Positions 1-47,058 of a stretch of DNA of 47,058 nt are shown here, one piece after another. Position 1 is the first letter of the stretch, and each line of letters begins with the position of its first letter. Both the position numbers and the translations under genes were made by a program. This DNA is from an uncultured Clostridia bacterium. Lineage in GTDB: Bacteria > Bacillota > Clostridia > Oscillospirales > Ruminococcaceae. A model generated the notes under the pieces. It made no database searches and was not told the DNA's origin. It saw only the letters and a program-made list of their open reading frames with translations. The stretch spans positions 1-47,058 of the forward strand of contig CANQWD010000020.1 of assembly GCA_947627465.1 (NCBI GenBank), written 5' to 3'.

Positions 1-75
1 GAGCAAAGCTCAACCCGCTGACAGAAAAATCTGACTGCGCAATCGGACAGCAATAATTGTGCGGTGTTGCCTTAA
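1..75. repeat. right end of a dispersed TTAA-bounded element
   Basis: The bases at about 55-75 (AATTGTGCGGTGTTGCCTTAA) match the right terminus of the elements at 10349-10528 and 16236-16471. The left part lies outside the window. The other bases show no coding potential. Confidence 0.55.
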
Positions 76-338
76 AACCGAACCTTAATTTGACTTTAAT
101 TTTTCGATTGGTTCAAGCGAACACCGAGAAGCTCTTTTCTGCGTTGTTATCGGCTTTTCTTTGATGTTATGATAAAATTATAACACCCGTTCCTTTAATA
201 AACTTTAAACCGAACCTTAATTTGACTTTAATTTTTCGATTGGTTCAAGCAAACACCGAGAAGCTCTTTTCTGCGTTGTTATCGGATTTTCTTTGATGTT
301 ATGATAAAATTATAACACCCGTTCCTTTAATAAACTTA
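75..338. repeat. tandem duplication of a 132-bp non-coding unit
   Basis: Two adjacent units (75-206 and 207-338) differ at only about three positions by eye, and a degraded start of a third follows (AAATCGAACCTTTAATCAAC at 338-357). Each unit holds the small palindrome GTTAT-N9-ATAAC. No reading frame crosses them. They sit downstream of the histidine kinase terminator, so they are probably intergenic filler or a variable-number repeat. Confidence 0.8.
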
Positions 339-377
339 AAATCGAACCTTTAATCAACTTAAAATTTAAAATAGTAC

Positions 378-410
378 AAAAAAGGTCTGCTGCGTTTTTT
401 GCAGCAGACC
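378..410 (-). terminator. intrinsic terminator of the histidine kinase operon
   Basis: On the minus strand GGTCTGCTGC and GCAGCAGACC form a perfect 10-bp stem with a 7-nt loop, followed by TTTTTT. It lies 15 bases after the kinase stop codon. Confidence 0.9.
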
Positions 411-424
411 GAGATTATTCATTC

Positions 425-1669
425 TTATGCGGGAAGCGAAACCGTGATCGAGATAGATCTCTCGTCCCGTGTAGCCGCGCCTATTTTTCCCTTGTGGGCG
501 GCAACGATAGCCGAAGCGATCGAAAGTCCCAAACCGTATCCTCCCATCTTGGAATTTCTCGACTTGTCCGCTCGGTAAAACCTATCGAACAAGTGCGGCA
601 GACTCTCTTTGGGAACAAATTCCGCTGTGTTAAACACGCTAAATCGAATAAAGTTCTTATGTTTTTCCAGTGTAAATTCTATCCTGCCGCCGTCGTCGGA
701 ATATTTTACCGCATTATCCATAAGTATCGATATCAGCTGACGTATGGCTTTTTGATCTCCGTTCATGGAAAGCATCGGCTGTATATGCCATGAAAGACTT
801 TTATTCTGCGTTTTCGACAATGTCCGAAAACTTTCCAACGTTTCCTCCGCTAGATCGGAGATAGGAAATTCGATTTTCTCGATTTGCGGCTGCTCCTCCA
901 TTCGGGAAAGCTGTATAAGGCTGTTCGTCAGTTCCGCCAGACGTTTCGTCTGCGATTGAATATCGTTCAGCCACTCGTTTTCTCCAATATCCATTTCCAG
1001 CACTTCCGCGTCGGCGTCAATGATTGTCAGCGGCGTTTTCAGCTCGTGTCCCGCGTCGGTAATAAACTGCTTCTGCTTTTCGTAGTTCTCCGAAAAGGGT
1101 TTGACTATTCGGGCGGAGAGGAAGAACAGTAAAAGCAAAACCGCTGCCAAACCCGCCAGTGATACTCCGCCGCATGTAAACAAAAAAGTCCGAAACGAAC
1201 TCATTTCACGTCCGCAGTCCAAAAAAACAATATGGCGTTCTTCACCGACACCATAGACCTCATAACGATAATCACCGACAAACCCCTGCGATTTGCCGGA
1301 GCGAATGACCGATCGTGCGTAATCGGCAGCGGCTTCCGTATCCACTGTCGCAATTTTTCCTGTATTTACGGAAATGACGCTTTCGTCCGCCGCGAAAAAC
1401 ACGGAAAAATATCTTGATTCATAAGGCAACTCAGCCGAAAACCGCCGATCGCCCTTATGGGGTTTATCCCCCGAAAACGAATCCTTTCCCGGAGGATCGT
1501 TCACCGGAAATTTACCGTCGTTTTCAACTAAAATCGCCAGAACGCTGTTTGCGTCCGTCACGATTTTGCGATAGTTCAACACGCCCGCAACAGAGAGGAT
1601 CACCGCAAGAACAAACAGCAAGGAAAGCATAGAGGCGAAGATCATCTTATGCCTCAGTTTTCTTATCAT
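425..1669 (-). CDS. sensor histidine kinase
   Basis: Membrane sensor kinase of a two-component system, 414 residues from the chosen start. Residues about 9-31 are a first membrane helix, about 40-157 an extracytoplasmic sensing region, and about 161-185 a second helix. A HisKA box follows with the phospho-accepting His208 (DAGHELKTPL), then a HATPase domain with an N box (DNAVKYS) and glycine-rich motif (GGYGLGLSIA). The ATG at 1669 overlaps the response-regulator stop as ATGA, which argues for translational coupling and against the longer upstream frame. The signal sensed cannot be read from the sequence; the periplasmic region matches no domain I recognise. Confidence 0.9.
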   Translation of the reverse strand: MIRKLRHKMIFASMLSLLFVLAVILSVAGVLNYRKIVTDANSVLAILVENDGKFPVNDPPGKDSFSGDKPHKGDRRFSAELPYESRYFSVFFAADESVISVNTGKIATVDTEAAADYARSVIRSGKSQGFVGDYRYEVYGVGEERHIVFLDCGREMSSFRTFLFTCGGVSLAGLAAVLLLLFFLSARIVKPFSENYEKQKQFITDAGHELKTPLTIIDADAEVLEMDIGENEWLNDIQSQTKRLAELTNSLIQLSRMEEQPQIEKIEFPISDLAEETLESFRTLSKTQNKSLSWHIQPMLSMNGDQKAIRQLISILMDNAVKYSDDGGRIEFTLEKHKNFIRFSVFNTAEFVPKESLPHLFDRFYRADKSRNSKMGGYGLGLSIASAIVAAHKGKIGAATRDERSISITVSLPA

Positions 1670-2340
1670 ACGTCTTCCTCCAGTCTGTAACCCGCGTTTC
1701 GCATAGCTGTGATACGGATATCGGCATGGAGCGCGTTCAGCTTTTTGCGGAGATAGGAGATGTATACCCACACCACGTTGATCTCCGACTCGCTGTCATA
1801 TCCCCATATTTTTTCCATAAACCGTTCGGAGGAGATCAAGTTTTTCGGATTGCTCATCAGCATTTCCATCATCTGAAACTCTTTATTTGCAAGCCGATAA
1901 GTTCCCGAAGCGGTAGACAACTCATACGTTGCACAATCCAAGGTAACATTTCCCACTTGTAATTTCGAGTTTGTCCGATCTGCCTGCGTCCGCGTCATAG
2001 CGCGTATCCGCGCCAACAGCTCCCGCGAATTAAAGGGTTTGGTAAGATAGTCGTTAGCGCCCGCGTCCAGTCCCAAAACCTTATCGTCTACTTCGGATTT
2101 TGCCGTAAGCAGCAGCACCGGAATAAGATTTCCATTTTTCCTGATCTCCTTTAACACCGTAATTCCATCTACCTTGGGCATCATAATGTCAAGAATAACG
2201 CCGTCATAATTGTCCGCTTCCAGATAATCCAACGCTTCCCGACCATCATAAGCCGTATCCACCGAATAATTATTTCTTTCCAATATCGCTTTAAGCGCCT
2301 TTGACAGCGCCTGTTCATCTTCAGCAAGTAAAAGTCTCAT
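1666..2340 (-). CDS. OmpR-family response regulator
   Basis: DNA-binding partner of the kinase encoded just downstream, 224 residues. The receiver domain (about 1-115) has the acidic pair near residues 7-8, phospho-acceptor Asp51 (VILDIMMPKVDG) and the conserved Lys of LTAKS. The C-terminal winged helix (about 125-222) ends in the usual NAGYRLEE strand. The start at MRLLLAEDE is preceded by AGGAGGT at good spacing; an upstream in-frame ATG would run through this ribosome site. The regulated target is unknown; nothing adjacent is an obvious candidate. Confidence 0.92.
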   Translation of the reverse strand: MRLLLAEDEQALSKALKAILERNNYSVDTAYDGREALDYLEADNYDGVILDIMMPKVDGITVLKEIRKNGNLIPVLLLTAKSEVDDKVLGLDAGANDYLTKPFNSRELLARIRAMTRTQADRTNSKLQVGNVTLDCATYELSTASGTYRLANKEFQMMEMLMSNPKNLISSERFMEKIWGYDSESEINVVWVYISYLRKKLNALHADIRITAMRNAGYRLEEDV

Positions 2341-2745
2341 GTCCGCACCTCCTTTTCGTCCGAACGTTCCGAACGACACGTTATATTCATACCGATAACA
2401 ACATTATAAAGCATATAGCTTAAATATACATAAAAATCTTAGCATTGATTTGAAAAATATTTTCAAAAATATACGTTAAACCGACGAATCAAGATTTATT
2501 CGTCTGCGTTTCACCCTTTTATTATACTACTTTTCTTCTGCTTTGTAAAGTTTTTTATAACCGCCAAATGACATTTTTAAATTGAACGTTTCATTTTTGG
2601 CATTTAACCGTTGGATAAATTCTATAACAGCCGCCGTGGAAATACTTGTGCAAAAATATAGTGTGAAATATATATATTTTTCCAGCGCTTTTTATGCAAA
2701 ATACACAAAAGTTTAGGTTTTCTTGTAAATTTTGCAAAAACGCCC
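2341..2745. other. AT-rich intergenic region
   Basis: This gap separates the divergent response-regulator and feo operons. On the minus strand a TATAAT (2403-2408) could be the -10 of the two-component operon, but no convincing -35 lies at the right distance. CGAACGTTCCGAACG at 2361-2375 is repetitive but fits no operator I can name. I see no supported gene here. Confidence 0.5.
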
Positions 2746-2824
2746 TTGACTTTTTTGTCAAGGTGAAGTAAAATATAATCGTGGTTAGCAAAAGCTAACC
2801 TATACAATTTGAGCACAGGTTAGC
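2746..2824 (+). promoter_or_regulatory. feo promoter region with metalloregulator-like operator
   Basis: A -10 TATAAT lies at 2774-2779; TTGACT at 2746-2751 is too far (22 bp) to be a standard -35. Directly downstream is the perfect inverted repeat GGTTAGC-AAAA-GCTAACC (2783-2800), and a third half-site GGTTAGC sits at 2818-2824. The half-site resembles the GGTTAG/CTAACC half of DtxR/IdeR boxes, though the spacer is longer. Binding at the start site would repress, as expected for iron-dependent control of feo. The identity of the regulator is inferred. Confidence 0.6.
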
Positions 2825-2860
2825 TTGCGATAACAAAATCGAGATATGGGGGTGCAGACT

Positions 2861-3073
2861 ATGATGCCGTTAATATTAGCACGGACGGGCGAAGAAGTCA
2901 CAATAGGCAAGGTTGGCGGAAGCAGTGAAACCAAGCGATTTCTGGAAAGTCTGGGTTTTGTGGCAGGCACGGAGGTAACGATCGTGTCCGAAATGAGCGG
3001 AGATGTCATTGTTAAGCTCAAGGACAGCCGCGTGGCGGTTTCCAAGGAAATGGCGCGCAAGATCATGATCTAA
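2861..3073 (+). CDS. feoA: FeoA-domain ferrous iron transport protein (first copy)
   Basis: Small cytoplasmic SH3-like protein of about 70 residues that supports FeoB in Fe(II) uptake. The pattern GKVGGSSETKRFLESLGF, then GTEVTIVSEM and the closing SRVAVSKEMARKIMI, is typical of FeoA. An ATG at 2846 is possible, but GGGGGTG lies about six bases before the ATG at 2861, so the shorter form is preferred. It heads the operon feoA-feoA-feoB and is followed by a second, shorter-spaced FeoA. Confidence 0.88.
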   Translation: MMPLILARTGEEVTIGKVGGSSETKRFLESLGFVAGTEVTIVSEMSGDVIVKLKDSRVAVSKEMARKIMI

Positions 3074-3140
3074 GGGAATCTGTCAAATTCAAACCATTGG
3101 CGAATATTGCATATATTGAGCGTTAAAATTTGGAGGGTTT

Positions 3141-3362
3141 ATGAGTACATTACGAGACGCAAAAATCGGTCAGACAGTCACGGTAAAACGGCTGACAGGT
3201 ACGGGCGCTGTAAAGCGCAGAATAATGGATATGGGACTTACCCGCGGCACAGAAGTGTATATAAGAAAGGTCGCTCCGCTGGGCGACCCGATAGAAGTCA
3301 CGGTACGCGGTTATGAACTTTCTCTCCGCAAAGCCGACGCCGAAACAATTGAGGTCGGCTGA
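3141..3362 (+). CDS. feoA: FeoA-domain ferrous iron transport protein (second copy)
   Basis: A 73-residue FeoA-type SH3-like protein. It has the family signature KRRIMDMGLTRGTEVYIRKV and ends with the hydrophobic/charged strand YELSLRKADAETIEV. Its start is fixed by GGAGGG eight bases upstream. Tandem FeoA genes before FeoB are common in clostridia; the two copies here differ enough to have separate roles. It lies 67 bp after the first copy and about 70 bp before feoB. Confidence 0.93.
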   Translation: MSTLRDAKIGQTVTVKRLTGTGAVKRRIMDMGLTRGTEVYIRKVAPLGDPIEVTVRGYELSLRKADAETIEVG

Positions 3363-3434
3363 TTTTTTCGGGGATTGAGTTAGCCTTGTATAATGCAGTT
3401 AGACAAAATTAACGTTAGAAAGGATACGCTGAAA

Positions 3435-5897
3435 ATGGAAATAAAGATAGCGCTCGCGGGCAATCCAAACGCGGGCAAAACAACGCTTTTCAACGCGCTT
3501 ACGGGTTCAAATCAGTTCGTGGGAAACTGGCCCGGAGTTACCGTTGAGAAAAAAGAAGGAAAACTAAAGGGCGAGAAGGATGTAACGATAACGGACTTGC
3601 CGGGAATTTACTCGCTCTCGCCGTATACTCTGGAGGAAGTTGTCGCGAGAAATTACCTTATAAACGAACGACCCGACGCGATTTTAAACATCATAGACGG
3701 CACGAATTTGGAACGAAATCTGTATCTTACAACTCAGCTCGCCGAACTGGGAATACCAATGGTGTGCGCCGTCAATATGATGGACGTTGTGAAGAAAAAC
3801 GGCGACAATATAAACTTTGAACAGCTTTCAAAACGCCTCGGATGCGAGGTTTGCGAAATTTCCGCGCTTAAAGGCACGGGAATTACCGAAGCCGCGAAAA
3901 AAGCGGTGGACGCTGCAAAGTCAAAAGAAAAAATGATTCCGCAGCACACGTTCTGCGGCTGCGTGGAGCACGCTTTGGCGCATATCGAGGAAGCGTTTTT
4001 GCACGACCGCCCCGAGGAACAGCAGCGTTTCTTCGCCGTGAAGATCTTTGAGCGCGATGAAAAGGTTTTGGAAGCTTTGAAAATTCCCGAGGAGACTTTA
4101 AAGCATATCGAAGAGGATATTAAAGCCGCCGAAAAGGAAATGGACGACGACGCGGAAAGCATTATCACCAACGAGCGTTATATCTACATAGCGGAAGTTA
4201 TTAAGGAGTGTTACAAAAAAAAGAAAAAGGGATTGTCTGTTTCGGATAAGATCGACAAAATCGTCACAAACAGATTTGCGGCGCTGCCGATTTTCGCTCT
4301 GGTTATGGTCATCGTCTACTACGTTTCGTGGACTTCCGTGGGAACGTTACTCACCGACTGGACGAACGACGGTCTTTTCGGAGACGGTTGGCATCTCTTT
4401 GGAATGAAGGGTGACCTTGACGCGGTAACCGAAGAATGGGCGGGCGAGAACGTCTTTACGGAAGAAGCGGGCGCGGTGATCGACGCAGCGGCGGCAAACT
4501 CCGACATCAAGGGCGCGGGCGATTTGCAGGACGCTTTCGCCGACAAGGATTTCGGCGCGTTTGAAGAAGCTTACGGCTCTTACCATGATGAGTTCTATAA
4601 ATTTGCGGAATACAATGACGACTAGGAACTTGTCAATGCGGACGCGGAGAATGTCTACGATATAGACGCGGCGTTTGCGGCGGGCGCTCTGGACGAAGAG
4701 GGCGAGTTTGCCGCTCCCGACCCGTCGGAATACGGCGTTTGGGTGCCCGGTATTCCCGTGCTTGTTGAGCAAGGGCTTGACAGTATAAATTGCGTGGGTT
4801 GGCTTAAATCCTTAATCTTGGACGGCATTATAGGCGGCGTTGGCGCGGTTCTGGGCTTCGTTCCGCAAATGCTCGTGCTGTTTATTTTCTTGGCGTTCCT
4901 CGAATCGTGCGGTTATATGGCGCGTATAGCGTTCGTTATGGACAGAATTTTCCGCCGCTTCGGTCTTTCGGGAAAGAGCTTTATTCCAATGCTGATAGGT
5001 TCGGGATGCGGCGTTCCGGGAGTTATGGCTTCGCGCACGATCGAAAATGAGCGCGACCGCCGTATGACGATTATGACGACAACTTTTATACCATGCGGCG
5101 CGAAAATGCCGATAGTCGCGATGATTGCGGCAGCGCTGTTCGGCGGCGCTTGGTGGGTCGCACCCTCGGCATACTTCATTGGTGTGGCGGCTATCATTGT
5201 TTCGGGCATTATGCTTAAGAAAACGAAGATGTTCGCGGGCGACCCGGCTCCGTTCGTTATGGAGCTTCCCGCTTATCACCTCCCGACATTCGGCAACGTT
5301 ATGCGCTCGATGTGGGAGCGTGGTTGGAGCTTTATCAAAAAAGCGGGCACGATCATCTTGCTCTCCTCGATACTTATTTGGGCCGGCAACTCGTTCGGTT
5401 GGACGGACGGCGCGTTTGGTTTCAGCACGGAGCTTGAAATGGAAAACAGCATTCTCGGCAAAATAGGTCAAGGCATTTGTTGGATTTTCGCTCCTCTCGG
5501 TTTCGGCGAACCTACGGCGGCTGTCGCAACAATTATGGGACTTGTCGCTAAGGAAGAGGTCGTCGGCGTATTCGGAGTGCTTGATTTCGAGGGCTTGTCG
5601 GCTCTTGCGGGTTACTCGTTCCTCGTATTTAACCTGCTTTGCGCTCCTTGCTTTGCGGCTATCGGCGCTATCAAGCGCGAGATGAACTCCGCTAAGTGGA
5701 CGTGGTTCGCGATAGGCTATCAATGCGGCTTCGCGTATGCGGTATCGCTGATGATAAACCAATTCGGACTTCTGTTTACGGGCAGCGTCAACGTTATAGG
5801 CTTGATCTTCGCAATCGCGGTGCTCGCGTTTATGATCTATATGCTTGTAAGACCTTACAAGGAAAGCACAAAGCTTACTCAAAAGGTCAAGATTTAA
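3435..5897 (+). pseudogene. feoB: FeoB Fe(II) transporter interrupted by one in-frame TAG
   Basis: FeoB is the membrane GTPase/permease for ferrous iron. The N-terminal G domain is intact: G1 GNPNAGKTT (residues 9-17), G3 DLPG, G4 NMMD and G5 SALKG. After the first membrane helix (about 282-300) an acidic extracytoplasmic loop contains a TAG codon at 4623-4625 (codon 397). The frame stays open beyond it without any shift and encodes the rest of the permease, including the Gate motifs GCGVPGVMASRTIENERDRR and FIPCGAKMP. Upstream in-frame starts were discarded for the ATG before EIKIALAGNPN, which has AAAGGA ten bases before it. Either this is a recent null mutation, a sequencing error, or a readthrough site; several other genes here use TAG as an ordinary stop. 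No Shine-Dalgarno site supports independent translation of the 3' half. Confidence 0.85.
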
Positions 5898-5911
5898 AAA
5901 GGGGGCGCTCA

Positions 5912-6121
5912 ATGATAGAATTCTTGACGAATTATGCAGGCTCGATAGCCGTGGGATTGATAATTTTGGGAATAATAGCGCTGATAATCTTAAAAGGCGT
6001 TAAGGACAAACGCGCGGGAAAAACCGTGTGCGGAGGCGACTGCGCTCACTGCGGCCAGTGTCAATATTCGCAGGGCAGTGATAAAAATTCCCGCCGCAAC
6101 AGCAAAGATCCGTACCAATAA
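5912..6121 (+). CDS. FeoB-associated Cys-rich membrane protein
   Basis: A 69-residue protein with one membrane helix (about 10-28), a basic stretch and a cysteine cluster (CGGDCAHCGQC). This matches the small FeoB-associated Cys-rich family that follows feoB in many Firmicutes; its cysteines may bind iron or help assemble the transporter, but the role is unproven. The ATG at 5912 has AAGGGGG upstream. It lies 14 bp after feoB and is the last gene of the operon. Confidence 0.88.
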   Translation: MIEFLTNYAGSIAVGLIILGIIALIILKGVKDKRAGKTVCGGDCAHCGQCQYSQGSDKNSRRNSKDPYQ

Positions 6122-6294
6122 CCGTTTAACATTCGTCTAGCACTTTGATAAAAATTCTATAGCAAATTATGAAAATATGCAAGCGGACAGCAAAGCGCGG
6201 TATTATTTGCCGCGCAGCAGAACGTCAGCAGTCGGCATCATATTGCCATGCCGGATACTTTAACGCTTGGTTTCACTTCGCAAGATTACAAAAA

Positions 6295-6330
6295 GGCGGC
6301 TATCGCACTTCTGCGATAGCCGCTTGTGCT
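6295..6330. terminator. stem-loop after the feo operon
   Basis: GCGGCTATCGCA (6296-6307) and TGCGATAGCCGC (6312-6323) form a perfect 12-bp stem with a 4-base loop. On the plus strand the following bases are only weakly T-rich; on the minus strand the stem is followed by CTTTTTG. It probably ends feo transcription, but it is a better terminator in the opposite direction. Confidence 0.6.
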
Positions 6331-6393
6331 ATGTGCAGCATAAGTTACGATTTCACTCCCATAATTTTACAGATATGAATTTTCAAAAAGCTA

Positions 6394-6422
6394 TTGACAT
6401 TTCACGAACTGTGTGATATAAT
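6394..6422 (+). promoter_or_regulatory. sigma-A promoter of the polymerase gene
   Basis: TTGACA (6394-6399) and TATAAT (6417-6422) are both perfect and exactly 17 bp apart, 30 bases before the polymerase start. I see no clear LexA box overlapping it. Confidence 0.9.
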
Positions 6423-6452
6423 GAATAAAAAAGTACACAATGAGGTGAGAGT

Positions 6453-7946
6453 ATGAACAAACGAATTTATGTTGCTATTGATCTTAAATCGTTTTACGCA
6501 AGCGTTGAGTGCGCGGAACGCGGTCTTGACCCGCTTGACACAAATCTTGTCGTAGCGGACGAGAGCCGCACCGAGAAAACTATATGCCTTGCCGTTTCTC
6601 CCGCGCTGAAAACGTTCGGCACGGGCGGACGGCCTCGGCTGTTCGAGGTCGTTCAGAAAATACGAGAAGTCAATCGTGAGCGCAAACGGCGCACACCCGG
6701 AAAGATGTTTGCGGGCAGATCCGTTTATTTTTCGGAATTGAAAAACAATCCGTTTTTAGAAGTCGATTATATTACGGCTATACCGCGAATGGCGCTCTAT
6801 ATGGAGTACAGCACGCGGATCTACGGCATTTATCTGCGGTATTTTGCCCCCGAAGATATTCATATTTACTCGTGCGACGAGGTTTTTATCGATATGACAA
6901 ATTATCTTGAATTATATCAACTTACCGCGCACGGCTTGACTATCAAAATCATTCGCGAGGTGCTGTCCGAAACGGGAATTACCGCAACGGCGGGTATCGG
7001 AACCAATCTGTTCCTCGCGAAAGCCGCAATGGATATTGTTGCGAAAAAAATGCCCGCCGATAAGGGCGGGGTGCGTATTGCGGAGTTAAACGAAATGAGT
7101 TTTCGGCGGCAGCTTTGGGAACACCGTCCGCTAACGGATTTTTGGCGCGTCGGCAGAGGATACGCAAAGACGCTGGAGCAAAACGGAATGTTTACTATGG
7201 GAGATATTGCGGAGCAATCGCTTTATGATGAGGACAGTCTGTTCAAGCTGTTCGGCGTAAACGCGGAATTGCTTATCGACCACGCATGGGGTATTGAGCC
7301 TGCAACGATCGCGGACATAAAAGCATACAAGCCGCAGTCCAACAGCTTGAGCAACGGTCAAGTTTTACAAGAGCCGTACTCTTGTGAAAAGGCAAGAATT
7401 ATCGTGCGCGAAATGGCGGACGACTTGTCGCTGTCGCTTGCGGAAAAAAATCTCGTCACCGACAAGCTCACGCTTACGGTAGGCTACGACGCTGAAAGCC
7501 TGACTATCCCGCAAATATCGGCGGCTTATTTCGGCGAGGTCACGACGGATTTTTACGGGCGAAGCGTTCCGAAACACGCTCACAGCACGGAAAATCTCGA
7601 CCGCAGGACGTACTCGCCGCGCGCGATAGCCAATGCCGCAGTTCGTTTGTTCGACCGCATTGCAGACCCTAATTTGCTTGTGCGGCGCGTGACGATATGC
7701 GCTTGCAATGTGACCGTTAAATCCGAGCCGACCGCCGAATATGGCGGAGAGCAGCTTGATTTGTTCACAGACTACGCGGCGCGGGAGCGTGAAATTCTCG
7801 CAGAAAAAAAGCAAGAAAATATGCAGCTCGCGATTTTGAAAATAAAACATAAATACGGCAAAAACGCGCTCTTAAAGGGAATGAATTTCGAGGAGGGCGC
7901 GACAATGCGCGAGCGCAATCGACAAATAGGAGGGCACAGAGCGTGA
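6453..7946 (+). CDS. Y-family translesion DNA polymerase (UmuC/DinB type)
   Basis: Error-prone polymerase that copies past damaged bases, 497 residues. The palm begins with AIDLKSFYASVE, which holds the first metal-binding Asp, and continues with YSCDEVFID, the second acidic pair. A helix-hairpin-helix region and little-finger domain follow. Length and the UmuC-like N terminus match the clostridial and phage-type enzymes (UvrX/YqjW-like) rather than short DinB. ATG at 6453 follows GAGGTGAG. The next gene overlaps it by 4 bp and encodes the usual YolD-like partner. Its strong promoter lacks an obvious SOS operator, so damage control is not demonstrated here. Confidence 0.92.
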   Translation: MNKRIYVAIDLKSFYASVECAERGLDPLDTNLVVADESRTEKTICLAVSPALKTFGTGGRPRLFEVVQKIREVNRERKRRTPGKMFAGRSVYFSELKNNPFLEVDYITAIPRMALYMEYSTRIYGIYLRYFAPEDIHIYSCDEVFIDMTNYLELYQLTAHGLTIKIIREVLSETGITATAGIGTNLFLAKAAMDIVAKKMPADKGGVRIAELNEMSFRRQLWEHRPLTDFWRVGRGYAKTLEQNGMFTMGDIAEQSLYDEDSLFKLFGVNAELLIDHAWGIEPATIADIKAYKPQSNSLSNGQVLQEPYSCEKARIIVREMADDLSLSLAEKNLVTDKLTLTVGYDAESLTIPQISAAYFGEVTTDFYGRSVPKHAHSTENLDRRTYSPRAIANAAVRLFDRIADPNLLVRRVTICACNVTVKSEPTAEYGGEQLDLFTDYAAREREILAEKKQENMQLAILKIKHKYGKNALLKGMNFEEGATMRERNRQIGGHRA

Positions 7947-8353
7947 GGTACGATCGTATCATAAATTTCTCGCGTCCGCCGAGCAGCCGTCCGAAAATGT
8001 CCGCGGCCGACCGCGCCGCACAGTTCTCGGCGTTCGCGGCGCTTGTCGGGCTTGACGAACAAATAGACGAAGCGGCGCGGCTTGTTGACAGCAAAATCGA
8101 GTTATCCGAGGACGAAATAGAAACGCTTAATCAAAAATTTCAACAGCTGGTTGAGGTTCTCGGAAATCAGAGACCGCAAATAAAGGCGACCTATTTTCTT
8201 CCCGACCCGCGCAAAAGCGGCGGCATGTATGTTACGAAAATCGGCACGGTCAAGCGCGTTGACGACGTTTTCTTCAAGATCTTGTTCACCGACGGCGCAA
8301 AGATAAGCGTTTCTGATATACTTGATTTCGATATAATAGAACAATGCGGCTGA
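7943..8353 (+). CDS. YolD-like protein
   Basis: A 136-residue protein with the YolD-family start: MSAADRAAQFSAFAAL near residues 19-34. Then comes a charged helix and a C-terminal beta-rich part with SVSDILDFDI. YolD-like proteins are encoded beside Y-family polymerases and are thought to act as UmuD-like partners, though their function is not settled. The start codon is GTG, overlapping the polymerase stop as GTGA, with TAGGAGGG upstream; this implies translational coupling in a two-gene operon. Confidence 0.85.
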   Translation: MRYDRIINFSRPPSSRPKMSAADRAAQFSAFAALVGLDEQIDEAARLVDSKIELSEDEIETLNQKFQQLVEVLGNQRPQIKATYFLPDPRKSGGMYVTKIGTVKRVDDVFFKILFTDGAKISVSDILDFDIIEQCG

Positions 8354-8375
8354 GAAATCAGCCGCATTTATTTGT
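8343..8375 (+). terminator. terminator of the polymerase operon
   Basis: AATGCGGCTGA (8343-8353), GAAA loop and TCAGCCGCATT (8358-8368) form a perfect 11-bp stem followed by TATTTGT. The TGA stop of the YolD-like gene lies inside the stem. It also separates this operon from the converging ptsI. Confidence 0.85.
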
Positions 8376-8400
8376 ATCTGCTGTAAAATAATGTTGTTTA

Positions 8401-10038
8401 TCAAGATTTTGACAAATCAATGCTGCGAACCGCGTCACGAACCTTAAGCACGAATGTCGGTGAAACGGAAAGCTCGTCGATACCCATTCTCAGAAACGTT
8501 TCGGTGAGAGATGTGTCCGCGCCCAGCTCGCCGCAAATACCTATCCAAGCGCCGTGCTTGTGAGCGTTCTCCGCGCTCATCTCAATAAGGCGAAGAACGG
8601 CTTCGTGGTGCGTATCCACGAACTGCTCTATATCGGGATTTTGCCTGTCGCACGCAAGAGTATACTGCGTAAGATCGTTCGTTCCGACGCTGAAGAAGTC
8701 CACCATAGGCGCTAATTTGTCGCTTATTATCGCCGCGGCGGGAGTTTCGATCATAATGCCCAATTCGATCTTATCCGAAAACTCAACGCCCTGCGACTTC
8801 AATTCGGACTTTACCTCGCCGCATATCGAAAGAATTTTTTCAAGCTCCGAAACGCTTGTTATCATCGGGAACATTATTCCGAGATTTCCGAATACAGAGG
8901 CTCTGTATAACGCGCGAAGCTGCGTTTTGAAAACCTCGGGGCGCGTAAGGCAAATGCGTATCGCACGATAACCCAGCGCGGGATTTTCCTCGGGTTTGAG
9001 GTTGAAATAATCGCACTTTTTATCCGCGCCGATATCGAGAGTACGGATAATGACTTTCTTGCCCGCCATGCTTTCAAGAACTTTCTTGTACGCGTTAAAC
9101 TGCTGCTCCTCGGTGGGATAATCCGAGTTTTCAAGGTAAAGAAACTCGCTGCGGAACAAACCTATCCCGCCCGCGTCGTTTGCGAGAACTTTTCCTATGT
9201 CACCGACGCTTCCGATATTCGCGTAAACGTTGATCTTACGCCCGTCAAGAGTAACGTTTTCTTTGCCTTTCAACTCTTGCAGCAGTTGCTTTTTCTCCTC
9301 GTCCGCACGCTGCTTTTCAAGGAGTTTTGCGCGGGTCTCCTCGTCGGGTTCAACAAAAATTTCTCCCGTATATCCGTCAACGATCGCTTCATCGCCGTCC
9401 TTGATCTCGTTTAAGAATTCGTCGCCCACGCCGATTATCGCGGGAATATTCATATTGCGCGCGAGTATTGCGGTGTGTGAATTTGACGAGCCGTGCGCCG
9501 TCACGAACGCTAAAACTTTGTCCTTGTCAAGCGCCACCGTTTCGCTCGGAGCGAGATCGGAAGCGCAGATAATTACTTTTTCGTCGGATCCGGTCTCAAT
9601 CGAAACATTGCCCGAGAGAATGTTTATCAAACGGTTCGAGATGTCGCGGACGTCGGCGGCACGAGCGTTCATGTACGCGTCGTCCATAGCCGCAAACATA
9701 TCCGCGAAATTATCCGCGGTGATTGCTACCGCGTATTCCGCGTTCACGCTTTGACTGTCGATAATGTTGTTGATCGAGTCGTTGTAGTCCTCGTCGTCAA
9801 GCATCATCTGATGTATCTCAAAGATCGCCGCGTTAGCCTCGCCGACTTCTTTCAGCGCCTTATCGTAGATCTCCCCAAGCTGTTTGATTGCAAGAGTTTT
9901 CGCCTGCTCAAAACGAGTTTTTTCGTTATCCGTATCTACTACGCGAACGCGCTTTACTTCCGCGTCCGCTTTTTTAAGCAGCGAGATTTTTCCCACTGCT
10001 ACCGCTCCGTATACGCCTTTGCCTTGAAACTTCTTCAT
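8401..10038 (-). CDS. ptsI: PTS enzyme I (phosphoenolpyruvate-protein phosphotransferase)
   Basis: Cytoplasmic enzyme that takes phosphate from PEP and passes it to HPr, 545 residues, a normal length. The N-terminal HPr-binding domain leads to the phosphohistidine site AHGSSNSHTAILAR (His188). The PEP-binding barrel shows GGIGLFRSEFLY and FFSVGTNDLTQY, and near the C terminus WIGICGELGAD holds the catalytic Cys. The ATG follows GAGGTGAGAGT. It is downstream of ptsH with a 39-bp gap. These are the general PTS proteins that would energise the sucrose transporter encoded upstream on the same strand. Confidence 0.96.
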   Translation of the reverse strand: MKKFQGKGVYGAVAVGKISLLKKADAEVKRVRVVDTDNEKTRFEQAKTLAIKQLGEIYDKALKEVGEANAAIFEIHQMMLDDEDYNDSINNIIDSQSVNAEYAVAITADNFADMFAAMDDAYMNARAADVRDISNRLINILSGNVSIETGSDEKVIICASDLAPSETVALDKDKVLAFVTAHGSSNSHTAILARNMNIPAIIGVGDEFLNEIKDGDEAIVDGYTGEIFVEPDEETRAKLLEKQRADEEKKQLLQELKGKENVTLDGRKINVYANIGSVGDIGKVLANDAGGIGLFRSEFLYLENSDYPTEEQQFNAYKKVLESMAGKKVIIRTLDIGADKKCDYFNLKPEENPALGYRAIRICLTRPEVFKTQLRALYRASVFGNLGIMFPMITSVSELEKILSICGEVKSELKSQGVEFSDKIELGIMIETPAAAIISDKLAPMVDFFSVGTNDLTQYTLACDRQNPDIEQFVDTHHEAVLRLIEMSAENAHKHGAWIGICGELGADTSLTETFLRMGIDELSVSPTFVLKVRDAVRSIDLSKS

Positions 10039-10077
10039 ACTCTCACCTCGTTTAATTCGGAGTTTTGCGTAATTGAA

Positions 10078-10335
10078 TTACAAATTTTCGTTAAAGAACG
10101 CTTCCATTTCCGCCGCGGCCTTTTCCTCGTCCGCACCCTCAACGGTGACGTTCACCGTGTCGCCGCACTTTACGCCCATGCTCATAATTGCCATAAGTTT
10201 TGTGGCAGCGGCGGTCTTGCCGCCCTTTTCAAGAGTAATAACACTCTCGAATTCCTTGGCTTTCTTCGCGAGCAGACCCGCGGGTCTCGCGTGAATTCCT
10301 ACCTCGTCTTTAATTGTATAAGCAAATGTTTTCAT
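10078..10335 (-). CDS. ptsH: PTS phosphocarrier HPr, catalytic form lacking Ser46
   Basis: An 85-residue HPr that passes phosphate from enzyme I to sugar-specific EIIA domains. The active site GIHARPAG places His15 exactly as in Bacillus subtilis HPr. At position 46, where HPr kinase phosphorylates Ser in low-GC Gram-positives (KSIMGVMSLG), this protein has Lys (TKLMAIMSMG). It should therefore transfer phosphate but not act as the Ser-phosphorylated corepressor of CcpA. The start follows AAAGGAA; an in-frame ATG 10 codons upstream lies in the adjoining repeat and is rejected. Its leader is almost entirely a dispersed repeat. Confidence 0.94.
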   Translation of the reverse strand: MKTFAYTIKDEVGIHARPAGLLAKKAKEFESVITLEKGGKTAAATKLMAIMSMGVKCGDTVNVTVEGADEEKAAAEMEAFFNENL

Positions 10336-10348
10336 AGCAAATTCCTTT

Positions 10349-10528
10349 CTAAGGCTACACCGCACAATTATTGTCGAGCGGTTGCGCCGTCAAATTTTTC
10401 GGCAGATTGTACAAAGTCGACGCAGACGGGCTTTCGCCCGTCAAGGAGACTTTGTGCAAGATGTCGGAAAATTTGCAAGCAAACGCCGACAAAGCCCGAA
10501 GGGCGGTAATTGTGCGGTGTTGCCCTAA
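10349..10528. mobile_element. miniature inverted-repeat element (MITE-like) upstream of ptsH
   Basis: The left end AAGGCTACACCGCACAATTA and right end TAATTGTGCGGTGTTGCCC are inverted copies over about 17 bases. The interior is also a long imperfect palindrome, centred on GACGGGC-TTTC-GCCCGTC (10425-10442) inside an ACAAAGTC/GACTTTGT stem. It has no reading frame for a transposase. CTAA at both edges may be a target duplication, but the ends are slightly degraded. Other members are at 1-75, 16079-16174 (partial), 16236-16471 and 47043-47058. Confidence 0.7.
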
Positions 10529-10535
10529 ATATAAA

Positions 10536-11513
10536 TTATAAGGAGCCGTATTGCTGCCTTATTGTTTCCAAAGTCGGATATGACGGTATTGCGCCGTATT
10601 TCTGAACGCTTTCCGCGCAGAACGCGTTGGCGAAATCAAGGCACGCGCGCTGTTCCCGTTCGTCTATTGTCTCAAGCGTTTGCGGCGTAATTCCAAGTTC
10701 GCATAGTTTCCACAAAAATGAACCTATAAACCCATCGCCCGCGCCCGTGGTATCCTTGACACTCACCTTGTAAGCACTGCTTACCGACGCATTGTTATCG
10801 GTGAACGCGTAAGCGCTGCCGCCGCCGCAGGTGTATACGATCATCTTGACGTTGCCCGTAAGCAGCTTGGGAATACCCTTTTTGAAGTCGCTCTCGCCCG
10901 TAATGAATTCCAGTTCCTCATCGGATATTTTTAAAATATCGCTCATGGGGATAAATTCGTGAACAGTTTCTTTCAGCTTCTCGGGATCGTCCCAGAGCTG
11001 AAAGCGCAGATTGGGATCGAAGCTTATCAGACCGCCGTGCTTACGCGCCGCTTCTATCGCCGCGTAATGCGCCTGTTTCATCGGAAAATCTCCGAGCGAA
11101 ACACTGCAAAAGTGAAGCGCGAACACGTCCTCAAACCACTCGTCCTTTATCTGCTTCGCCGATAACAGCATGTCAGCGGACGGCATTCGATAAAACGAAA
11201 ACGTGCGGTTTCCGTCCTCGGCAAGACTTACGAAAGCAAGCGCCGTATTCGCCTTGTCGGTCTGCGAAATACAAGAGGTATCTATGTCACAATCTGCAAG
11301 TTCGCGAATTATCTTGTCGCCGAACGGGTCGTCTCCAAGCTGTGTTATCAGCCGCGCAGAGCCGCCCAACCTCCCGAACGCTCCGCACACATTCGCGGGA
11401 GCGCCGCCGAGCTTCGGCGAAAATCCCGTGACCTCGTAAAACTCGCACCCGCTTTTGTCGGGGATAAAATCTATCAATGCTTCGCCTATCGCGATAAGTC
11501 TTTTATTCGCCAA
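10536..11513 (-). CDS. scrK: fructokinase, PfkB family
   Basis: A 325-residue ribokinase-type sugar kinase that phosphorylates the fructose released by ScrB. The N terminus has the sugar-binding GEALIDF and LGGAPANVCGAFGRLG motifs. The C-terminal anion hole and catalytic base are in DTTGAGDGFIGSF. The start codon is TTG, chosen because GGAGGTG lies seven bases before it and the frame overlaps the end of scrB by 11 bp. It is the third gene of scrA-scrB-scrK. A second 325-residue fructokinase is encoded at 23901-24878. Confidence 0.93.
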   Translation of the reverse strand: MANKRLIAIGEALIDFIPDKSGCEFYEVTGFSPKLGGAPANVCGAFGRLGGSARLITQLGDDPFGDKIIRELADCDIDTSCISQTDKANTALAFVSLAEDGNRTFSFYRMPSADMLLSAKQIKDEWFEDVFALHFCSVSLGDFPMKQAHYAAIEAARKHGGLISFDPNLRFQLWDDPEKLKETVHEFIPMSDILKISDEELEFITGESDFKKGIPKLLTGNVKMIVYTCGGGSAYAFTDNNASVSSAYKVSVKDTTGAGDGFIGSFLWKLCELGITPQTLETIDEREQRACLDFANAFCAESVQKYGAIPSYPTLETIRQQYGSL

Positions 11514-12855
11514 GAATATTCACCTCCATACCCTTCAAACGCCAACCCTTTAAAAAAATTCCATGCGAACACAAATTAACCGATTTGTTTTCGGGATAAA
11601 ATCTCGTGCTCAAAACTTTTCTGCCGCCGTCAAGATAAATTTCAAGCGAGGACGTGTCCGCAATTATTCGTATATCTCCGCATTTTTCGATCTTGCAGTT
11701 TCGGACGGTTCTTCCATAGCCCACGCTGTCGCTTGTAAATTTTAGGCGAAATGTTTTTCCGTCATAGGTAAGTGCGAGCGCGTTATCAAGCGTTATTTCA
11801 AAGCTTCCGTTTACTTTTCCGCATAACTCGAATGGCAGATGAACAATTTTACATTCGCCGTCCGAAACGGCGACGGGCGCACTGCGAAGCCGCGACAGCT
11901 CACTGAAAGGATTTTGCAGAACCGCGCCGTCCTTTGAAACGGTAAGTTCTCTCGGAATCGTCAAGCAATGCTGCCAACCGAGCTGCGCGGTAGGATTGGT
12001 GTAGGCGTCTCCGCACATTCCGAGCCAGCCTATCAAAATTCTGCGCCCGTCGGGAGCGCAAAACGTCTGCGGAGCGTAGAAGTCAAAGCCGTGATCCCAC
12101 TCCTCAAAATCGCCGAGTTTATCTCCGTCCATTGGAAAATAACCCGAGCTGAACAGGTTCTGATTAGCGGTCTCGGTATGCTCCAATCCCTGCGGCGAAA
12201 CGCTGAGCAGCCTTTTACCGCCGACGTCGAACATATCGGGGCACTCCCACATATATCCGAAATCGGGAACGGATAATTTTTTTACAAACCGCCATTTGTC
12301 GAGATCGTCGGATTGGTAGATCAGCACGCAGCCCTCGCTGTCAAGAGTTCTCGCGCCGAGTATCATATAATATTTCCCGTTTTCCTCCCACAGCTTGGGG
12401 TCTCGGACGTGACAGGAACAGTATTCGGGATAATCGGAATTACGCAGAAGAACACGCTTTTCGGAAAAGCTCCGCCCGTCCTTTGACGATACGCGGATAA
12501 CGTTCGCGCCGCGCCCACTTGTAATGTAGTCGTAGTCGCCGACTTCCTTGACGTTGCCCGTGTAGAAAAGCTGCATTACACCGTTTGCTATTATCGCGCT
12601 GCCGGAATACGCGCCGCTTCTGTCCTCGGGAATATCGGGAGCGAGCACGGTTCCCGTAAACTCCCAATTTATAAAGTCGGGACTTTGATAGTGTCCCCAG
12701 CTTTTTTTTACGCCGCCGTTTATATCGTCGGGCGCGTATTGAAAAAACACGTGATAGTTACCTTTGAACCAGCACAGCCCGTTTGGGTCGTTGAGCCACC
12801 CTCGTGGCGGTTCAAGGTGGAGCAGCTGCCGCCATTTTCCGTTGATTTTATTCAT
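11503..12855 (-). CDS. scrB: sucrose-6-phosphate hydrolase, GH32
   Basis: Cytoplasmic beta-fructosidase that splits sucrose-6-phosphate made by the PTS into glucose-6-phosphate and fructose; 450 residues. The GH32 five-blade propeller is marked by the nucleophile motif WLNDPNG, the RDPK motif and the acid/base motif WECPDMF. A C-terminal beta-sandwich follows. The start MNKINGKWRQ has GAGGGTGA upstream; a longer frame with MTNFLQ lies inside scrA and is rejected. It sits 4 bp after scrA. No signal peptide is present, as expected for an enzyme of PTS-imported substrate. Confidence 0.95.
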   Translation of the reverse strand: MNKINGKWRQLLHLEPPRGWLNDPNGLCWFKGNYHVFFQYAPDDINGGVKKSWGHYQSPDFINWEFTGTVLAPDIPEDRSGAYSGSAIIANGVMQLFYTGNVKEVGDYDYITSGRGANVIRVSSKDGRSFSEKRVLLRNSDYPEYCSCHVRDPKLWEENGKYYMILGARTLDSEGCVLIYQSDDLDKWRFVKKLSVPDFGYMWECPDMFDVGGKRLLSVSPQGLEHTETANQNLFSSGYFPMDGDKLGDFEEWDHGFDFYAPQTFCAPDGRRILIGWLGMCGDAYTNPTAQLGWQHCLTIPRELTVSKDGAVLQNPFSELSRLRSAPVAVSDGECKIVHLPFELCGKVNGSFEITLDNALALTYDGKTFRLKFTSDSVGYGRTVRNCKIEKCGDIRIIADTSSLEIYLDGGRKVLSTRFYPENKSVNLCSHGIFLKGWRLKGMEVNILGE

Positions 12856-12859
12856 ACGC

Positions 12860-14761
12860 TCACCCTCTTTCCACTGTAAGAAGTTCGTCAAGGCGCTTTA
12901 CTTCAGTGCTTTCCGTGGTCTTTATCTCCTTATAATCGTCGGTGTTGGAGATGATTACGGGAGTTATTATCGGGTAGCCTTTTGAGGTTATAAAGTCCTT
13001 GTCAAAGCTGATTAGCGGCTGACCGCGCTTTACTTTGTCGCCCTCGCTGACGTGAGCGGTAAAGCCCTCGCCGTTCAGCGCGACCGTGTTTATGCCGACG
13101 TGGATAAGCAGCTCCATTCCGTTGTCGAGAGTAAGTCCGACCGCGTGATGTGTGTCGAATATCGAGCTTACTTCGCCGTCCGCGGGAGCAATTACCTCTC
13201 CGGCAGCGGGTTCGATCGCCGCGCCAAGACCGAGAACGCCCTCTGCAAACGTCGCGTCGGGAACGTCGGCAAGCGCAACTACCTTGCCCTCAAGCGGAGC
13301 GTAGACTGTATCGTCATTATACTCCTTTTCGGGAACATCTATTTCCTTTGAAACCGTTGATTTGCTCTCCGCGGGAGCGTCCTCTTTATCTTTATATCCG
13401 AAGAACCAAGTCAAAACAAACGCTACGGCGGCAGCCGAGCCGATCACGATAATATATTTTATCGGAGCGTGAAGGTGCAAAAGTACAGCGAACAGACCCG
13501 TAACACCCGTTGCGCTTGCGCCGAGATGCATTACAGACGCAAGGCACGCGCCGACCGCTCCGCCTATGGAACCGAATATAAACGGTTTCACATATCTGAT
13601 ATTTACGCCGAAGATTGCAGGCTCTGTAATTCCAAGCATACAAGAAAGCGAGGACGGAAAAGCGACGCTCTTGACCTTTGCCTTTTTGCTCTTGATTGCA
13701 ACGGCAAGACAAGCTCCGCCCTGCGCTACGTTTGCGGCGGAAGCTATCGGCAGCCAGTATGTATATCCGTACTGTGCAAGCTGTCCCATATCAATGACGG
13801 TATACATATGATGTACGCCGGCGACAACGGTGGTTGAGTAAATGCCGCCCATAATAAAGCTGCCAATACCGAATGGAATGGTAATAAGCCATTGGACGAA
13901 CCAAAGCACCCCGTTCTCGATCGCCACAAAAAGCGGTCCGATAAATGTGAACGTAAGAAGTCCCGAAACAAGCAGGCTTACCAGAGGAGTTACAAACAAA
14001 TCTATAATTTCGGGAACTATTTTGTGGAGCTTTTTCTCCACGGTCGCGAGTATCAGTGAAGCCATTATAATGGGAATAACGTGTCCCTGATAGCCCACCA
14101 TATTTACATTATACAAACCAAAAATGCTGAAACTTTGCGCTACGCCCTCGGTTGATACGGTGTAGGCATTCTGAAGATCGGGGTGTATCAGAAACATAGC
14201 CAAAACCGCGCCCAGATACGGATTGCCGCCAAAAACCTTAGTCGCGCTGTAACCGATAAGAATGGGAAGAAACGTAAATGCCGCGTTGGAAAGCATATTG
14301 ATTATTTGAAACAGATAACCGGATTGATTTATAGATATAATGCCCCTGTTCGCCATAAAATTCAGGGCTTCCATTATACCCATAATAAGCCCTCCCGCAA
14401 CGATAGCGGGAATAATCGGAACAAATACGTCTCCAAGTGTTTTTATCACACGCTGAAAGACATTGCCCTTGGCGGCGGCAGCCTGTTTCACCTCGTCTTT
14501 TGAAGCGGCTGAAACCCCGGCGATTGCTATAAACTCATCGTACACCTTGTTTACCGTGCCCGTGCCGATGATTATCTGAAGCTGTCCCGAAGCTTCAAAT
14601 ACGCCCTTTACGCCGTCTGTGTTTTCGAGATTTGATTTGTTTACCTTGCTGTTATCCGCTATCACCAAGCGAAGTCTTGTCGCGCAGTGAGCCGCGCTGA
14701 TAAGGTTTTCCTTGCCGCCCAGCTCACGCAATATTTCCGCTGCGCATTGTCTGTAGTCCAT
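12860..14761 (-). CDS. scrA: sucrose-type PTS transporter EIIBCA
   Basis: Imports and phosphorylates a disaccharide, 633 residues. EIIB (about 1-85) has the phosphocysteine Cys26 in AAHCATRLR. EIIC (about 105-455) shows many membrane helices and the conserved GITEPAIFGVN motif. A fused EIIA of the glucose family follows (about 485-633), with its phosphohistidine region HHAVGLTL and IHVGINTVALNG. Sucrose as substrate is inferred from scrB and scrK directly downstream; trehalose- or beta-glucoside-type EII proteins are related. AGAGGTTG precedes the start. It heads the operon and has its own promoter and repressor operator. Confidence 0.93.
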   Translation of the reverse strand: MDYRQCAAEILRELGGKENLISAAHCATRLRLVIADNSKVNKSNLENTDGVKGVFEASGQLQIIIGTGTVNKVYDEFIAIAGVSAASKDEVKQAAAAKGNVFQRVIKTLGDVFVPIIPAIVAGGLIMGIMEALNFMANRGIISINQSGYLFQIINMLSNAAFTFLPILIGYSATKVFGGNPYLGAVLAMFLIHPDLQNAYTVSTEGVAQSFSIFGLYNVNMVGYQGHVIPIIMASLILATVEKKLHKIVPEIIDLFVTPLVSLLVSGLLTFTFIGPLFVAIENGVLWFVQWLITIPFGIGSFIMGGIYSTTVVAGVHHMYTVIDMGQLAQYGYTYWLPIASAANVAQGGACLAVAIKSKKAKVKSVAFPSSLSCMLGITEPAIFGVNIRYVKPFIFGSIGGAVGACLASVMHLGASATGVTGLFAVLLHLHAPIKYIIVIGSAAAVAFVLTWFFGYKDKEDAPAESKSTVSKEIDVPEKEYNDDTVYAPLEGKVVALADVPDATFAEGVLGLGAAIEPAAGEVIAPADGEVSSIFDTHHAVGLTLDNGMELLIHVGINTVALNGEGFTAHVSEGDKVKRGQPLISFDKDFITSKGYPIITPVIISNTDDYKEIKTTESTEVKRLDELLTVERG

Positions 14762-14789
14762 AGAATCAACCTCTTTCCTTATGAATTTA

Positions 14790-14845
14790 GTGAAATCAAT
14801 TTCACTTTGTGATTATATTATATACCACAAAAGAGATTTTGTCTA
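14790..14845 (-). promoter_or_regulatory. scrA promoter with LacI-type operator
   Basis: On the minus strand TAGACA (14840-14845) and TATAAT (14817-14822) are 17 bp apart. Just past the start site lies the palindrome GTGAAATCAATTTCAC (14790-14805), with 7-base arms. This is a typical LacI-family site and, with scrR next door, is probably the ScrR operator. Two direct GTTTCAC half-sites at about 14885-14901 lie upstream and could be auxiliary. Confidence 0.8.
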
Positions 14846-14901
14846 TTGACGGAATACATCAACTTTTGGAAAATTAATTGTCGGTTTCACACAGTTTCAC
14901 A

Positions 14902-15888
14902 TTACCGGCTTGTGGATTCACGCTCTATTATCTCGAAATCCAGCTTCATTATTCTCGGTACGGAATCGTGACGGCTTATTGCAGAAAGCAGCATACGCGC
15001 CGCTTCCACACCCGAGGTTTTGTAGTGAAAATGTGCGGTGGTAAGCGGGACAGACGTTATCTGCCCTATCTGCGAATCTCCCACTCCGCATACCATAAGT
15101 TCGCTCGGCACGTCAATTCCCGCTTCGCGGCAGTACAGCAGCGCTCCCGCCGCAATGCTGTCGGTCGCGCAAAACAAACAGTCTGGGCGCGGCTTCTTTG
15201 AAAGAATGCGTTTCGCCTGCTCATAGCCCGACTGTATCTTAAACTCGGCTGTCGCCTTGTGCTTCTCGGAAAGCGTTATCCCGGCTTCGGCAAGCGCTTT
15301 TGTGAAACCGTTCCGGCGCTCCTCGCCCGCCGCTTTGTCGTCAAGCGTTACTCCGATATAAGCGGGCTGTTTCGCGCCTTTATCGAGCATAAGTTTTGTC
15401 AAAGCATAGGCCGCGCCGCGGTCGTCGTGACATACGCAGTTAAACCCCTTGTACGACTGCCCCACGATGACTACTGGGATACACATTTTATTCAGCACGC
15501 TCTGATGAAGCGGCGTGAAAACGGTGGCAAGCAGAATAACGCCGTCCACTCGGTTTTGGCGGAACAGATCGAGATATTCGACCTCTTTATGATAGTCGTT
15601 CGCGGTGTTGACAAGCAGCAGTTCATACCCTTCCTCGCTCAGCACTCGGCTTATGCCCTCCGTAACGCGTGCGCAGCTCTCGCTGGACAGCTTCGGGAGA
15701 ATGACCCCGACCAGCTTGGTTACTTTAGTGCGGATATTCTGAGCCGAAACGCTCGGCGAATATCCCGTCTTTTCGATTGCCTGTTCGATCAGCTGACGCT
15801 TATCCTCGGCGAGATAGCCGCTATTGAAGTATCTGCTTACCGCCGATTTTGATACTCCCGCGATTTTTGCGAACTCCGATATATTCAT
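14902..15888 (-). CDS. scrR: LacI-family sucrose operon repressor
   Basis: DNA-binding regulator of 328 residues. The N-terminal helix-turn-helix is FAKIAGVSKSAVSRYFNSG and the hinge helix region is GYSPSVSAQNIRT. A periplasmic-binding-protein-like effector domain follows (about 60-325) with DGVILLAT and LFCATDSIAAGALL. The start at MNISEFAKIAG has AAGGTGG upstream; the frame is open for another 92 codons, but the promoter at 15926-15954 lies inside that extension. It lies directly upstream of the scrA promoter on the same strand, so it may also read into scrABK. The ligand is probably sucrose-6-phosphate or fructose, by analogy. Confidence 0.92.
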   Translation of the reverse strand: MNISEFAKIAGVSKSAVSRYFNSGYLAEDKRQLIEQAIEKTGYSPSVSAQNIRTKVTKLVGVILPKLSSESCARVTEGISRVLSEEGYELLLVNTANDYHKEVEYLDLFRQNRVDGVILLATVFTPLHQSVLNKMCIPVVIVGQSYKGFNCVCHDDRGAAYALTKLMLDKGAKQPAYIGVTLDDKAAGEERRNGFTKALAEAGITLSEKHKATAEFKIQSGYEQAKRILSKKPRPDCLFCATDSIAAGALLYCREAGIDVPSELMVCGVGDSQIGQITSVPLTTAHFHYKTSGVEAARMLLSAISRHDSVPRIMKLDFEIIERESTSR

Positions 15889-15907
15889 ATAAATTCCCAC
15901 CTTTTGA

Positions 15908-15954
15908 TATGATATCGTTTCACATATTATATCACATTCTTTTAAAAAAATCAA
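15908..15954 (-). promoter_or_regulatory. scrR promoter with overlapping ScrR-like half-operator
   Basis: On the minus strand TTGATT (15949-15954) and TATAAT (15926-15931) are 17 bp apart. GTGAAACGATATCATA (15908-15923) starts at the transcription start and shares GTGAAA and TCA with the scrA operator, suggesting autoregulation. Confidence 0.75.
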
Positions 15955-16078
15955 GAGGTATTTACCGATAATTAGCGTAAAGATTGTCCCGTCGGGCAGC
16001 GTTATCGTTCTTAACGGCATGATATCACCTTCCAATGAATTGTTTGATTGGATGGTTTGTACCGCTATCAGCAGTTTG

Positions 16079-16174
16079 TTAAGGCAACACTGCACAAACA
16101 AAAAGGAATTTCTTGAAAAGACAAATAAACTCATACCTTGGAATGAGTGGATAAGGATAATCAAGCTGCCTTAA
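16079..16174. repeat. partial member of the TTAA-bounded dispersed element
   Basis: The left end TTAAGGCAACACTGCACAAA matches the terminus of the other elements; the right edge keeps only GCTGCCTTAA. The interior is short and unrelated, so this may be an internally deleted copy. It abuts the upstream side of scrR. Confidence 0.5.
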
Positions 16175-16183
16175 GTAAATTAA

Positions 16184-16230
16184 GAAAAATACCCCATGCT
16201 TTTTTTCGTTCTGCCGAAGCATAGGGGATA
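16184..16230 (-). terminator. stem-loop with T-run reading toward scrR
   Basis: On the minus strand CCCCTATGCT and AGCATGGGG pair with one bulge, and TATTTTTC follows. It would stop transcripts arriving from the mobile region before the scrR promoter. Confidence 0.6.
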
Positions 16231-16235
16231 TTTAT

Positions 16236-16471
16236 TTAAGTCAACACCGCACAAAGACCGACCTACGGTCTTTGTACGGCATCTACTTGCAAATTTTCCG
16301 TCATTTTTGCCAAAAACTTCTTGAAATACGTCAGTATTACTTCGTCGTTTTTGGCAATCTGACGTGATCTCCCCCGGTGGGGGGAGGTGTCGCGTAGCGA
16401 CAGAGGGGCTGACCGATAGACAAAATTTGTCGGCGTATCTGCCGCACAATCTTTGTGCGGTGCTGCCTTAA
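16236..16471. mobile_element. MITE-like element, 236 bp, TTAA-bounded
   Basis: Terminal inverted repeats are TTAAGTCAACACCGCACAAA and TTTGTGCGGTGCTGCCTTAA. Inside are TTGCCAAAAAC/GTTTTTGGCAA (about 16307-16353) and a GGGGGAGGTGTCGCG... hairpin ending near 16425. There is no transposase frame. TTAA at both ends is compatible with a 4-bp target duplication. Confidence 0.7.
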
Positions 16472-16545
16472 ACGATTATAAATCCGTATTTTCAAGGGAT
16501 ATAAAAATAAGAACCTCATTATAATGCGTCTCTTTACTGTTTTGA

Positions 16546-16973
16546 GACATTGTTACCTAAATGCTTTTCTCAGCGAACGCTGAAAAAAGCAAACACAGGA
16601 GGAGAGTAGCAACCCCGCACTGTTTTCGCGGTAATGAATTATCCCCCACGCTTTGCGCGGGGGATAATTCATTACCGTGACATCGTTACCAAAAAGATTT
16701 TTCGGCAAACACCGAAAAAGGCAACGCAAGAAGAGTGGAGTAACACCGAGCGTTTTTCACGGTTTCGCGAAGCGAAATCGCGGACGAAGTCCGCGAAGTG
16801 AAAAACGCGCCCGGCGATGAGCGCCGTCAAGCCGCGAAGCGGCGCAGACGACACCATCGCGGTAAATGCAAATTACCCCTTGCAAAGCATGGGGTAATTT
16901 GCATTTACCGGTGTGAAACGCTGACAAAAAAGATTTTTTTCTGTTTCACAAAAAATCGCCACTGCTTCCCTTT
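16546..16973 (-). ncRNA. palindromic structured array, probably transcribed
   Basis: No believable protein is encoded. Two very stable hairpins have 18- and 19-bp perfect arms: 16630-16647 with 16659-16676, and 16861-16879 with 16891-16909. Between them GCGTTTTTCAC (16750-16760) pairs with GTGAAAAACGC (16798-16808) and encloses two smaller hairpins, giving a three-way junction. The stretch beginning GACATTGTTACC (16546) recurs as GACATCGTTACC (16679) and more weakly near 16920, so units are tandem. A strong minus-strand promoter lies directly upstream (16980-17009). It could instead be a cluster of REP-like repeats. Confidence 0.4.
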
Positions 16974-16979
16974 AAATAC

Positions 16980-17009
16980 ATTATAATGTATAAGCCATAT
17001 GAATGTCAA
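16980..17009 (-). promoter_or_regulatory. sigma-A promoter reading into the palindromic array
   Basis: On the minus strand TTGACA (17004-17009) and TATAAT (16980-16985) are perfect and 18 bp apart. No gene lies downstream before the scr region, only the structured array. Confidence 0.75.
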
Positions 17010-17090
17010 GCCTTTTTTTACAGCCTATCAAAAATTGCTCTGCTGAAGTTCCGTCCGTACTCTGACAGACAATCCATTATATACGGCATT

Positions 17091-17636
17091 TCACATCCCC
17101 ATAGACATTCCCATTTCTTCGGACTCGTCCTGATCCTCGGATTCGTCCAAATCCTCGTCCTCATCGTCAAAATCGTCCGAAAAATCGGTGCTTTCCTGTT
17201 CCTCGGGTTCTTCCCCGACCTCCTCGGAAACGCTCTCACAATCGCTCACAGCGGCTGTTTCTTGACGTTCTGTGTGTTCCTCTACCACTCTCTCGGAATC
17301 GGTCGGTGCTTCGCTCATGTCTGCGCGCTGTGTTAAATCACGGTTGATCTCGGTTTCGATCAGCCCGATCACGAACTGCTTTTGCGTCATATTATTGCGC
17401 TGCAGATAGTCTTTAATCTTTTGAAAAAGCTCCTCCGGTACCTGAAACGCCAAAGTTCTCATATTTCCCATGTTCTTGTCCTCCTGCATATTAAGTTTAG
17501 GGTGAAGCTCATTCTGAAGCGCCATGCTTACAAAGTCCCCCATTGTCATTGCGTGTTCTTCAATGTACCGCCTGACCTCCGCGTGAAGTTCCGCGTCGAT
17601 CTTGACGGTAACACCTTTTTTCTCGTTAGTTGACAT
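17091..17636 (-). CDS. tandem ribbon-helix-helix protein with acidic tail
   Basis: A 181-residue protein with two RHH-like segments: TVKIDAELHAEVRRYIEE... (about 9-44) and RTLAFQVPEELFQKIKDYL... (about 59-95). The C-terminal half is strongly acidic (runs such as SDDFDDEDEDLDESEDQDES) and ends in Met/Gly residues. RHH proteins of this kind in clostridial mobile elements are DNA-binding regulators or relaxosome/partition accessories; which one cannot be told. AAGGGAT precedes the ATG. Its start overlaps the small gene upstream by 11 bp, placing it last in the recombinase operon. Confidence 0.75.
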   Translation of the reverse strand: MSTNEKKGVTVKIDAELHAEVRRYIEEHAMTMGDFVSMALQNELHPKLNMQEDKNMGNMRTLAFQVPEELFQKIKDYLQRNNMTQKQFVIGLIETEINRDLTQRADMSEAPTDSERVVEEHTERQETAAVSDCESVSEEVGEEPEEQESTDFSDDFDDEDEDLDESEDQDESEEMGMSMGM

Positions 17637-17760
17637 TGTCCATATCCCTTTCTAAATATTTTCTAAACGCAGATTCCGCAATATCTTCTATTGCGGAACC
17701 CGTTTGTGCCGCCTCTATAAGCAGCAGTTCATAAAGCCATGCCGGAATCTCAATCTCCAT
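17626..17760 (-). CDS. small RHH-like protein, 44 residues
   Basis: The protein begins MEIEIPAWLYELLLIEAA and ends KYLERDMDNVN, with a beta-strand then two helices as in a minimal ribbon-helix-helix fold. It overlaps the stop of the recombinase gene upstream by 11 bp and the start of the acidic-tailed RHH gene by 11 bp. AAAGGAT lies five bases before its ATG. The double overlap and good ribosome site make it a likely real gene despite its size. A repressor or antidote-like role is conceivable, but nothing proves it. Confidence 0.7.
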   Translation of the reverse strand: MEIEIPAWLYELLLIEAAQTGSAIEDIAESAFRKYLERDMDNVN

Positions 17761-19384
17761 TTAAATCCTTTCGTATTTCAAAGCCGCCTTTAAAGGTAAC
17801 CGTTATGGTGTCCTTGCTTTCGACCGTGACCTTTTCAATAAGCTGCCGTACCGCAACATCATCGTATTCGGTCATGGTGAAATCCTCGTTTTCGAGCCGT
17901 TCCAGAATCGCGTCAAGCTCGGCGGAGCCTCTTTGAGCCGTCATCTGTTTCGCTTTTTCGGTTTCAATGAACTCCCGCAGCGTTTTCATTTCCTCACTGA
18001 ATTTCTCGATATCCGACATCGCGCTTTGCGCTGTTTCGGGTACGGTTGCCAGCTTTATCAGCTCGTCTATGTTGTGTGCCAGTTCGTCGATCCGTTGCTG
18101 TGCTGCCTGTACGCTGCCATTAAGATTCGGGTCAAGCACTTCGGTTATGCTTTCACGGAGTGCCTTTGCCACATCATCCTTGACCTCGCAGAACTCGTTT
18201 ATTGCGCTTACAATCGCTCTGTGGAGTGTCTGTTCCTCCACGGTCGGAGAACTGTGGCATTTCTTTTTTCCGTATTGGATTCGATTGATACAGCGCCACT
18301 TTATTTCCTTGAAGCCTTTAGCAGTCCATGTTACTCGGCGGTAATGTGAACCGCACTCGCCGCATATCAGCAGCTCCGACAGCGCATATTTGGCGCTATA
18401 CTTGCCTTGCTCGGTCTTGCCGAGTTTACTCGCAATCGCTTTCTTTGCACCTCGCCGTGCCATTTCTTCCTGCACCCGATTGAAGTCGGCTCGGGATATG
18501 ATCGGCTCGTGATGGTTCTTGACCAGATACATCGGCAGTTCGCCGTTGTTCTTGCGGCTCTTTTTGGTAATGCAGTCGGTTATGTAGGTTTTTTGCAGGA
18601 GAGCATCGCCCGTATATTTTTCGTTTACGAGAATGCTTTTCACGACCTCGGTTTGCCATACGGTTTGCTTGTGCTTCGTTTTAATACCTCGGGAGTTGAG
18701 CGAATCGGCAATCTGCTTAAGGCTCATTCCGTCAAGGTAGCTGCGAAAAATCTCTTTTACGATCTCCGCTTCCTCGGGTATGATTTCGGGAAGGTCGTTC
18801 TCGCCCTTTTTATATCCGAGCAGCTTTTTGTATTGTATCGGCACATTGCCGCTTTTGAAGCTCTGCCGCACTCCCCATGATACGTTTTTACTTATCGACT
18901 CGGACTCCGCTTGGGCAAAGCAGCTCATGATCGTGATTAGCATTTCACTTTCCGCAGTCAGCGTGTTGATATTTTCTTTTTCGGAGATGACCGCTATTCC
19001 GAGCATTTTCAGTTCTCTGATGTAATTCAAGCTATCGACAGTATTTCTTGCGAATCGGGATAGTGATTTTGTAAGGATCACATCGATTTTGCCTTGTCTG
19101 CACAGTCTGATCATTTTGAGAAATTGGGGGCGTTTTTTTGCTTGCGTTCCCGTAATGCCCTCGTCCGCAAAAATGCCAGCCATTTGCCAATCGGGGTTCT
19201 TGTTGATCTTGTTGGTGTAGTATTGGATTTGCGCTTCATAACTGGTTTTCTGCTCTTTGTCATCGGTACTGACTCTGCAGTATGCCGCAACTTTCAAGCA
19301 TTTCGTCGCCTTTTTAATTTCCTCCTGAGCTTTGGCGGGTATCATTACGATCCGCATATTGTTTTGTGTTGCCGTTGCTATCAT
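17750..19384 (-). CDS. large serine recombinase A
   Basis: Site-specific recombinase of the resolvase/invertase large-serine group, 544 residues. The catalytic domain has Ser39 in AYCRVSTDD and the arginine-bearing SLSRFARNTVDSLNYIREL. A Recombinase domain follows (about 195-300), then a zinc-ribbon (CGECGSHYRR with a later C...KKKCH) and a C-terminal coiled coil (about 405-500). GAGGTGCGAAC precedes the ATG, which overlaps the preceding gene's stop by 4 bp (ATGA). It is likely to integrate or excise the element together with recombinase B. Its attachment sites were not identified. Confidence 0.93.
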   Translation of the reverse strand: MIATATQNNMRIVMIPAKAQEEIKKATKCLKVAAYCRVSTDDKEQKTSYEAQIQYYTNKINKNPDWQMAGIFADEGITGTQAKKRPQFLKMIRLCRQGKIDVILTKSLSRFARNTVDSLNYIRELKMLGIAVISEKENINTLTAESEMLITIMSCFAQAESESISKNVSWGVRQSFKSGNVPIQYKKLLGYKKGENDLPEIIPEEAEIVKEIFRSYLDGMSLKQIADSLNSRGIKTKHKQTVWQTEVVKSILVNEKYTGDALLQKTYITDCITKKSRKNNGELPMYLVKNHHEPIISRADFNRVQEEMARRGAKKAIASKLGKTEQGKYSAKYALSELLICGECGSHYRRVTWTAKGFKEIKWRCINRIQYGKKKCHSSPTVEEQTLHRAIVSAINEFCEVKDDVAKALRESITEVLDPNLNGSVQAAQQRIDELAHNIDELIKLATVPETAQSAMSDIEKFSEEMKTLREFIETEKAKQMTAQRGSAELDAILERLENEDFTMTEYDDVAVRQLIEKVTVESKDTITVTFKGGFEIRKDLNGD

Positions 19385-19884
19385 GTTCGCACCTCACATA
19401 TCGTCTTATATTTCAGTTGAGCGCACTTGATTATAAGCGCCTCGACTTTTACCTTATCGAGATTTTCGGAATCGAGCAGCCGATTTATTTCATTGGTCAT
19501 GCGCTGAATTTCGTCGGTCGGCTCATAATTCGTGATTATTATTTCGGACTGCCGTATTTCGTCCTGCGTAGCGGGTTTGCGGTATGTATTGCGCCCCGCT
19601 TTTATTTCGGCGGCGCGAATAAAATCCTCATCGGAAATTATCTTCGGGAATCCGTCCTCGCCGATATATTTTGTGTTCTCAATTACTCGGCAGACCATGT
19701 TCTTATTCCAGACCGCCTTGCCCGTATTATATGGTATCTGCATTTCCGCGGCTATTGTTTTCAGCGATTTTCCGCCTATATATTCGGCGAATATTTTCCG
19801 CACCGCTTCCGCCTCGGGAACGTTCAGCGCGTATTTTCCGTTCACCATGCAGTAGCCGAACGGTATGCTCCTGTTTTTTAACAT
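19381..19884 (-). CDS. recombinase-like protein lacking the catalytic domain
   Basis: A 167-residue protein that resembles only the middle Recombinase domain of large serine recombinases. Signs are PFGYCMVNGKYALNVPEAEAV, then KSLKTIAAEMQIP and a VIENTKYIGEDGFP stretch, ending in a coiled-coil-like helix. The resolvase domain with the catalytic serine is absent, and no remnant of it lies upstream, only four bases from recombinase B. It is co-translated with both neighbours (GAGGTGATGAG before its ATG; 4-bp overlap with recombinase A). It probably acts as a DNA-binding accessory or directionality subunit; this is inferred. Confidence 0.85.
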   Translation of the reverse strand: MLKNRSIPFGYCMVNGKYALNVPEAEAVRKIFAEYIGGKSLKTIAAEMQIPYNTGKAVWNKNMVCRVIENTKYIGEDGFPKIISDEDFIRAAEIKAGRNTYRKPATQDEIRQSEIIITNYEPTDEIQRMTNEINRLLDSENLDKVKVEALIIKCAQLKYKTICEVRT

Positions 19885-19888
19885 CTCA

Positions 19889-21421
19889 TCACCTCACGAT
19901 CCGTTCTGTAAAGCCTATCCCGCCAATCAAGTCGAAGCGTATTTCCGATTCCGACAGCACCGTGATTTTCTCAACGATCAGCCCGAACTTGATTTCATCA
20001 AATTCGTCTATCTGTTCGGCTCTCTCAAATATTCCGATCAGCTTCCGCAGTTCGTCGAGCCTTTCGCCGTCCTTGTCGTCAAGATTGGCATGGAGATGCT
20101 TTTGGGCGGTCAGCAGTTTTCGGTCAAGCTCTTGGGTACGAACTGTGAAGTACGCACCGTCAAGCGTTCCTTGCGAGTTCAGCATGGTCAGCAAGTAGGT
20201 TTGCTGCTTGATCTCGGATATTTCCTTGCGAAGCTCGGCAAGCTGCGTGTTGCCTGATTTTTCTCTGTCGGAGAGCGTTTCAAGTTGGCGGAGCATGGGT
20301 GTGAGAATCGCTTTGTAATGCGCTTGGAGCTTGTTCCACAGCCTTATAAAAGCGCTTTGGAATACCCACTCGCCGATTTGCCTGATGTCGCAATCGCCGA
20401 TATTCTTGTGATCGTGGTTTCGGCATACCCAATATATTTTTTCGCCGTTCTTTTTTCGCCTGAACGTTCCGCCGCATATACATTTTATTTTGCGGCGGAA
20501 CACGTTCGGCTGCGGATTGAAATTATTGTCCAGTTTTCTTGACCTTATCAGCGACTGAACTTCTTTAAACAGACCGCGTTCTATAATGGGTTGATGAGTG
20601 TCGCTTATGTAATACTGCGGTTTCTCACCACGGTTTAATGTTTGACGGAAGGGCAGGGTATCGGTCATGAAACTCTTTTGCAACAAGGTATCGCCTATAT
20701 ACTTTTCGTTCGATAAAATTTCCGATATCCGTGCCGACCGCCATTTTCCGTTTTGAGATGTGGGAATGTTCGCTTTGTTCAGCCTTGCCGATATTTCTTC
20801 CACACCGATCCCATTGGCATACCATGAAAAAATCTGCTTGACGATTTTCGCTTTTTCGGGGTTTATTTTTAATTTCCCGTCTACATAATCATATCCGAAC
20901 GGGGTGGACGCGGTTTTGTAGGTGCCGTCCATCATGCGCTTTTTGACTCCCAATCGGCAGTTCTTGGATATCGACATGGATTCCTCTTGGGCGAATTGGC
21001 TGTATATCGCCAGCATCATTTCCGAGCTGACCTCGGAGGTGTCGATATTCTCCTTTTCAAAGTATACCGATATGCCGAGCGTTTTCAGCTCTCGTACTGC
21101 CTCGAGGCTGTCTTTGGTGTTTCGCGCGAACCTCGATATTGATTTAACGAGTATCCTGTCGATTTTTCCTTTTCGGCAGTCGCTCATCAACCGTTGGAAC
21201 TCGGTGCGCTTTGCTGTTCCCGTGCCGCTTATTCCCTCGTCTGCGTACATATCCACGAACACTGCGTCGGTGCTGTCCTTTAGCAACTCGGTGTAGTACC
21301 TGATCTGTGCCGCAAATGAGTTTAGCTGATCCTCGCTGTTACTCGAGACTCGGGCATAAGCCGCTGTCCTTACGATTCCATCGGAACGATCTTTTGCGGG
21401 TATAATCGTAATTTCAGCCAT
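19889..21421 (-). CDS. large serine recombinase B
   Basis: A 510-residue serine recombinase, paralogous to recombinase A. The catalytic Ser26 is in AYARVSSNSEDQ, with KSISRFARNTKDSLEAVREL carrying the active-site arginines. A Recombinase domain (about 165-270), zinc-ribbon (CICGGTFRRK...CRNHDH) and coiled coil (about 370-450) follow. MAEITII was chosen as start because GGAAGTGAT lies seven bases before it, inside the longer frame. It is first of the three recombinase-type genes. Having two active recombinases of different sequence suggests a heteromeric system, like CcrA/CcrB, but this is an analogy. Confidence 0.93.
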   Translation of the reverse strand: MAEITIIPAKDRSDGIVRTAAYARVSSNSEDQLNSFAAQIRYYTELLKDSTDAVFVDMYADEGISGTGTAKRTEFQRLMSDCRKGKIDRILVKSISRFARNTKDSLEAVRELKTLGISVYFEKENIDTSEVSSEMMLAIYSQFAQEESMSISKNCRLGVKKRMMDGTYKTASTPFGYDYVDGKLKINPEKAKIVKQIFSWYANGIGVEEISARLNKANIPTSQNGKWRSARISEILSNEKYIGDTLLQKSFMTDTLPFRQTLNRGEKPQYYISDTHQPIIERGLFKEVQSLIRSRKLDNNFNPQPNVFRRKIKCICGGTFRRKKNGEKIYWVCRNHDHKNIGDCDIRQIGEWVFQSAFIRLWNKLQAHYKAILTPMLRQLETLSDREKSGNTQLAELRKEISEIKQQTYLLTMLNSQGTLDGAYFTVRTQELDRKLLTAQKHLHANLDDKDGERLDELRKLIGIFERAEQIDEFDEIKFGLIVEKITVLSESEIRFDLIGGIGFTERIVR

Positions 21422-21535
21422 CTCATCACTTCCTTTCAAACACAGTATACCGAAACGGTTTGGGTTTATCTATTACCAATGCTACCGAAATATCCGAGGC
21501 TTTTTGTATCAAAACTGACAAAAGCGGACAAGAGT

Positions 21536-21676
21536 TCAAACCTCTGAGATCCGCTTTATAACAGCCTTTTCGATTTTTCGGCGCTGCGCCTCGGTTATAA
21601 GGTTCTCGTTCAACAGCTTGTCCAGAAAATTTCTGCACAAGTAGAATTTGTACCTGATGATCGCTTCATTGTCCAT
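21536..21676 (-). CDS. SHOCT-like small protein, 46 residues
   Basis: The peptide starts MDNEAIIRYKFYLCRNFLDK and continues with LLNENLITEAQRRKIEKAVI. The pattern of a short helix followed by 'L...NLIT..Q..KI' is that of SHOCT domains, often found in recombinase-linked small proteins. GGAGGAA lies nine bases before the ATG, supporting translation. It is the first small gene upstream of recombinase B, with a 114-bp gap. A role in recombination control is possible but not shown. Confidence 0.75.
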   Translation of the reverse strand: MDNEAIIRYKFYLCRNFLDKLLNENLITEAQRRKIEKAVIKRISEV

Positions 21677-21743
21677 TTTTTGTTCCTCCATACTCTTATA
21701 TTAAATGTGCAATTTTCAATCTTGTTCGGAAACTCAACTGAAA

Positions 21744-22230
21744 TTTGCACACTTTTCAGTGTGCAAACGGTCGCGGTTCCGCGCGATAACAGAGCCGTAA
21801 CCTTATATTTTAACAGCGAATTTCTTCGCTTGTTTGCCTGTAAAACTGTCGTATTTGCCCCGCACCCCCGACATCGGGAATATTTCAGACTGTTGTTGGC
21901 ACAACATCATGGGACTCTCACCCCGGCATGGTTCTCATGCCGCCGCCCCCATTGCTTCTAACTGTGGCTGGACGGAAGTATCATTATCCCCCTGTGCAGG
22001 TTATCGCGCACTTGCTGCCACGCAAGTTTTGGGAGCTTGTCCTTATCGCTCGGTTATATACCATCTTACGGAATAATCTTGAGCCGAGGCTCGTCCGGCA
22101 AAGTGCCGTGCTTGTCCTATCTTGTGATATAGGGAACGTCTTGGCGGGATGCTCCTTTCGCTTTCAACCACTATGGGCTGCACAAGGGAAAGTATCTGAA
22201 ATACTGCTATTAAGTTTTCAAAGAACACAA
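21744..22230 (-). ncRNA. large structured non-coding region between sigma-like and recombinase genes
   Basis: About 490 bases without a credible gene but dense in local hairpins. Examples are TTTGCACAC/GTGTGCAAA (21744-21767), CGCG-GTTC-CGCG (21772-21783), CCCGA/TCGGG (21867-21878), GTTGT/ACAAC (21892-21905), GGCATG/CATGCC (21925-21941), ACTTGC/GCAAGT (22010-22027), GAGCC/GGCTC (22081-22092), CGGC/GCCG (22096-22108) and CCTAT/ATAGG (22116-22133). It would be transcribed on the minus strand after the sigma-like gene. I cannot assign it to a known RNA family. An old decayed coding region is the alternative, but short frames on both strands look random. Confidence 0.5.
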
Positions 22231-22263
22231 GGGGAAAAATTTACCCCTCTACTATATGGAGAT

Positions 22264-22689
22264 TTACCCCCCGTTTTGTACACCCCTTTTCGGAAAATAT
22301 TTTAAAAAAATTTTTCTTGCTCCCCAAATTGACTTGGCGACGGAGTTTGTTCCAACGCCCTCGAGACGCGCTATCTTTCTCATTGAATACCCCTTAATCA
22401 CCATTATAAGCCGTCTGCGTTGTGTTTCGGTCAATTCGCTCATTGCTTGATCGATGAGTATCTCGTTGCGGGATTTGTCGTTTTTTCGCTGCAAAATTAT
22501 TTCGGGAGTTTCGCCGGTGCTGAGTTCTTTGCCCTCATATACGGAGCTTTCTACCGAAAAGCAGTGATAACGCTCCTTGCGTGAGAGATTTTCCTCGTCC
22601 TGTCGGTATTCTATAATAAGGCTGCCGATAGCCTCGTCCACCTCGACCTCCGAAACGGTGCCGTCTGCGAATTTATACTTGATTATCAT
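22264..22689 (-). CDS. sigma-70-like helix-turn-helix protein of mobile elements
   Basis: A 141-residue protein that begins MIIKYKFADGTVSEVEVDE, has a charged middle, and ends with a sigma region 4-like helix-turn-helix (about 85-130). That part reads LTETQRRRLIMVIKGYSMRK followed by IARLEGVGTNSVAKSIW. Small sigma-like proteins with this N terminus are frequent in clostridial conjugative elements and probably control transfer or excision genes. GGAGGATTACATA precedes the ATG, and this ribosome site can be trapped in a stem with upstream CTCC. It lies between the leader (upstream) and the structured region (downstream). A truncated copy is at 39699-39760. Confidence 0.82.
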   Translation of the reverse strand: MIIKYKFADGTVSEVEVDEAIGSLIIEYRQDEENLSRKERYHCFSVESSVYEGKELSTGETPEIILQRKNDKSRNEILIDQAMSELTETQRRRLIMVIKGYSMRKIARLEGVGTNSVAKSIWGARKIFLKYFPKRGVQNGG

Positions 22690-22726
22690 TATGTAATCCT
22701 CCGATCTTGAAATATGGTTAATGGTT

Positions 22727-22990
22727 TCAAGATTGGAGGGGAGGTGCGCGGGAGCGGTAAAACGCTGTATAATGACCTTTTACGACATAAAAAAAGCGCG
22801 TCCGGTGTAAATCGGACGCGCTGCGGTCGTATCTTTCGGGAAATAAATCGTTTGCTTGTATATTCTGTAATTTCCTTTTATTTTTTGTCGAACGAAAAAA
22901 TCCCGCAATCCTTTTGAGGACTGCGGGATCGGTATTTATATGTATCGCTCTTGTTGACGGAGAGCTTGTCCGTTTATATCGTTTTTGCAC
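22727..22990 (-). CDS. leader reading frame upstream of the sigma-like gene
   Basis: An 87-codon frame running through the leader from a GTG start (AGGGG six bases before it, itself in an ATATCCCC/GGGGATAT stem). The product would be basic, starting VQKRYKRTSSPSTR. It spans both leader terminators and ends at a TGA inside the 5' arm of the stem that hides the ribosome site of the sigma-like gene. In the second copy the same frame continues until its stop overlaps the next ATG (TAATG). That coupling suggests it is translated, perhaps mainly as a regulatory leader; the product resembles no protein I know. A TTG start nine codons earlier is possible. Confidence 0.42.
   Translation of the reverse strand: MQKRYKRTSSPSTRAIHINTDPAVLKRIAGFFRSTKNKRKLQNIQANDLFPERYDRSASDLHRTRFFYVVKGHYTAFYRSRAPPLQS
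22789..22821 (-). terminator. second leader terminator
   Basis: On the minus strand GCGCGTCC and GGACGCGC form an 8-bp stem with a 10-base loop, followed by TTTTTTT. It lies about 100 bases before the sigma-like gene, so it would attenuate it. The copy at 39861-39893 keeps the stem through a G-U pair. Confidence 0.8.
22895..22928 (-). terminator. first leader terminator
   Basis: On the minus strand TCCCGCAGTCC and GGATTGCGGGA pair over 11 positions, one a G-U wobble, followed by TTTTTT. On the plus strand the same position would be an A-C mismatch, so the minus RNA is the functional one. It is conserved at 39967-40000. Confidence 0.82.
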
Positions 22991-23054
22991 TATATCCCCT
23001 ATCCGGGGATATATCAAGAATTGTCGTTCCCCATAGAAATTAGTCTATGAGGGC

Positions 23055-23111
23055 ATTATATCATAGAATTATGTAGAAACTCTGTAGATTTACAGTAGAA
23101 ATACAGTAGAA
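23055..23111 (-). promoter_or_regulatory. activator-type promoter with five TAGAA repeats
   Basis: The -10 TATAAT is at 23055-23060. In place of a -35, TAGAA/TAGAT (read on the plus strand) occurs at 23064, 23074, 23085, 23096 and 23107, spaced 10, 11, 11 and 11 bases. Direct repeats at one helical turn upstream of a -10 are the usual target of OmpR/PhoB-type winged-helix activators. The winged-helix gene directly upstream is the obvious candidate. An identical arrangement is at 40127-40183. Confidence 0.75.
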
Positions 23112-23128
23112 AAACGCAAGTTACGACA

Positions 23129-23163
23129 AAAACAGCCGTTCCTCCGATGTGAACGGCTGTTTT
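23129..23163 (-). terminator. terminator of the winged-helix regulator gene
   Basis: AAAACAGCCGTTC and GAACGGCTGTTTT form a 13-bp stem with a 9-base loop and T-runs on both strands. It separates the regulator gene from the repeat promoter. Confidence 0.88.
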
Positions 23164-23164
23164 C

Positions 23165-23590
23165 TTATTTGACCGAATCGAACCTATAACCTACCGATCG
23201 AATATTTTTTATTGTAAATTGTGCGTCAGGAGCTACTTGTAATATCTTTCTGCGAAGGTTACCTATATGGCAGGTAACTGTGTTCTTCGTGTTTCCAAAC
23301 GGCTCCTCATTCCACACGGTTTGATAAATCCGATCATATTCCAAGGTTATTCCTTTATTCAGCGCAAGCACGCACAATAATGCATATTCCTTTGCTGTCA
23401 AATCAATTTTTTGATGATTGTAGCACACCGTTCTTAGGTTAAAATGAATTTCAAGCCCGCAAACCCGCAGCACCGATTCATCTTTGATTTGGTAATACTC
23501 ATATTCTGAACATTCTTTTAAAACCGCCATTATCTTATCGAAAACACAAGATGTTTCGTCATTGAATTCGATTATTAAAATGCGGTTAAT
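23165..23590 (-). CDS. OmpR-type winged-helix regulator without receiver domain (copy 1)
   Basis: A DNA-binding protein whose C-terminal half (about 55-141) is an OmpR/PhoB winged helix: DLTAKEYALLCVLALNKGIT, then WNEEPFGNTKNTVTCHIGNL and the closing RSVGYRFDSVK. The first 50 residues retain only a RILIIEF-like strand and no phospho-acceptor Asp, so it is not a normal response regulator. The homology with copy 2 reaches back to an ATT codon at 23588-23590, seven bases after GGAGG. That makes ATT the likely start; an ATG at 23530 gives 121 residues. It probably activates the repeat promoter downstream. It also follows the sugar operon by 84 bp without a clear terminator. Confidence 0.8.
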   Translation of the reverse strand: MNRILIIEFNDETSCVFDKIMAVLKECSEYEYYQIKDESVLRVCGLEIHFNLRTVCYNHQKIDLTAKEYALLCVLALNKGITLEYDRIYQTVWNEEPFGNTKNTVTCHIGNLRRKILQVAPDAQFTIKNIRSVGYRFDSVK

Positions 23591-23674
23591 ACTATCACCT
23601 CCATCATTCGTAACTTATATCATCAAATTAGTTTAATGCCGGTTAGATTAAGCCGACAGGCGATTGTACGGATC

Positions 23675-23914
23675 TTAGACTGTGACAAACTGATCAAGGC
23701 ATTCTTTGATATCATTTGTTAAAGCCTCATCTGATGAATCAATTTTCAACAACAGCGGACAGCTCAAGTCAAGACTGAACAAACCCATTATGGATTTTGC
23801 GTCCACAACATATCTTCCGGATACCACATCTATCTCACAGTTGAACCTTGTTGCGATGTTTACAAAATTCTTAACATCGTCAATCGTTGCAAGTTTGATT
23901 TTAAGCTCTGTCAT
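23675..23914 (-). CDS. HPr-like (Crh-like) protein lacking the catalytic His
   Basis: A 79-residue HPr-fold protein. The place of phospho-His15 is Lys15 (IDDVKNFVN instead of GIHARPA), so it cannot be phosphorylated by enzyme I. The HPr-kinase site is conserved as AKSIMGLFSLDL (Ser41). That is the Crh pattern: a corepressor form for CcpA rather than a phosphocarrier. TAAGGAGGA precedes the ATG, and it overlaps the fructokinase gene by 14 bp, making it the last gene of the raffinose operon. Together with the Ser46-less HPr at 10078-10335, the two functions appear split between proteins. HPr kinase is not encoded in the window. Confidence 0.85.
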   Translation of the reverse strand: MTELKIKLATIDDVKNFVNIATRFNCEIDVVSGRYVVDAKSIMGLFSLDLSCPLLLKIDSSDEALTNDIKECLDQFVTV

Positions 23915-24878
23915 TTGTGTTCCTCCTTATCATCTCGGCAATTTCCGACATTGTCGGCATAACCTTAAGCGCACCTTTCCGTTCTGTTACAATTCCCGCC
24001 GCTGCATTTGCAAACACGAGCATATCTTTAAGTTCCGAATCTGAGAAATCCCGCATTCCATATTCCAGAATTTTTCCGAGTACCGCTCCGCAAAATGTGT
24101 CGCCCGCTCCGGTGGTTTCTATTGTATTGGCAGCCGCAATCGGTACTGATGCGTATCCGCTCTTTGAATATGCCCGACTGCCGTTCCTCCCGAGAGACAA
24201 AAGCAGAAGAGAAATATTTGTGTATTTCTTACGAATCTCTTGTACAGCTATTTCAAAATCGCTTTCGTCTGTCAACCATTGTATTTCGTTATCGGAAATC
24301 TTTAATATGTCACAATGGGATAAGCCGTATTCGATTTTCTCACGAGCCGTTTCAAGGTTATCCCAAAGATTTTCACGCAGATTCGGATCAAACGAGACTA
24401 ACGCTCCGTACCTCTCCGCAGTGGCAACAGCTTTTTTAGTAGCCGATTCGCACATCTTGTTTGTCATTGAAATCGAACCATAGTGAAATACTCTGCTTTC
24501 GGCAATAATCTTCTCATTTACGTCCGATTCACTCAGCATCATATCCGCACCGGGATTTCTATAAAATGAAAACTCGCGGTCACCGCCATCAAGCGAGTGT
24601 ACGAATGCCAGCGTTGTGTTTACCGACCTGTCGGTAATAAGTCCTTCGGTGTTAATGCCAATATCTTCAACCGTTTTGCGAAGCTGTCGCCCGAAAATAT
24701 CATCACCGATCTTTCCGATAAAAGCGGTATTGTAGCCCTGTTTACATAGCATTGCAAGCACGTTGCACGGCGCACCGCCGGGGTTTGCTTCCATAATCGG
24801 GTTTCCCTGTGAACTGATCCCATTCTCGGTAAAATCAATCAACAATTCTCCCAGCGCACATACATCGAATCTTGGCAC
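23901..24878 (-). CDS. fructokinase / PfkB sugar kinase of the raffinose operon
   Basis: A 325-residue ribokinase-family kinase with N-terminal GELLIDFTENG, the sugar-binding NPGGAPCNVLAMLC, and the catalytic ETTGAGDTFCGAVLG near the C terminus. It is a clear paralogue of the scrK product, with the same length. The substrate is probably fructose released by sucrose phosphorylase upstream in the operon. The start codon is GTG, with GGAGGTG nine bases before it. It lies 50 bp after galT and overlaps the Crh-like gene at its end. Confidence 0.92.
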   Translation of the reverse strand: MPRFDVCALGELLIDFTENGISSQGNPIMEANPGGAPCNVLAMLCKQGYNTAFIGKIGDDIFGRQLRKTVEDIGINTEGLITDRSVNTTLAFVHSLDGGDREFSFYRNPGADMMLSESDVNEKIIAESRVFHYGSISMTNKMCESATKKAVATAERYGALVSFDPNLRENLWDNLETAREKIEYGLSHCDILKISDNEIQWLTDESDFEIAVQEIRKKYTNISLLLLSLGRNGSRAYSKSGYASVPIAAANTIETTGAGDTFCGAVLGKILEYGMRDFSDSELKDMLVFANAAAGIVTERKGALKVMPTMSEIAEMIRRNTNDRA

Positions 24879-24928
24879 TATACTTCACCTCCGAAATATC
24901 TTTCTTTTGTTCTACACATATTTATATG

Positions 24929-26434
24929 TTATATATGACATTTTTGTATGTCTTGGACGAAATTTTCAAAAGCAGCCTTGCCCTTGTTATCCCTTTTGAA
25001 CACGCCGGAATCGAACAGAACCTGCTCAAATACTGCGCCGATCTCCCTTTTTAATATATCATCGGCAGTTTTTTCGGAAAAGTCGTGGTATCTGTTCAGA
25101 ATATCCGATGCCCATTCAGCGTGGGACATGATTTCAGGCTTCTCGGAAATGGATGTTCCGTTACACATACACTGTTTAAGCAATTCCGTTTCTTTTGCCA
25201 GCCTTGCCGGAAGAACCGCCAATCCCATTACTTCAATCAAACCAATATTTTCTTTTTTAATATGATGAAGAGACGGATTAGGGTGAAAAATACCGAGCGG
25301 TCGCTCCGGAAGTGTACGATTGTTGCGGAGAACCAGATCGCAGGTGTATGTATTTTGATTTTTTCTTGCGATTGGGGTAATGGTATTATGCGGGATATTG
25401 CCGGTGTGTGAGATTATATCAAGCTGCTTGTTATCATATTCTTTCCACATATTTAAGATCATTGTACAGGCTTCCGTAAGCTCGGTTCTGTTCTCGGAGT
25501 ATAGCCTGATCACGGACATAGGCCACCTCAGAATCCCACCCGAAACGTTTGAATAGCGTTCTAACGCAAACCGATACTCAATAGGTGCTTTCTCCATAGC
25601 GAAAGTATATCGTCCGCCTTGAAAATGCTCGTGACTTAATATTGAGCCGCCAACAATCGGCAAATCGGCGTTAGAACCGAAGAAGTAATCGGGGAAGCGG
25701 TCTACTGCGTCAAACAGCTTTTCAAAAACGGAGCGGTCTATTTTCATGGGCGTGTGGCGAGTATTGAAAAGAATACAATGCTCGTTATAGTAACCGTAAG
25801 GGGAATATTGGAGCTGCCACGGTTCTCCGCCTATTTCGACCGACACGGGACGCAGATTCTGCCGGGCAGGTCGGCTGACATTTCCCGCAAATCCCGCATT
25901 TTCCGGACACAACATACACTTGGGATAATCGGTAGATTGAGCAGTCTTTGCAAGAGCGATATCGCGAGGATCTTTTTCGGGTTTGGAACGGTTGATGGTG
26001 ATGTCCAGTTCACCGTACTCCGAGTTGAATTTCCACCGCAAGTCCTTCTTCATTCTTTCGGCACGAATGTAATTCAGCTTCTTGCCCAGATCATAATACC
26101 AGTCCGTAGCGGCAGACGAAGATTTTTTGCAGAGCTGCATAAAACGAGCATTTACTTCTCGGGGCATTGGGGTTATAATTCCCATCAGCTTTGTATCGTA
26201 CAGATCACGTGAGTTGGCAGTGTCGGCAATTATCCCATTTTCGCAGGCATGATCCACTAAAGGAGCAAGGATATCGTCAATCGTTTCATCGGAATATTCC
26301 GCATCTGTATGCTGCCAGTCGGTCAGTCCCAGAGCTTCCATAAGCTGATTTCGGATAACGTAGATGTCGGTGTTTTCGATCAGCCCATTTTTTAAAGCAT
26401 AGCCAATAAATCTCTCAACATTATCACAAATCAT
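24929..26434 (-). CDS. galT: galactose-1-phosphate uridylyltransferase, Firmicutes type
   Basis: Leloir enzyme exchanging UDP between glucose-1-phosphate and galactose-1-phosphate, 501 residues, the usual length of the class II (GalT2) form. The pattern includes YPKCMLCPENAGFAGNVSRP, SPYGYYNEHCILF and the active-site-like GGSILSHEHFQGG. The C-terminal half is typical of this family and absent from the shorter class I enzyme. AAGGAG lies before the ATG. It sits 11 bp after galE in galK-galE-galT order, so the complete galactose branch is in one operon. Confidence 0.96.
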   Translation of the reverse strand: MICDNVERFIGYALKNGLIENTDIYVIRNQLMEALGLTDWQHTDAEYSDETIDDILAPLVDHACENGIIADTANSRDLYDTKLMGIITPMPREVNARFMQLCKKSSSAATDWYYDLGKKLNYIRAERMKKDLRWKFNSEYGELDITINRSKPEKDPRDIALAKTAQSTDYPKCMLCPENAGFAGNVSRPARQNLRPVSVEIGGEPWQLQYSPYGYYNEHCILFNTRHTPMKIDRSVFEKLFDAVDRFPDYFFGSNADLPIVGGSILSHEHFQGGRYTFAMEKAPIEYRFALERYSNVSGGILRWPMSVIRLYSENRTELTEACTMILNMWKEYDNKQLDIISHTGNIPHNTITPIARKNQNTYTCDLVLRNNRTLPERPLGIFHPNPSLHHIKKENIGLIEVMGLAVLPARLAKETELLKQCMCNGTSISEKPEIMSHAEWASDILNRYHDFSEKTADDILKREIGAVFEQVLFDSGVFKRDNKGKAAFENFVQDIQKCHI

Positions 26435-26445
26435 AGCCGTGCTCC

Positions 26446-27435
26446 TTACGAGTTATATCCGTGCGGGTGTGTTTTATGCCAATTCCACGCGCTCGCAATA
26501 ATTTCCTCAAGCGAATCATGTACCGGATTCCAACCGAGTATGCTTTTTGCTTTATCGCTTGAAGCAACCAAGCGTGCGGGATCGCCTGAGCGTCTGGGAG
26601 AATCAATTGCGGGAATGGGGTGACCCGTGACTTTCCTTGCAGCTTCAATAACCTCACGCACAGAATAGCCGATTCCGTTGCCGAGATTGAAAATATCGCT
26701 TTCTCCGCCATTCATCAAGTACTTTACCGCCAGAATATGTGCCTGTGCAAGATCGGTAACATGAATGTAATCTCGGATACAAGTGCCATCCGGGGTATCA
26801 TAATCTGTGCCGTAAATTGAAATAGTTTCACGCTGTTTGTTTGGTACTTGTAAAATCAGCGGTATTAAATGGCTTTCGGGATTGTGTGCTTCACCGATCA
26901 ATCCGCTTTCGTCAGCACCGCAAGCGTTGAAATAGCGCAGTGAAACGTATCTCAGGCCGTGTGCATTTGCTGTCCATTTGAACATCCTTTCCATAGCGAG
27001 CTTCGTTTCACCGTATGGATTTGTGGGGCAGGTGGAATCGCTTTCAAGAATCGGAATGTTTTTCGGCTCACCGTATGTCGCAGCGGTGGAGGAGAAAACG
27101 ATCTTATCAATGCCGTTCTTCACCATCGCGTCCAGCAAAACCTTTGTTCCGCAAAGATTATTGTCATAATACTTCAGCGGATCTGTAACGCTCTCACCGA
27201 CCAAAGAAAACGCCGCAAAGTGAATTACCGCTTCCGGCTTCTCTTTTGCAAGCAGGTCATCAAGGAAATCAAAATCATGAAGATCACCTTTGAAGAATTT
27301 AGCTTCCTTTGAAACAGCGGGCAAATATCCTGTTGAGAGATTATCCGCAACTATGACATCATTCCCTGCTTTAACAAGCTCCAAAGTGGTATGAGAACCG
27401 ATATATCCGGCGCCACCCAAAACTAAAACTTTCAT
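26446..27435 (-). CDS. galE: UDP-glucose 4-epimerase
   Basis: A 329-residue short-chain dehydrogenase/reductase that interconverts UDP-galactose and UDP-glucose with bound NAD. The Rossmann motif is LVLGGAGYIGSHT (residues about 3-15). The catalytic pair is in VFSSTAATYGEP and NPYGETKLAMERM (Tyr-x3-Lys). Its C-terminal region NGIGYSVREVIEAARKVTG and WNP is typical. GGAGGTCAGATAA precedes the ATG, which directly abuts the galK stop codon. Together with GalK and GalT it completes the Leloir pathway. Confidence 0.97.
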   Translation of the reverse strand: MKVLVLGGAGYIGSHTTLELVKAGNDVIVADNLSTGYLPAVSKEAKFFKGDLHDFDFLDDLLAKEKPEAVIHFAAFSLVGESVTDPLKYYDNNLCGTKVLLDAMVKNGIDKIVFSSTAATYGEPKNIPILESDSTCPTNPYGETKLAMERMFKWTANAHGLRYVSLRYFNACGADESGLIGEAHNPESHLIPLILQVPNKQRETISIYGTDYDTPDGTCIRDYIHVTDLAQAHILAVKYLMNGGESDIFNLGNGIGYSVREVIEAARKVTGHPIPAIDSPRRSGDPARLVASSDKAKSILGWNPVHDSLEEIIASAWNWHKTHPHGYNS

Positions 27436-28737
27436 TTATCTGACCTCCATATTTGTTTTAAGCTGAATTCCGCCCGCCCGACGAAAACGCAGTACATAAC
27501 AGCAGCCTTCGCCAAACAATGCTTCCATTTCCGATTTATAACGCTCTACTTCCATTCTTGGTACAATTGCTTGTATAGTTCCGGCAAAACCTCCGCCATG
27601 TATGCGAACCGCCCCTTTTCCGTTCAGTATCCTCTTGCTTACTACTATTGCTAACGGGATAGCCTGTTCCGTGGGACGCTTTACAGAATATAAATTTTGC
27701 AGCAGCACCTCTGAGGAATCTCCCGATTGTTGTATCAGCGAAAGGAAATATTCAACGTTTTCCTCCTGAAATGCGGCTGATTCGCGCTGCGCTCTGCGGT
27801 TCTCTTCAAAAAAGTGCATAGCGCGAAGCACTGCCCTGTCGGAACACGATTTTCTCAGTCCGGGAATAGAGCGATTAAATTCACTCTCGTCCACATCACG
27901 AAGATATTTACAACCGAAGTATTCTGCTATTTGTTTCATTTCATCGGATATAGCTGAGTATTCCTCCGTAAGCTCCGAATGATTTCCCTTTGTATCGGTA
28001 ATACATAATTCATATCCATACTCCAACAAATCTGCGTCATGCTTACGGATAACGGGATTTTCGGGATCGTTAAAATCGATGAACACCAGTCCTCCGACCG
28101 CACAGACCGCTTGATCCATTAAGCCGCACTTTTTGCCGTAATATACATTTTCGGCATACTGCCCGATCCGAGCCAGCTTTACGGGATCGGTTTTTCCGTT
28201 GTTGCAGTGGCAGTTGATGATCGTTCCTATCAGTATTTCAAACGCGGCTGAGGATGAAAGACCGCTGCCGCTTAAAATGTCTGAAGTCGTATAAGCGTCA
28301 AAGCCTTTTACATCTACTCCCATTTCGATAAACTGCGAGGCTATCCCGCGGATAAGTGCGGCAGAAGTTCCCTTTTCTCCATCCAATACAGCGGTATCGT
28401 CAAGTGCGATCACATCTATATCGTGTCCTTCGGATTTTACACGGATAGTTTTTTCGTCGTGAAAACCAACGACTGCGATCACGTCCAAGTTGACCGCCGC
28501 CGCCAGAACACAACCGTGCTGATGATCGGTGTGGTTTCCGCCGATCTCCGTCCTTCCGGGGGCAGAGAAGATCGCAATTTCCGAATTTATGCGCTGCGGG
28601 AACTGCTGCGTGAACTTTTTTATTGCGTTTTCATACCGTATCCGCTGCATTTGAACAGTTGATGTTTCGTAAAGCTCACCAAGCTGAGAATCGTATTTGC
28701 CGTTTCGCAGGTTTACCAGAATATCTTCAACATTCAC
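27436..28737 (-). CDS. galK: galactokinase
   Basis: GHMP-family kinase that phosphorylates galactose released by the alpha-galactosidase encoded upstream; 433 residues, longer than the usual 390 or so because of an N-terminal extension. The signature APGRTEIGGNHTDHQHG is at about residues 55-71, the ATP loop is SGSGLSSSAAFEI, and the C-terminal motif is AVRIHGGGFAGT. The start codon is GTG, with GGGGGAG five bases before it, two bases after the TAG stop of the alpha-galactosidase gene. Substrate assignment is secure from the GRTE.GGNHTDH signature. Confidence 0.96.
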   Translation of the reverse strand: MNVEDILVNLRNGKYDSQLGELYETSTVQMQRIRYENAIKKFTQQFPQRINSEIAIFSAPGRTEIGGNHTDHQHGCVLAAAVNLDVIAVVGFHDEKTIRVKSEGHDIDVIALDDTAVLDGEKGTSAALIRGIASQFIEMGVDVKGFDAYTTSDILSGSGLSSSAAFEILIGTIINCHCNNGKTDPVKLARIGQYAENVYYGKKCGLMDQAVCAVGGLVFIDFNDPENPVIRKHDADLLEYGYELCITDTKGNHSELTEEYSAISDEMKQIAEYFGCKYLRDVDESEFNRSIPGLRKSCSDRAVLRAMHFFEENRRAQRESAAFQEENVEYFLSLIQQSGDSSEVLLQNLYSVKRPTEQAIPLAIVVSKRILNGKGAVRIHGGGFAGTIQAIVPRMEVERYKSEMEALFGEGCCYVLRFRRAGGIQLKTNMEVR

Positions 28738-28739
28738 AA

Positions 28740-30932
28740 CTACTCCCCCTGTTTTATCAGATGTATCTCAATCGGGCAATAATCTCCCCATGTCTTTGGC
28801 AAGAGCACTCCGCCGTTCATAAGTGCCGCGCCCGTGTAGCGCGCCGAGCTCTCTGCAATACTGTATTCACTTTCGTGAGAGAGTCCTGCCGCCTTTATTG
28901 TTATGCGTTTCATGTTCGGTTCTGCGCGGAATATTATCCCGTGGATAAGCACTTCCGACATATCATCGGAAACATATTCCCAAAGTGCGATGTTCTCCGT
29001 TGTCGGATCGCTCAACCGATAATATTTACCGTTGTGAATAAGCGGGGCATATTCTTTAAAACGTCTTATCTGCTCGGATACGGCATCTTTTTCCTCATCG
29101 GAAAGCGCTCCGAGATCAAGTTCATAGCCGAAGCTGCCCGCCATTGCGGTGACAGCTCTTGTTTCAATCGGAGTTATTCTGCCGGTCTGATGATTCGGCA
29201 CAACCGAAACGTGTGAGCCTACCGTTGAGATCGGGTAAATGAACGATGTTCCATACTGTATTTTCGTGCGTTCAAACGCGTCGGTATCATCGCTGCACCA
29301 GATCTGAGGGCAATAGTAAAGCATTCCCGCGTCAAAGCGTCCGCCTCCGCCGCTGCATCCCTCAAACAGAACATCGGGAAAGTCAGCCGTCAGCCGTTCA
29401 AGCAGTTCATACAGTCCAAGAATATATCTGTGTGGCAGCTCGCATTGTTTTTCCGCAGACAGCTCCCCGGAATACCAATCGCATATACTTCGGTTGGCGT
29501 CCCACTTTATATATGAAATATCGGCGCTTTTTAAAATCGCGGCGATAGAATTGTACAAATAATCGCGGACGTCTTTCCTTGACATATCCAGCACAAGCTG
29601 ATAACGTCCGCGCGTCGGCTTGCGGCTCGGTATTTTGATTGCCCATTCGGGGTGTGCGCGGTAAAGCTCGCTGTCCTCGGAGACCATTTCCGGTTCAAAC
29701 CACAGTCCGAATTTCATTCCCAAAGCCTTGATCTTTTCAACGAGCGAACCAAGTCCGCCGGGAAGCTTTTCTTCGTTTACAAACCAGTCACCGAGACCTG
29801 AGGAATCGCTGTCGCGCTTGCCGAACCAACCGTCGTCAAGAACGAGCATATCTACTCCGAGAGGCGCCGCGTTCTTTGCTATTTGCAGAATTTTTTCCGC
29901 GTCAAAATCAAAGTAGGTAGCTTCCCAGTTGTTTATCAACACCGGACGTTCGGAAAGCCGGTATTTTCCACGGCAGATATTTTCTCTTATTGCCTTGTGG
30001 AAATTGTGAGAAAGCTTGGAAAAACCGTTTCCGCTGTATGTCATAACCGCTTCCGGCGTATGGAAGCTCTCTCCGACGTTCAGTTTCCACCCGAAAAGCC
30101 GAGGATTTATTCCCATAACCGCTCTGGTCTGGTTCAGTTGATCAAGCTCTATCTGCGTCTGAAAACTTCCGCTGTATACGAAAAACGCGCCGTAACACTT
30201 GCCGGACTGCTCGCCGCAGTCGGGAGAGCAGATGATAAATGACGGGTTCTGCTGATGACTTGACGCGCCGCGAATGTTGGAGCTCTCCTGTATTCCGTGA
30301 ATAAGCGGAGCGCGTTCGGGCAGGCGTTCTAAGGTGTGTCTGCCTTGAAAGTGTATCCATTCCCAATTGCCGTTGGGAATATCAAGGCTAAGGCTTGCGG
30401 CTTTTTTCAGAAATATCGGGCTGTCGCCGTTGTTGCGTATCTCGGCGCTTCGGGTTATTATATCAAGTTCTTCAAGAACACCGTAGCGGAGTATTACCTC
30501 CGTATCCGTTGCAGTATCGCAAAGCGTTATTTCAAGCGTCTGCGCTTTTGTTTTTTTCGCGTGAACGGCAGGGAGACCGGGAATATCGTACTTCCCGTCT
30601 TTCACACAATATCCTTTGTAACGCAGATCAAGCGCCGTGCTTCCGTCAGCGTGAGTAACTTCAATAGCGGGAACACGAAAATCTCCCACGCCGCAGCAAG
30701 GATATTCCAGCGGCATTGTGTCAAGGGAATATGTGCGGTCGTTGTCGGCATCGTAAATTGCTCCCGAAAAGCCCACATCGGGATATTCCAGCAGATATTC
30801 CATGTCACGACCTGTTTTCTCGCCGTACCACATATGCTTTAATATGCCAAAAACGTCAGCCTTGATCTGATATTCGGTGTTTTGCGTCATAATGCTGAAA
30901 TAACGCTCTTTTTCGTTGACATTTATGCTCAT
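28740..30932 (-). CDS. aga: alpha-galactosidase, GH36
   Basis: A 730-residue cytoplasmic enzyme (no signal peptide) that removes galactose from raffinose, melibiose or stachyose. The N-terminal beta-sandwich (about 1-320) is followed by the catalytic barrel with LVLDDGWFGKRDSD, nucleophile Asp in YIKWDANRS and acid/base Asp in WCSDDTDAFER. The CSGGGGRFD motif is typical of GH36. The length matches the bacterial Aga/RafA group. AAGGAG precedes the ATG. It lies 12 bp after the sucrose phosphorylase gene, as in msm/raf operons. The stop is TAG, an ordinary terminator codon in this genome. Confidence 0.96.
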   Translation of the reverse strand: MSINVNEKERYFSIMTQNTEYQIKADVFGILKHMWYGEKTGRDMEYLLEYPDVGFSGAIYDADNDRTYSLDTMPLEYPCCGVGDFRVPAIEVTHADGSTALDLRYKGYCVKDGKYDIPGLPAVHAKKTKAQTLEITLCDTATDTEVILRYGVLEELDIITRSAEIRNNGDSPIFLKKAASLSLDIPNGNWEWIHFQGRHTLERLPERAPLIHGIQESSNIRGASSHQQNPSFIICSPDCGEQSGKCYGAFFVYSGSFQTQIELDQLNQTRAVMGINPRLFGWKLNVGESFHTPEAVMTYSGNGFSKLSHNFHKAIRENICRGKYRLSERPVLINNWEATYFDFDAEKILQIAKNAAPLGVDMLVLDDGWFGKRDSDSSGLGDWFVNEEKLPGGLGSLVEKIKALGMKFGLWFEPEMVSEDSELYRAHPEWAIKIPSRKPTRGRYQLVLDMSRKDVRDYLYNSIAAILKSADISYIKWDANRSICDWYSGELSAEKQCELPHRYILGLYELLERLTADFPDVLFEGCSGGGGRFDAGMLYYCPQIWCSDDTDAFERTKIQYGTSFIYPISTVGSHVSVVPNHQTGRITPIETRAVTAMAGSFGYELDLGALSDEEKDAVSEQIRRFKEYAPLIHNGKYYRLSDPTTENIALWEYVSDDMSEVLIHGIIFRAEPNMKRITIKAAGLSHESEYSIAESSARYTGAALMNGGVLLPKTWGDYCPIEIHLIKQGE

Positions 30933-30944
30933 GACTTATGCTCC

Positions 30945-32354
30945 TTATCCGATAGTAAAGCTGTAATCTGTCAGATTAGCGTTCAGCGTCAGCTCACTGT
31001 CACCGCAAGCTCTTGTAATTGAAATCCTATCGCCGTCGGCAGTTACGGAAATGCTGCCGTCAAGTCCGAAAGCTGCATGAGAGTTTCTTAGCTCCATAAG
31101 CTCCTTTAGCTTTCGCACAACCTCTCTGTCCTGCTCCTTATCGATATCCTCCGCCGAATAATAATGACGGTTGATGTCACGTCCGTTTTTGGTTCGCTCC
31201 ATAAGCTCAACATCGTTTTCCCCCGCCAGCAGTCCGACATAGTAAACCTGAGGTATACCGGGTGCGAAAAACTGTATCGCTCTCGCCAGCAGATACGCGT
31301 TATCGTTGTTTCCAAGCGCCGAATAATAGGTTGTGTTGACCTGATAAATATCGAGGTTATTGTACGCCTCTGAGCTGTAGATCTTTTTTACATTTGCTCC
31401 GCGGCTGTACATCTGCTCTTTGACATTTTCGATCTCATCATCGGGAATAAGATCTTTTACATCGACAATACCTATTCCGTCGTGCGTATCAAGAGTGGTG
31501 AACTGCTTCATCGGACACATTTCGAGCCATTTCTTGAGATATTTTCCCGTGTGATTGAACAGAGCGTGGAGAGTAATCACCGGAAGCGCGAAGTCATATA
31601 TCCAGAATCCCTTATCGGCGATCTTCATCGGAATGGTATAATGCTCATGAATTTCGGGAAGTATTTCACAGCCGTGTTCCGATACTGTTTTTTCGATATC
31701 GTACAGCAGATCCCATGTGTCGGGTTCAACAAAGAAACAATTTGTATCCGCCTTTTTTACCGCATACGCAAACGCGTCAAGCCGTATTACCGCCGCGCCG
31801 TGTCTGCACATACTCTCCAGCGTTTCCGTAATAAAACGCTTTGTAACATCTTTGGACACGTCAAGATCAATCTGTTCCTCGCAGAACGTACACCATATCT
31901 TTTCTGTGCTGCCGTCCGCAAAATGCGCTTCGACATACGGTGCGCGGGGTTTTCTCTTGTAGATGAGATCGGTCTGCGCCTTTGTAGGCTCGCCGTTTTC
32001 CCAGAAATCTTTGTAGCGGATAAACATATCCTTGTACAGCGAAGCGTCCTTCTTTTTCAGAAAATCACGGTAAAATTCCGACTGCGCGGAAATGTGGTTT
32101 ACCATGAAATCAAACATCAGATAGTAATCATCACCGAGCTGCTCAATATCATCAAAGCTGCCGAAGTTCCCGTCCACCGTATCATATCTTATCGGTGCAA
32201 AGCCCCTGTCGGCGGAAGACGGGTAAAACGGAAGTATATGTATTCCGCCGATGGCTTTCCGATAATGTTTGTTTATAATTTTATGCAGCTCGCCGAGGTT
32301 CTTTCCCATACTGTCGGCATAGGTGATCAGCATTATTTTATTGCATAATTTCAT
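30945..32354 (-). CDS. gtfA: sucrose phosphorylase, GH13 subfamily 18
   Basis: A 469-residue enzyme that splits sucrose with phosphate into glucose-1-phosphate and fructose. The family pattern is seen in GGIHILPFYPSSADRGFAPI, the nucleophile motif VIRLDAFAYA, the acid/base Glu in ILPEIHEHY and the transition-state stabiliser in TLDTHDGIG. A variant acting on sucrose-6'-phosphate is possible from sequence alone. Next to alpha-galactosidase it would process the sucrose part of raffinose. AAAGGATA lies before the ATG. Its position right after the ABC importer genes matches the streptococcal msm operon. Confidence 0.94.
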   Translation of the reverse strand: MKLCNKIMLITYADSMGKNLGELHKIINKHYRKAIGGIHILPFYPSSADRGFAPIRYDTVDGNFGSFDDIEQLGDDYYLMFDFMVNHISAQSEFYRDFLKKKDASLYKDMFIRYKDFWENGEPTKAQTDLIYKRKPRAPYVEAHFADGSTEKIWCTFCEEQIDLDVSKDVTKRFITETLESMCRHGAAVIRLDAFAYAVKKADTNCFFVEPDTWDLLYDIEKTVSEHGCEILPEIHEHYTIPMKIADKGFWIYDFALPVITLHALFNHTGKYLKKWLEMCPMKQFTTLDTHDGIGIVDVKDLIPDDEIENVKEQMYSRGANVKKIYSSEAYNNLDIYQVNTTYYSALGNNDNAYLLARAIQFFAPGIPQVYYVGLLAGENDVELMERTKNGRDINRHYYSAEDIDKEQDREVVRKLKELMELRNSHAAFGLDGSISVTADGDRISITRACGDSELTLNANLTDYSFTIG

Positions 32355-32360
32355 AATGTA

Positions 32361-33242
32361 TTATCCTTTCACTGCACCGTTTGCGATACCGCCGATGATC
32401 TGCTTCTGGCAGAATATGTAGAAGATCAGAATGGGGATAAGCGCCAGCAGATACGAAGCGAACGCAAGGTTGTAATTTGTTCCGAATTGCGTTTGGAAAT
32501 TAAGCTGTGCAAGCGGCAGCGTCGTATTTTCCGAACCGGACATTATTACAAGAGGAGTCATAACATCGTTCCATGTTCCGAGAGCTGTCAGCACAGCTAC
32601 CGTTGCGTGCATGGGCTTCATCATCGGGAAGATTATCGTCCAATATGTTCTCCATGTTGAAGCGCCGTCAATACTTGCGGCTTCCTCCATGGCAAGGGGA
32701 ATATTTTTCAAGTACCCCGAATACAGCATAATATTCATCGGCATATAGAATACCACATAAAGGATTATAACGCCGAACATATTGTCAATACCCAGTATAG
32801 CGGTCTGCTTTACGAGCGGCATCATAAGTATTGCGAAAGGCACGAACATTCCGCTTACGATATAGAAATAAATGAACTTGAAGCTCTTGTGACGCGTCAT
32901 TGCTCTGCCTATCGCGTAACCTGCCATTGAGTGAATGATCAATGCCAGAAGTATAGTCGCACCCGTAATGATCACGCTGTTGAGCAGTGAGGTTCCGAAG
33001 TTCGTCACACGCATCGCCTCGGCGAAATTGTCAAGGCTGAATGTCTTGGGGAAACTCAACGCACCCATAGCGTCGTTTGTCATTTCAGCCGGCGATTTCA
33101 GAGCGATAATGACTGTCATGTACAGCGGGAATATAACCGTAAGGCAACCGATAAACAGTACTATCGTCAAGGGAATGTTTATATGATTATCTTTCTTTAT
33201 CTTCGCGGGCTTTTTGGTTTTGGTAATATCTGTTCCGCTCAT
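32361..33242 (-). CDS. msmG: ABC sugar importer permease (MsmG-like)
   Basis: A 293-residue inner-membrane protein with six predicted helices and the cytoplasmic EAA loop EEAASIDGASTWRTYWTIIF, which docks to the ATPase. The N terminus is basic and cytoplasmic. It belongs to the MalG/MsmG carbohydrate permease family and would pair with the MsmF-like protein upstream. AAGGAGG precedes its ATG, which overlaps the msmF-like stop by 4 bp. No ATPase gene follows. Confidence 0.93.
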   Translation of the reverse strand: MSGTDITKTKKPAKIKKDNHINIPLTIVLFIGCLTVIFPLYMTVIIALKSPAEMTNDAMGALSFPKTFSLDNFAEAMRVTNFGTSLLNSVIITGATILLALIIHSMAGYAIGRAMTRHKSFKFIYFYIVSGMFVPFAILMMPLVKQTAILGIDNMFGVIILYVVFYMPMNIMLYSGYLKNIPLAMEEAASIDGASTWRTYWTIIFPMMKPMHATVAVLTALGTWNDVMTPLVIMSGSENTTLPLAQLNFQTQFGTNYNLAFASYLLALIPILIFYIFCQKQIIGGIANGAVKG

Positions 33243-34114
33243 AACTGTTCCTCCTTCTTACTTGTCATCTTCATCTGAATTACGGATATAGTAACGATAA
33301 CCACAAAGAACAATACTGCGTTGGCACTCTGGAAACCGAATTGTCCGCCGTCCATTCCGTTGCGGTATATAAGATAGGAAATAGATTCTGTGCTTTGCGA
33401 AGGTCCGCCCTTTGTCAAGGATACGATCTGATCGAATACCATAAGCATATTCTTGGTGCTGAGGACGAGATTTATTGACAGGAATGGCACTAACATAGGC
33501 AGCGTGAGCTTTGTAAATGTCTGCCATTTATTTGCGCCGTCAATGCTGCTCGCCTCGTAAATATCCGCGGGGATCGTCTGCAAACCCGAAATATAAATGA
33601 TCGTATTCATTGCAACAGACTGCCATACACCGACTATCAAAACTCCTACCCACGCCCAATCCTCACTTGCGAGAATACTGTTCTTCAGAAATTCGATATT
33701 AAGTGCATTGCCCAAAGTGGGGATAATATATGTAAACAGAAAGCTGAAAATATAGCCGACAACAAGTCCGCCGAGAACGTTCGGAACAAAATACATTCCG
33801 CGAAGAAAACCTTTAGCTTTGATCTTGCTGTTCAGCCCCATCGCAAGCAGCAGAGAAATGAGGTTTACAAGCACCGTTCCCGCAATAGCGTATTTGAATG
33901 TAAACAGATAAGACTGTCCTACTCTTGCGTCTTGGAAAAGGTCTATGTAATTTCGCAAACCTACAAACTCATAGCTGCCGTATCCGCGGTAATTTGTGAA
34001 GCTGTAAAATGCTCCCGTAATAAGAGGTATCGTGTTGAATGCCACAAAGAGAATGAGCGCGGGCAATATCATTACGATATATGTTTTTGTTCGCGAAGAA
34101 AGTTTGTGTTTCAT
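33239..34114 (-). CDS. msmF: ABC sugar importer permease (MsmF-like)
   Basis: A 291-residue permease with six helices. The first is at about 11-32; the EAA loop is YEASSIDGANKWQTFTKLTLP. It belongs to the MalF/MsmF/UgpA group. GAGGAGG precedes the ATG, which overlaps the binding-protein gene by 4 bp (ATGA). With MsmG it forms the membrane channel for alpha-galactosides. Confidence 0.93.
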   Translation of the reverse strand: MKHKLSSRTKTYIVMILPALILFVAFNTIPLITGAFYSFTNYRGYGSYEFVGLRNYIDLFQDARVGQSYLFTFKYAIAGTVLVNLISLLLAMGLNSKIKAKGFLRGMYFVPNVLGGLVVGYIFSFLFTYIIPTLGNALNIEFLKNSILASEDWAWVGVLIVGVWQSVAMNTIIYISGLQTIPADIYEASSIDGANKWQTFTKLTLPMLVPFLSINLVLSTKNMLMVFDQIVSLTKGGPSQSTESISYLIYRNGMDGGQFGFQSANAVLFFVVIVTISVIQMKMTSKKEEQL

Positions 34115-35400
34115 TGCTTTTCCTCCTCATATTTTCTTACCTTTTCAATAAGGTCACGGTTATAGCGCTTCCATTCGTTGTCAAAGCGCGTCAGGAATGT
34201 TTCACGGGCGTTTTCGCTGTTGTCCATAAGATATGTCTGGATTATCGCGTCAACGCTCATTTCGCTTGGATAGTGATGATCGTGGAAGTCGGACATTCTG
34301 TCGTTTTCGATATAGTCCTTCATTCCGTCAAGCATTGATGGGAGGGTAAAATCACCGTTTTTACAAGGCACTGCGTTCTGATCGTCAAGGTATATCTGAA
34401 TTGTTTCGTCCTCGTACAGGAATTTCAGCACCTCGTATGCCGCCTCTTTGTTTTTGCAGCCTTTCATTATCGAAAATTGAAGATCGACACCCGAATTTAA
34501 AACGTTGTCGCTTTCATTTTCATTAGCGGGGAAAGGGAATGAATCTATATTGATATCGGGATTTGTCTGTATTATTTGCGGTACAGCATAGCTGCCGATC
34601 GGATACATCGCCGATTCACCCCTTGCGAATGCGGTACACGCGTCGTTATAGCTGTACGCATACGGGTTAGGCTCGGCATATTCAAGCAGAGCTTTGATTT
34701 TTTCCGCCACCTCTGAGTATTCCACTGAGAATGTTGTGTTTCCGGCATTGACCTGTGCGCAGGTGTCGGAGGGCGACAATCCAACCGCCAGAGCGTTCCA
34801 CGGAGCAAGGGTGGTCCATGTGTCCTTATATCCGAAATAAAGGGGATAGATATTGGTGTCCTCCTGTATTTTCTCACACAGCTCGGTAAACTCGCTCCAT
34901 GTATGAGGTATCTCCAAGTCGTATTTGTCAAATATGTCCTTGTTGTACAGAATACCCGCACAGTTGGCGGCATAAGGCAGCGCATAAATACCGTCCTGCG
35001 GGATAAATTCAAGGTCTTTTTCTATCTGCATATACGAGGACTTGATCTCGGGAAGAAGTTCAAAATCGGATAAATCCTCAAATAATCCTGCGTCAAGGAA
35101 GTTTGAGTAGTTTATATCGCCGCCGATTCCGACAATATCGGGATAATCTTCCTTGATAAGCCGCGTTTTGAGAACCGTCATTGCTTCATTCGGCGATTCA
35201 ATCGTCAAATGAATATCATCATGGGTTTCGTTAAACCGCTGTTCCATTTTCTCGAATGCCGCAACAGCCTCGGGCTTATATTGCAGCATACGAATTTCGA
35301 TCTTTCCACTGCCGTCTGCATTTTTCGAGCATCCGGACAACAGCATCACCGGCAGAGAGAGCGCTGCAAGCGCTGCCGATAGAAAAACTCGCTTTTTCAT
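34111..35400 (-). CDS. msmE: extracellular sugar-binding lipoprotein (MsmE-like)
   Basis: A 429-residue solute-binding protein. The N terminus MKKRVFLSAALAALSLPVM leads to the lipobox LLSGC, so Cys24 should be lipidated and anchor the protein outside the membrane. The remaining sequence is a two-lobed family 1 binding protein with the SEF..LCEKIQ and FARGESAMYPIGSYA patterns. AAGGAGG precedes the ATG. It is the first gene of the operon, transcribed from a TTTACA-17-TATAAT promoter divergent from the AraC regulator. Raffinose-type sugars are its probable ligands, by operon context. Confidence 0.93.
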   Translation of the reverse strand: MKKRVFLSAALAALSLPVMLLSGCSKNADGSGKIEIRMLQYKPEAVAAFEKMEQRFNETHDDIHLTIESPNEAMTVLKTRLIKEDYPDIVGIGGDINYSNFLDAGLFEDLSDFELLPEIKSSYMQIEKDLEFIPQDGIYALPYAANCAGILYNKDIFDKYDLEIPHTWSEFTELCEKIQEDTNIYPLYFGYKDTWTTLAPWNALAVGLSPSDTCAQVNAGNTTFSVEYSEVAEKIKALLEYAEPNPYAYSYNDACTAFARGESAMYPIGSYAVPQIIQTNPDINIDSFPFPANENESDNVLNSGVDLQFSIMKGCKNKEAAYEVLKFLYEDETIQIYLDDQNAVPCKNGDFTLPSMLDGMKDYIENDRMSDFHDHHYPSEMSVDAIIQTYLMDNSENARETFLTRFDNEWKRYNRDLIEKVRKYEEEKQ

Positions 35401-35443
35401 ATATTCTGCCTCCTTATATGTTTGGATTGGATTTTGTGATTTT

Positions 35444-35563
35444 ATTATAACATATCTTAATGCTACTGTAAATAGCCACTTTCAACTTGTTTTATGCCAA
35501 AATGCCATATAAACCGTTATGCTTGAAAATCACCTTGCATTTTGGCATATTTTATGCTATAAT
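35444..35563. promoter_or_regulatory. divergent promoters of the raffinose operon and its AraC regulator
   Basis: Toward msmE (minus) TTTACA (35467-35472) and TATAAT (35444-35449) are 17 bp apart. Toward the regulator (plus) TTGCAT (35535-35540) and TATAAT (35558-35563) are also 17 bp apart. Between them ATGCCAAAATGCCAT (35494-35508) and, inverted, ATTTTGGCAT (35539-35548) repeat the core TGCCAAAAT. These are probable AraC-family sites; the second covers the regulator's own promoter. Confidence 0.75.
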
Positions 35564-35621
35564 GTAATTGTTGACAACTGTCGTCGGTGGCAGATACAGA
35601 ATTATCAAGGAGAGAACAGAA

Positions 35622-36473
35622 ATGCAGGATCTGATTTTTTCGATTTTCCCGACAGAAAATTTTGTTGACCTCGGGTTGTTCCAATTTGGACGAGAAAAAT
35701 GCGCGCCATCACATTCGTTTGGTCCGGCAAAAAGAAACCACTATCTTTTTCATTATGTTATCTCGGGCATGGGTGTGCTTATGGCTGATGACAGTAATGG
35801 TGAGACGAAAACCTACCGAGTAAAAAGCAGAGAGGGCTTTCTTATTCTGCCGGATCAGACCACTACCTATATCGCCGATAATGATATGCCGTGGGAGTAC
35901 TGTTGGATTGAGTTCGATGGACTAAGGGCTAAAGGGATACTTGAATCGGCGGGACTCGGTGCGGACTCTCCGATATATCATGCTCGCCACAACGATCTGC
36001 GAGAGGATATGCTAAAGGAGATGCTCTATATTTCCGAGAACTCATCGCTACCGCCGATACATCTTATTGGTCATCTGTATCTGTTTTTAGATTATCTTAT
36101 GCGGTCATCGGCGTCGCAGATGCTCCGAAGCGGCAGCAAACTGCGGGATTTTTACATTCATGAGGCACTGGAATATATTGAACACAATTTTCAAAACGAC
36201 ATTTCTGTTGAAGATATAGCTGCCGTATGCGGACTTAACCGCAGTTACTTCGGAAAAATATTCAAGGAGACCATAGGAAAAACACCGCAGGAATTTCTGC
36301 TGTCATATCGGATGTCAAAAGCTGCCGAGCTTATGAAACTAACGAAGCTATCTATAGGAGATATTGGTGCAGCAGTCGGATACAGCAGTCCTTTGCATTT
36401 TTCAAGGGCTTTTAAAAATACTTACGGACTTTCTCCCAGAGAATGGAGAAATATAAATAAGATCAAGCTCTAA
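35622..36473 (+). CDS. msmR: AraC-family regulator of the raffinose operon
   Basis: A 283-residue regulator with an N-terminal cupin-like sugar-sensing domain (about 15-150; NHYLFHYVISGMGVLMAD and GFLILPDQTTTYIAD). The C-terminal pair of helix-turn-helix motifs (about 185-280) includes VEDIAAVCGLNRSYFGKIFK and IGDIGAAVGYSSPLHFSRAF, closing with YGLSPREWR. The ATG at 35622 follows AAGGAG. A longer frame starting at 35568 would overlap the -10 promoter element and is rejected. It is divergent from msmE and most likely activates it, as MsmR does in streptococci. Confidence 0.92.
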   Translation: MQDLIFSIFPTENFVDLGLFQFGREKCAPSHSFGPAKRNHYLFHYVISGMGVLMADDSNGETKTYRVKSREGFLILPDQTTTYIADNDMPWEYCWIEFDGLRAKGILESAGLGADSPIYHARHNDLREDMLKEMLYISENSSLPPIHLIGHLYLFLDYLMRSSASQMLRSGSKLRDFYIHEALEYIEHNFQNDISVEDIAAVCGLNRSYFGKIFKETIGKTPQEFLLSYRMSKAAELMKLTKLSIGDIGAAVGYSSPLHFSRAFKNTYGLSPREWRNINKIKL

Positions 36474-36578
36474 ACATTGTAATTCGACTATTTTTTGGTG
36501 ATATGATACTTCTGCACGATATAAAGAATATTATAATTGCTAATCCGGTTTTGCACCTACACATTCTATATTTTGCTA

Positions 36579-37946
36579 TTAACCGTTTTGTGATTTTGCT
36601 TTCTTGTCATTTATGCCGTCACAGAATTTGTTCAGGCACACCGTACAGAAAACGACAGACATAACGGCTGCTATAAACCAACTTACGGGCCATGCCGACC
36701 ATATGCCGTTCTGCCGCCAAAACCTTGAGAACACGAACGCCAAAACCACCCGCAATATCAGATCGGTGAATGTTGCCGCCATAAAGAAGCCCATTTTACC
36801 GCTGCCCCTGAGTATCCCATCGCAAATGAGTTTGGAGCACACCACAAAATAAAACGGAGCGACTGTTTTCATAAACGCCCTGCCCGTTTCATAGGCAAGC
36901 TCGCTGCTTCCCTCTTTCATAAACAGCGACAGGAAAAAATCGTTGAACTCAAGGAATACTGTCGAAAACAGAGCCGCGGTTATCAGCGCGAAAACCATTC
37001 CCGATTTCAAACCGCTCTTTACACGCAGAGGCTTATTTGCACCCATATTCTGTGCAGTGAAGCTCGAAACGCCGTTGCCGAGCGTTGTGAATACGGTTAC
37101 AGCGCAAGTGTTCAGCTTTATCGCCGCGGAGTATCCCGCTATGACTGATGAGCCGTAGCCGTTTACCCAATATTGAATGAACATATTACCGACCGAAATA
37201 AAGCTCTGCTGCAAGACGCTCGGTATCGCGACTGCAAGTATCTCTTTCAGTGCGGAAACATTGAAGAACTTGATTTTATCGTCTTTGGCAAACTCCCGCA
37301 TCCTTTTTCCGAGGATTATCAGTGAGCAAACACAGGCAATACCCTGCGCGATAAACGTTGCCCACGCAACTCCGGAAACACTCCAATGGAATACGATAAC
37401 AAAAATCGCGTCAAGGACGATGTTTCCGACAGACGAGGATATAAGCAGCCAAAGTGGAGTTTTACTGTCGCCTAAGCTATTGAATATTCCCGTCGTCACA
37501 TTGTACATAAATAAAAACACAAATCCGCCTGTGTAGATTTTTAAATACAGATCTCCGTCCGCAAAAATATTGGCGGGAGTATTTACGAGACGCATCATTT
37601 GAGGGCTGAACATCACACCGAGTACGGTCATCACCGCCGAAAGAGCAAATCCCGAGATCAACGCAGTGGAAATGCAGATTTTCGCCCTTGCGAAATCGCC
37701 GCTGCCGAAGCGCTTGCTTATCGCCACGGAGCAGCCTATCTGACAGCCTATTGCCACAGCCATGAATATCATTGTTATAGGATAGCTTGCCCCGACCGCC
37801 GCAAGAGCGTTTTCTCCTGCAAACTTGCCTGCAATGATGCTATCGGCGATGTTATACATCTGCTGAAAGATCACGCTTATAAACTGCGGGAGAGTGAACA
37901 TAACCAATGTCTTTCCCGGATTTCCAACCGTAAGGTCTTTATTCAT
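36579..37946 (-). CDS. MATE-family efflux protein
   Basis: A 455-residue membrane protein with about 12 helices, in two repeated halves. The first helices show FTLPQFISVIFQQMYNIADS followed by IIAGKFAGENALAAVG, typical of the clostridial NorM/DinF-like group of Na+- or H+-driven multidrug pumps. Of several clustered starts, the ATG before NKDLTVGNPGK has AGAAGG eight bases upstream and is chosen. It has its own promoter and is divergent from a LysR-type gene. Substrate is unknown. Confidence 0.93.
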   Translation of the reverse strand: MNKDLTVGNPGKTLVMFTLPQFISVIFQQMYNIADSIIAGKFAGENALAAVGASYPITMIFMAVAIGCQIGCSVAISKRFGSGDFARAKICISTALISGFALSAVMTVLGVMFSPQMMRLVNTPANIFADGDLYLKIYTGGFVFLFMYNVTTGIFNSLGDSKTPLWLLISSSVGNIVLDAIFVIVFHWSVSGVAWATFIAQGIACVCSLIILGKRMREFAKDDKIKFFNVSALKEILAVAIPSVLQQSFISVGNMFIQYWVNGYGSSVIAGYSAAIKLNTCAVTVFTTLGNGVSSFTAQNMGANKPLRVKSGLKSGMVFALITAALFSTVFLEFNDFFLSLFMKEGSSELAYETGRAFMKTVAPFYFVVCSKLICDGILRGSGKMGFFMAATFTDLILRVVLAFVFSRFWRQNGIWSAWPVSWFIAAVMSVVFCTVCLNKFCDGINDKKAKSQNG

Positions 37947-37970
37947 TTTCATTACCTTCTTTCCTTTACC

Positions 37971-38073
37971 ATTATACTGCATTCTTGGCATACTGTAAAT
38001 AATTGATTTAATATTGCTGCGATATTATTTTTTCATGCCAGCTATTGCGTTTTGATCGAAGATATGTTATAAT
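37971..38073. promoter_or_regulatory. divergent promoters of the MATE and LysR genes
   Basis: Toward the MATE gene (minus) TTTACA (37994-37999) and TATAAT (37971-37976) are 17 bp apart. Toward the LysR gene (plus) TTGCGT (38045-38050) and TATAAT (38068-38073) are 17 bp apart. Between them AATAT-N7-ATATT (about 38009-38025) is a plausible LysR-type site. Confidence 0.72.
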
Positions 38074-38097
38074 GGGAAATAAAGAAGGGTGAATATT

Positions 38098-38979
38098 ATG
38101 ATAAGCTACGAATATTACAAGGTTTTCTACTATTGCTGCCAATTTATGAACTTCACGAAGGCGGCGGAGGCACTTGATACAAGCCAATCCTCGATAAGTC
38201 ACACGATCAATACGCTTGAGTATCAGCTCGGGTGCAGGCTTTTCGTGCGCAGCAACAGGGGGATTGATTTTACCGCCGAGGGAGAACGGTTGTACTATTA
38301 TGTACGCGAGGGCTGCGAGCAATTTATGAGGGGCGAAAACGAGTTGATGAACGGTTTTTTCGCCGATTCGGGAACGGTTTATCTTTCCGCCACCGAAACT
38401 GCGCTGCATTGCTTTTTGTTCAGCATACTCAACAGCTTCCGCGAGAAATTTCCGGGGATAAAATTTATCATTGAGAATTCCTCGTCTTTTGAAGCGCTGA
38501 ACTCCGTAAAATCGGGAAAGTCGGATTACGCGGTGCTGTCATCTCCGATAGATATTCCCAATGATTTCTCCAAAAAGTCGGTATTAAAATTTCGCGACGT
38601 ACTTATAGGCGGCGAAAAATTCAGAGAATTGGCGGGTAAAACACTCTCGTTCCGAAACCTTTTGGAATATCCTTTTATCACACTTTGCAGCGGCACAGCG
38701 ACGCGCTCATTTCTTGACAGGATTTTTAAGGACGAGGGAATTCCTATAAGACCCGATATTGAGGTCGCCACGACCGATATGATGCTGCCTATGGTGCGTA
38801 ATAATATGGGACTCGGCTTCATTCCCGAGCTGATGGTGACTGCCACGGACGGAGTGTATAAAATTAATACTGACAAAAAAATGCCGTTGAGAAACATCAG
38901 CGTTATTTACAGAAATAATATCGTAAAAAGTCCTGCTGCCAAAACCTTTTTCAGCTTTTGTCTTTCGAAATGTGCTTAG
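38098..38979 (+). CDS. LysR-family transcriptional regulator
   Basis: A 293-residue regulator. The N-terminal winged helix reads FMNFTKAAEALDTSQSSISH followed by TINTLEYQLGCRLF. The effector domain (about 88-290) keeps the usual KSGKSDYAVLSSPID and NNMGLGFIPELMV patterns. The ATG at 38098 follows GAAGGGTG; a GTG three codons upstream overlaps that site. The gene is divergent from the MATE pump, so the pump is its likely target. Its stop is TAG. Confidence 0.92.
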   Translation: MISYEYYKVFYYCCQFMNFTKAAEALDTSQSSISHTINTLEYQLGCRLFVRSNRGIDFTAEGERLYYYVREGCEQFMRGENELMNGFFADSGTVYLSATETALHCFLFSILNSFREKFPGIKFIIENSSSFEALNSVKSGKSDYAVLSSPIDIPNDFSKKSVLKFRDVLIGGEKFRELAGKTLSFRNLLEYPFITLCSGTATRSFLDRIFKDEGIPIRPDIEVATTDMMLPMVRNNMGLGFIPELMVTATDGVYKINTDKKMPLRNISVIYRNNIVKSPAAKTFFSFCLSKCA

Positions 38980-39033
38980 TGCGCCAAAACACTCGCTTCG
39001 AAATCCAAGCATTTGGGTTAATGCGAACACAAT

Positions 39034-39702
39034 CTAATTATTCTTTCTTGTTCTGGGCGAACGTTTCTTATCCAAGAAGTCAGCCGTCATATCTTTAAAG
39101 TCATCCTTGAACTCGATTGGCACGGGTTTCGGCGAAAACCTCTCTAAAACCGCCGCCTCAACCTCGCGACTATCGGCGTACTGCACCTTGCGCTCGGATT
39201 TTTCCTCAATGGAGTAGGCGTTTTCAAACTGAATACCCCACTTGAAGAACAGCTTTAAGCGCGTTTTCATCGGGTGACAGCCCGTTTTCATCACGATAAA
39301 GTGACCTTTCGGCATGGATTTCAGCTCGTCGACAGTCATTAGTGGTCGCTCAATCATCTGCAATGACCGCGACGCGCCGTCCTTTCCCGCCGACCGTGAC
39401 ACTGAGCCGCTGAGTACGGTCTGCTTTCCGAGGTTCTGAGACATCGCCTCGGCGGTCTTGGAATTGGGCGCGAACGCTCCGAACAGTGTGCATTGGCAGT
39501 TGTCCACGATGATTTCCGTGCCCTCTTTGCCGTAGGTTTTCTCAAACTGCGCGAGCGACTGTATTATCGCGACTATTGAAACCTTTCGGGAACGCGATGC
39601 GGAGAATATCATTTCCAAGCCATCGACTTTGGGCAGCGTCCCGATCTCATCCATATAAAACATCACACGCTTGTCGAGCTGACCACCTTTCTCGTCTGCT
39701 AG
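39034..39702 (-). pseudogene. virD4: 3' fragment of a VirD4/TraG-type coupling protein
   Basis: About 222 residues match the C-terminal half of VirD4-type conjugal coupling ATPases. These bring DNA to the type IV secretion channel. The Walker B-like RVMFYMDEIGTLPKVDGLEM is followed by SASRSRKVSIVAIIQSLAQF and the conserved GSVSRSAGKDGASRSLQM stretch, then LKSMPKGHFIVMKTG. The Walker A half is missing. Upstream the frame runs into the start of the sigma-like gene: the shared bases GAGGCTAGC mark the junction near 39700. The longer frame starting at 39735 is thus a fusion artefact. It is decayed evidence of a former conjugative element. Confidence 0.85.
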
Positions 39703-39760
39703 CCTCGTCAACCTCAACCTCCGAAACGGTGCCATCTGCGAATGTATACTTAATAATCAT
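39699..39760 (-). pseudogene. truncated copy of the sigma-like gene
   Basis: The first 20 codons (MIIKYTFADGTVSEVEVDEA) match the intact gene at 22264-22689, with the same ribosome site. After GACGAGGCTA the sequence turns into VirD4-coding DNA, so the rest was lost by deletion or recombination. It is preceded by the second leader copy. Confidence 0.85.
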
Positions 39761-40062
39761 TATGTAATCCTCCGATCTTGAAATATGGTTAATGGTTTTT
39801 TAAGATCGAAGGGAGGTGCACGGGAGCGGTAAAACGCTATATAATGACCTTTTACGACATAAAAAAAGCGCATCCGTGGTAATTCGGACGCGCTGCGGTC
39901 GTATCTTTCTGGAAATAAATCGTTTGCTTGTATATTCTGTAATTTCCTTTTATTTTTTGTCGAACGAAAAAATCCCGCAATCCTTTTGAGGACTGCGGGA
40001 TCGGTATTTATATGTATCGCTCTTGTTGACGGAGAGCTTGTCCGTTTATATCGTTTTTGCAC
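39760..40062 (-). CDS. leader reading frame, second copy
   Basis: A 100-codon frame from GTG, homologous to 22727-22990 but longer at the 3' end. Its last codons are read through the ribosome site and its TAA overlaps the ATG of the sigma-like start (TAATG). This is a classic coupling arrangement. Differences between the copies include silent changes (a Pro codon, an Ala codon) and a few replacements. The frame runs through two intrinsic terminators, so it could be a regulatory leader. The encoded basic protein is not recognisable. Confidence 0.42.
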   Translation of the reverse strand: MQKRYKRTSSPSTRAIHINTDPAVLKRIAGFFRSTKNKRKLQNIQANDLFPERYDRSASELPRMRFFYVVKGHYIAFYRSRAPPFDLKKPLTIFQDRRIT

Positions 40063-40242
40063 TATATCCCCTATCCGGGGATATATCAAGAATTGTCGTT
40101 CCCCATAGAAATTAGTCTATGAGGGCATTATATCATAGAATTATGTAGAAACTCTGTAGATTTACAGTAGAAATACAGTAGAAAAACGCAAGTTACGACA
40201 AAAACAGCCGTTCCTTCGATGTGAACGGCTGTTTTCTTATTT
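39768..40242. repeat. direct repeat, right copy
   Basis: Matches 22697-23170 in the same orientation, including both leader terminators (39861-39893 and 39967-40000) and the winged-helix gene terminator (about 40201-40235). A one-base insertion near 39797 accounts for the offset change from 17,071 to 17,072. Confidence 0.9.
40127..40183 (-). promoter_or_regulatory. activator-type promoter with 11-bp repeats, second copy
   Basis: TATAAT at 40127-40132 on the minus strand, with TAGAA-type repeats at 40136, 40146, 40157, 40168 and 40179 (read on the plus strand). The sequence is identical to the first copy at 23055-23111. Confidence 0.75.
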
Positions 40243-40665
40243 GACCGAATCGAACCTGTATCCTACGGATCGAATATTCCTGATCTCAAATTGTGCGTTG
40301 GGTGCGGCTCCGAATATCTTTCGCCGCAGATATCCTATATGACAGGTGACCGCGTTTCTCATGTCCCCGAAAGGCTCCTCGTTCCACACAGCTTGATAAA
40401 GCCGGTCATAGCTCAGGGTTATTCCCTTGTTGAGCGCAAGGACGCATAACAGGGCATATTCCTTTGCCGTTAAGTAGATTGACTTGTGTTCGTAATACAC
40501 CTTTCTAAGGTCGAAATGAATTTCCAATCCGCAGACAAGCAACACAGACTCATCCTTGATACGCAATAATTCATATTCCAAGTTTTGACTCAAAACGGAC
40601 AGTATTCTATCAAAAATCGGAGTGTGATTATCATCGAATTCAATTATCAAAACACGTCCGATAAT
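40237..40665 (-). CDS. OmpR-type winged-helix regulator without receiver domain (copy 2)
   Basis: A 142-residue paralogue of the protein at 23165-23590, about 70% identical by eye. The C-terminal winged helix (YLTAKEYALLCVLALNKGIT, WNEEPFGDMRNAVTCHIGYL, IRNIRSVGYRFDSVK) is intact; the N terminus keeps RVLIIEFDDN but no receiver. ATT at 40663-40665 is the likely start, six bases after AAGGA; TTG at 40650 is the alternative, but it is too far from that ribosome site. It is followed by the same terminator and repeat promoter as copy 1. Its promoter lies near or in the preceding flavodoxin gene. Confidence 0.78.
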   Translation of the reverse strand: MIGRVLIIEFDDNHTPIFDRILSVLSQNLEYELLRIKDESVLLVCGLEIHFDLRKVYYEHKSIYLTAKEYALLCVLALNKGITLSYDRLYQAVWNEEPFGDMRNAVTCHIGYLRRKIFGAAPNAQFEIRNIRSVGYRFDSVK

Positions 40666-40761
40666 ATCACATCCTTCTGCATTTTTATATGTTGCAGCTC
40701 AGCCAAACGCTGACCGAGTGTTTTTAACGCTCCGAAAAGAACAGACAATTCTCTGACAGCT

Positions 40762-41238
40762 TCATTTTTCGGAACACTTCTTAAGAATGAATTCGTAAAA
40801 CTTGATTGCATTTTGAATATCATCGTCGTTGGGACGTCCCTTTGAAATTCCGCCAACAAGCTTAAAGGGTCCAAAGGTATCATATCCCGGACAGGAATAT
40901 GTGCCGAGAATTTTTGAGGATTTTGATTTTGCAATCTGTATTATAGAGTCGGTATAGCATTTTCGTTCGATGCCGCAGGTGTAAATGAAAAACACATTTT
41001 TCCCTTTTGGCAGAAAATCCTCAGCATATTTCAAAACATCCTTGTGAAATTTCTGATAATATATTCCCGAGGCAAATCCTATCAGGTCATAATCGGAAAG
41101 TGTTGTGTGCAAACCGCTTCCCGGGAATAACGCTATATCCGCTTTTATCAGGTCGATATCATAATGTTCGGCAACAGCGTTAAGCAGTTTACGCGTATTC
41201 CCATGATGTTCGGAACAAAATACAATTCCTGTTTTCAT
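40762..41238 (-). CDS. flavodoxin family protein
   Basis: A 158-residue FMN-binding electron carrier. The phosphate-binding loop is CSEHHGNTRKLLNAV (residues about 8-22), and the next strand-loop FASGIYYQKFHKDVLKYAEDF with IYTCGIERK fits the flavodoxin fold. The redox partner is unknown, though the nitroreductase gene 18 bp upstream on the same strand is a natural candidate. GGGGGG lies before the ATG. The two genes interrupt the mobile module and the two-component system. Confidence 0.88.
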   Translation of the reverse strand: MKTGIVFCSEHHGNTRKLLNAVAEHYDIDLIKADIALFPGSGLHTTLSDYDLIGFASGIYYQKFHKDVLKYAEDFLPKGKNVFFIYTCGIERKCYTDSIIQIAKSKSSKILGTYSCPGYDTFGPFKLVGGISKGRPNDDDIQNAIKFYEFILKKCSEK

Positions 41239-41256
41239 ATCTGCAACCCCCCAAAA

Positions 41257-41949
41257 TTATTCGTATGAAATCTCAATTAAGAACTTTTTATCCCTTTGAA
41301 CGGGCTCAACCCTTGTGATCGTTTTTCCGTCATTTTCCAAAGTTGTAACGGCATGTCTTGACGCAATTCCCATGTCAATTTTGTTAAGCTTGTTTTTTAA
41401 GATCATGCGTGCAATTCCTCGCCCCGCTTCTTCGACAATGACCCTGCCCTCCGAAAAGGACAGTCTCCAAGGCTGAGAATTCATTGATGACGGTGCCAGT
41501 CTTACCGCCTCGGCGATATTATTGCTCTCGGAGCATATTTCCGATATCGGCTTACGCTTGAATTCTCCGACCCCCTTTCTGAAAGGGACGTCGGTACCGC
41601 CGAACAGTAACGCAATACAAAAATCATCACGAGAATTATTCGGCTTGGCACTCATAAACCATCCGCTTCCCAAACCGATATTTTGTATATAAAGATCCGC
41701 CTCTTGAAGCACAAAGCCCACATTTGCGTAATCAAATGCGTTATTGCCGCAGTAGCTTAATATTGCAAATGCAGCCCCCTGGCTGCCAGAAATGGCTTGT
41801 GCGGGAACCACCTCAAAATCAGCGTTAAGCCCGTCCATCTGACGAGTACTGTAAAGGTGTTCCGCAATACTGTCTACTGTTTCACTTTCAACCAAATCAG
41901 TATTAAATTTTCGTACCTGCCTTCGTGTAAAAATAACGTCATAAAGCAT
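41257..41949 (-). CDS. nitroreductase-family protein
   Basis: A 230-residue FMN-dependent oxidoreductase of the nitroreductase superfamily. The N terminus IFTRRQVRKFN gives the FMN-phosphate-binding Arg motif, and RLAPSSMNSQPWRLSF in the second half is the conserved flavin site of the longer two-repeat type. An LQEADLYIQNIGLGSGWFM stretch matches the inner helix. AAAGGATA precedes the ATG. It lies 21 bp after the kinase gene and directly before the flavodoxin gene, perhaps a small redox operon co-transcribed with the two-component system. Substrate is unknown. Confidence 0.87.
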   Translation of the reverse strand: MLYDVIFTRRQVRKFNTDLVESETVDSIAEHLYSTRQMDGLNADFEVVPAQAISGSQGAAFAILSYCGNNAFDYANVGFVLQEADLYIQNIGLGSGWFMSAKPNNSRDDFCIALLFGGTDVPFRKGVGEFKRKPISEICSESNNIAEAVRLAPSSMNSQPWRLSFSEGRVIVEEAGRGIARMILKNKLNKIDMGIASRHAVTTLENDGKTITRVEPVQRDKKFLIEISYE

Positions 41950-41969
41950 AATTTTATCCTTTCATAACA

Positions 41970-43013
41970 CTATGTCAAAGGCAAAGTCACCGTAAATTCG
42001 GTTCCCTTGCCCTCTGTGCTGCAAACAGTTATCTTCCCGCTATGAATATCCACTATTCGTTTTGATAATGCCATTCCCAATCCGTTTCCATGGGAAGAAC
42101 GCGAGCGATCGCCTTGGTAAAATTTTTCAAATACGCGGCGCAGTGTTTCATCGTTCATCCCTATTCCGTTATCCGAAATGCACACTTTAATAAATTCAGT
42201 GTATCGCCGCAATGTTACGCGGATCACACCGCAGTTTCCAACAAATTTCACCGCGTTGCTCAATATGTTTTCCCATACGTGAAACAACAGATCGCGGTTG
42301 CCGTAATAATCCGAACTGTCAAGGTCAACGTCGAGCCGAACCTCCTTCTCGCTCCATTTTTCCTGTAACGCAAGGATTACCTCACGCAGCTGCTCGTCAA
42401 GACAAAAGTTCTCTTTTTGAGGATTTAATTCCTGATTTTCAAGCCTTGACAGCAGCAAAATATTCCCAGTAAGCTGTGATAGTCGCTTTGTATTGCATAG
42501 AATACGTTTTGTATACTCGAAACGTTTTTCTTCGGAAAGGTTTTTTCGCTGCAAAAGCGTTGAATAGCCCTCAATAGCAGACAACGGCGTTTTAAATTCA
42601 TGAGAGACATTTTCCACAAAATCGTTCCGCAGTATTTCTGTTCCGGCAAGCTCCTTCGCCATAATATTGAAATTATGTGCCAACTCGCGAAGCTCGTCAA
42701 TCGGAATATCCTCATTTAGGAAAACATTAAAATTTCCCGCCGACACCTCTTTAGCCGCCTTGCTGATCTCTACTATTGATAAAATGGTTTTCTTTCCAAC
42801 AAGCCGCAACAACACTGTGCCTACCAGAATACTTACCGCCGCGATTATGACAAGCACCACAGCGCGGCTACGCTCTGTCAGCAGTCCGATGTGATACATA
42901 AAGATTATGAGAGCCCCGGTGATTACGACTGTCAGAGTCATCATTATGAATGTCAGAAGCGAAAACATCACCAAAATATTTTTCTTAAATCTGTGCCGCC
43001 GTTGTTTACCCAT
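41970..43013 (-). CDS. sensor histidine kinase (partner of the ABC-linked regulator)
   Basis: A 347-residue kinase with two helices near the N terminus (about 13-40 and 52-72) and almost no extracytoplasmic domain. A HAMP linker (about 73-125), HisKA with His138 (NVSHEFKTPLSAIEGY) and a HATPase domain (NILSNAVKFV, DNGIGM, GNGLGMALSK) follow. Short intramembrane-sensing kinases of this kind often detect antimicrobial peptides through their ABC transporter, here probably the divergent MacB-like protein. The start overlaps the response-regulator stop by 8 bp. Stop codon TAG. Confidence 0.92.
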   Translation of the reverse strand: MGKQRRHRFKKNILVMFSLLTFIMMTLTVVITGALIIFMYHIGLLTERSRAVVLVIIAAVSILVGTVLLRLVGKKTILSIVEISKAAKEVSAGNFNVFLNEDIPIDELRELAHNFNIMAKELAGTEILRNDFVENVSHEFKTPLSAIEGYSTLLQRKNLSEEKRFEYTKRILCNTKRLSQLTGNILLLSRLENQELNPQKENFCLDEQLREVILALQEKWSEKEVRLDVDLDSSDYYGNRDLLFHVWENILSNAVKFVGNCGVIRVTLRRYTEFIKVCISDNGIGMNDETLRRVFEKFYQGDRSRSSHGNGLGMALSKRIVDIHSGKITVCSTEGKGTEFTVTLPLT

Positions 43014-43683
43014 TTCGGCTCACCGCCTTATATCCAAGCCCGCGTACCGTGACTATCTCAAAATCGGGATTATCCCTGAAACGCTCGCGAAGTCGGCTGA
43101 TGTGCACATCGAGCGTATGTAGATCGGACTCGCTGTCGGGTCCCCACACATCCTCCATGATTTGCATTCGGGTAAAAATGCGATTAGGCGATGTTATCAG
43201 TTTATACAGCAAGTAAAATTCCTTTTGCGGCAGCTCGGTTTCCGTATTCAAATAACGTACTGTCAGCGTATCGCAATCAAATTCCGTTTCACCAAATGTG
43301 GTTTTGCGGCTGTTTGCGATTCGGCTTCTGCGAAGCAGAGCCTCTACTCGCCACACCATTTCGTTTACATCTATGGGTTTTACCATATAATCGTCTGTTC
43401 CCGCGCGAAAACCCTCTCGCTTATCCGCAGCGCTTTCTTTTGCCGTTATCATAAGAAGCGGCATTGAGTAACCTGTTTCACGAAGCGTTCTTGTAAGCTC
43501 AAACCCATCCATGCGGGGCATCATAATATCCGAGATAACCAGATCTATAAAGGTGCTTTCCAGTATATCGAACGCCGCTAATCCGTCCGCTGCCGGGAAA
43601 GCCTTATATCCGCTGTCCGCCAGAACCGAGCAGAATAGCTCGCGCAGCTCGCTATCGTCCTCAACTACAAGTATCTGAAGCAT
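43006..43683 (-). CDS. OmpR-family response regulator
   Basis: A 225-residue regulator paired with the kinase downstream. The receiver has acidic residues at 9-10, Asp52 (LVISDIMMPRMDGF) and the Lys of MITAKES. The winged helix (about 130-224) ends in VRGLGYKAV. The start MLQILVVEDD follows AAAAGGAGGG; an earlier in-frame ATG overlaps that site and was rejected. The likely target is the divergent ABC gene, whose promoter carries a large inverted repeat. Confidence 0.94.
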   Translation of the reverse strand: MLQILVVEDDSELRELFCSVLADSGYKAFPAADGLAAFDILESTFIDLVISDIMMPRMDGFELTRTLRETGYSMPLLMITAKESAADKREGFRAGTDDYMVKPIDVNEMVWRVEALLRRSRIANSRKTTFGETEFDCDTLTVRYLNTETELPQKEFYLLYKLITSPNRIFTRMQIMEDVWGPDSESDLHTLDVHISRLRERFRDNPDFEIVTVRGLGYKAVSRNG

Positions 43684-43753
43684 AAACTTCCCTCCTTTTA
43701 TTATATTATAGCACAAATTTGTGAGGACTGTATGATAATCTTAAAATATTAAC

Positions 43754-43818
43754 CTCAACTCAACCTCAACGGATTTTTCTTTCTTGTTGAGGTTGAATTG
43801 AGATTTACTCTTTATAAT
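43754..43818 (+). promoter_or_regulatory. inverted repeat and -10 of the ABC transporter promoter
   Basis: CTCAACTCAACCTCAAC (43754-43770) and GTTGAGGTTGAATTGAG (43786-43802) pair over 16 of 17 positions. TATAAT (43813-43818) lies 10 bases after, with no good -35 at normal distance. An activator bound to the repeat, probably the response regulator encoded next door, would be needed. The arms are themselves built of TTGAGG/TTGAAT-like direct repeats. Confidence 0.72.
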
Positions 43819-43848
43819 TTACTTATAACAACAAATGGAGGACAAAAT

Positions 43849-46569
43849 ATGCTGCAGGTAAAGAATATATCTAAACAATATCGTACAGGTAACCTGATTC
43901 AAAACGCGCTGAACGGTGTTGAACTGAATTTCCGCGACAGTGAATTTGTGTCTGTTCTTGTACCGAGCGGTTCCGGGAAAACCACATTGCTTAATATAAT
44001 CGGGGGACTCGACCGATACGACAGCGGCGATCTCATTATAGACGGAACATCCACCAAAAAGTACAAGGACAGCGATTGGGATTACTACCGCAATCATATG
44101 ATAGGATTTGTTTTTCAAAACTATAATTTGATACCACATCAAAGCATTTTGGCGAATGTAGAGCTTGCATTAACTATAGGCGGCGTTTCGCGTTCGGAAC
44201 GCCGCAAACGCGCAAAAAAAGCTCTCATAGACGTAGGTTTGGCAGATCAGCTTCACAAAAAGCCGAATCAGCTATCCGGAGGGCAAATGCAGCGCGTTGC
44301 TATTGCCCGAGCATTAGTGAACAATCCGAAGATACTTCTTGCGGACGAGCCGACCGGAGCGCTTGATTCGGAAACAGGGATCAAGGTCATGGAATTGCTA
44401 AAGGAGATAGCCAAAGACAGACTTGTCATTATGGTAACCCACAACCCCGAACTTGCGGAGCGGTATTCTTCACGAACGGTAAACCTAAAAGATGGTAGAA
44501 TCGTCGATGACAGTGCGCCTTTTACAGCTGAAAAAGACAATGACCAGTATTGTCACAAAAATAAAGGCAGCGCAAAAATGTCATTTCTCACTTCGCTGTC
44601 ACTTAGCTTCAATAATCTGCTTACTAAAAAAGGAAGGACTATTTTAACCGCGTTTGCGGGATCTATCGGCATAATCGGAATAGCACTTATTCTTGCGCTG
44701 TCAAACGGTGTAAATACTTATATTTCGGATGTTCAACGCGAGACTATGACATCTTACCCTATAACGGTAACCGAACAATCTGTTGACATGGCCGGACTTA
44801 TGGGAACACGCGGAAATTTGTATTCAGAAGATGAAACATCAGAAAACACAAACGGTGTAAGAGCCGATTACAGTGCTCTAAAAAATCAGAAGGCAATGAC
44901 AAGCAACATTAAAGAAAACAATCTTACTGAATTCAAAAAGTATCTTGATGACAGCAGCAGTGAGATAAACAGATATTTGGGGGAATATGGAGTCATTTAT
45001 ACCTACGGAGTAAGCTTCAAGATATACTCCTACGATGAAAACGGAAAGCTTGTGAGTTCCGATACAAACGCAGATGAAATAAGTTCTCTTGAGGGCTCGA
45101 AACAGCAGACAGGAGGACCAATGGCAAATATAAGCGAGATTACGGGAAACGAATCGTTGGCAGCGGAAAATTTTTCCGAACTTATGAGAGGAATTGATTC
45201 TGCTGTAAGTCCTGTTGTCTCTGACAACTACGATATTTTATACGGAGAATTGCCTACAGCTTTTGACGAGGTTGTACTGGTTTTGGATAAGAATAGCTCC
45301 CTGCCTGCGGATGTGCTTTACCAACTTGGATTTATTACGGAAAAGCAGTATAAAAAAATTACCGATAACATTCGAAATGGAGAACCGACAGAGGAAGTGG
45401 TAATGGATTATTCCGAGGTTTGCGGTCACAGATTTTATATGCTCCCGGCCTGTGAGCATTACTCAAAAAATGCGGACGGAACTTTTACTTATGTAACCAA
45501 GGATATTATTCAAATCGAAAGTCTGATTGACAACGCAGTTGAACTTAAAATTAGCGGAATCATTCGCCCCAAAAAGGATGCAACAGACACGAGCATTTCC
45601 TCCGCTGTCGGATATACGGCTTTGCTTACCGATTATATAATTGAACACACTGATAAAAGCGCGGTGGTAAAGGCTCAGGAAAGAAACCCTGAAACGAATG
45701 TTCTAAACGGAATGCCGTTTGAGGCTGCCGATGATAAAGAAAGAACATCGGCAGAGGCAAAATATATATCAGAGATGGATATATCGGAAAAAGCGGACTT
45801 TTTCTCGGTTATTACTCGTTTTGGGGGGCAATCCAATGTTATTCCACCTGAACTTTCGGATAATGAAGTCGCGCTTGCGGGATTGCTGGACCAGTGGCTG
45901 GAGAACTCTCCCGATGAGGAACTGTTGTTGTCTGTATATGACGAATTTGTAGGCGACGGAAGCTATGAAAAGAACATGAAACTATTCGGCAAGGTAAGCC
46001 GCGACGCTCCGTCTTCGATAAGTATTTATACTGACAGCTTTGAGGATAAAGACGCAGTTTCAGATTGCATTACCCGATATAATGAAAATGCCGCAGAAGA
46101 AAATAAAATAACTTATACGGATTATGTGGCAATTTTGACAGGGTCTGTCACTACAATAGTGAATGTAATTTCCTATGTACTCATCGCTTTTGTTGCAGTA
46201 TCGCTTATTGTGTCCAGCATTATGATAGGAATAATCACACATATTTCCGTCCTTGAGCGCACAAAGGAGATTGGCATTCTGCGGGCTTTGGGCGCATCCA
46301 AGCGAAACATTTCGCAAGTGTTCAACGCAGAAACGATCATTATCGGACTTTTAGCGGGAGTGCTGGGCGTGAGTATCACAATGCTTTTGTCTATACCGAT
46401 AAACGCACTTATTCACAATTTTATGGGTGCGGCTCTTTCCGCTTCACTTCCGGCAGCCGCAGCGTTGATACTTGTTTTGTTAAGCGTTGGTGTTACCGTT
46501 ATCGCAGGACTTATTCCCGCCAAAAATGCCGCAAATAAAGATCCGGTAACGGCTCTGCACACAGAATAA
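43849..46569 (+). CDS. fused ABC ATPase-permease, MacB-like
   Basis: A 906-residue protein. The N-terminal ATPase (about 1-230) has the signature LSGGQMQRVAIARALVNNPK, Walker B LLADEPTGALD and a clear Q-loop (FQNYNLIPH). The P-loop reads VPSGSGKTT: the first Gly of GxxxxGK is Val38. A membrane helix (about 270-290), a long extracytoplasmic domain (about 295-770) and three FtsX-type helices follow (about 780-900). Such proteins export or shield against peptides and antibiotics. ATG follows GGAGG; the upstream TTG frame is rejected. It faces the kinase/regulator pair and is followed 14 bp later by a broken ABC exporter gene. Confidence 0.9.
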   Translation: MLQVKNISKQYRTGNLIQNALNGVELNFRDSEFVSVLVPSGSGKTTLLNIIGGLDRYDSGDLIIDGTSTKKYKDSDWDYYRNHMIGFVFQNYNLIPHQSILANVELALTIGGVSRSERRKRAKKALIDVGLADQLHKKPNQLSGGQMQRVAIARALVNNPKILLADEPTGALDSETGIKVMELLKEIAKDRLVIMVTHNPELAERYSSRTVNLKDGRIVDDSAPFTAEKDNDQYCHKNKGSAKMSFLTSLSLSFNNLLTKKGRTILTAFAGSIGIIGIALILALSNGVNTYISDVQRETMTSYPITVTEQSVDMAGLMGTRGNLYSEDETSENTNGVRADYSALKNQKAMTSNIKENNLTEFKKYLDDSSSEINRYLGEYGVIYTYGVSFKIYSYDENGKLVSSDTNADEISSLEGSKQQTGGPMANISEITGNESLAAENFSELMRGIDSAVSPVVSDNYDILYGELPTAFDEVVLVLDKNSSLPADVLYQLGFITEKQYKKITDNIRNGEPTEEVVMDYSEVCGHRFYMLPACEHYSKNADGTFTYVTKDIIQIESLIDNAVELKISGIIRPKKDATDTSISSAVGYTALLTDYIIEHTDKSAVVKAQERNPETNVLNGMPFEAADDKERTSAEAKYISEMDISEKADFFSVITRFGGQSNVIPPELSDNEVALAGLLDQWLENSPDEELLLSVYDEFVGDGSYEKNMKLFGKVSRDAPSSISIYTDSFEDKDAVSDCITRYNENAAEENKITYTDYVAILTGSVTTIVNVISYVLIAFVAVSLIVSSIMIGIITHISVLERTKEIGILRALGASKRNISQVFNAETIIIGLLAGVLGVSITMLLSIPINALIHNFMGAALSASLPAAAALILVLLSVGVTVIAGLIPAKNAANKDPVTALHTE

Positions 46570-46583
46570 CGGGGGGTTGAACT

Positions 46584-47048
46584 ATGCTTAAAATTTTAAA
46601 GTATATGAATAAGCGCGACTGGTCGTTTGCGCTTTGCGGATTTTTATTTATTATTGCCGGAGTGTGGCTTGATCTTAGAATACCCGACCAAATGCGCGAG
46701 ATTACAATGCTTGTACAAACTCCCGGCAGCGAAATGGGCGATATACTCACAGCGGGCGGAATGATGTTGCTATGCGCGTTTGGAAGTCTTGCGGCGACAT
46801 TTACAGCGGGGTTCTTTACATCGCAAATATCCGCCGGTCTTGCTAAGCGGCTTCGTGAAGCGGTGTATTGCAAAACGATGGATTTCTCTTCAGAGGAAAT
46901 GGGAAGGTTCTCCGCCGCAAGTTTGATAACTCGTACCACAAATGATGTTCAACAAATACAGATGTTTGCCGCTATGGGTATGCCAGACCAACAGCATTTA
47001 AAATTAAGAGTAAGAAAGCAAGATTTCCAAAAGGACATCGGGGTTTAA
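46584..47048 (+). pseudogene. truncated ABC exporter gene, 5' part
   Basis: The first about 130 residues match the membrane domain of an ABC exporter with a fused ATPase (helix at about 14-30, then TAGGMMLLCAFGSLAATFTA, and the coupling-helix region AKRLREAVYCKTMDFSSEEM and SLITRTTNDVQQIQ). After QMFAAMGM, at about 46977, the sequence becomes unrelated and the frame stops at 47046-47048. The ATPase domain is absent and no in-frame continuation exists inside the window. A dispersed-repeat end lies at the edge, so an insertion is likely; the rest of the gene may lie beyond. GGGGGG precedes the ATG. Confidence 0.8.
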
Positions 47049-47058
47049 GGCAGCCTTG
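47043..47058. repeat. left end of a TTAA-bounded dispersed element
   Basis: TTAAGGCAGCC at 47043-47053 resembles the terminal sequence of the elements at 16236-16471 and 10349-10528. Only the first bases are in the window, so the assignment is tentative. Confidence 0.35.

Follow-up and report, generated by a model that had tools for sequence, protein, structure and literature searches.

The window analysed here is a 47,058-nt stretch of DNA from an uncultured Clostridia bacterium. On its minus strand, read 5' to 3', a winged-helix gene is followed by a promoter, a hairpin that traps a ribosome site, a leader frame with the intrinsic terminators T1 and T2, an R-A-P-P motif, a second hairpin that hides the SD of the next gene, and finally a sigma-like gene (Table 1). 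The first-pass annotation of this DNA had described two good minus-strand terminators between a repeat promoter and the sigma-like gene, a leader frame crossing both, and a ribosome site of the sigma-like gene hidden by pairing, all of which were borne out by our analysis. The stems of T1 and T2 are the longest among the 10 terminator-like sites in 20000-26000, a number that is by itself not unusual against shuffled sequences (7.0 +/- 3.1). The two arms of the SD-hiding hairpin pair at 13 of 14 positions (-17.6 kcal/mol, z -5.4), and the entire leader RNA folds with a z of -7.5, which none of 100 shuffles equalled. The leader frame is open to its TGA from either GTG 22990 or the alternative start TTG 23017, which gives 96 aa. 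Its start had been placed in an SD-trapping stem; the SD does lie within that stem, which contains GGGG ahead of the leader GTG, whereas the GTG itself stands just 3' of it. In this copy, R-A-P-P is located directly 5' of the hiding arm. The leader matches no Rfam family at gathering score, and the sole Rfam match in the window, a pemK RNA, lies outside the leader.

Table 1. Features of the leader locus (copy 1), its surroundings and the second leader copy in the window.
Feature	Position	Strand	Evidence or remark
VanR-like winged-helix protein without receiver domain, directly upstream of the leader	23165..23530	-	PF00486; best NCBIfam match vanR, far under cut-off
11-bp direct repeats (CTA plus 8 nt), running into TATAAT	23066..23109	-	lag-11 identity 0.63, shuffle p 0.0005
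-10 element TATAAT	23055..23060	-	sequence
Hairpin TATATCCCC/GGGGATATA trapping the leader ribosome site	22991..23013	-	fold -14.0 kcal/mol, z -3.1
Leader frame, 87 aa, GTG 22990 to TGA 22727	22727..22990	-	peptide end YRSRAPPLQS-stop
Intrinsic terminator T1, 14 pairs	22899..22930	-	terminator scan; covariation
P2 5' strand TTCGACA	22886..22892	-	near invariant, 91.8% of cells paired
Intrinsic terminator T2, 10 pairs	22795..22822	-	terminator scan; two-sided changes in 7/10 pairs
P2 3' strand TGTCGTAA	22780..22787	-	covariation analysis
R-A-P-P codons CGC GCA CCT CCC	22739..22750	-	motif function after excerpts of PMC10951233 and PMC12992588
Hiding arm CTCCAATCTTGAAA	22725..22738	-	masks ribosome site of sigma-like gene by pairing with TTTCAAGATCGGAG
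Complementary arm TTTCAAGATCGGAG	22699..22712	-	hidden SD GGAGG at 22702-22698
Sigma-like gene, 141 aa	22264..22689	-	PF08281, E 2.5e-5, 24.2 bits, just under cut-off 25.7
Three serine recombinase genes (516, 167, 544 aa)	17750..21439	-	profile matches
Copy 2 leader frame, 100 aa, also R-A-P-P	39760..40062	-	gene start 39760

A second copy of the leader at 39.7-40.2 kb shares 97% identity with copy 1 over 441 bases. In copy 2, the frame runs on through the arm, and its TAA shares bases with the ATG that follows. The sigma-like gene is kept there for about 20 codons and then breaks into the tail of a VirD4-type conjugation gene from the CD1115 family (39034-39760), and copy 2 is probably a deletion remnant of the element. 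With a pemK RNA and three serine recombinase genes beyond copy 1 and this junction at copy 2, the leader probably belongs to an integrative/conjugative-type element. The two copies become identical where the winged-helix gene reaches its 3' end, and we considered a site-specific att site at this position. We dropped this candidate because related genes precede other leaders too and one leader (L067) lacks the gene by blast; a comparison of 23050-23330 with 16300-17800 gave no shared words of at least 10 nt.

The repeat promoter consists of 11-bp direct repeats ahead of the -10 element, with the spacing of PhoB/OmpR-type sites, and the repeats are possibly binding sites of a winged-helix protein of that type. 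A winged-helix gene was found upstream of the leader in both window copies, at L148, L149, L164 and L021 by blast and at L156 by reading; none was found at L041, L043, L067 or L074. The repeats are significant in three of nine leader promoters, and the step connecting the winged-helix protein with the promoter is therefore tentative.

Relatives of the leader could hardly be reached by DNA similarity to the window leader, which matched 2 of 297 genomes of the family, namely its own genome and one 35-nt terminator match. No match was obtained against plasmids and phages, and scans of viral contigs gave no relative of the leader; a search with the L149 leader gave a single plasmid record and nothing among phages. 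The first relatives were reached through the neighbouring recombinase, among the best 80 of 176 loci, where the leader was then located by blastn. The leaders of L041, L043 and L067 precede sigma-like genes, and those of L074, L075, L077 and L078 precede an XRE-type gene. L148 and L149 were found with the L074 leader, and L156 and L164 with a covariance model covering T1 to T2 only. At E <= 0.001, the covariance model R1 matched 10 of 392 genomes, of which G000, G309, G349 and G595 carry leader-type sequence by reading. The weak matches in the other six genomes (L157-L162 and L165) were dropped, as they look like ordinary terminators by eye on reading of L157-L162.

The architecture is kept among these relatives. 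Over T1, P2 and T2 in the seven model sequences, 95.8% of the cells pair, and two-sided changes occur in 10 of 27 pairs, a result equalled by none of 500 shuffles. Features that played no role in selecting the covariance-model matches are conserved as well. The SD hairpin of the downstream gene is present in all nine distinct leaders (z -2.4 to -8.0), and the hairpin over the leader's own SD has a z of -2.1 or lower in six of nine, with L043, L067 and L156 as exceptions. From the start codon to the motif, the frame is open in eight of the nine, copy 1 included. The combined P over the eight open ones is 1.1e-8, from which L041, the exception with an out-of-frame sequence and three stops, was left out. 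The first-pass annotation also had the leader frame stop in the arm that hides the next ribosome site. Copy 1 and L164 have such a stop, but it is not general, as copy 2, L074, L149 and L156 read through the arm. In L043 (290-740) and L067 (4380-4800), the frame continues through R-A-P-P into the sigma-like gene, a read-through that, going by the sequence, would give an N-terminally extended sigma-like protein. No conserved N terminus of the leader peptides was seen by eye.

Because the leader peptide ends in YRSRAPPLQS, we scanned the window and all loci gathered by then for R-x-P-P, in any frame, between -14 and +12 nt relative to the hiding arm at ribosome sites inside strong hairpins. The motif was found at 42 of 295 distinct strong hairpins, or 39 after setting aside three that we judged by their frames and downstream sequence to be chance R.PP sites (L020 at 2663, L071 at 7237 and L110 at 958). 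With a laxer hairpin threshold, it was found at 43 of 643. Copy 2 is absent from the hairpin count, as its truncated gene fails the length filter. At E <= 0.01, the proteins downstream of the 39 sites matched Pfam Sigma70_r4_2 (sigma region 4) in 34 cases and HTH_3 (XRE-type) in three. The R-x-P-P frame is the longest open upstream run at 37 of the 39 sites, the exceptions being L021 and L035. Part of the Pro-Pro can come from the anti-SD arm itself; over 238 clustered groups, Arg at position -2 of Pro-Pro occurs in 24 of 35 frames that are open for at least 40 codons compared with 3 of 28 shorter ones (p 2.9e-6). At the 39 non-redundant R-x-P-P sites (out of 58 from both rounds), the full sets of Arg (six) and Pro (four) codons are in use. 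The x residue is Ser in 20, Ala in 7, Gly in 6, Asp in 4 and Pro in 2 of 39 sites, and the residue before Arg, a position not used for selection, is Cys in 28 of 39. Cultured bacteria with such a leader include Pseudoflavonifractor gallinarum DSM 107456 (L073, RGPP) and Anaerofilum sp. An201 (L074, RDPP).

Outside the motif, the peptide drifts, and the substitutions in the leader frames are spread evenly over the three codon positions. Across the alignments of four subfamilies (19 sequences), 13 of 14 distinct gaps nevertheless have a length divisible by three. In the window's own low-identity subfamily, this holds for 4 of 14 pairwise gaps, and we tentatively attribute the out-of-frame gaps there to poor alignment. 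These sequence patterns indicate that the motif is under selection for its amino acids and the leader for its frame. A switch whose working part is the ribosome and not the peptide would be expected to show this combination of an open frame, a peptide free to change and an arrest motif that stays fixed. Amino-acid-specific attenuation was rejected because of the even distribution of substitutions over codon positions and because no kept run of codons was seen by eye.

We propose that the region is the regulatory leader of an integrative/conjugative-type Clostridia element, in which a frame threads two terminators and an arrest at R-x-P-P opens the hidden SD of a sigma-like gene; we put the probability of this reading, with arrest and regulation inferred, at roughly 0.7. 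The data show the arrangement of the locus and its conservation, as well as where the motif sits and that its amino acids are kept. If the leader were untranslated, T1 or T2 would end transcription, and such mRNA as reached full length would be silent. Ribosome loading on the leader would be limited by the SD-trapping hairpin. A leader ribosome trailing RNA polymerase would prevent T1 and T2 from folding, resulting in antitermination, and would then presumably arrest once R-A-P occupies the P site and the codon of the second Pro has entered the A site. The leading edge of the arrested ribosome would cover the hiding arm and free the SD, a second ribosome could then start the sigma-like gene, and the sigma-like protein may switch the element on. 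The layered on-switch by leader translation suggested previously fits the terminators, the SD hairpin, the open frame recurring in distant relatives, the compensatory changes and the in-frame gaps, but it missed the R-x-P-P before the hiding arm, which is the probable opener of the last block.

When we modelled a ribosome block at R-x-P-P, positioned so that the A site holds the second Pro codon, the median chance of an unpaired SD rose from 0 to 0.38 over the 39 sites and exceeded 0.8 in one of them. A block 6 nt earlier opened the SD more (0.62), and with a block 8 codons upstream the median stayed at 0. The motif is placed next to the hiding arm, as unmasking by a stalled ribosome requires, with a modelled opening that is partial. 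From the A-site codon downstream to the SD the distance is 28-44 nt, which would leave room for a second ribosome. According to the available portions of PMC12992588, RAPP and RGPP are versatile arrest sequences, RSPP and RDPP are partly permissive, and the ApdA/ApdP arrest is not rescued by EF-P; EF-P thus need not be the sensor here. The residues allowed at x in the 39 sites match the arrest-permissive residues given in those portions. By analogy with ApdA/ApdP, as described there, the only partial permissiveness of R-S-P-P, the commonest form here, would count against the arrest reading.

Strong hairpins without R-x-P-P revealed variants on reading, namely [R/K]-Y-P-stop (L145 and L080; L148 by eye), R-A-P-stop (L082) and C-R-A-P (L007). 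For a later test, the motifs R.PP and [RK].P-stop were fixed beforehand and sought at 29 loci whose genes encode homologues of the sigma-like protein of L149; 27 of the 197 genomes of the order contributed these loci. An SD hairpin was present in 28 of the 29 loci, and a motif stood at the predicted place in 24, comprising 18 R-x-P-P and 6 [K/R]-Y-P-stop. The misses were four loci with a hairpin and no motif, in two of which (L191 and L193, kept in the count of misses) the wrong start was probably chosen, and one locus without a strong hairpin. After the removal of L166 (the L149 locus), L175 (whose leader is the same as that of L045) and L169 (a near copy of L152), 21 of 26 sigma-like loci have the motif, and some of these 26 are interrelated. 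As controls, the motif was found at 1 of 37 other hairpins of the same loci and in 64 of 9051 random windows. L177, one of the later-test loci (R-S-P-P), comes from a different contig of the genome to which the window belongs. In place of R-x-P-P, the sequence W-x-x-x-I-[A/G]-[K/R]-Y-P-stop is common to L182, L183, L185, L187, L188, L194, L080, L145 and L148 upstream of the sigma-like gene; this second conserved leader end might also cause an arrest, in this case at the stop codon.

The same observations might be explained without an arrest. In plain translational coupling, the view of the first-pass annotation, a moving or terminating ribosome would remove T1, T2 and the SD hairpin in turn, with no stall at R-x-P-P. 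A frame kept while its peptide is free agrees with such coupling, as do the stop codons in the hiding arm of copy 1 and L164 and the TAA-ATG overlap in copy 2. We nevertheless consider it unlikely, for R-x-P-P is conserved with all Arg codons in use, x is nearly limited to arrest-permissive residues, and many leaders have no stop in the arm. The Pro-Pro could also be fortuitous, as one frame of CCTCC, the sequence that pairs with GGAGG, yields it unaided. Terminators occur frequently at the ends of elements; they might merely insulate the element from outside transcription, and the leader frame and Pro-Pro would be by-products of the terminators and the anti-SD sequence. The occurrence of the motif at only 1 of 37 comparable hairpins elsewhere, the restriction of the Arg enrichment to long open frames, the position of the motif in the longest frame (37 of 39) and the in-frame gaps all speak against such insulation, to which we give the least credence.

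It would also be conceivable that an RNA or protein-sensing element decides termination through P2 (TTCGACA...TGTCGAA) instead of translation. P2 is near invariant, and a matched change was seen by eye in L035. We demoted P2 as a switch because no two-sided change occurs in it among the seven leaders. Moreover, P2 can form only once T2 is transcribed, leaders with R-x-P-P turned up without selection for P2, and the leader has no Rfam match at gathering score; a P2-based decision appears very improbable to us.

The arrest reading has parallels among known systems. In the sections of PMC10951233, PMC10987492 and PMC12992588 that we draw on, RAPP-type arrest peptides (ApdA, ApdP, ApcA, SecM-like), most of which have export signals, guard sec, yidC and metal genes. 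The leaders described here resemble them in an upstream frame that has R-A/G/S/D-P-P near its end, immediately ahead of the region where the regulated gene begins; they differ in the mobile-element sigma-like and XRE genes that follow, in the drifting peptide and in having terminators within the frame. In Bordetella pertussis, CruR is likewise a RAPP uORF outside Sec/YidC that controls downstream genes, but it belongs to a copper response with a TonB receptor and no mobile element, as far as the consulted parts of PMC12992588 and PMC10951233 describe it. The mef(E)/mel system also combines a leader peptide with transcription attenuation on a mobile element, whereas macrolide induces resistance genes there and not the element's own regulator, according to extracts of PMC4335068.

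The leader of the window shares a frame running through an intrinsic terminator with the tet(M)-type attenuator of Tn916, but it precedes a sigma-like and not a resistance gene; it would work like such an attenuator without being one. In the Tn916 orf12-tet(M) attenuator, a leader frame overlaps intrinsic terminators on a Gram-positive conjugative element and controls a resistance gene, and we know of no R-x-P-P motif in it. R-x-P-P arrest peptides before sec, yidC and metal genes are known, as are leader peptides through terminators at resistance genes. A search of titles and abstract beginnings, with most subscription papers and all bioRxiv preprints outside its scope, did not turn up any description of an arrest leader that gates a conjugative-type element's regulator. 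The words 'conjugative' and 'mobile' are absent from the main text of PMC12992588, and 'conjugative', 'integrative' and 'sigma' from that of PMC10987492.

To our knowledge, little has been established on what makes an integrative element in gut Clostridia leave the chromosome. If our reading is correct, the control gene of such an element would be gated by a ribosome that trails RNA polymerase and then arrests at R-x-P-P, which would tie mobilisation to translation. It would also provide a simple signature, the motif together with the hairpin, by which such switches could be found, and it would place arrest peptides in a phylum in which the large survey of PMC12992588, in its accessible passages, saw no RAPP/RGPP upstream frames, reporting them absent in many Gram-positives including Bacillota. 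That survey, going by the same passages, used predicted proteomes and two motifs, so that unannotated, mostly R-S-P-P leaders would presumably have escaped it. At somewhat under even odds, Clostridia mobile elements may widely gate their own regulator by programmed arrest, with at least two motifs occupying the same position (C-R-x-P-P in most cases, besides W-x-x-x-I-[A/G]-[K/R]-Y-P-stop). In that case, host transcription-translation coupling would be the decision to mobilise, and ribosome drugs or starvation would directly set transfer.

A few further features were observed around the locus. The pemK RNA (RF02913, 67.8 bits) is located at 21907-21987, between the sigma-like gene and the recombinases; no PemK-like gene follows it, and a tblastn search of the window with the PemK of the relative L037 (PF02452) gave nothing significant. 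Downstream of the recombinase genes, two strong inverted repeats with short loops lie near each other at 16626-16680 (26 nt, 92%) and 16860-16910 (24 nt, 96%). A dispersed inverted-repeat family around TTGTGCGGTGTTGCC has several intergenic copies (24-82, 10340-10537 and 16228-16479), and a tandem duplication of 132 nt with 98% identity occupies 71-334.
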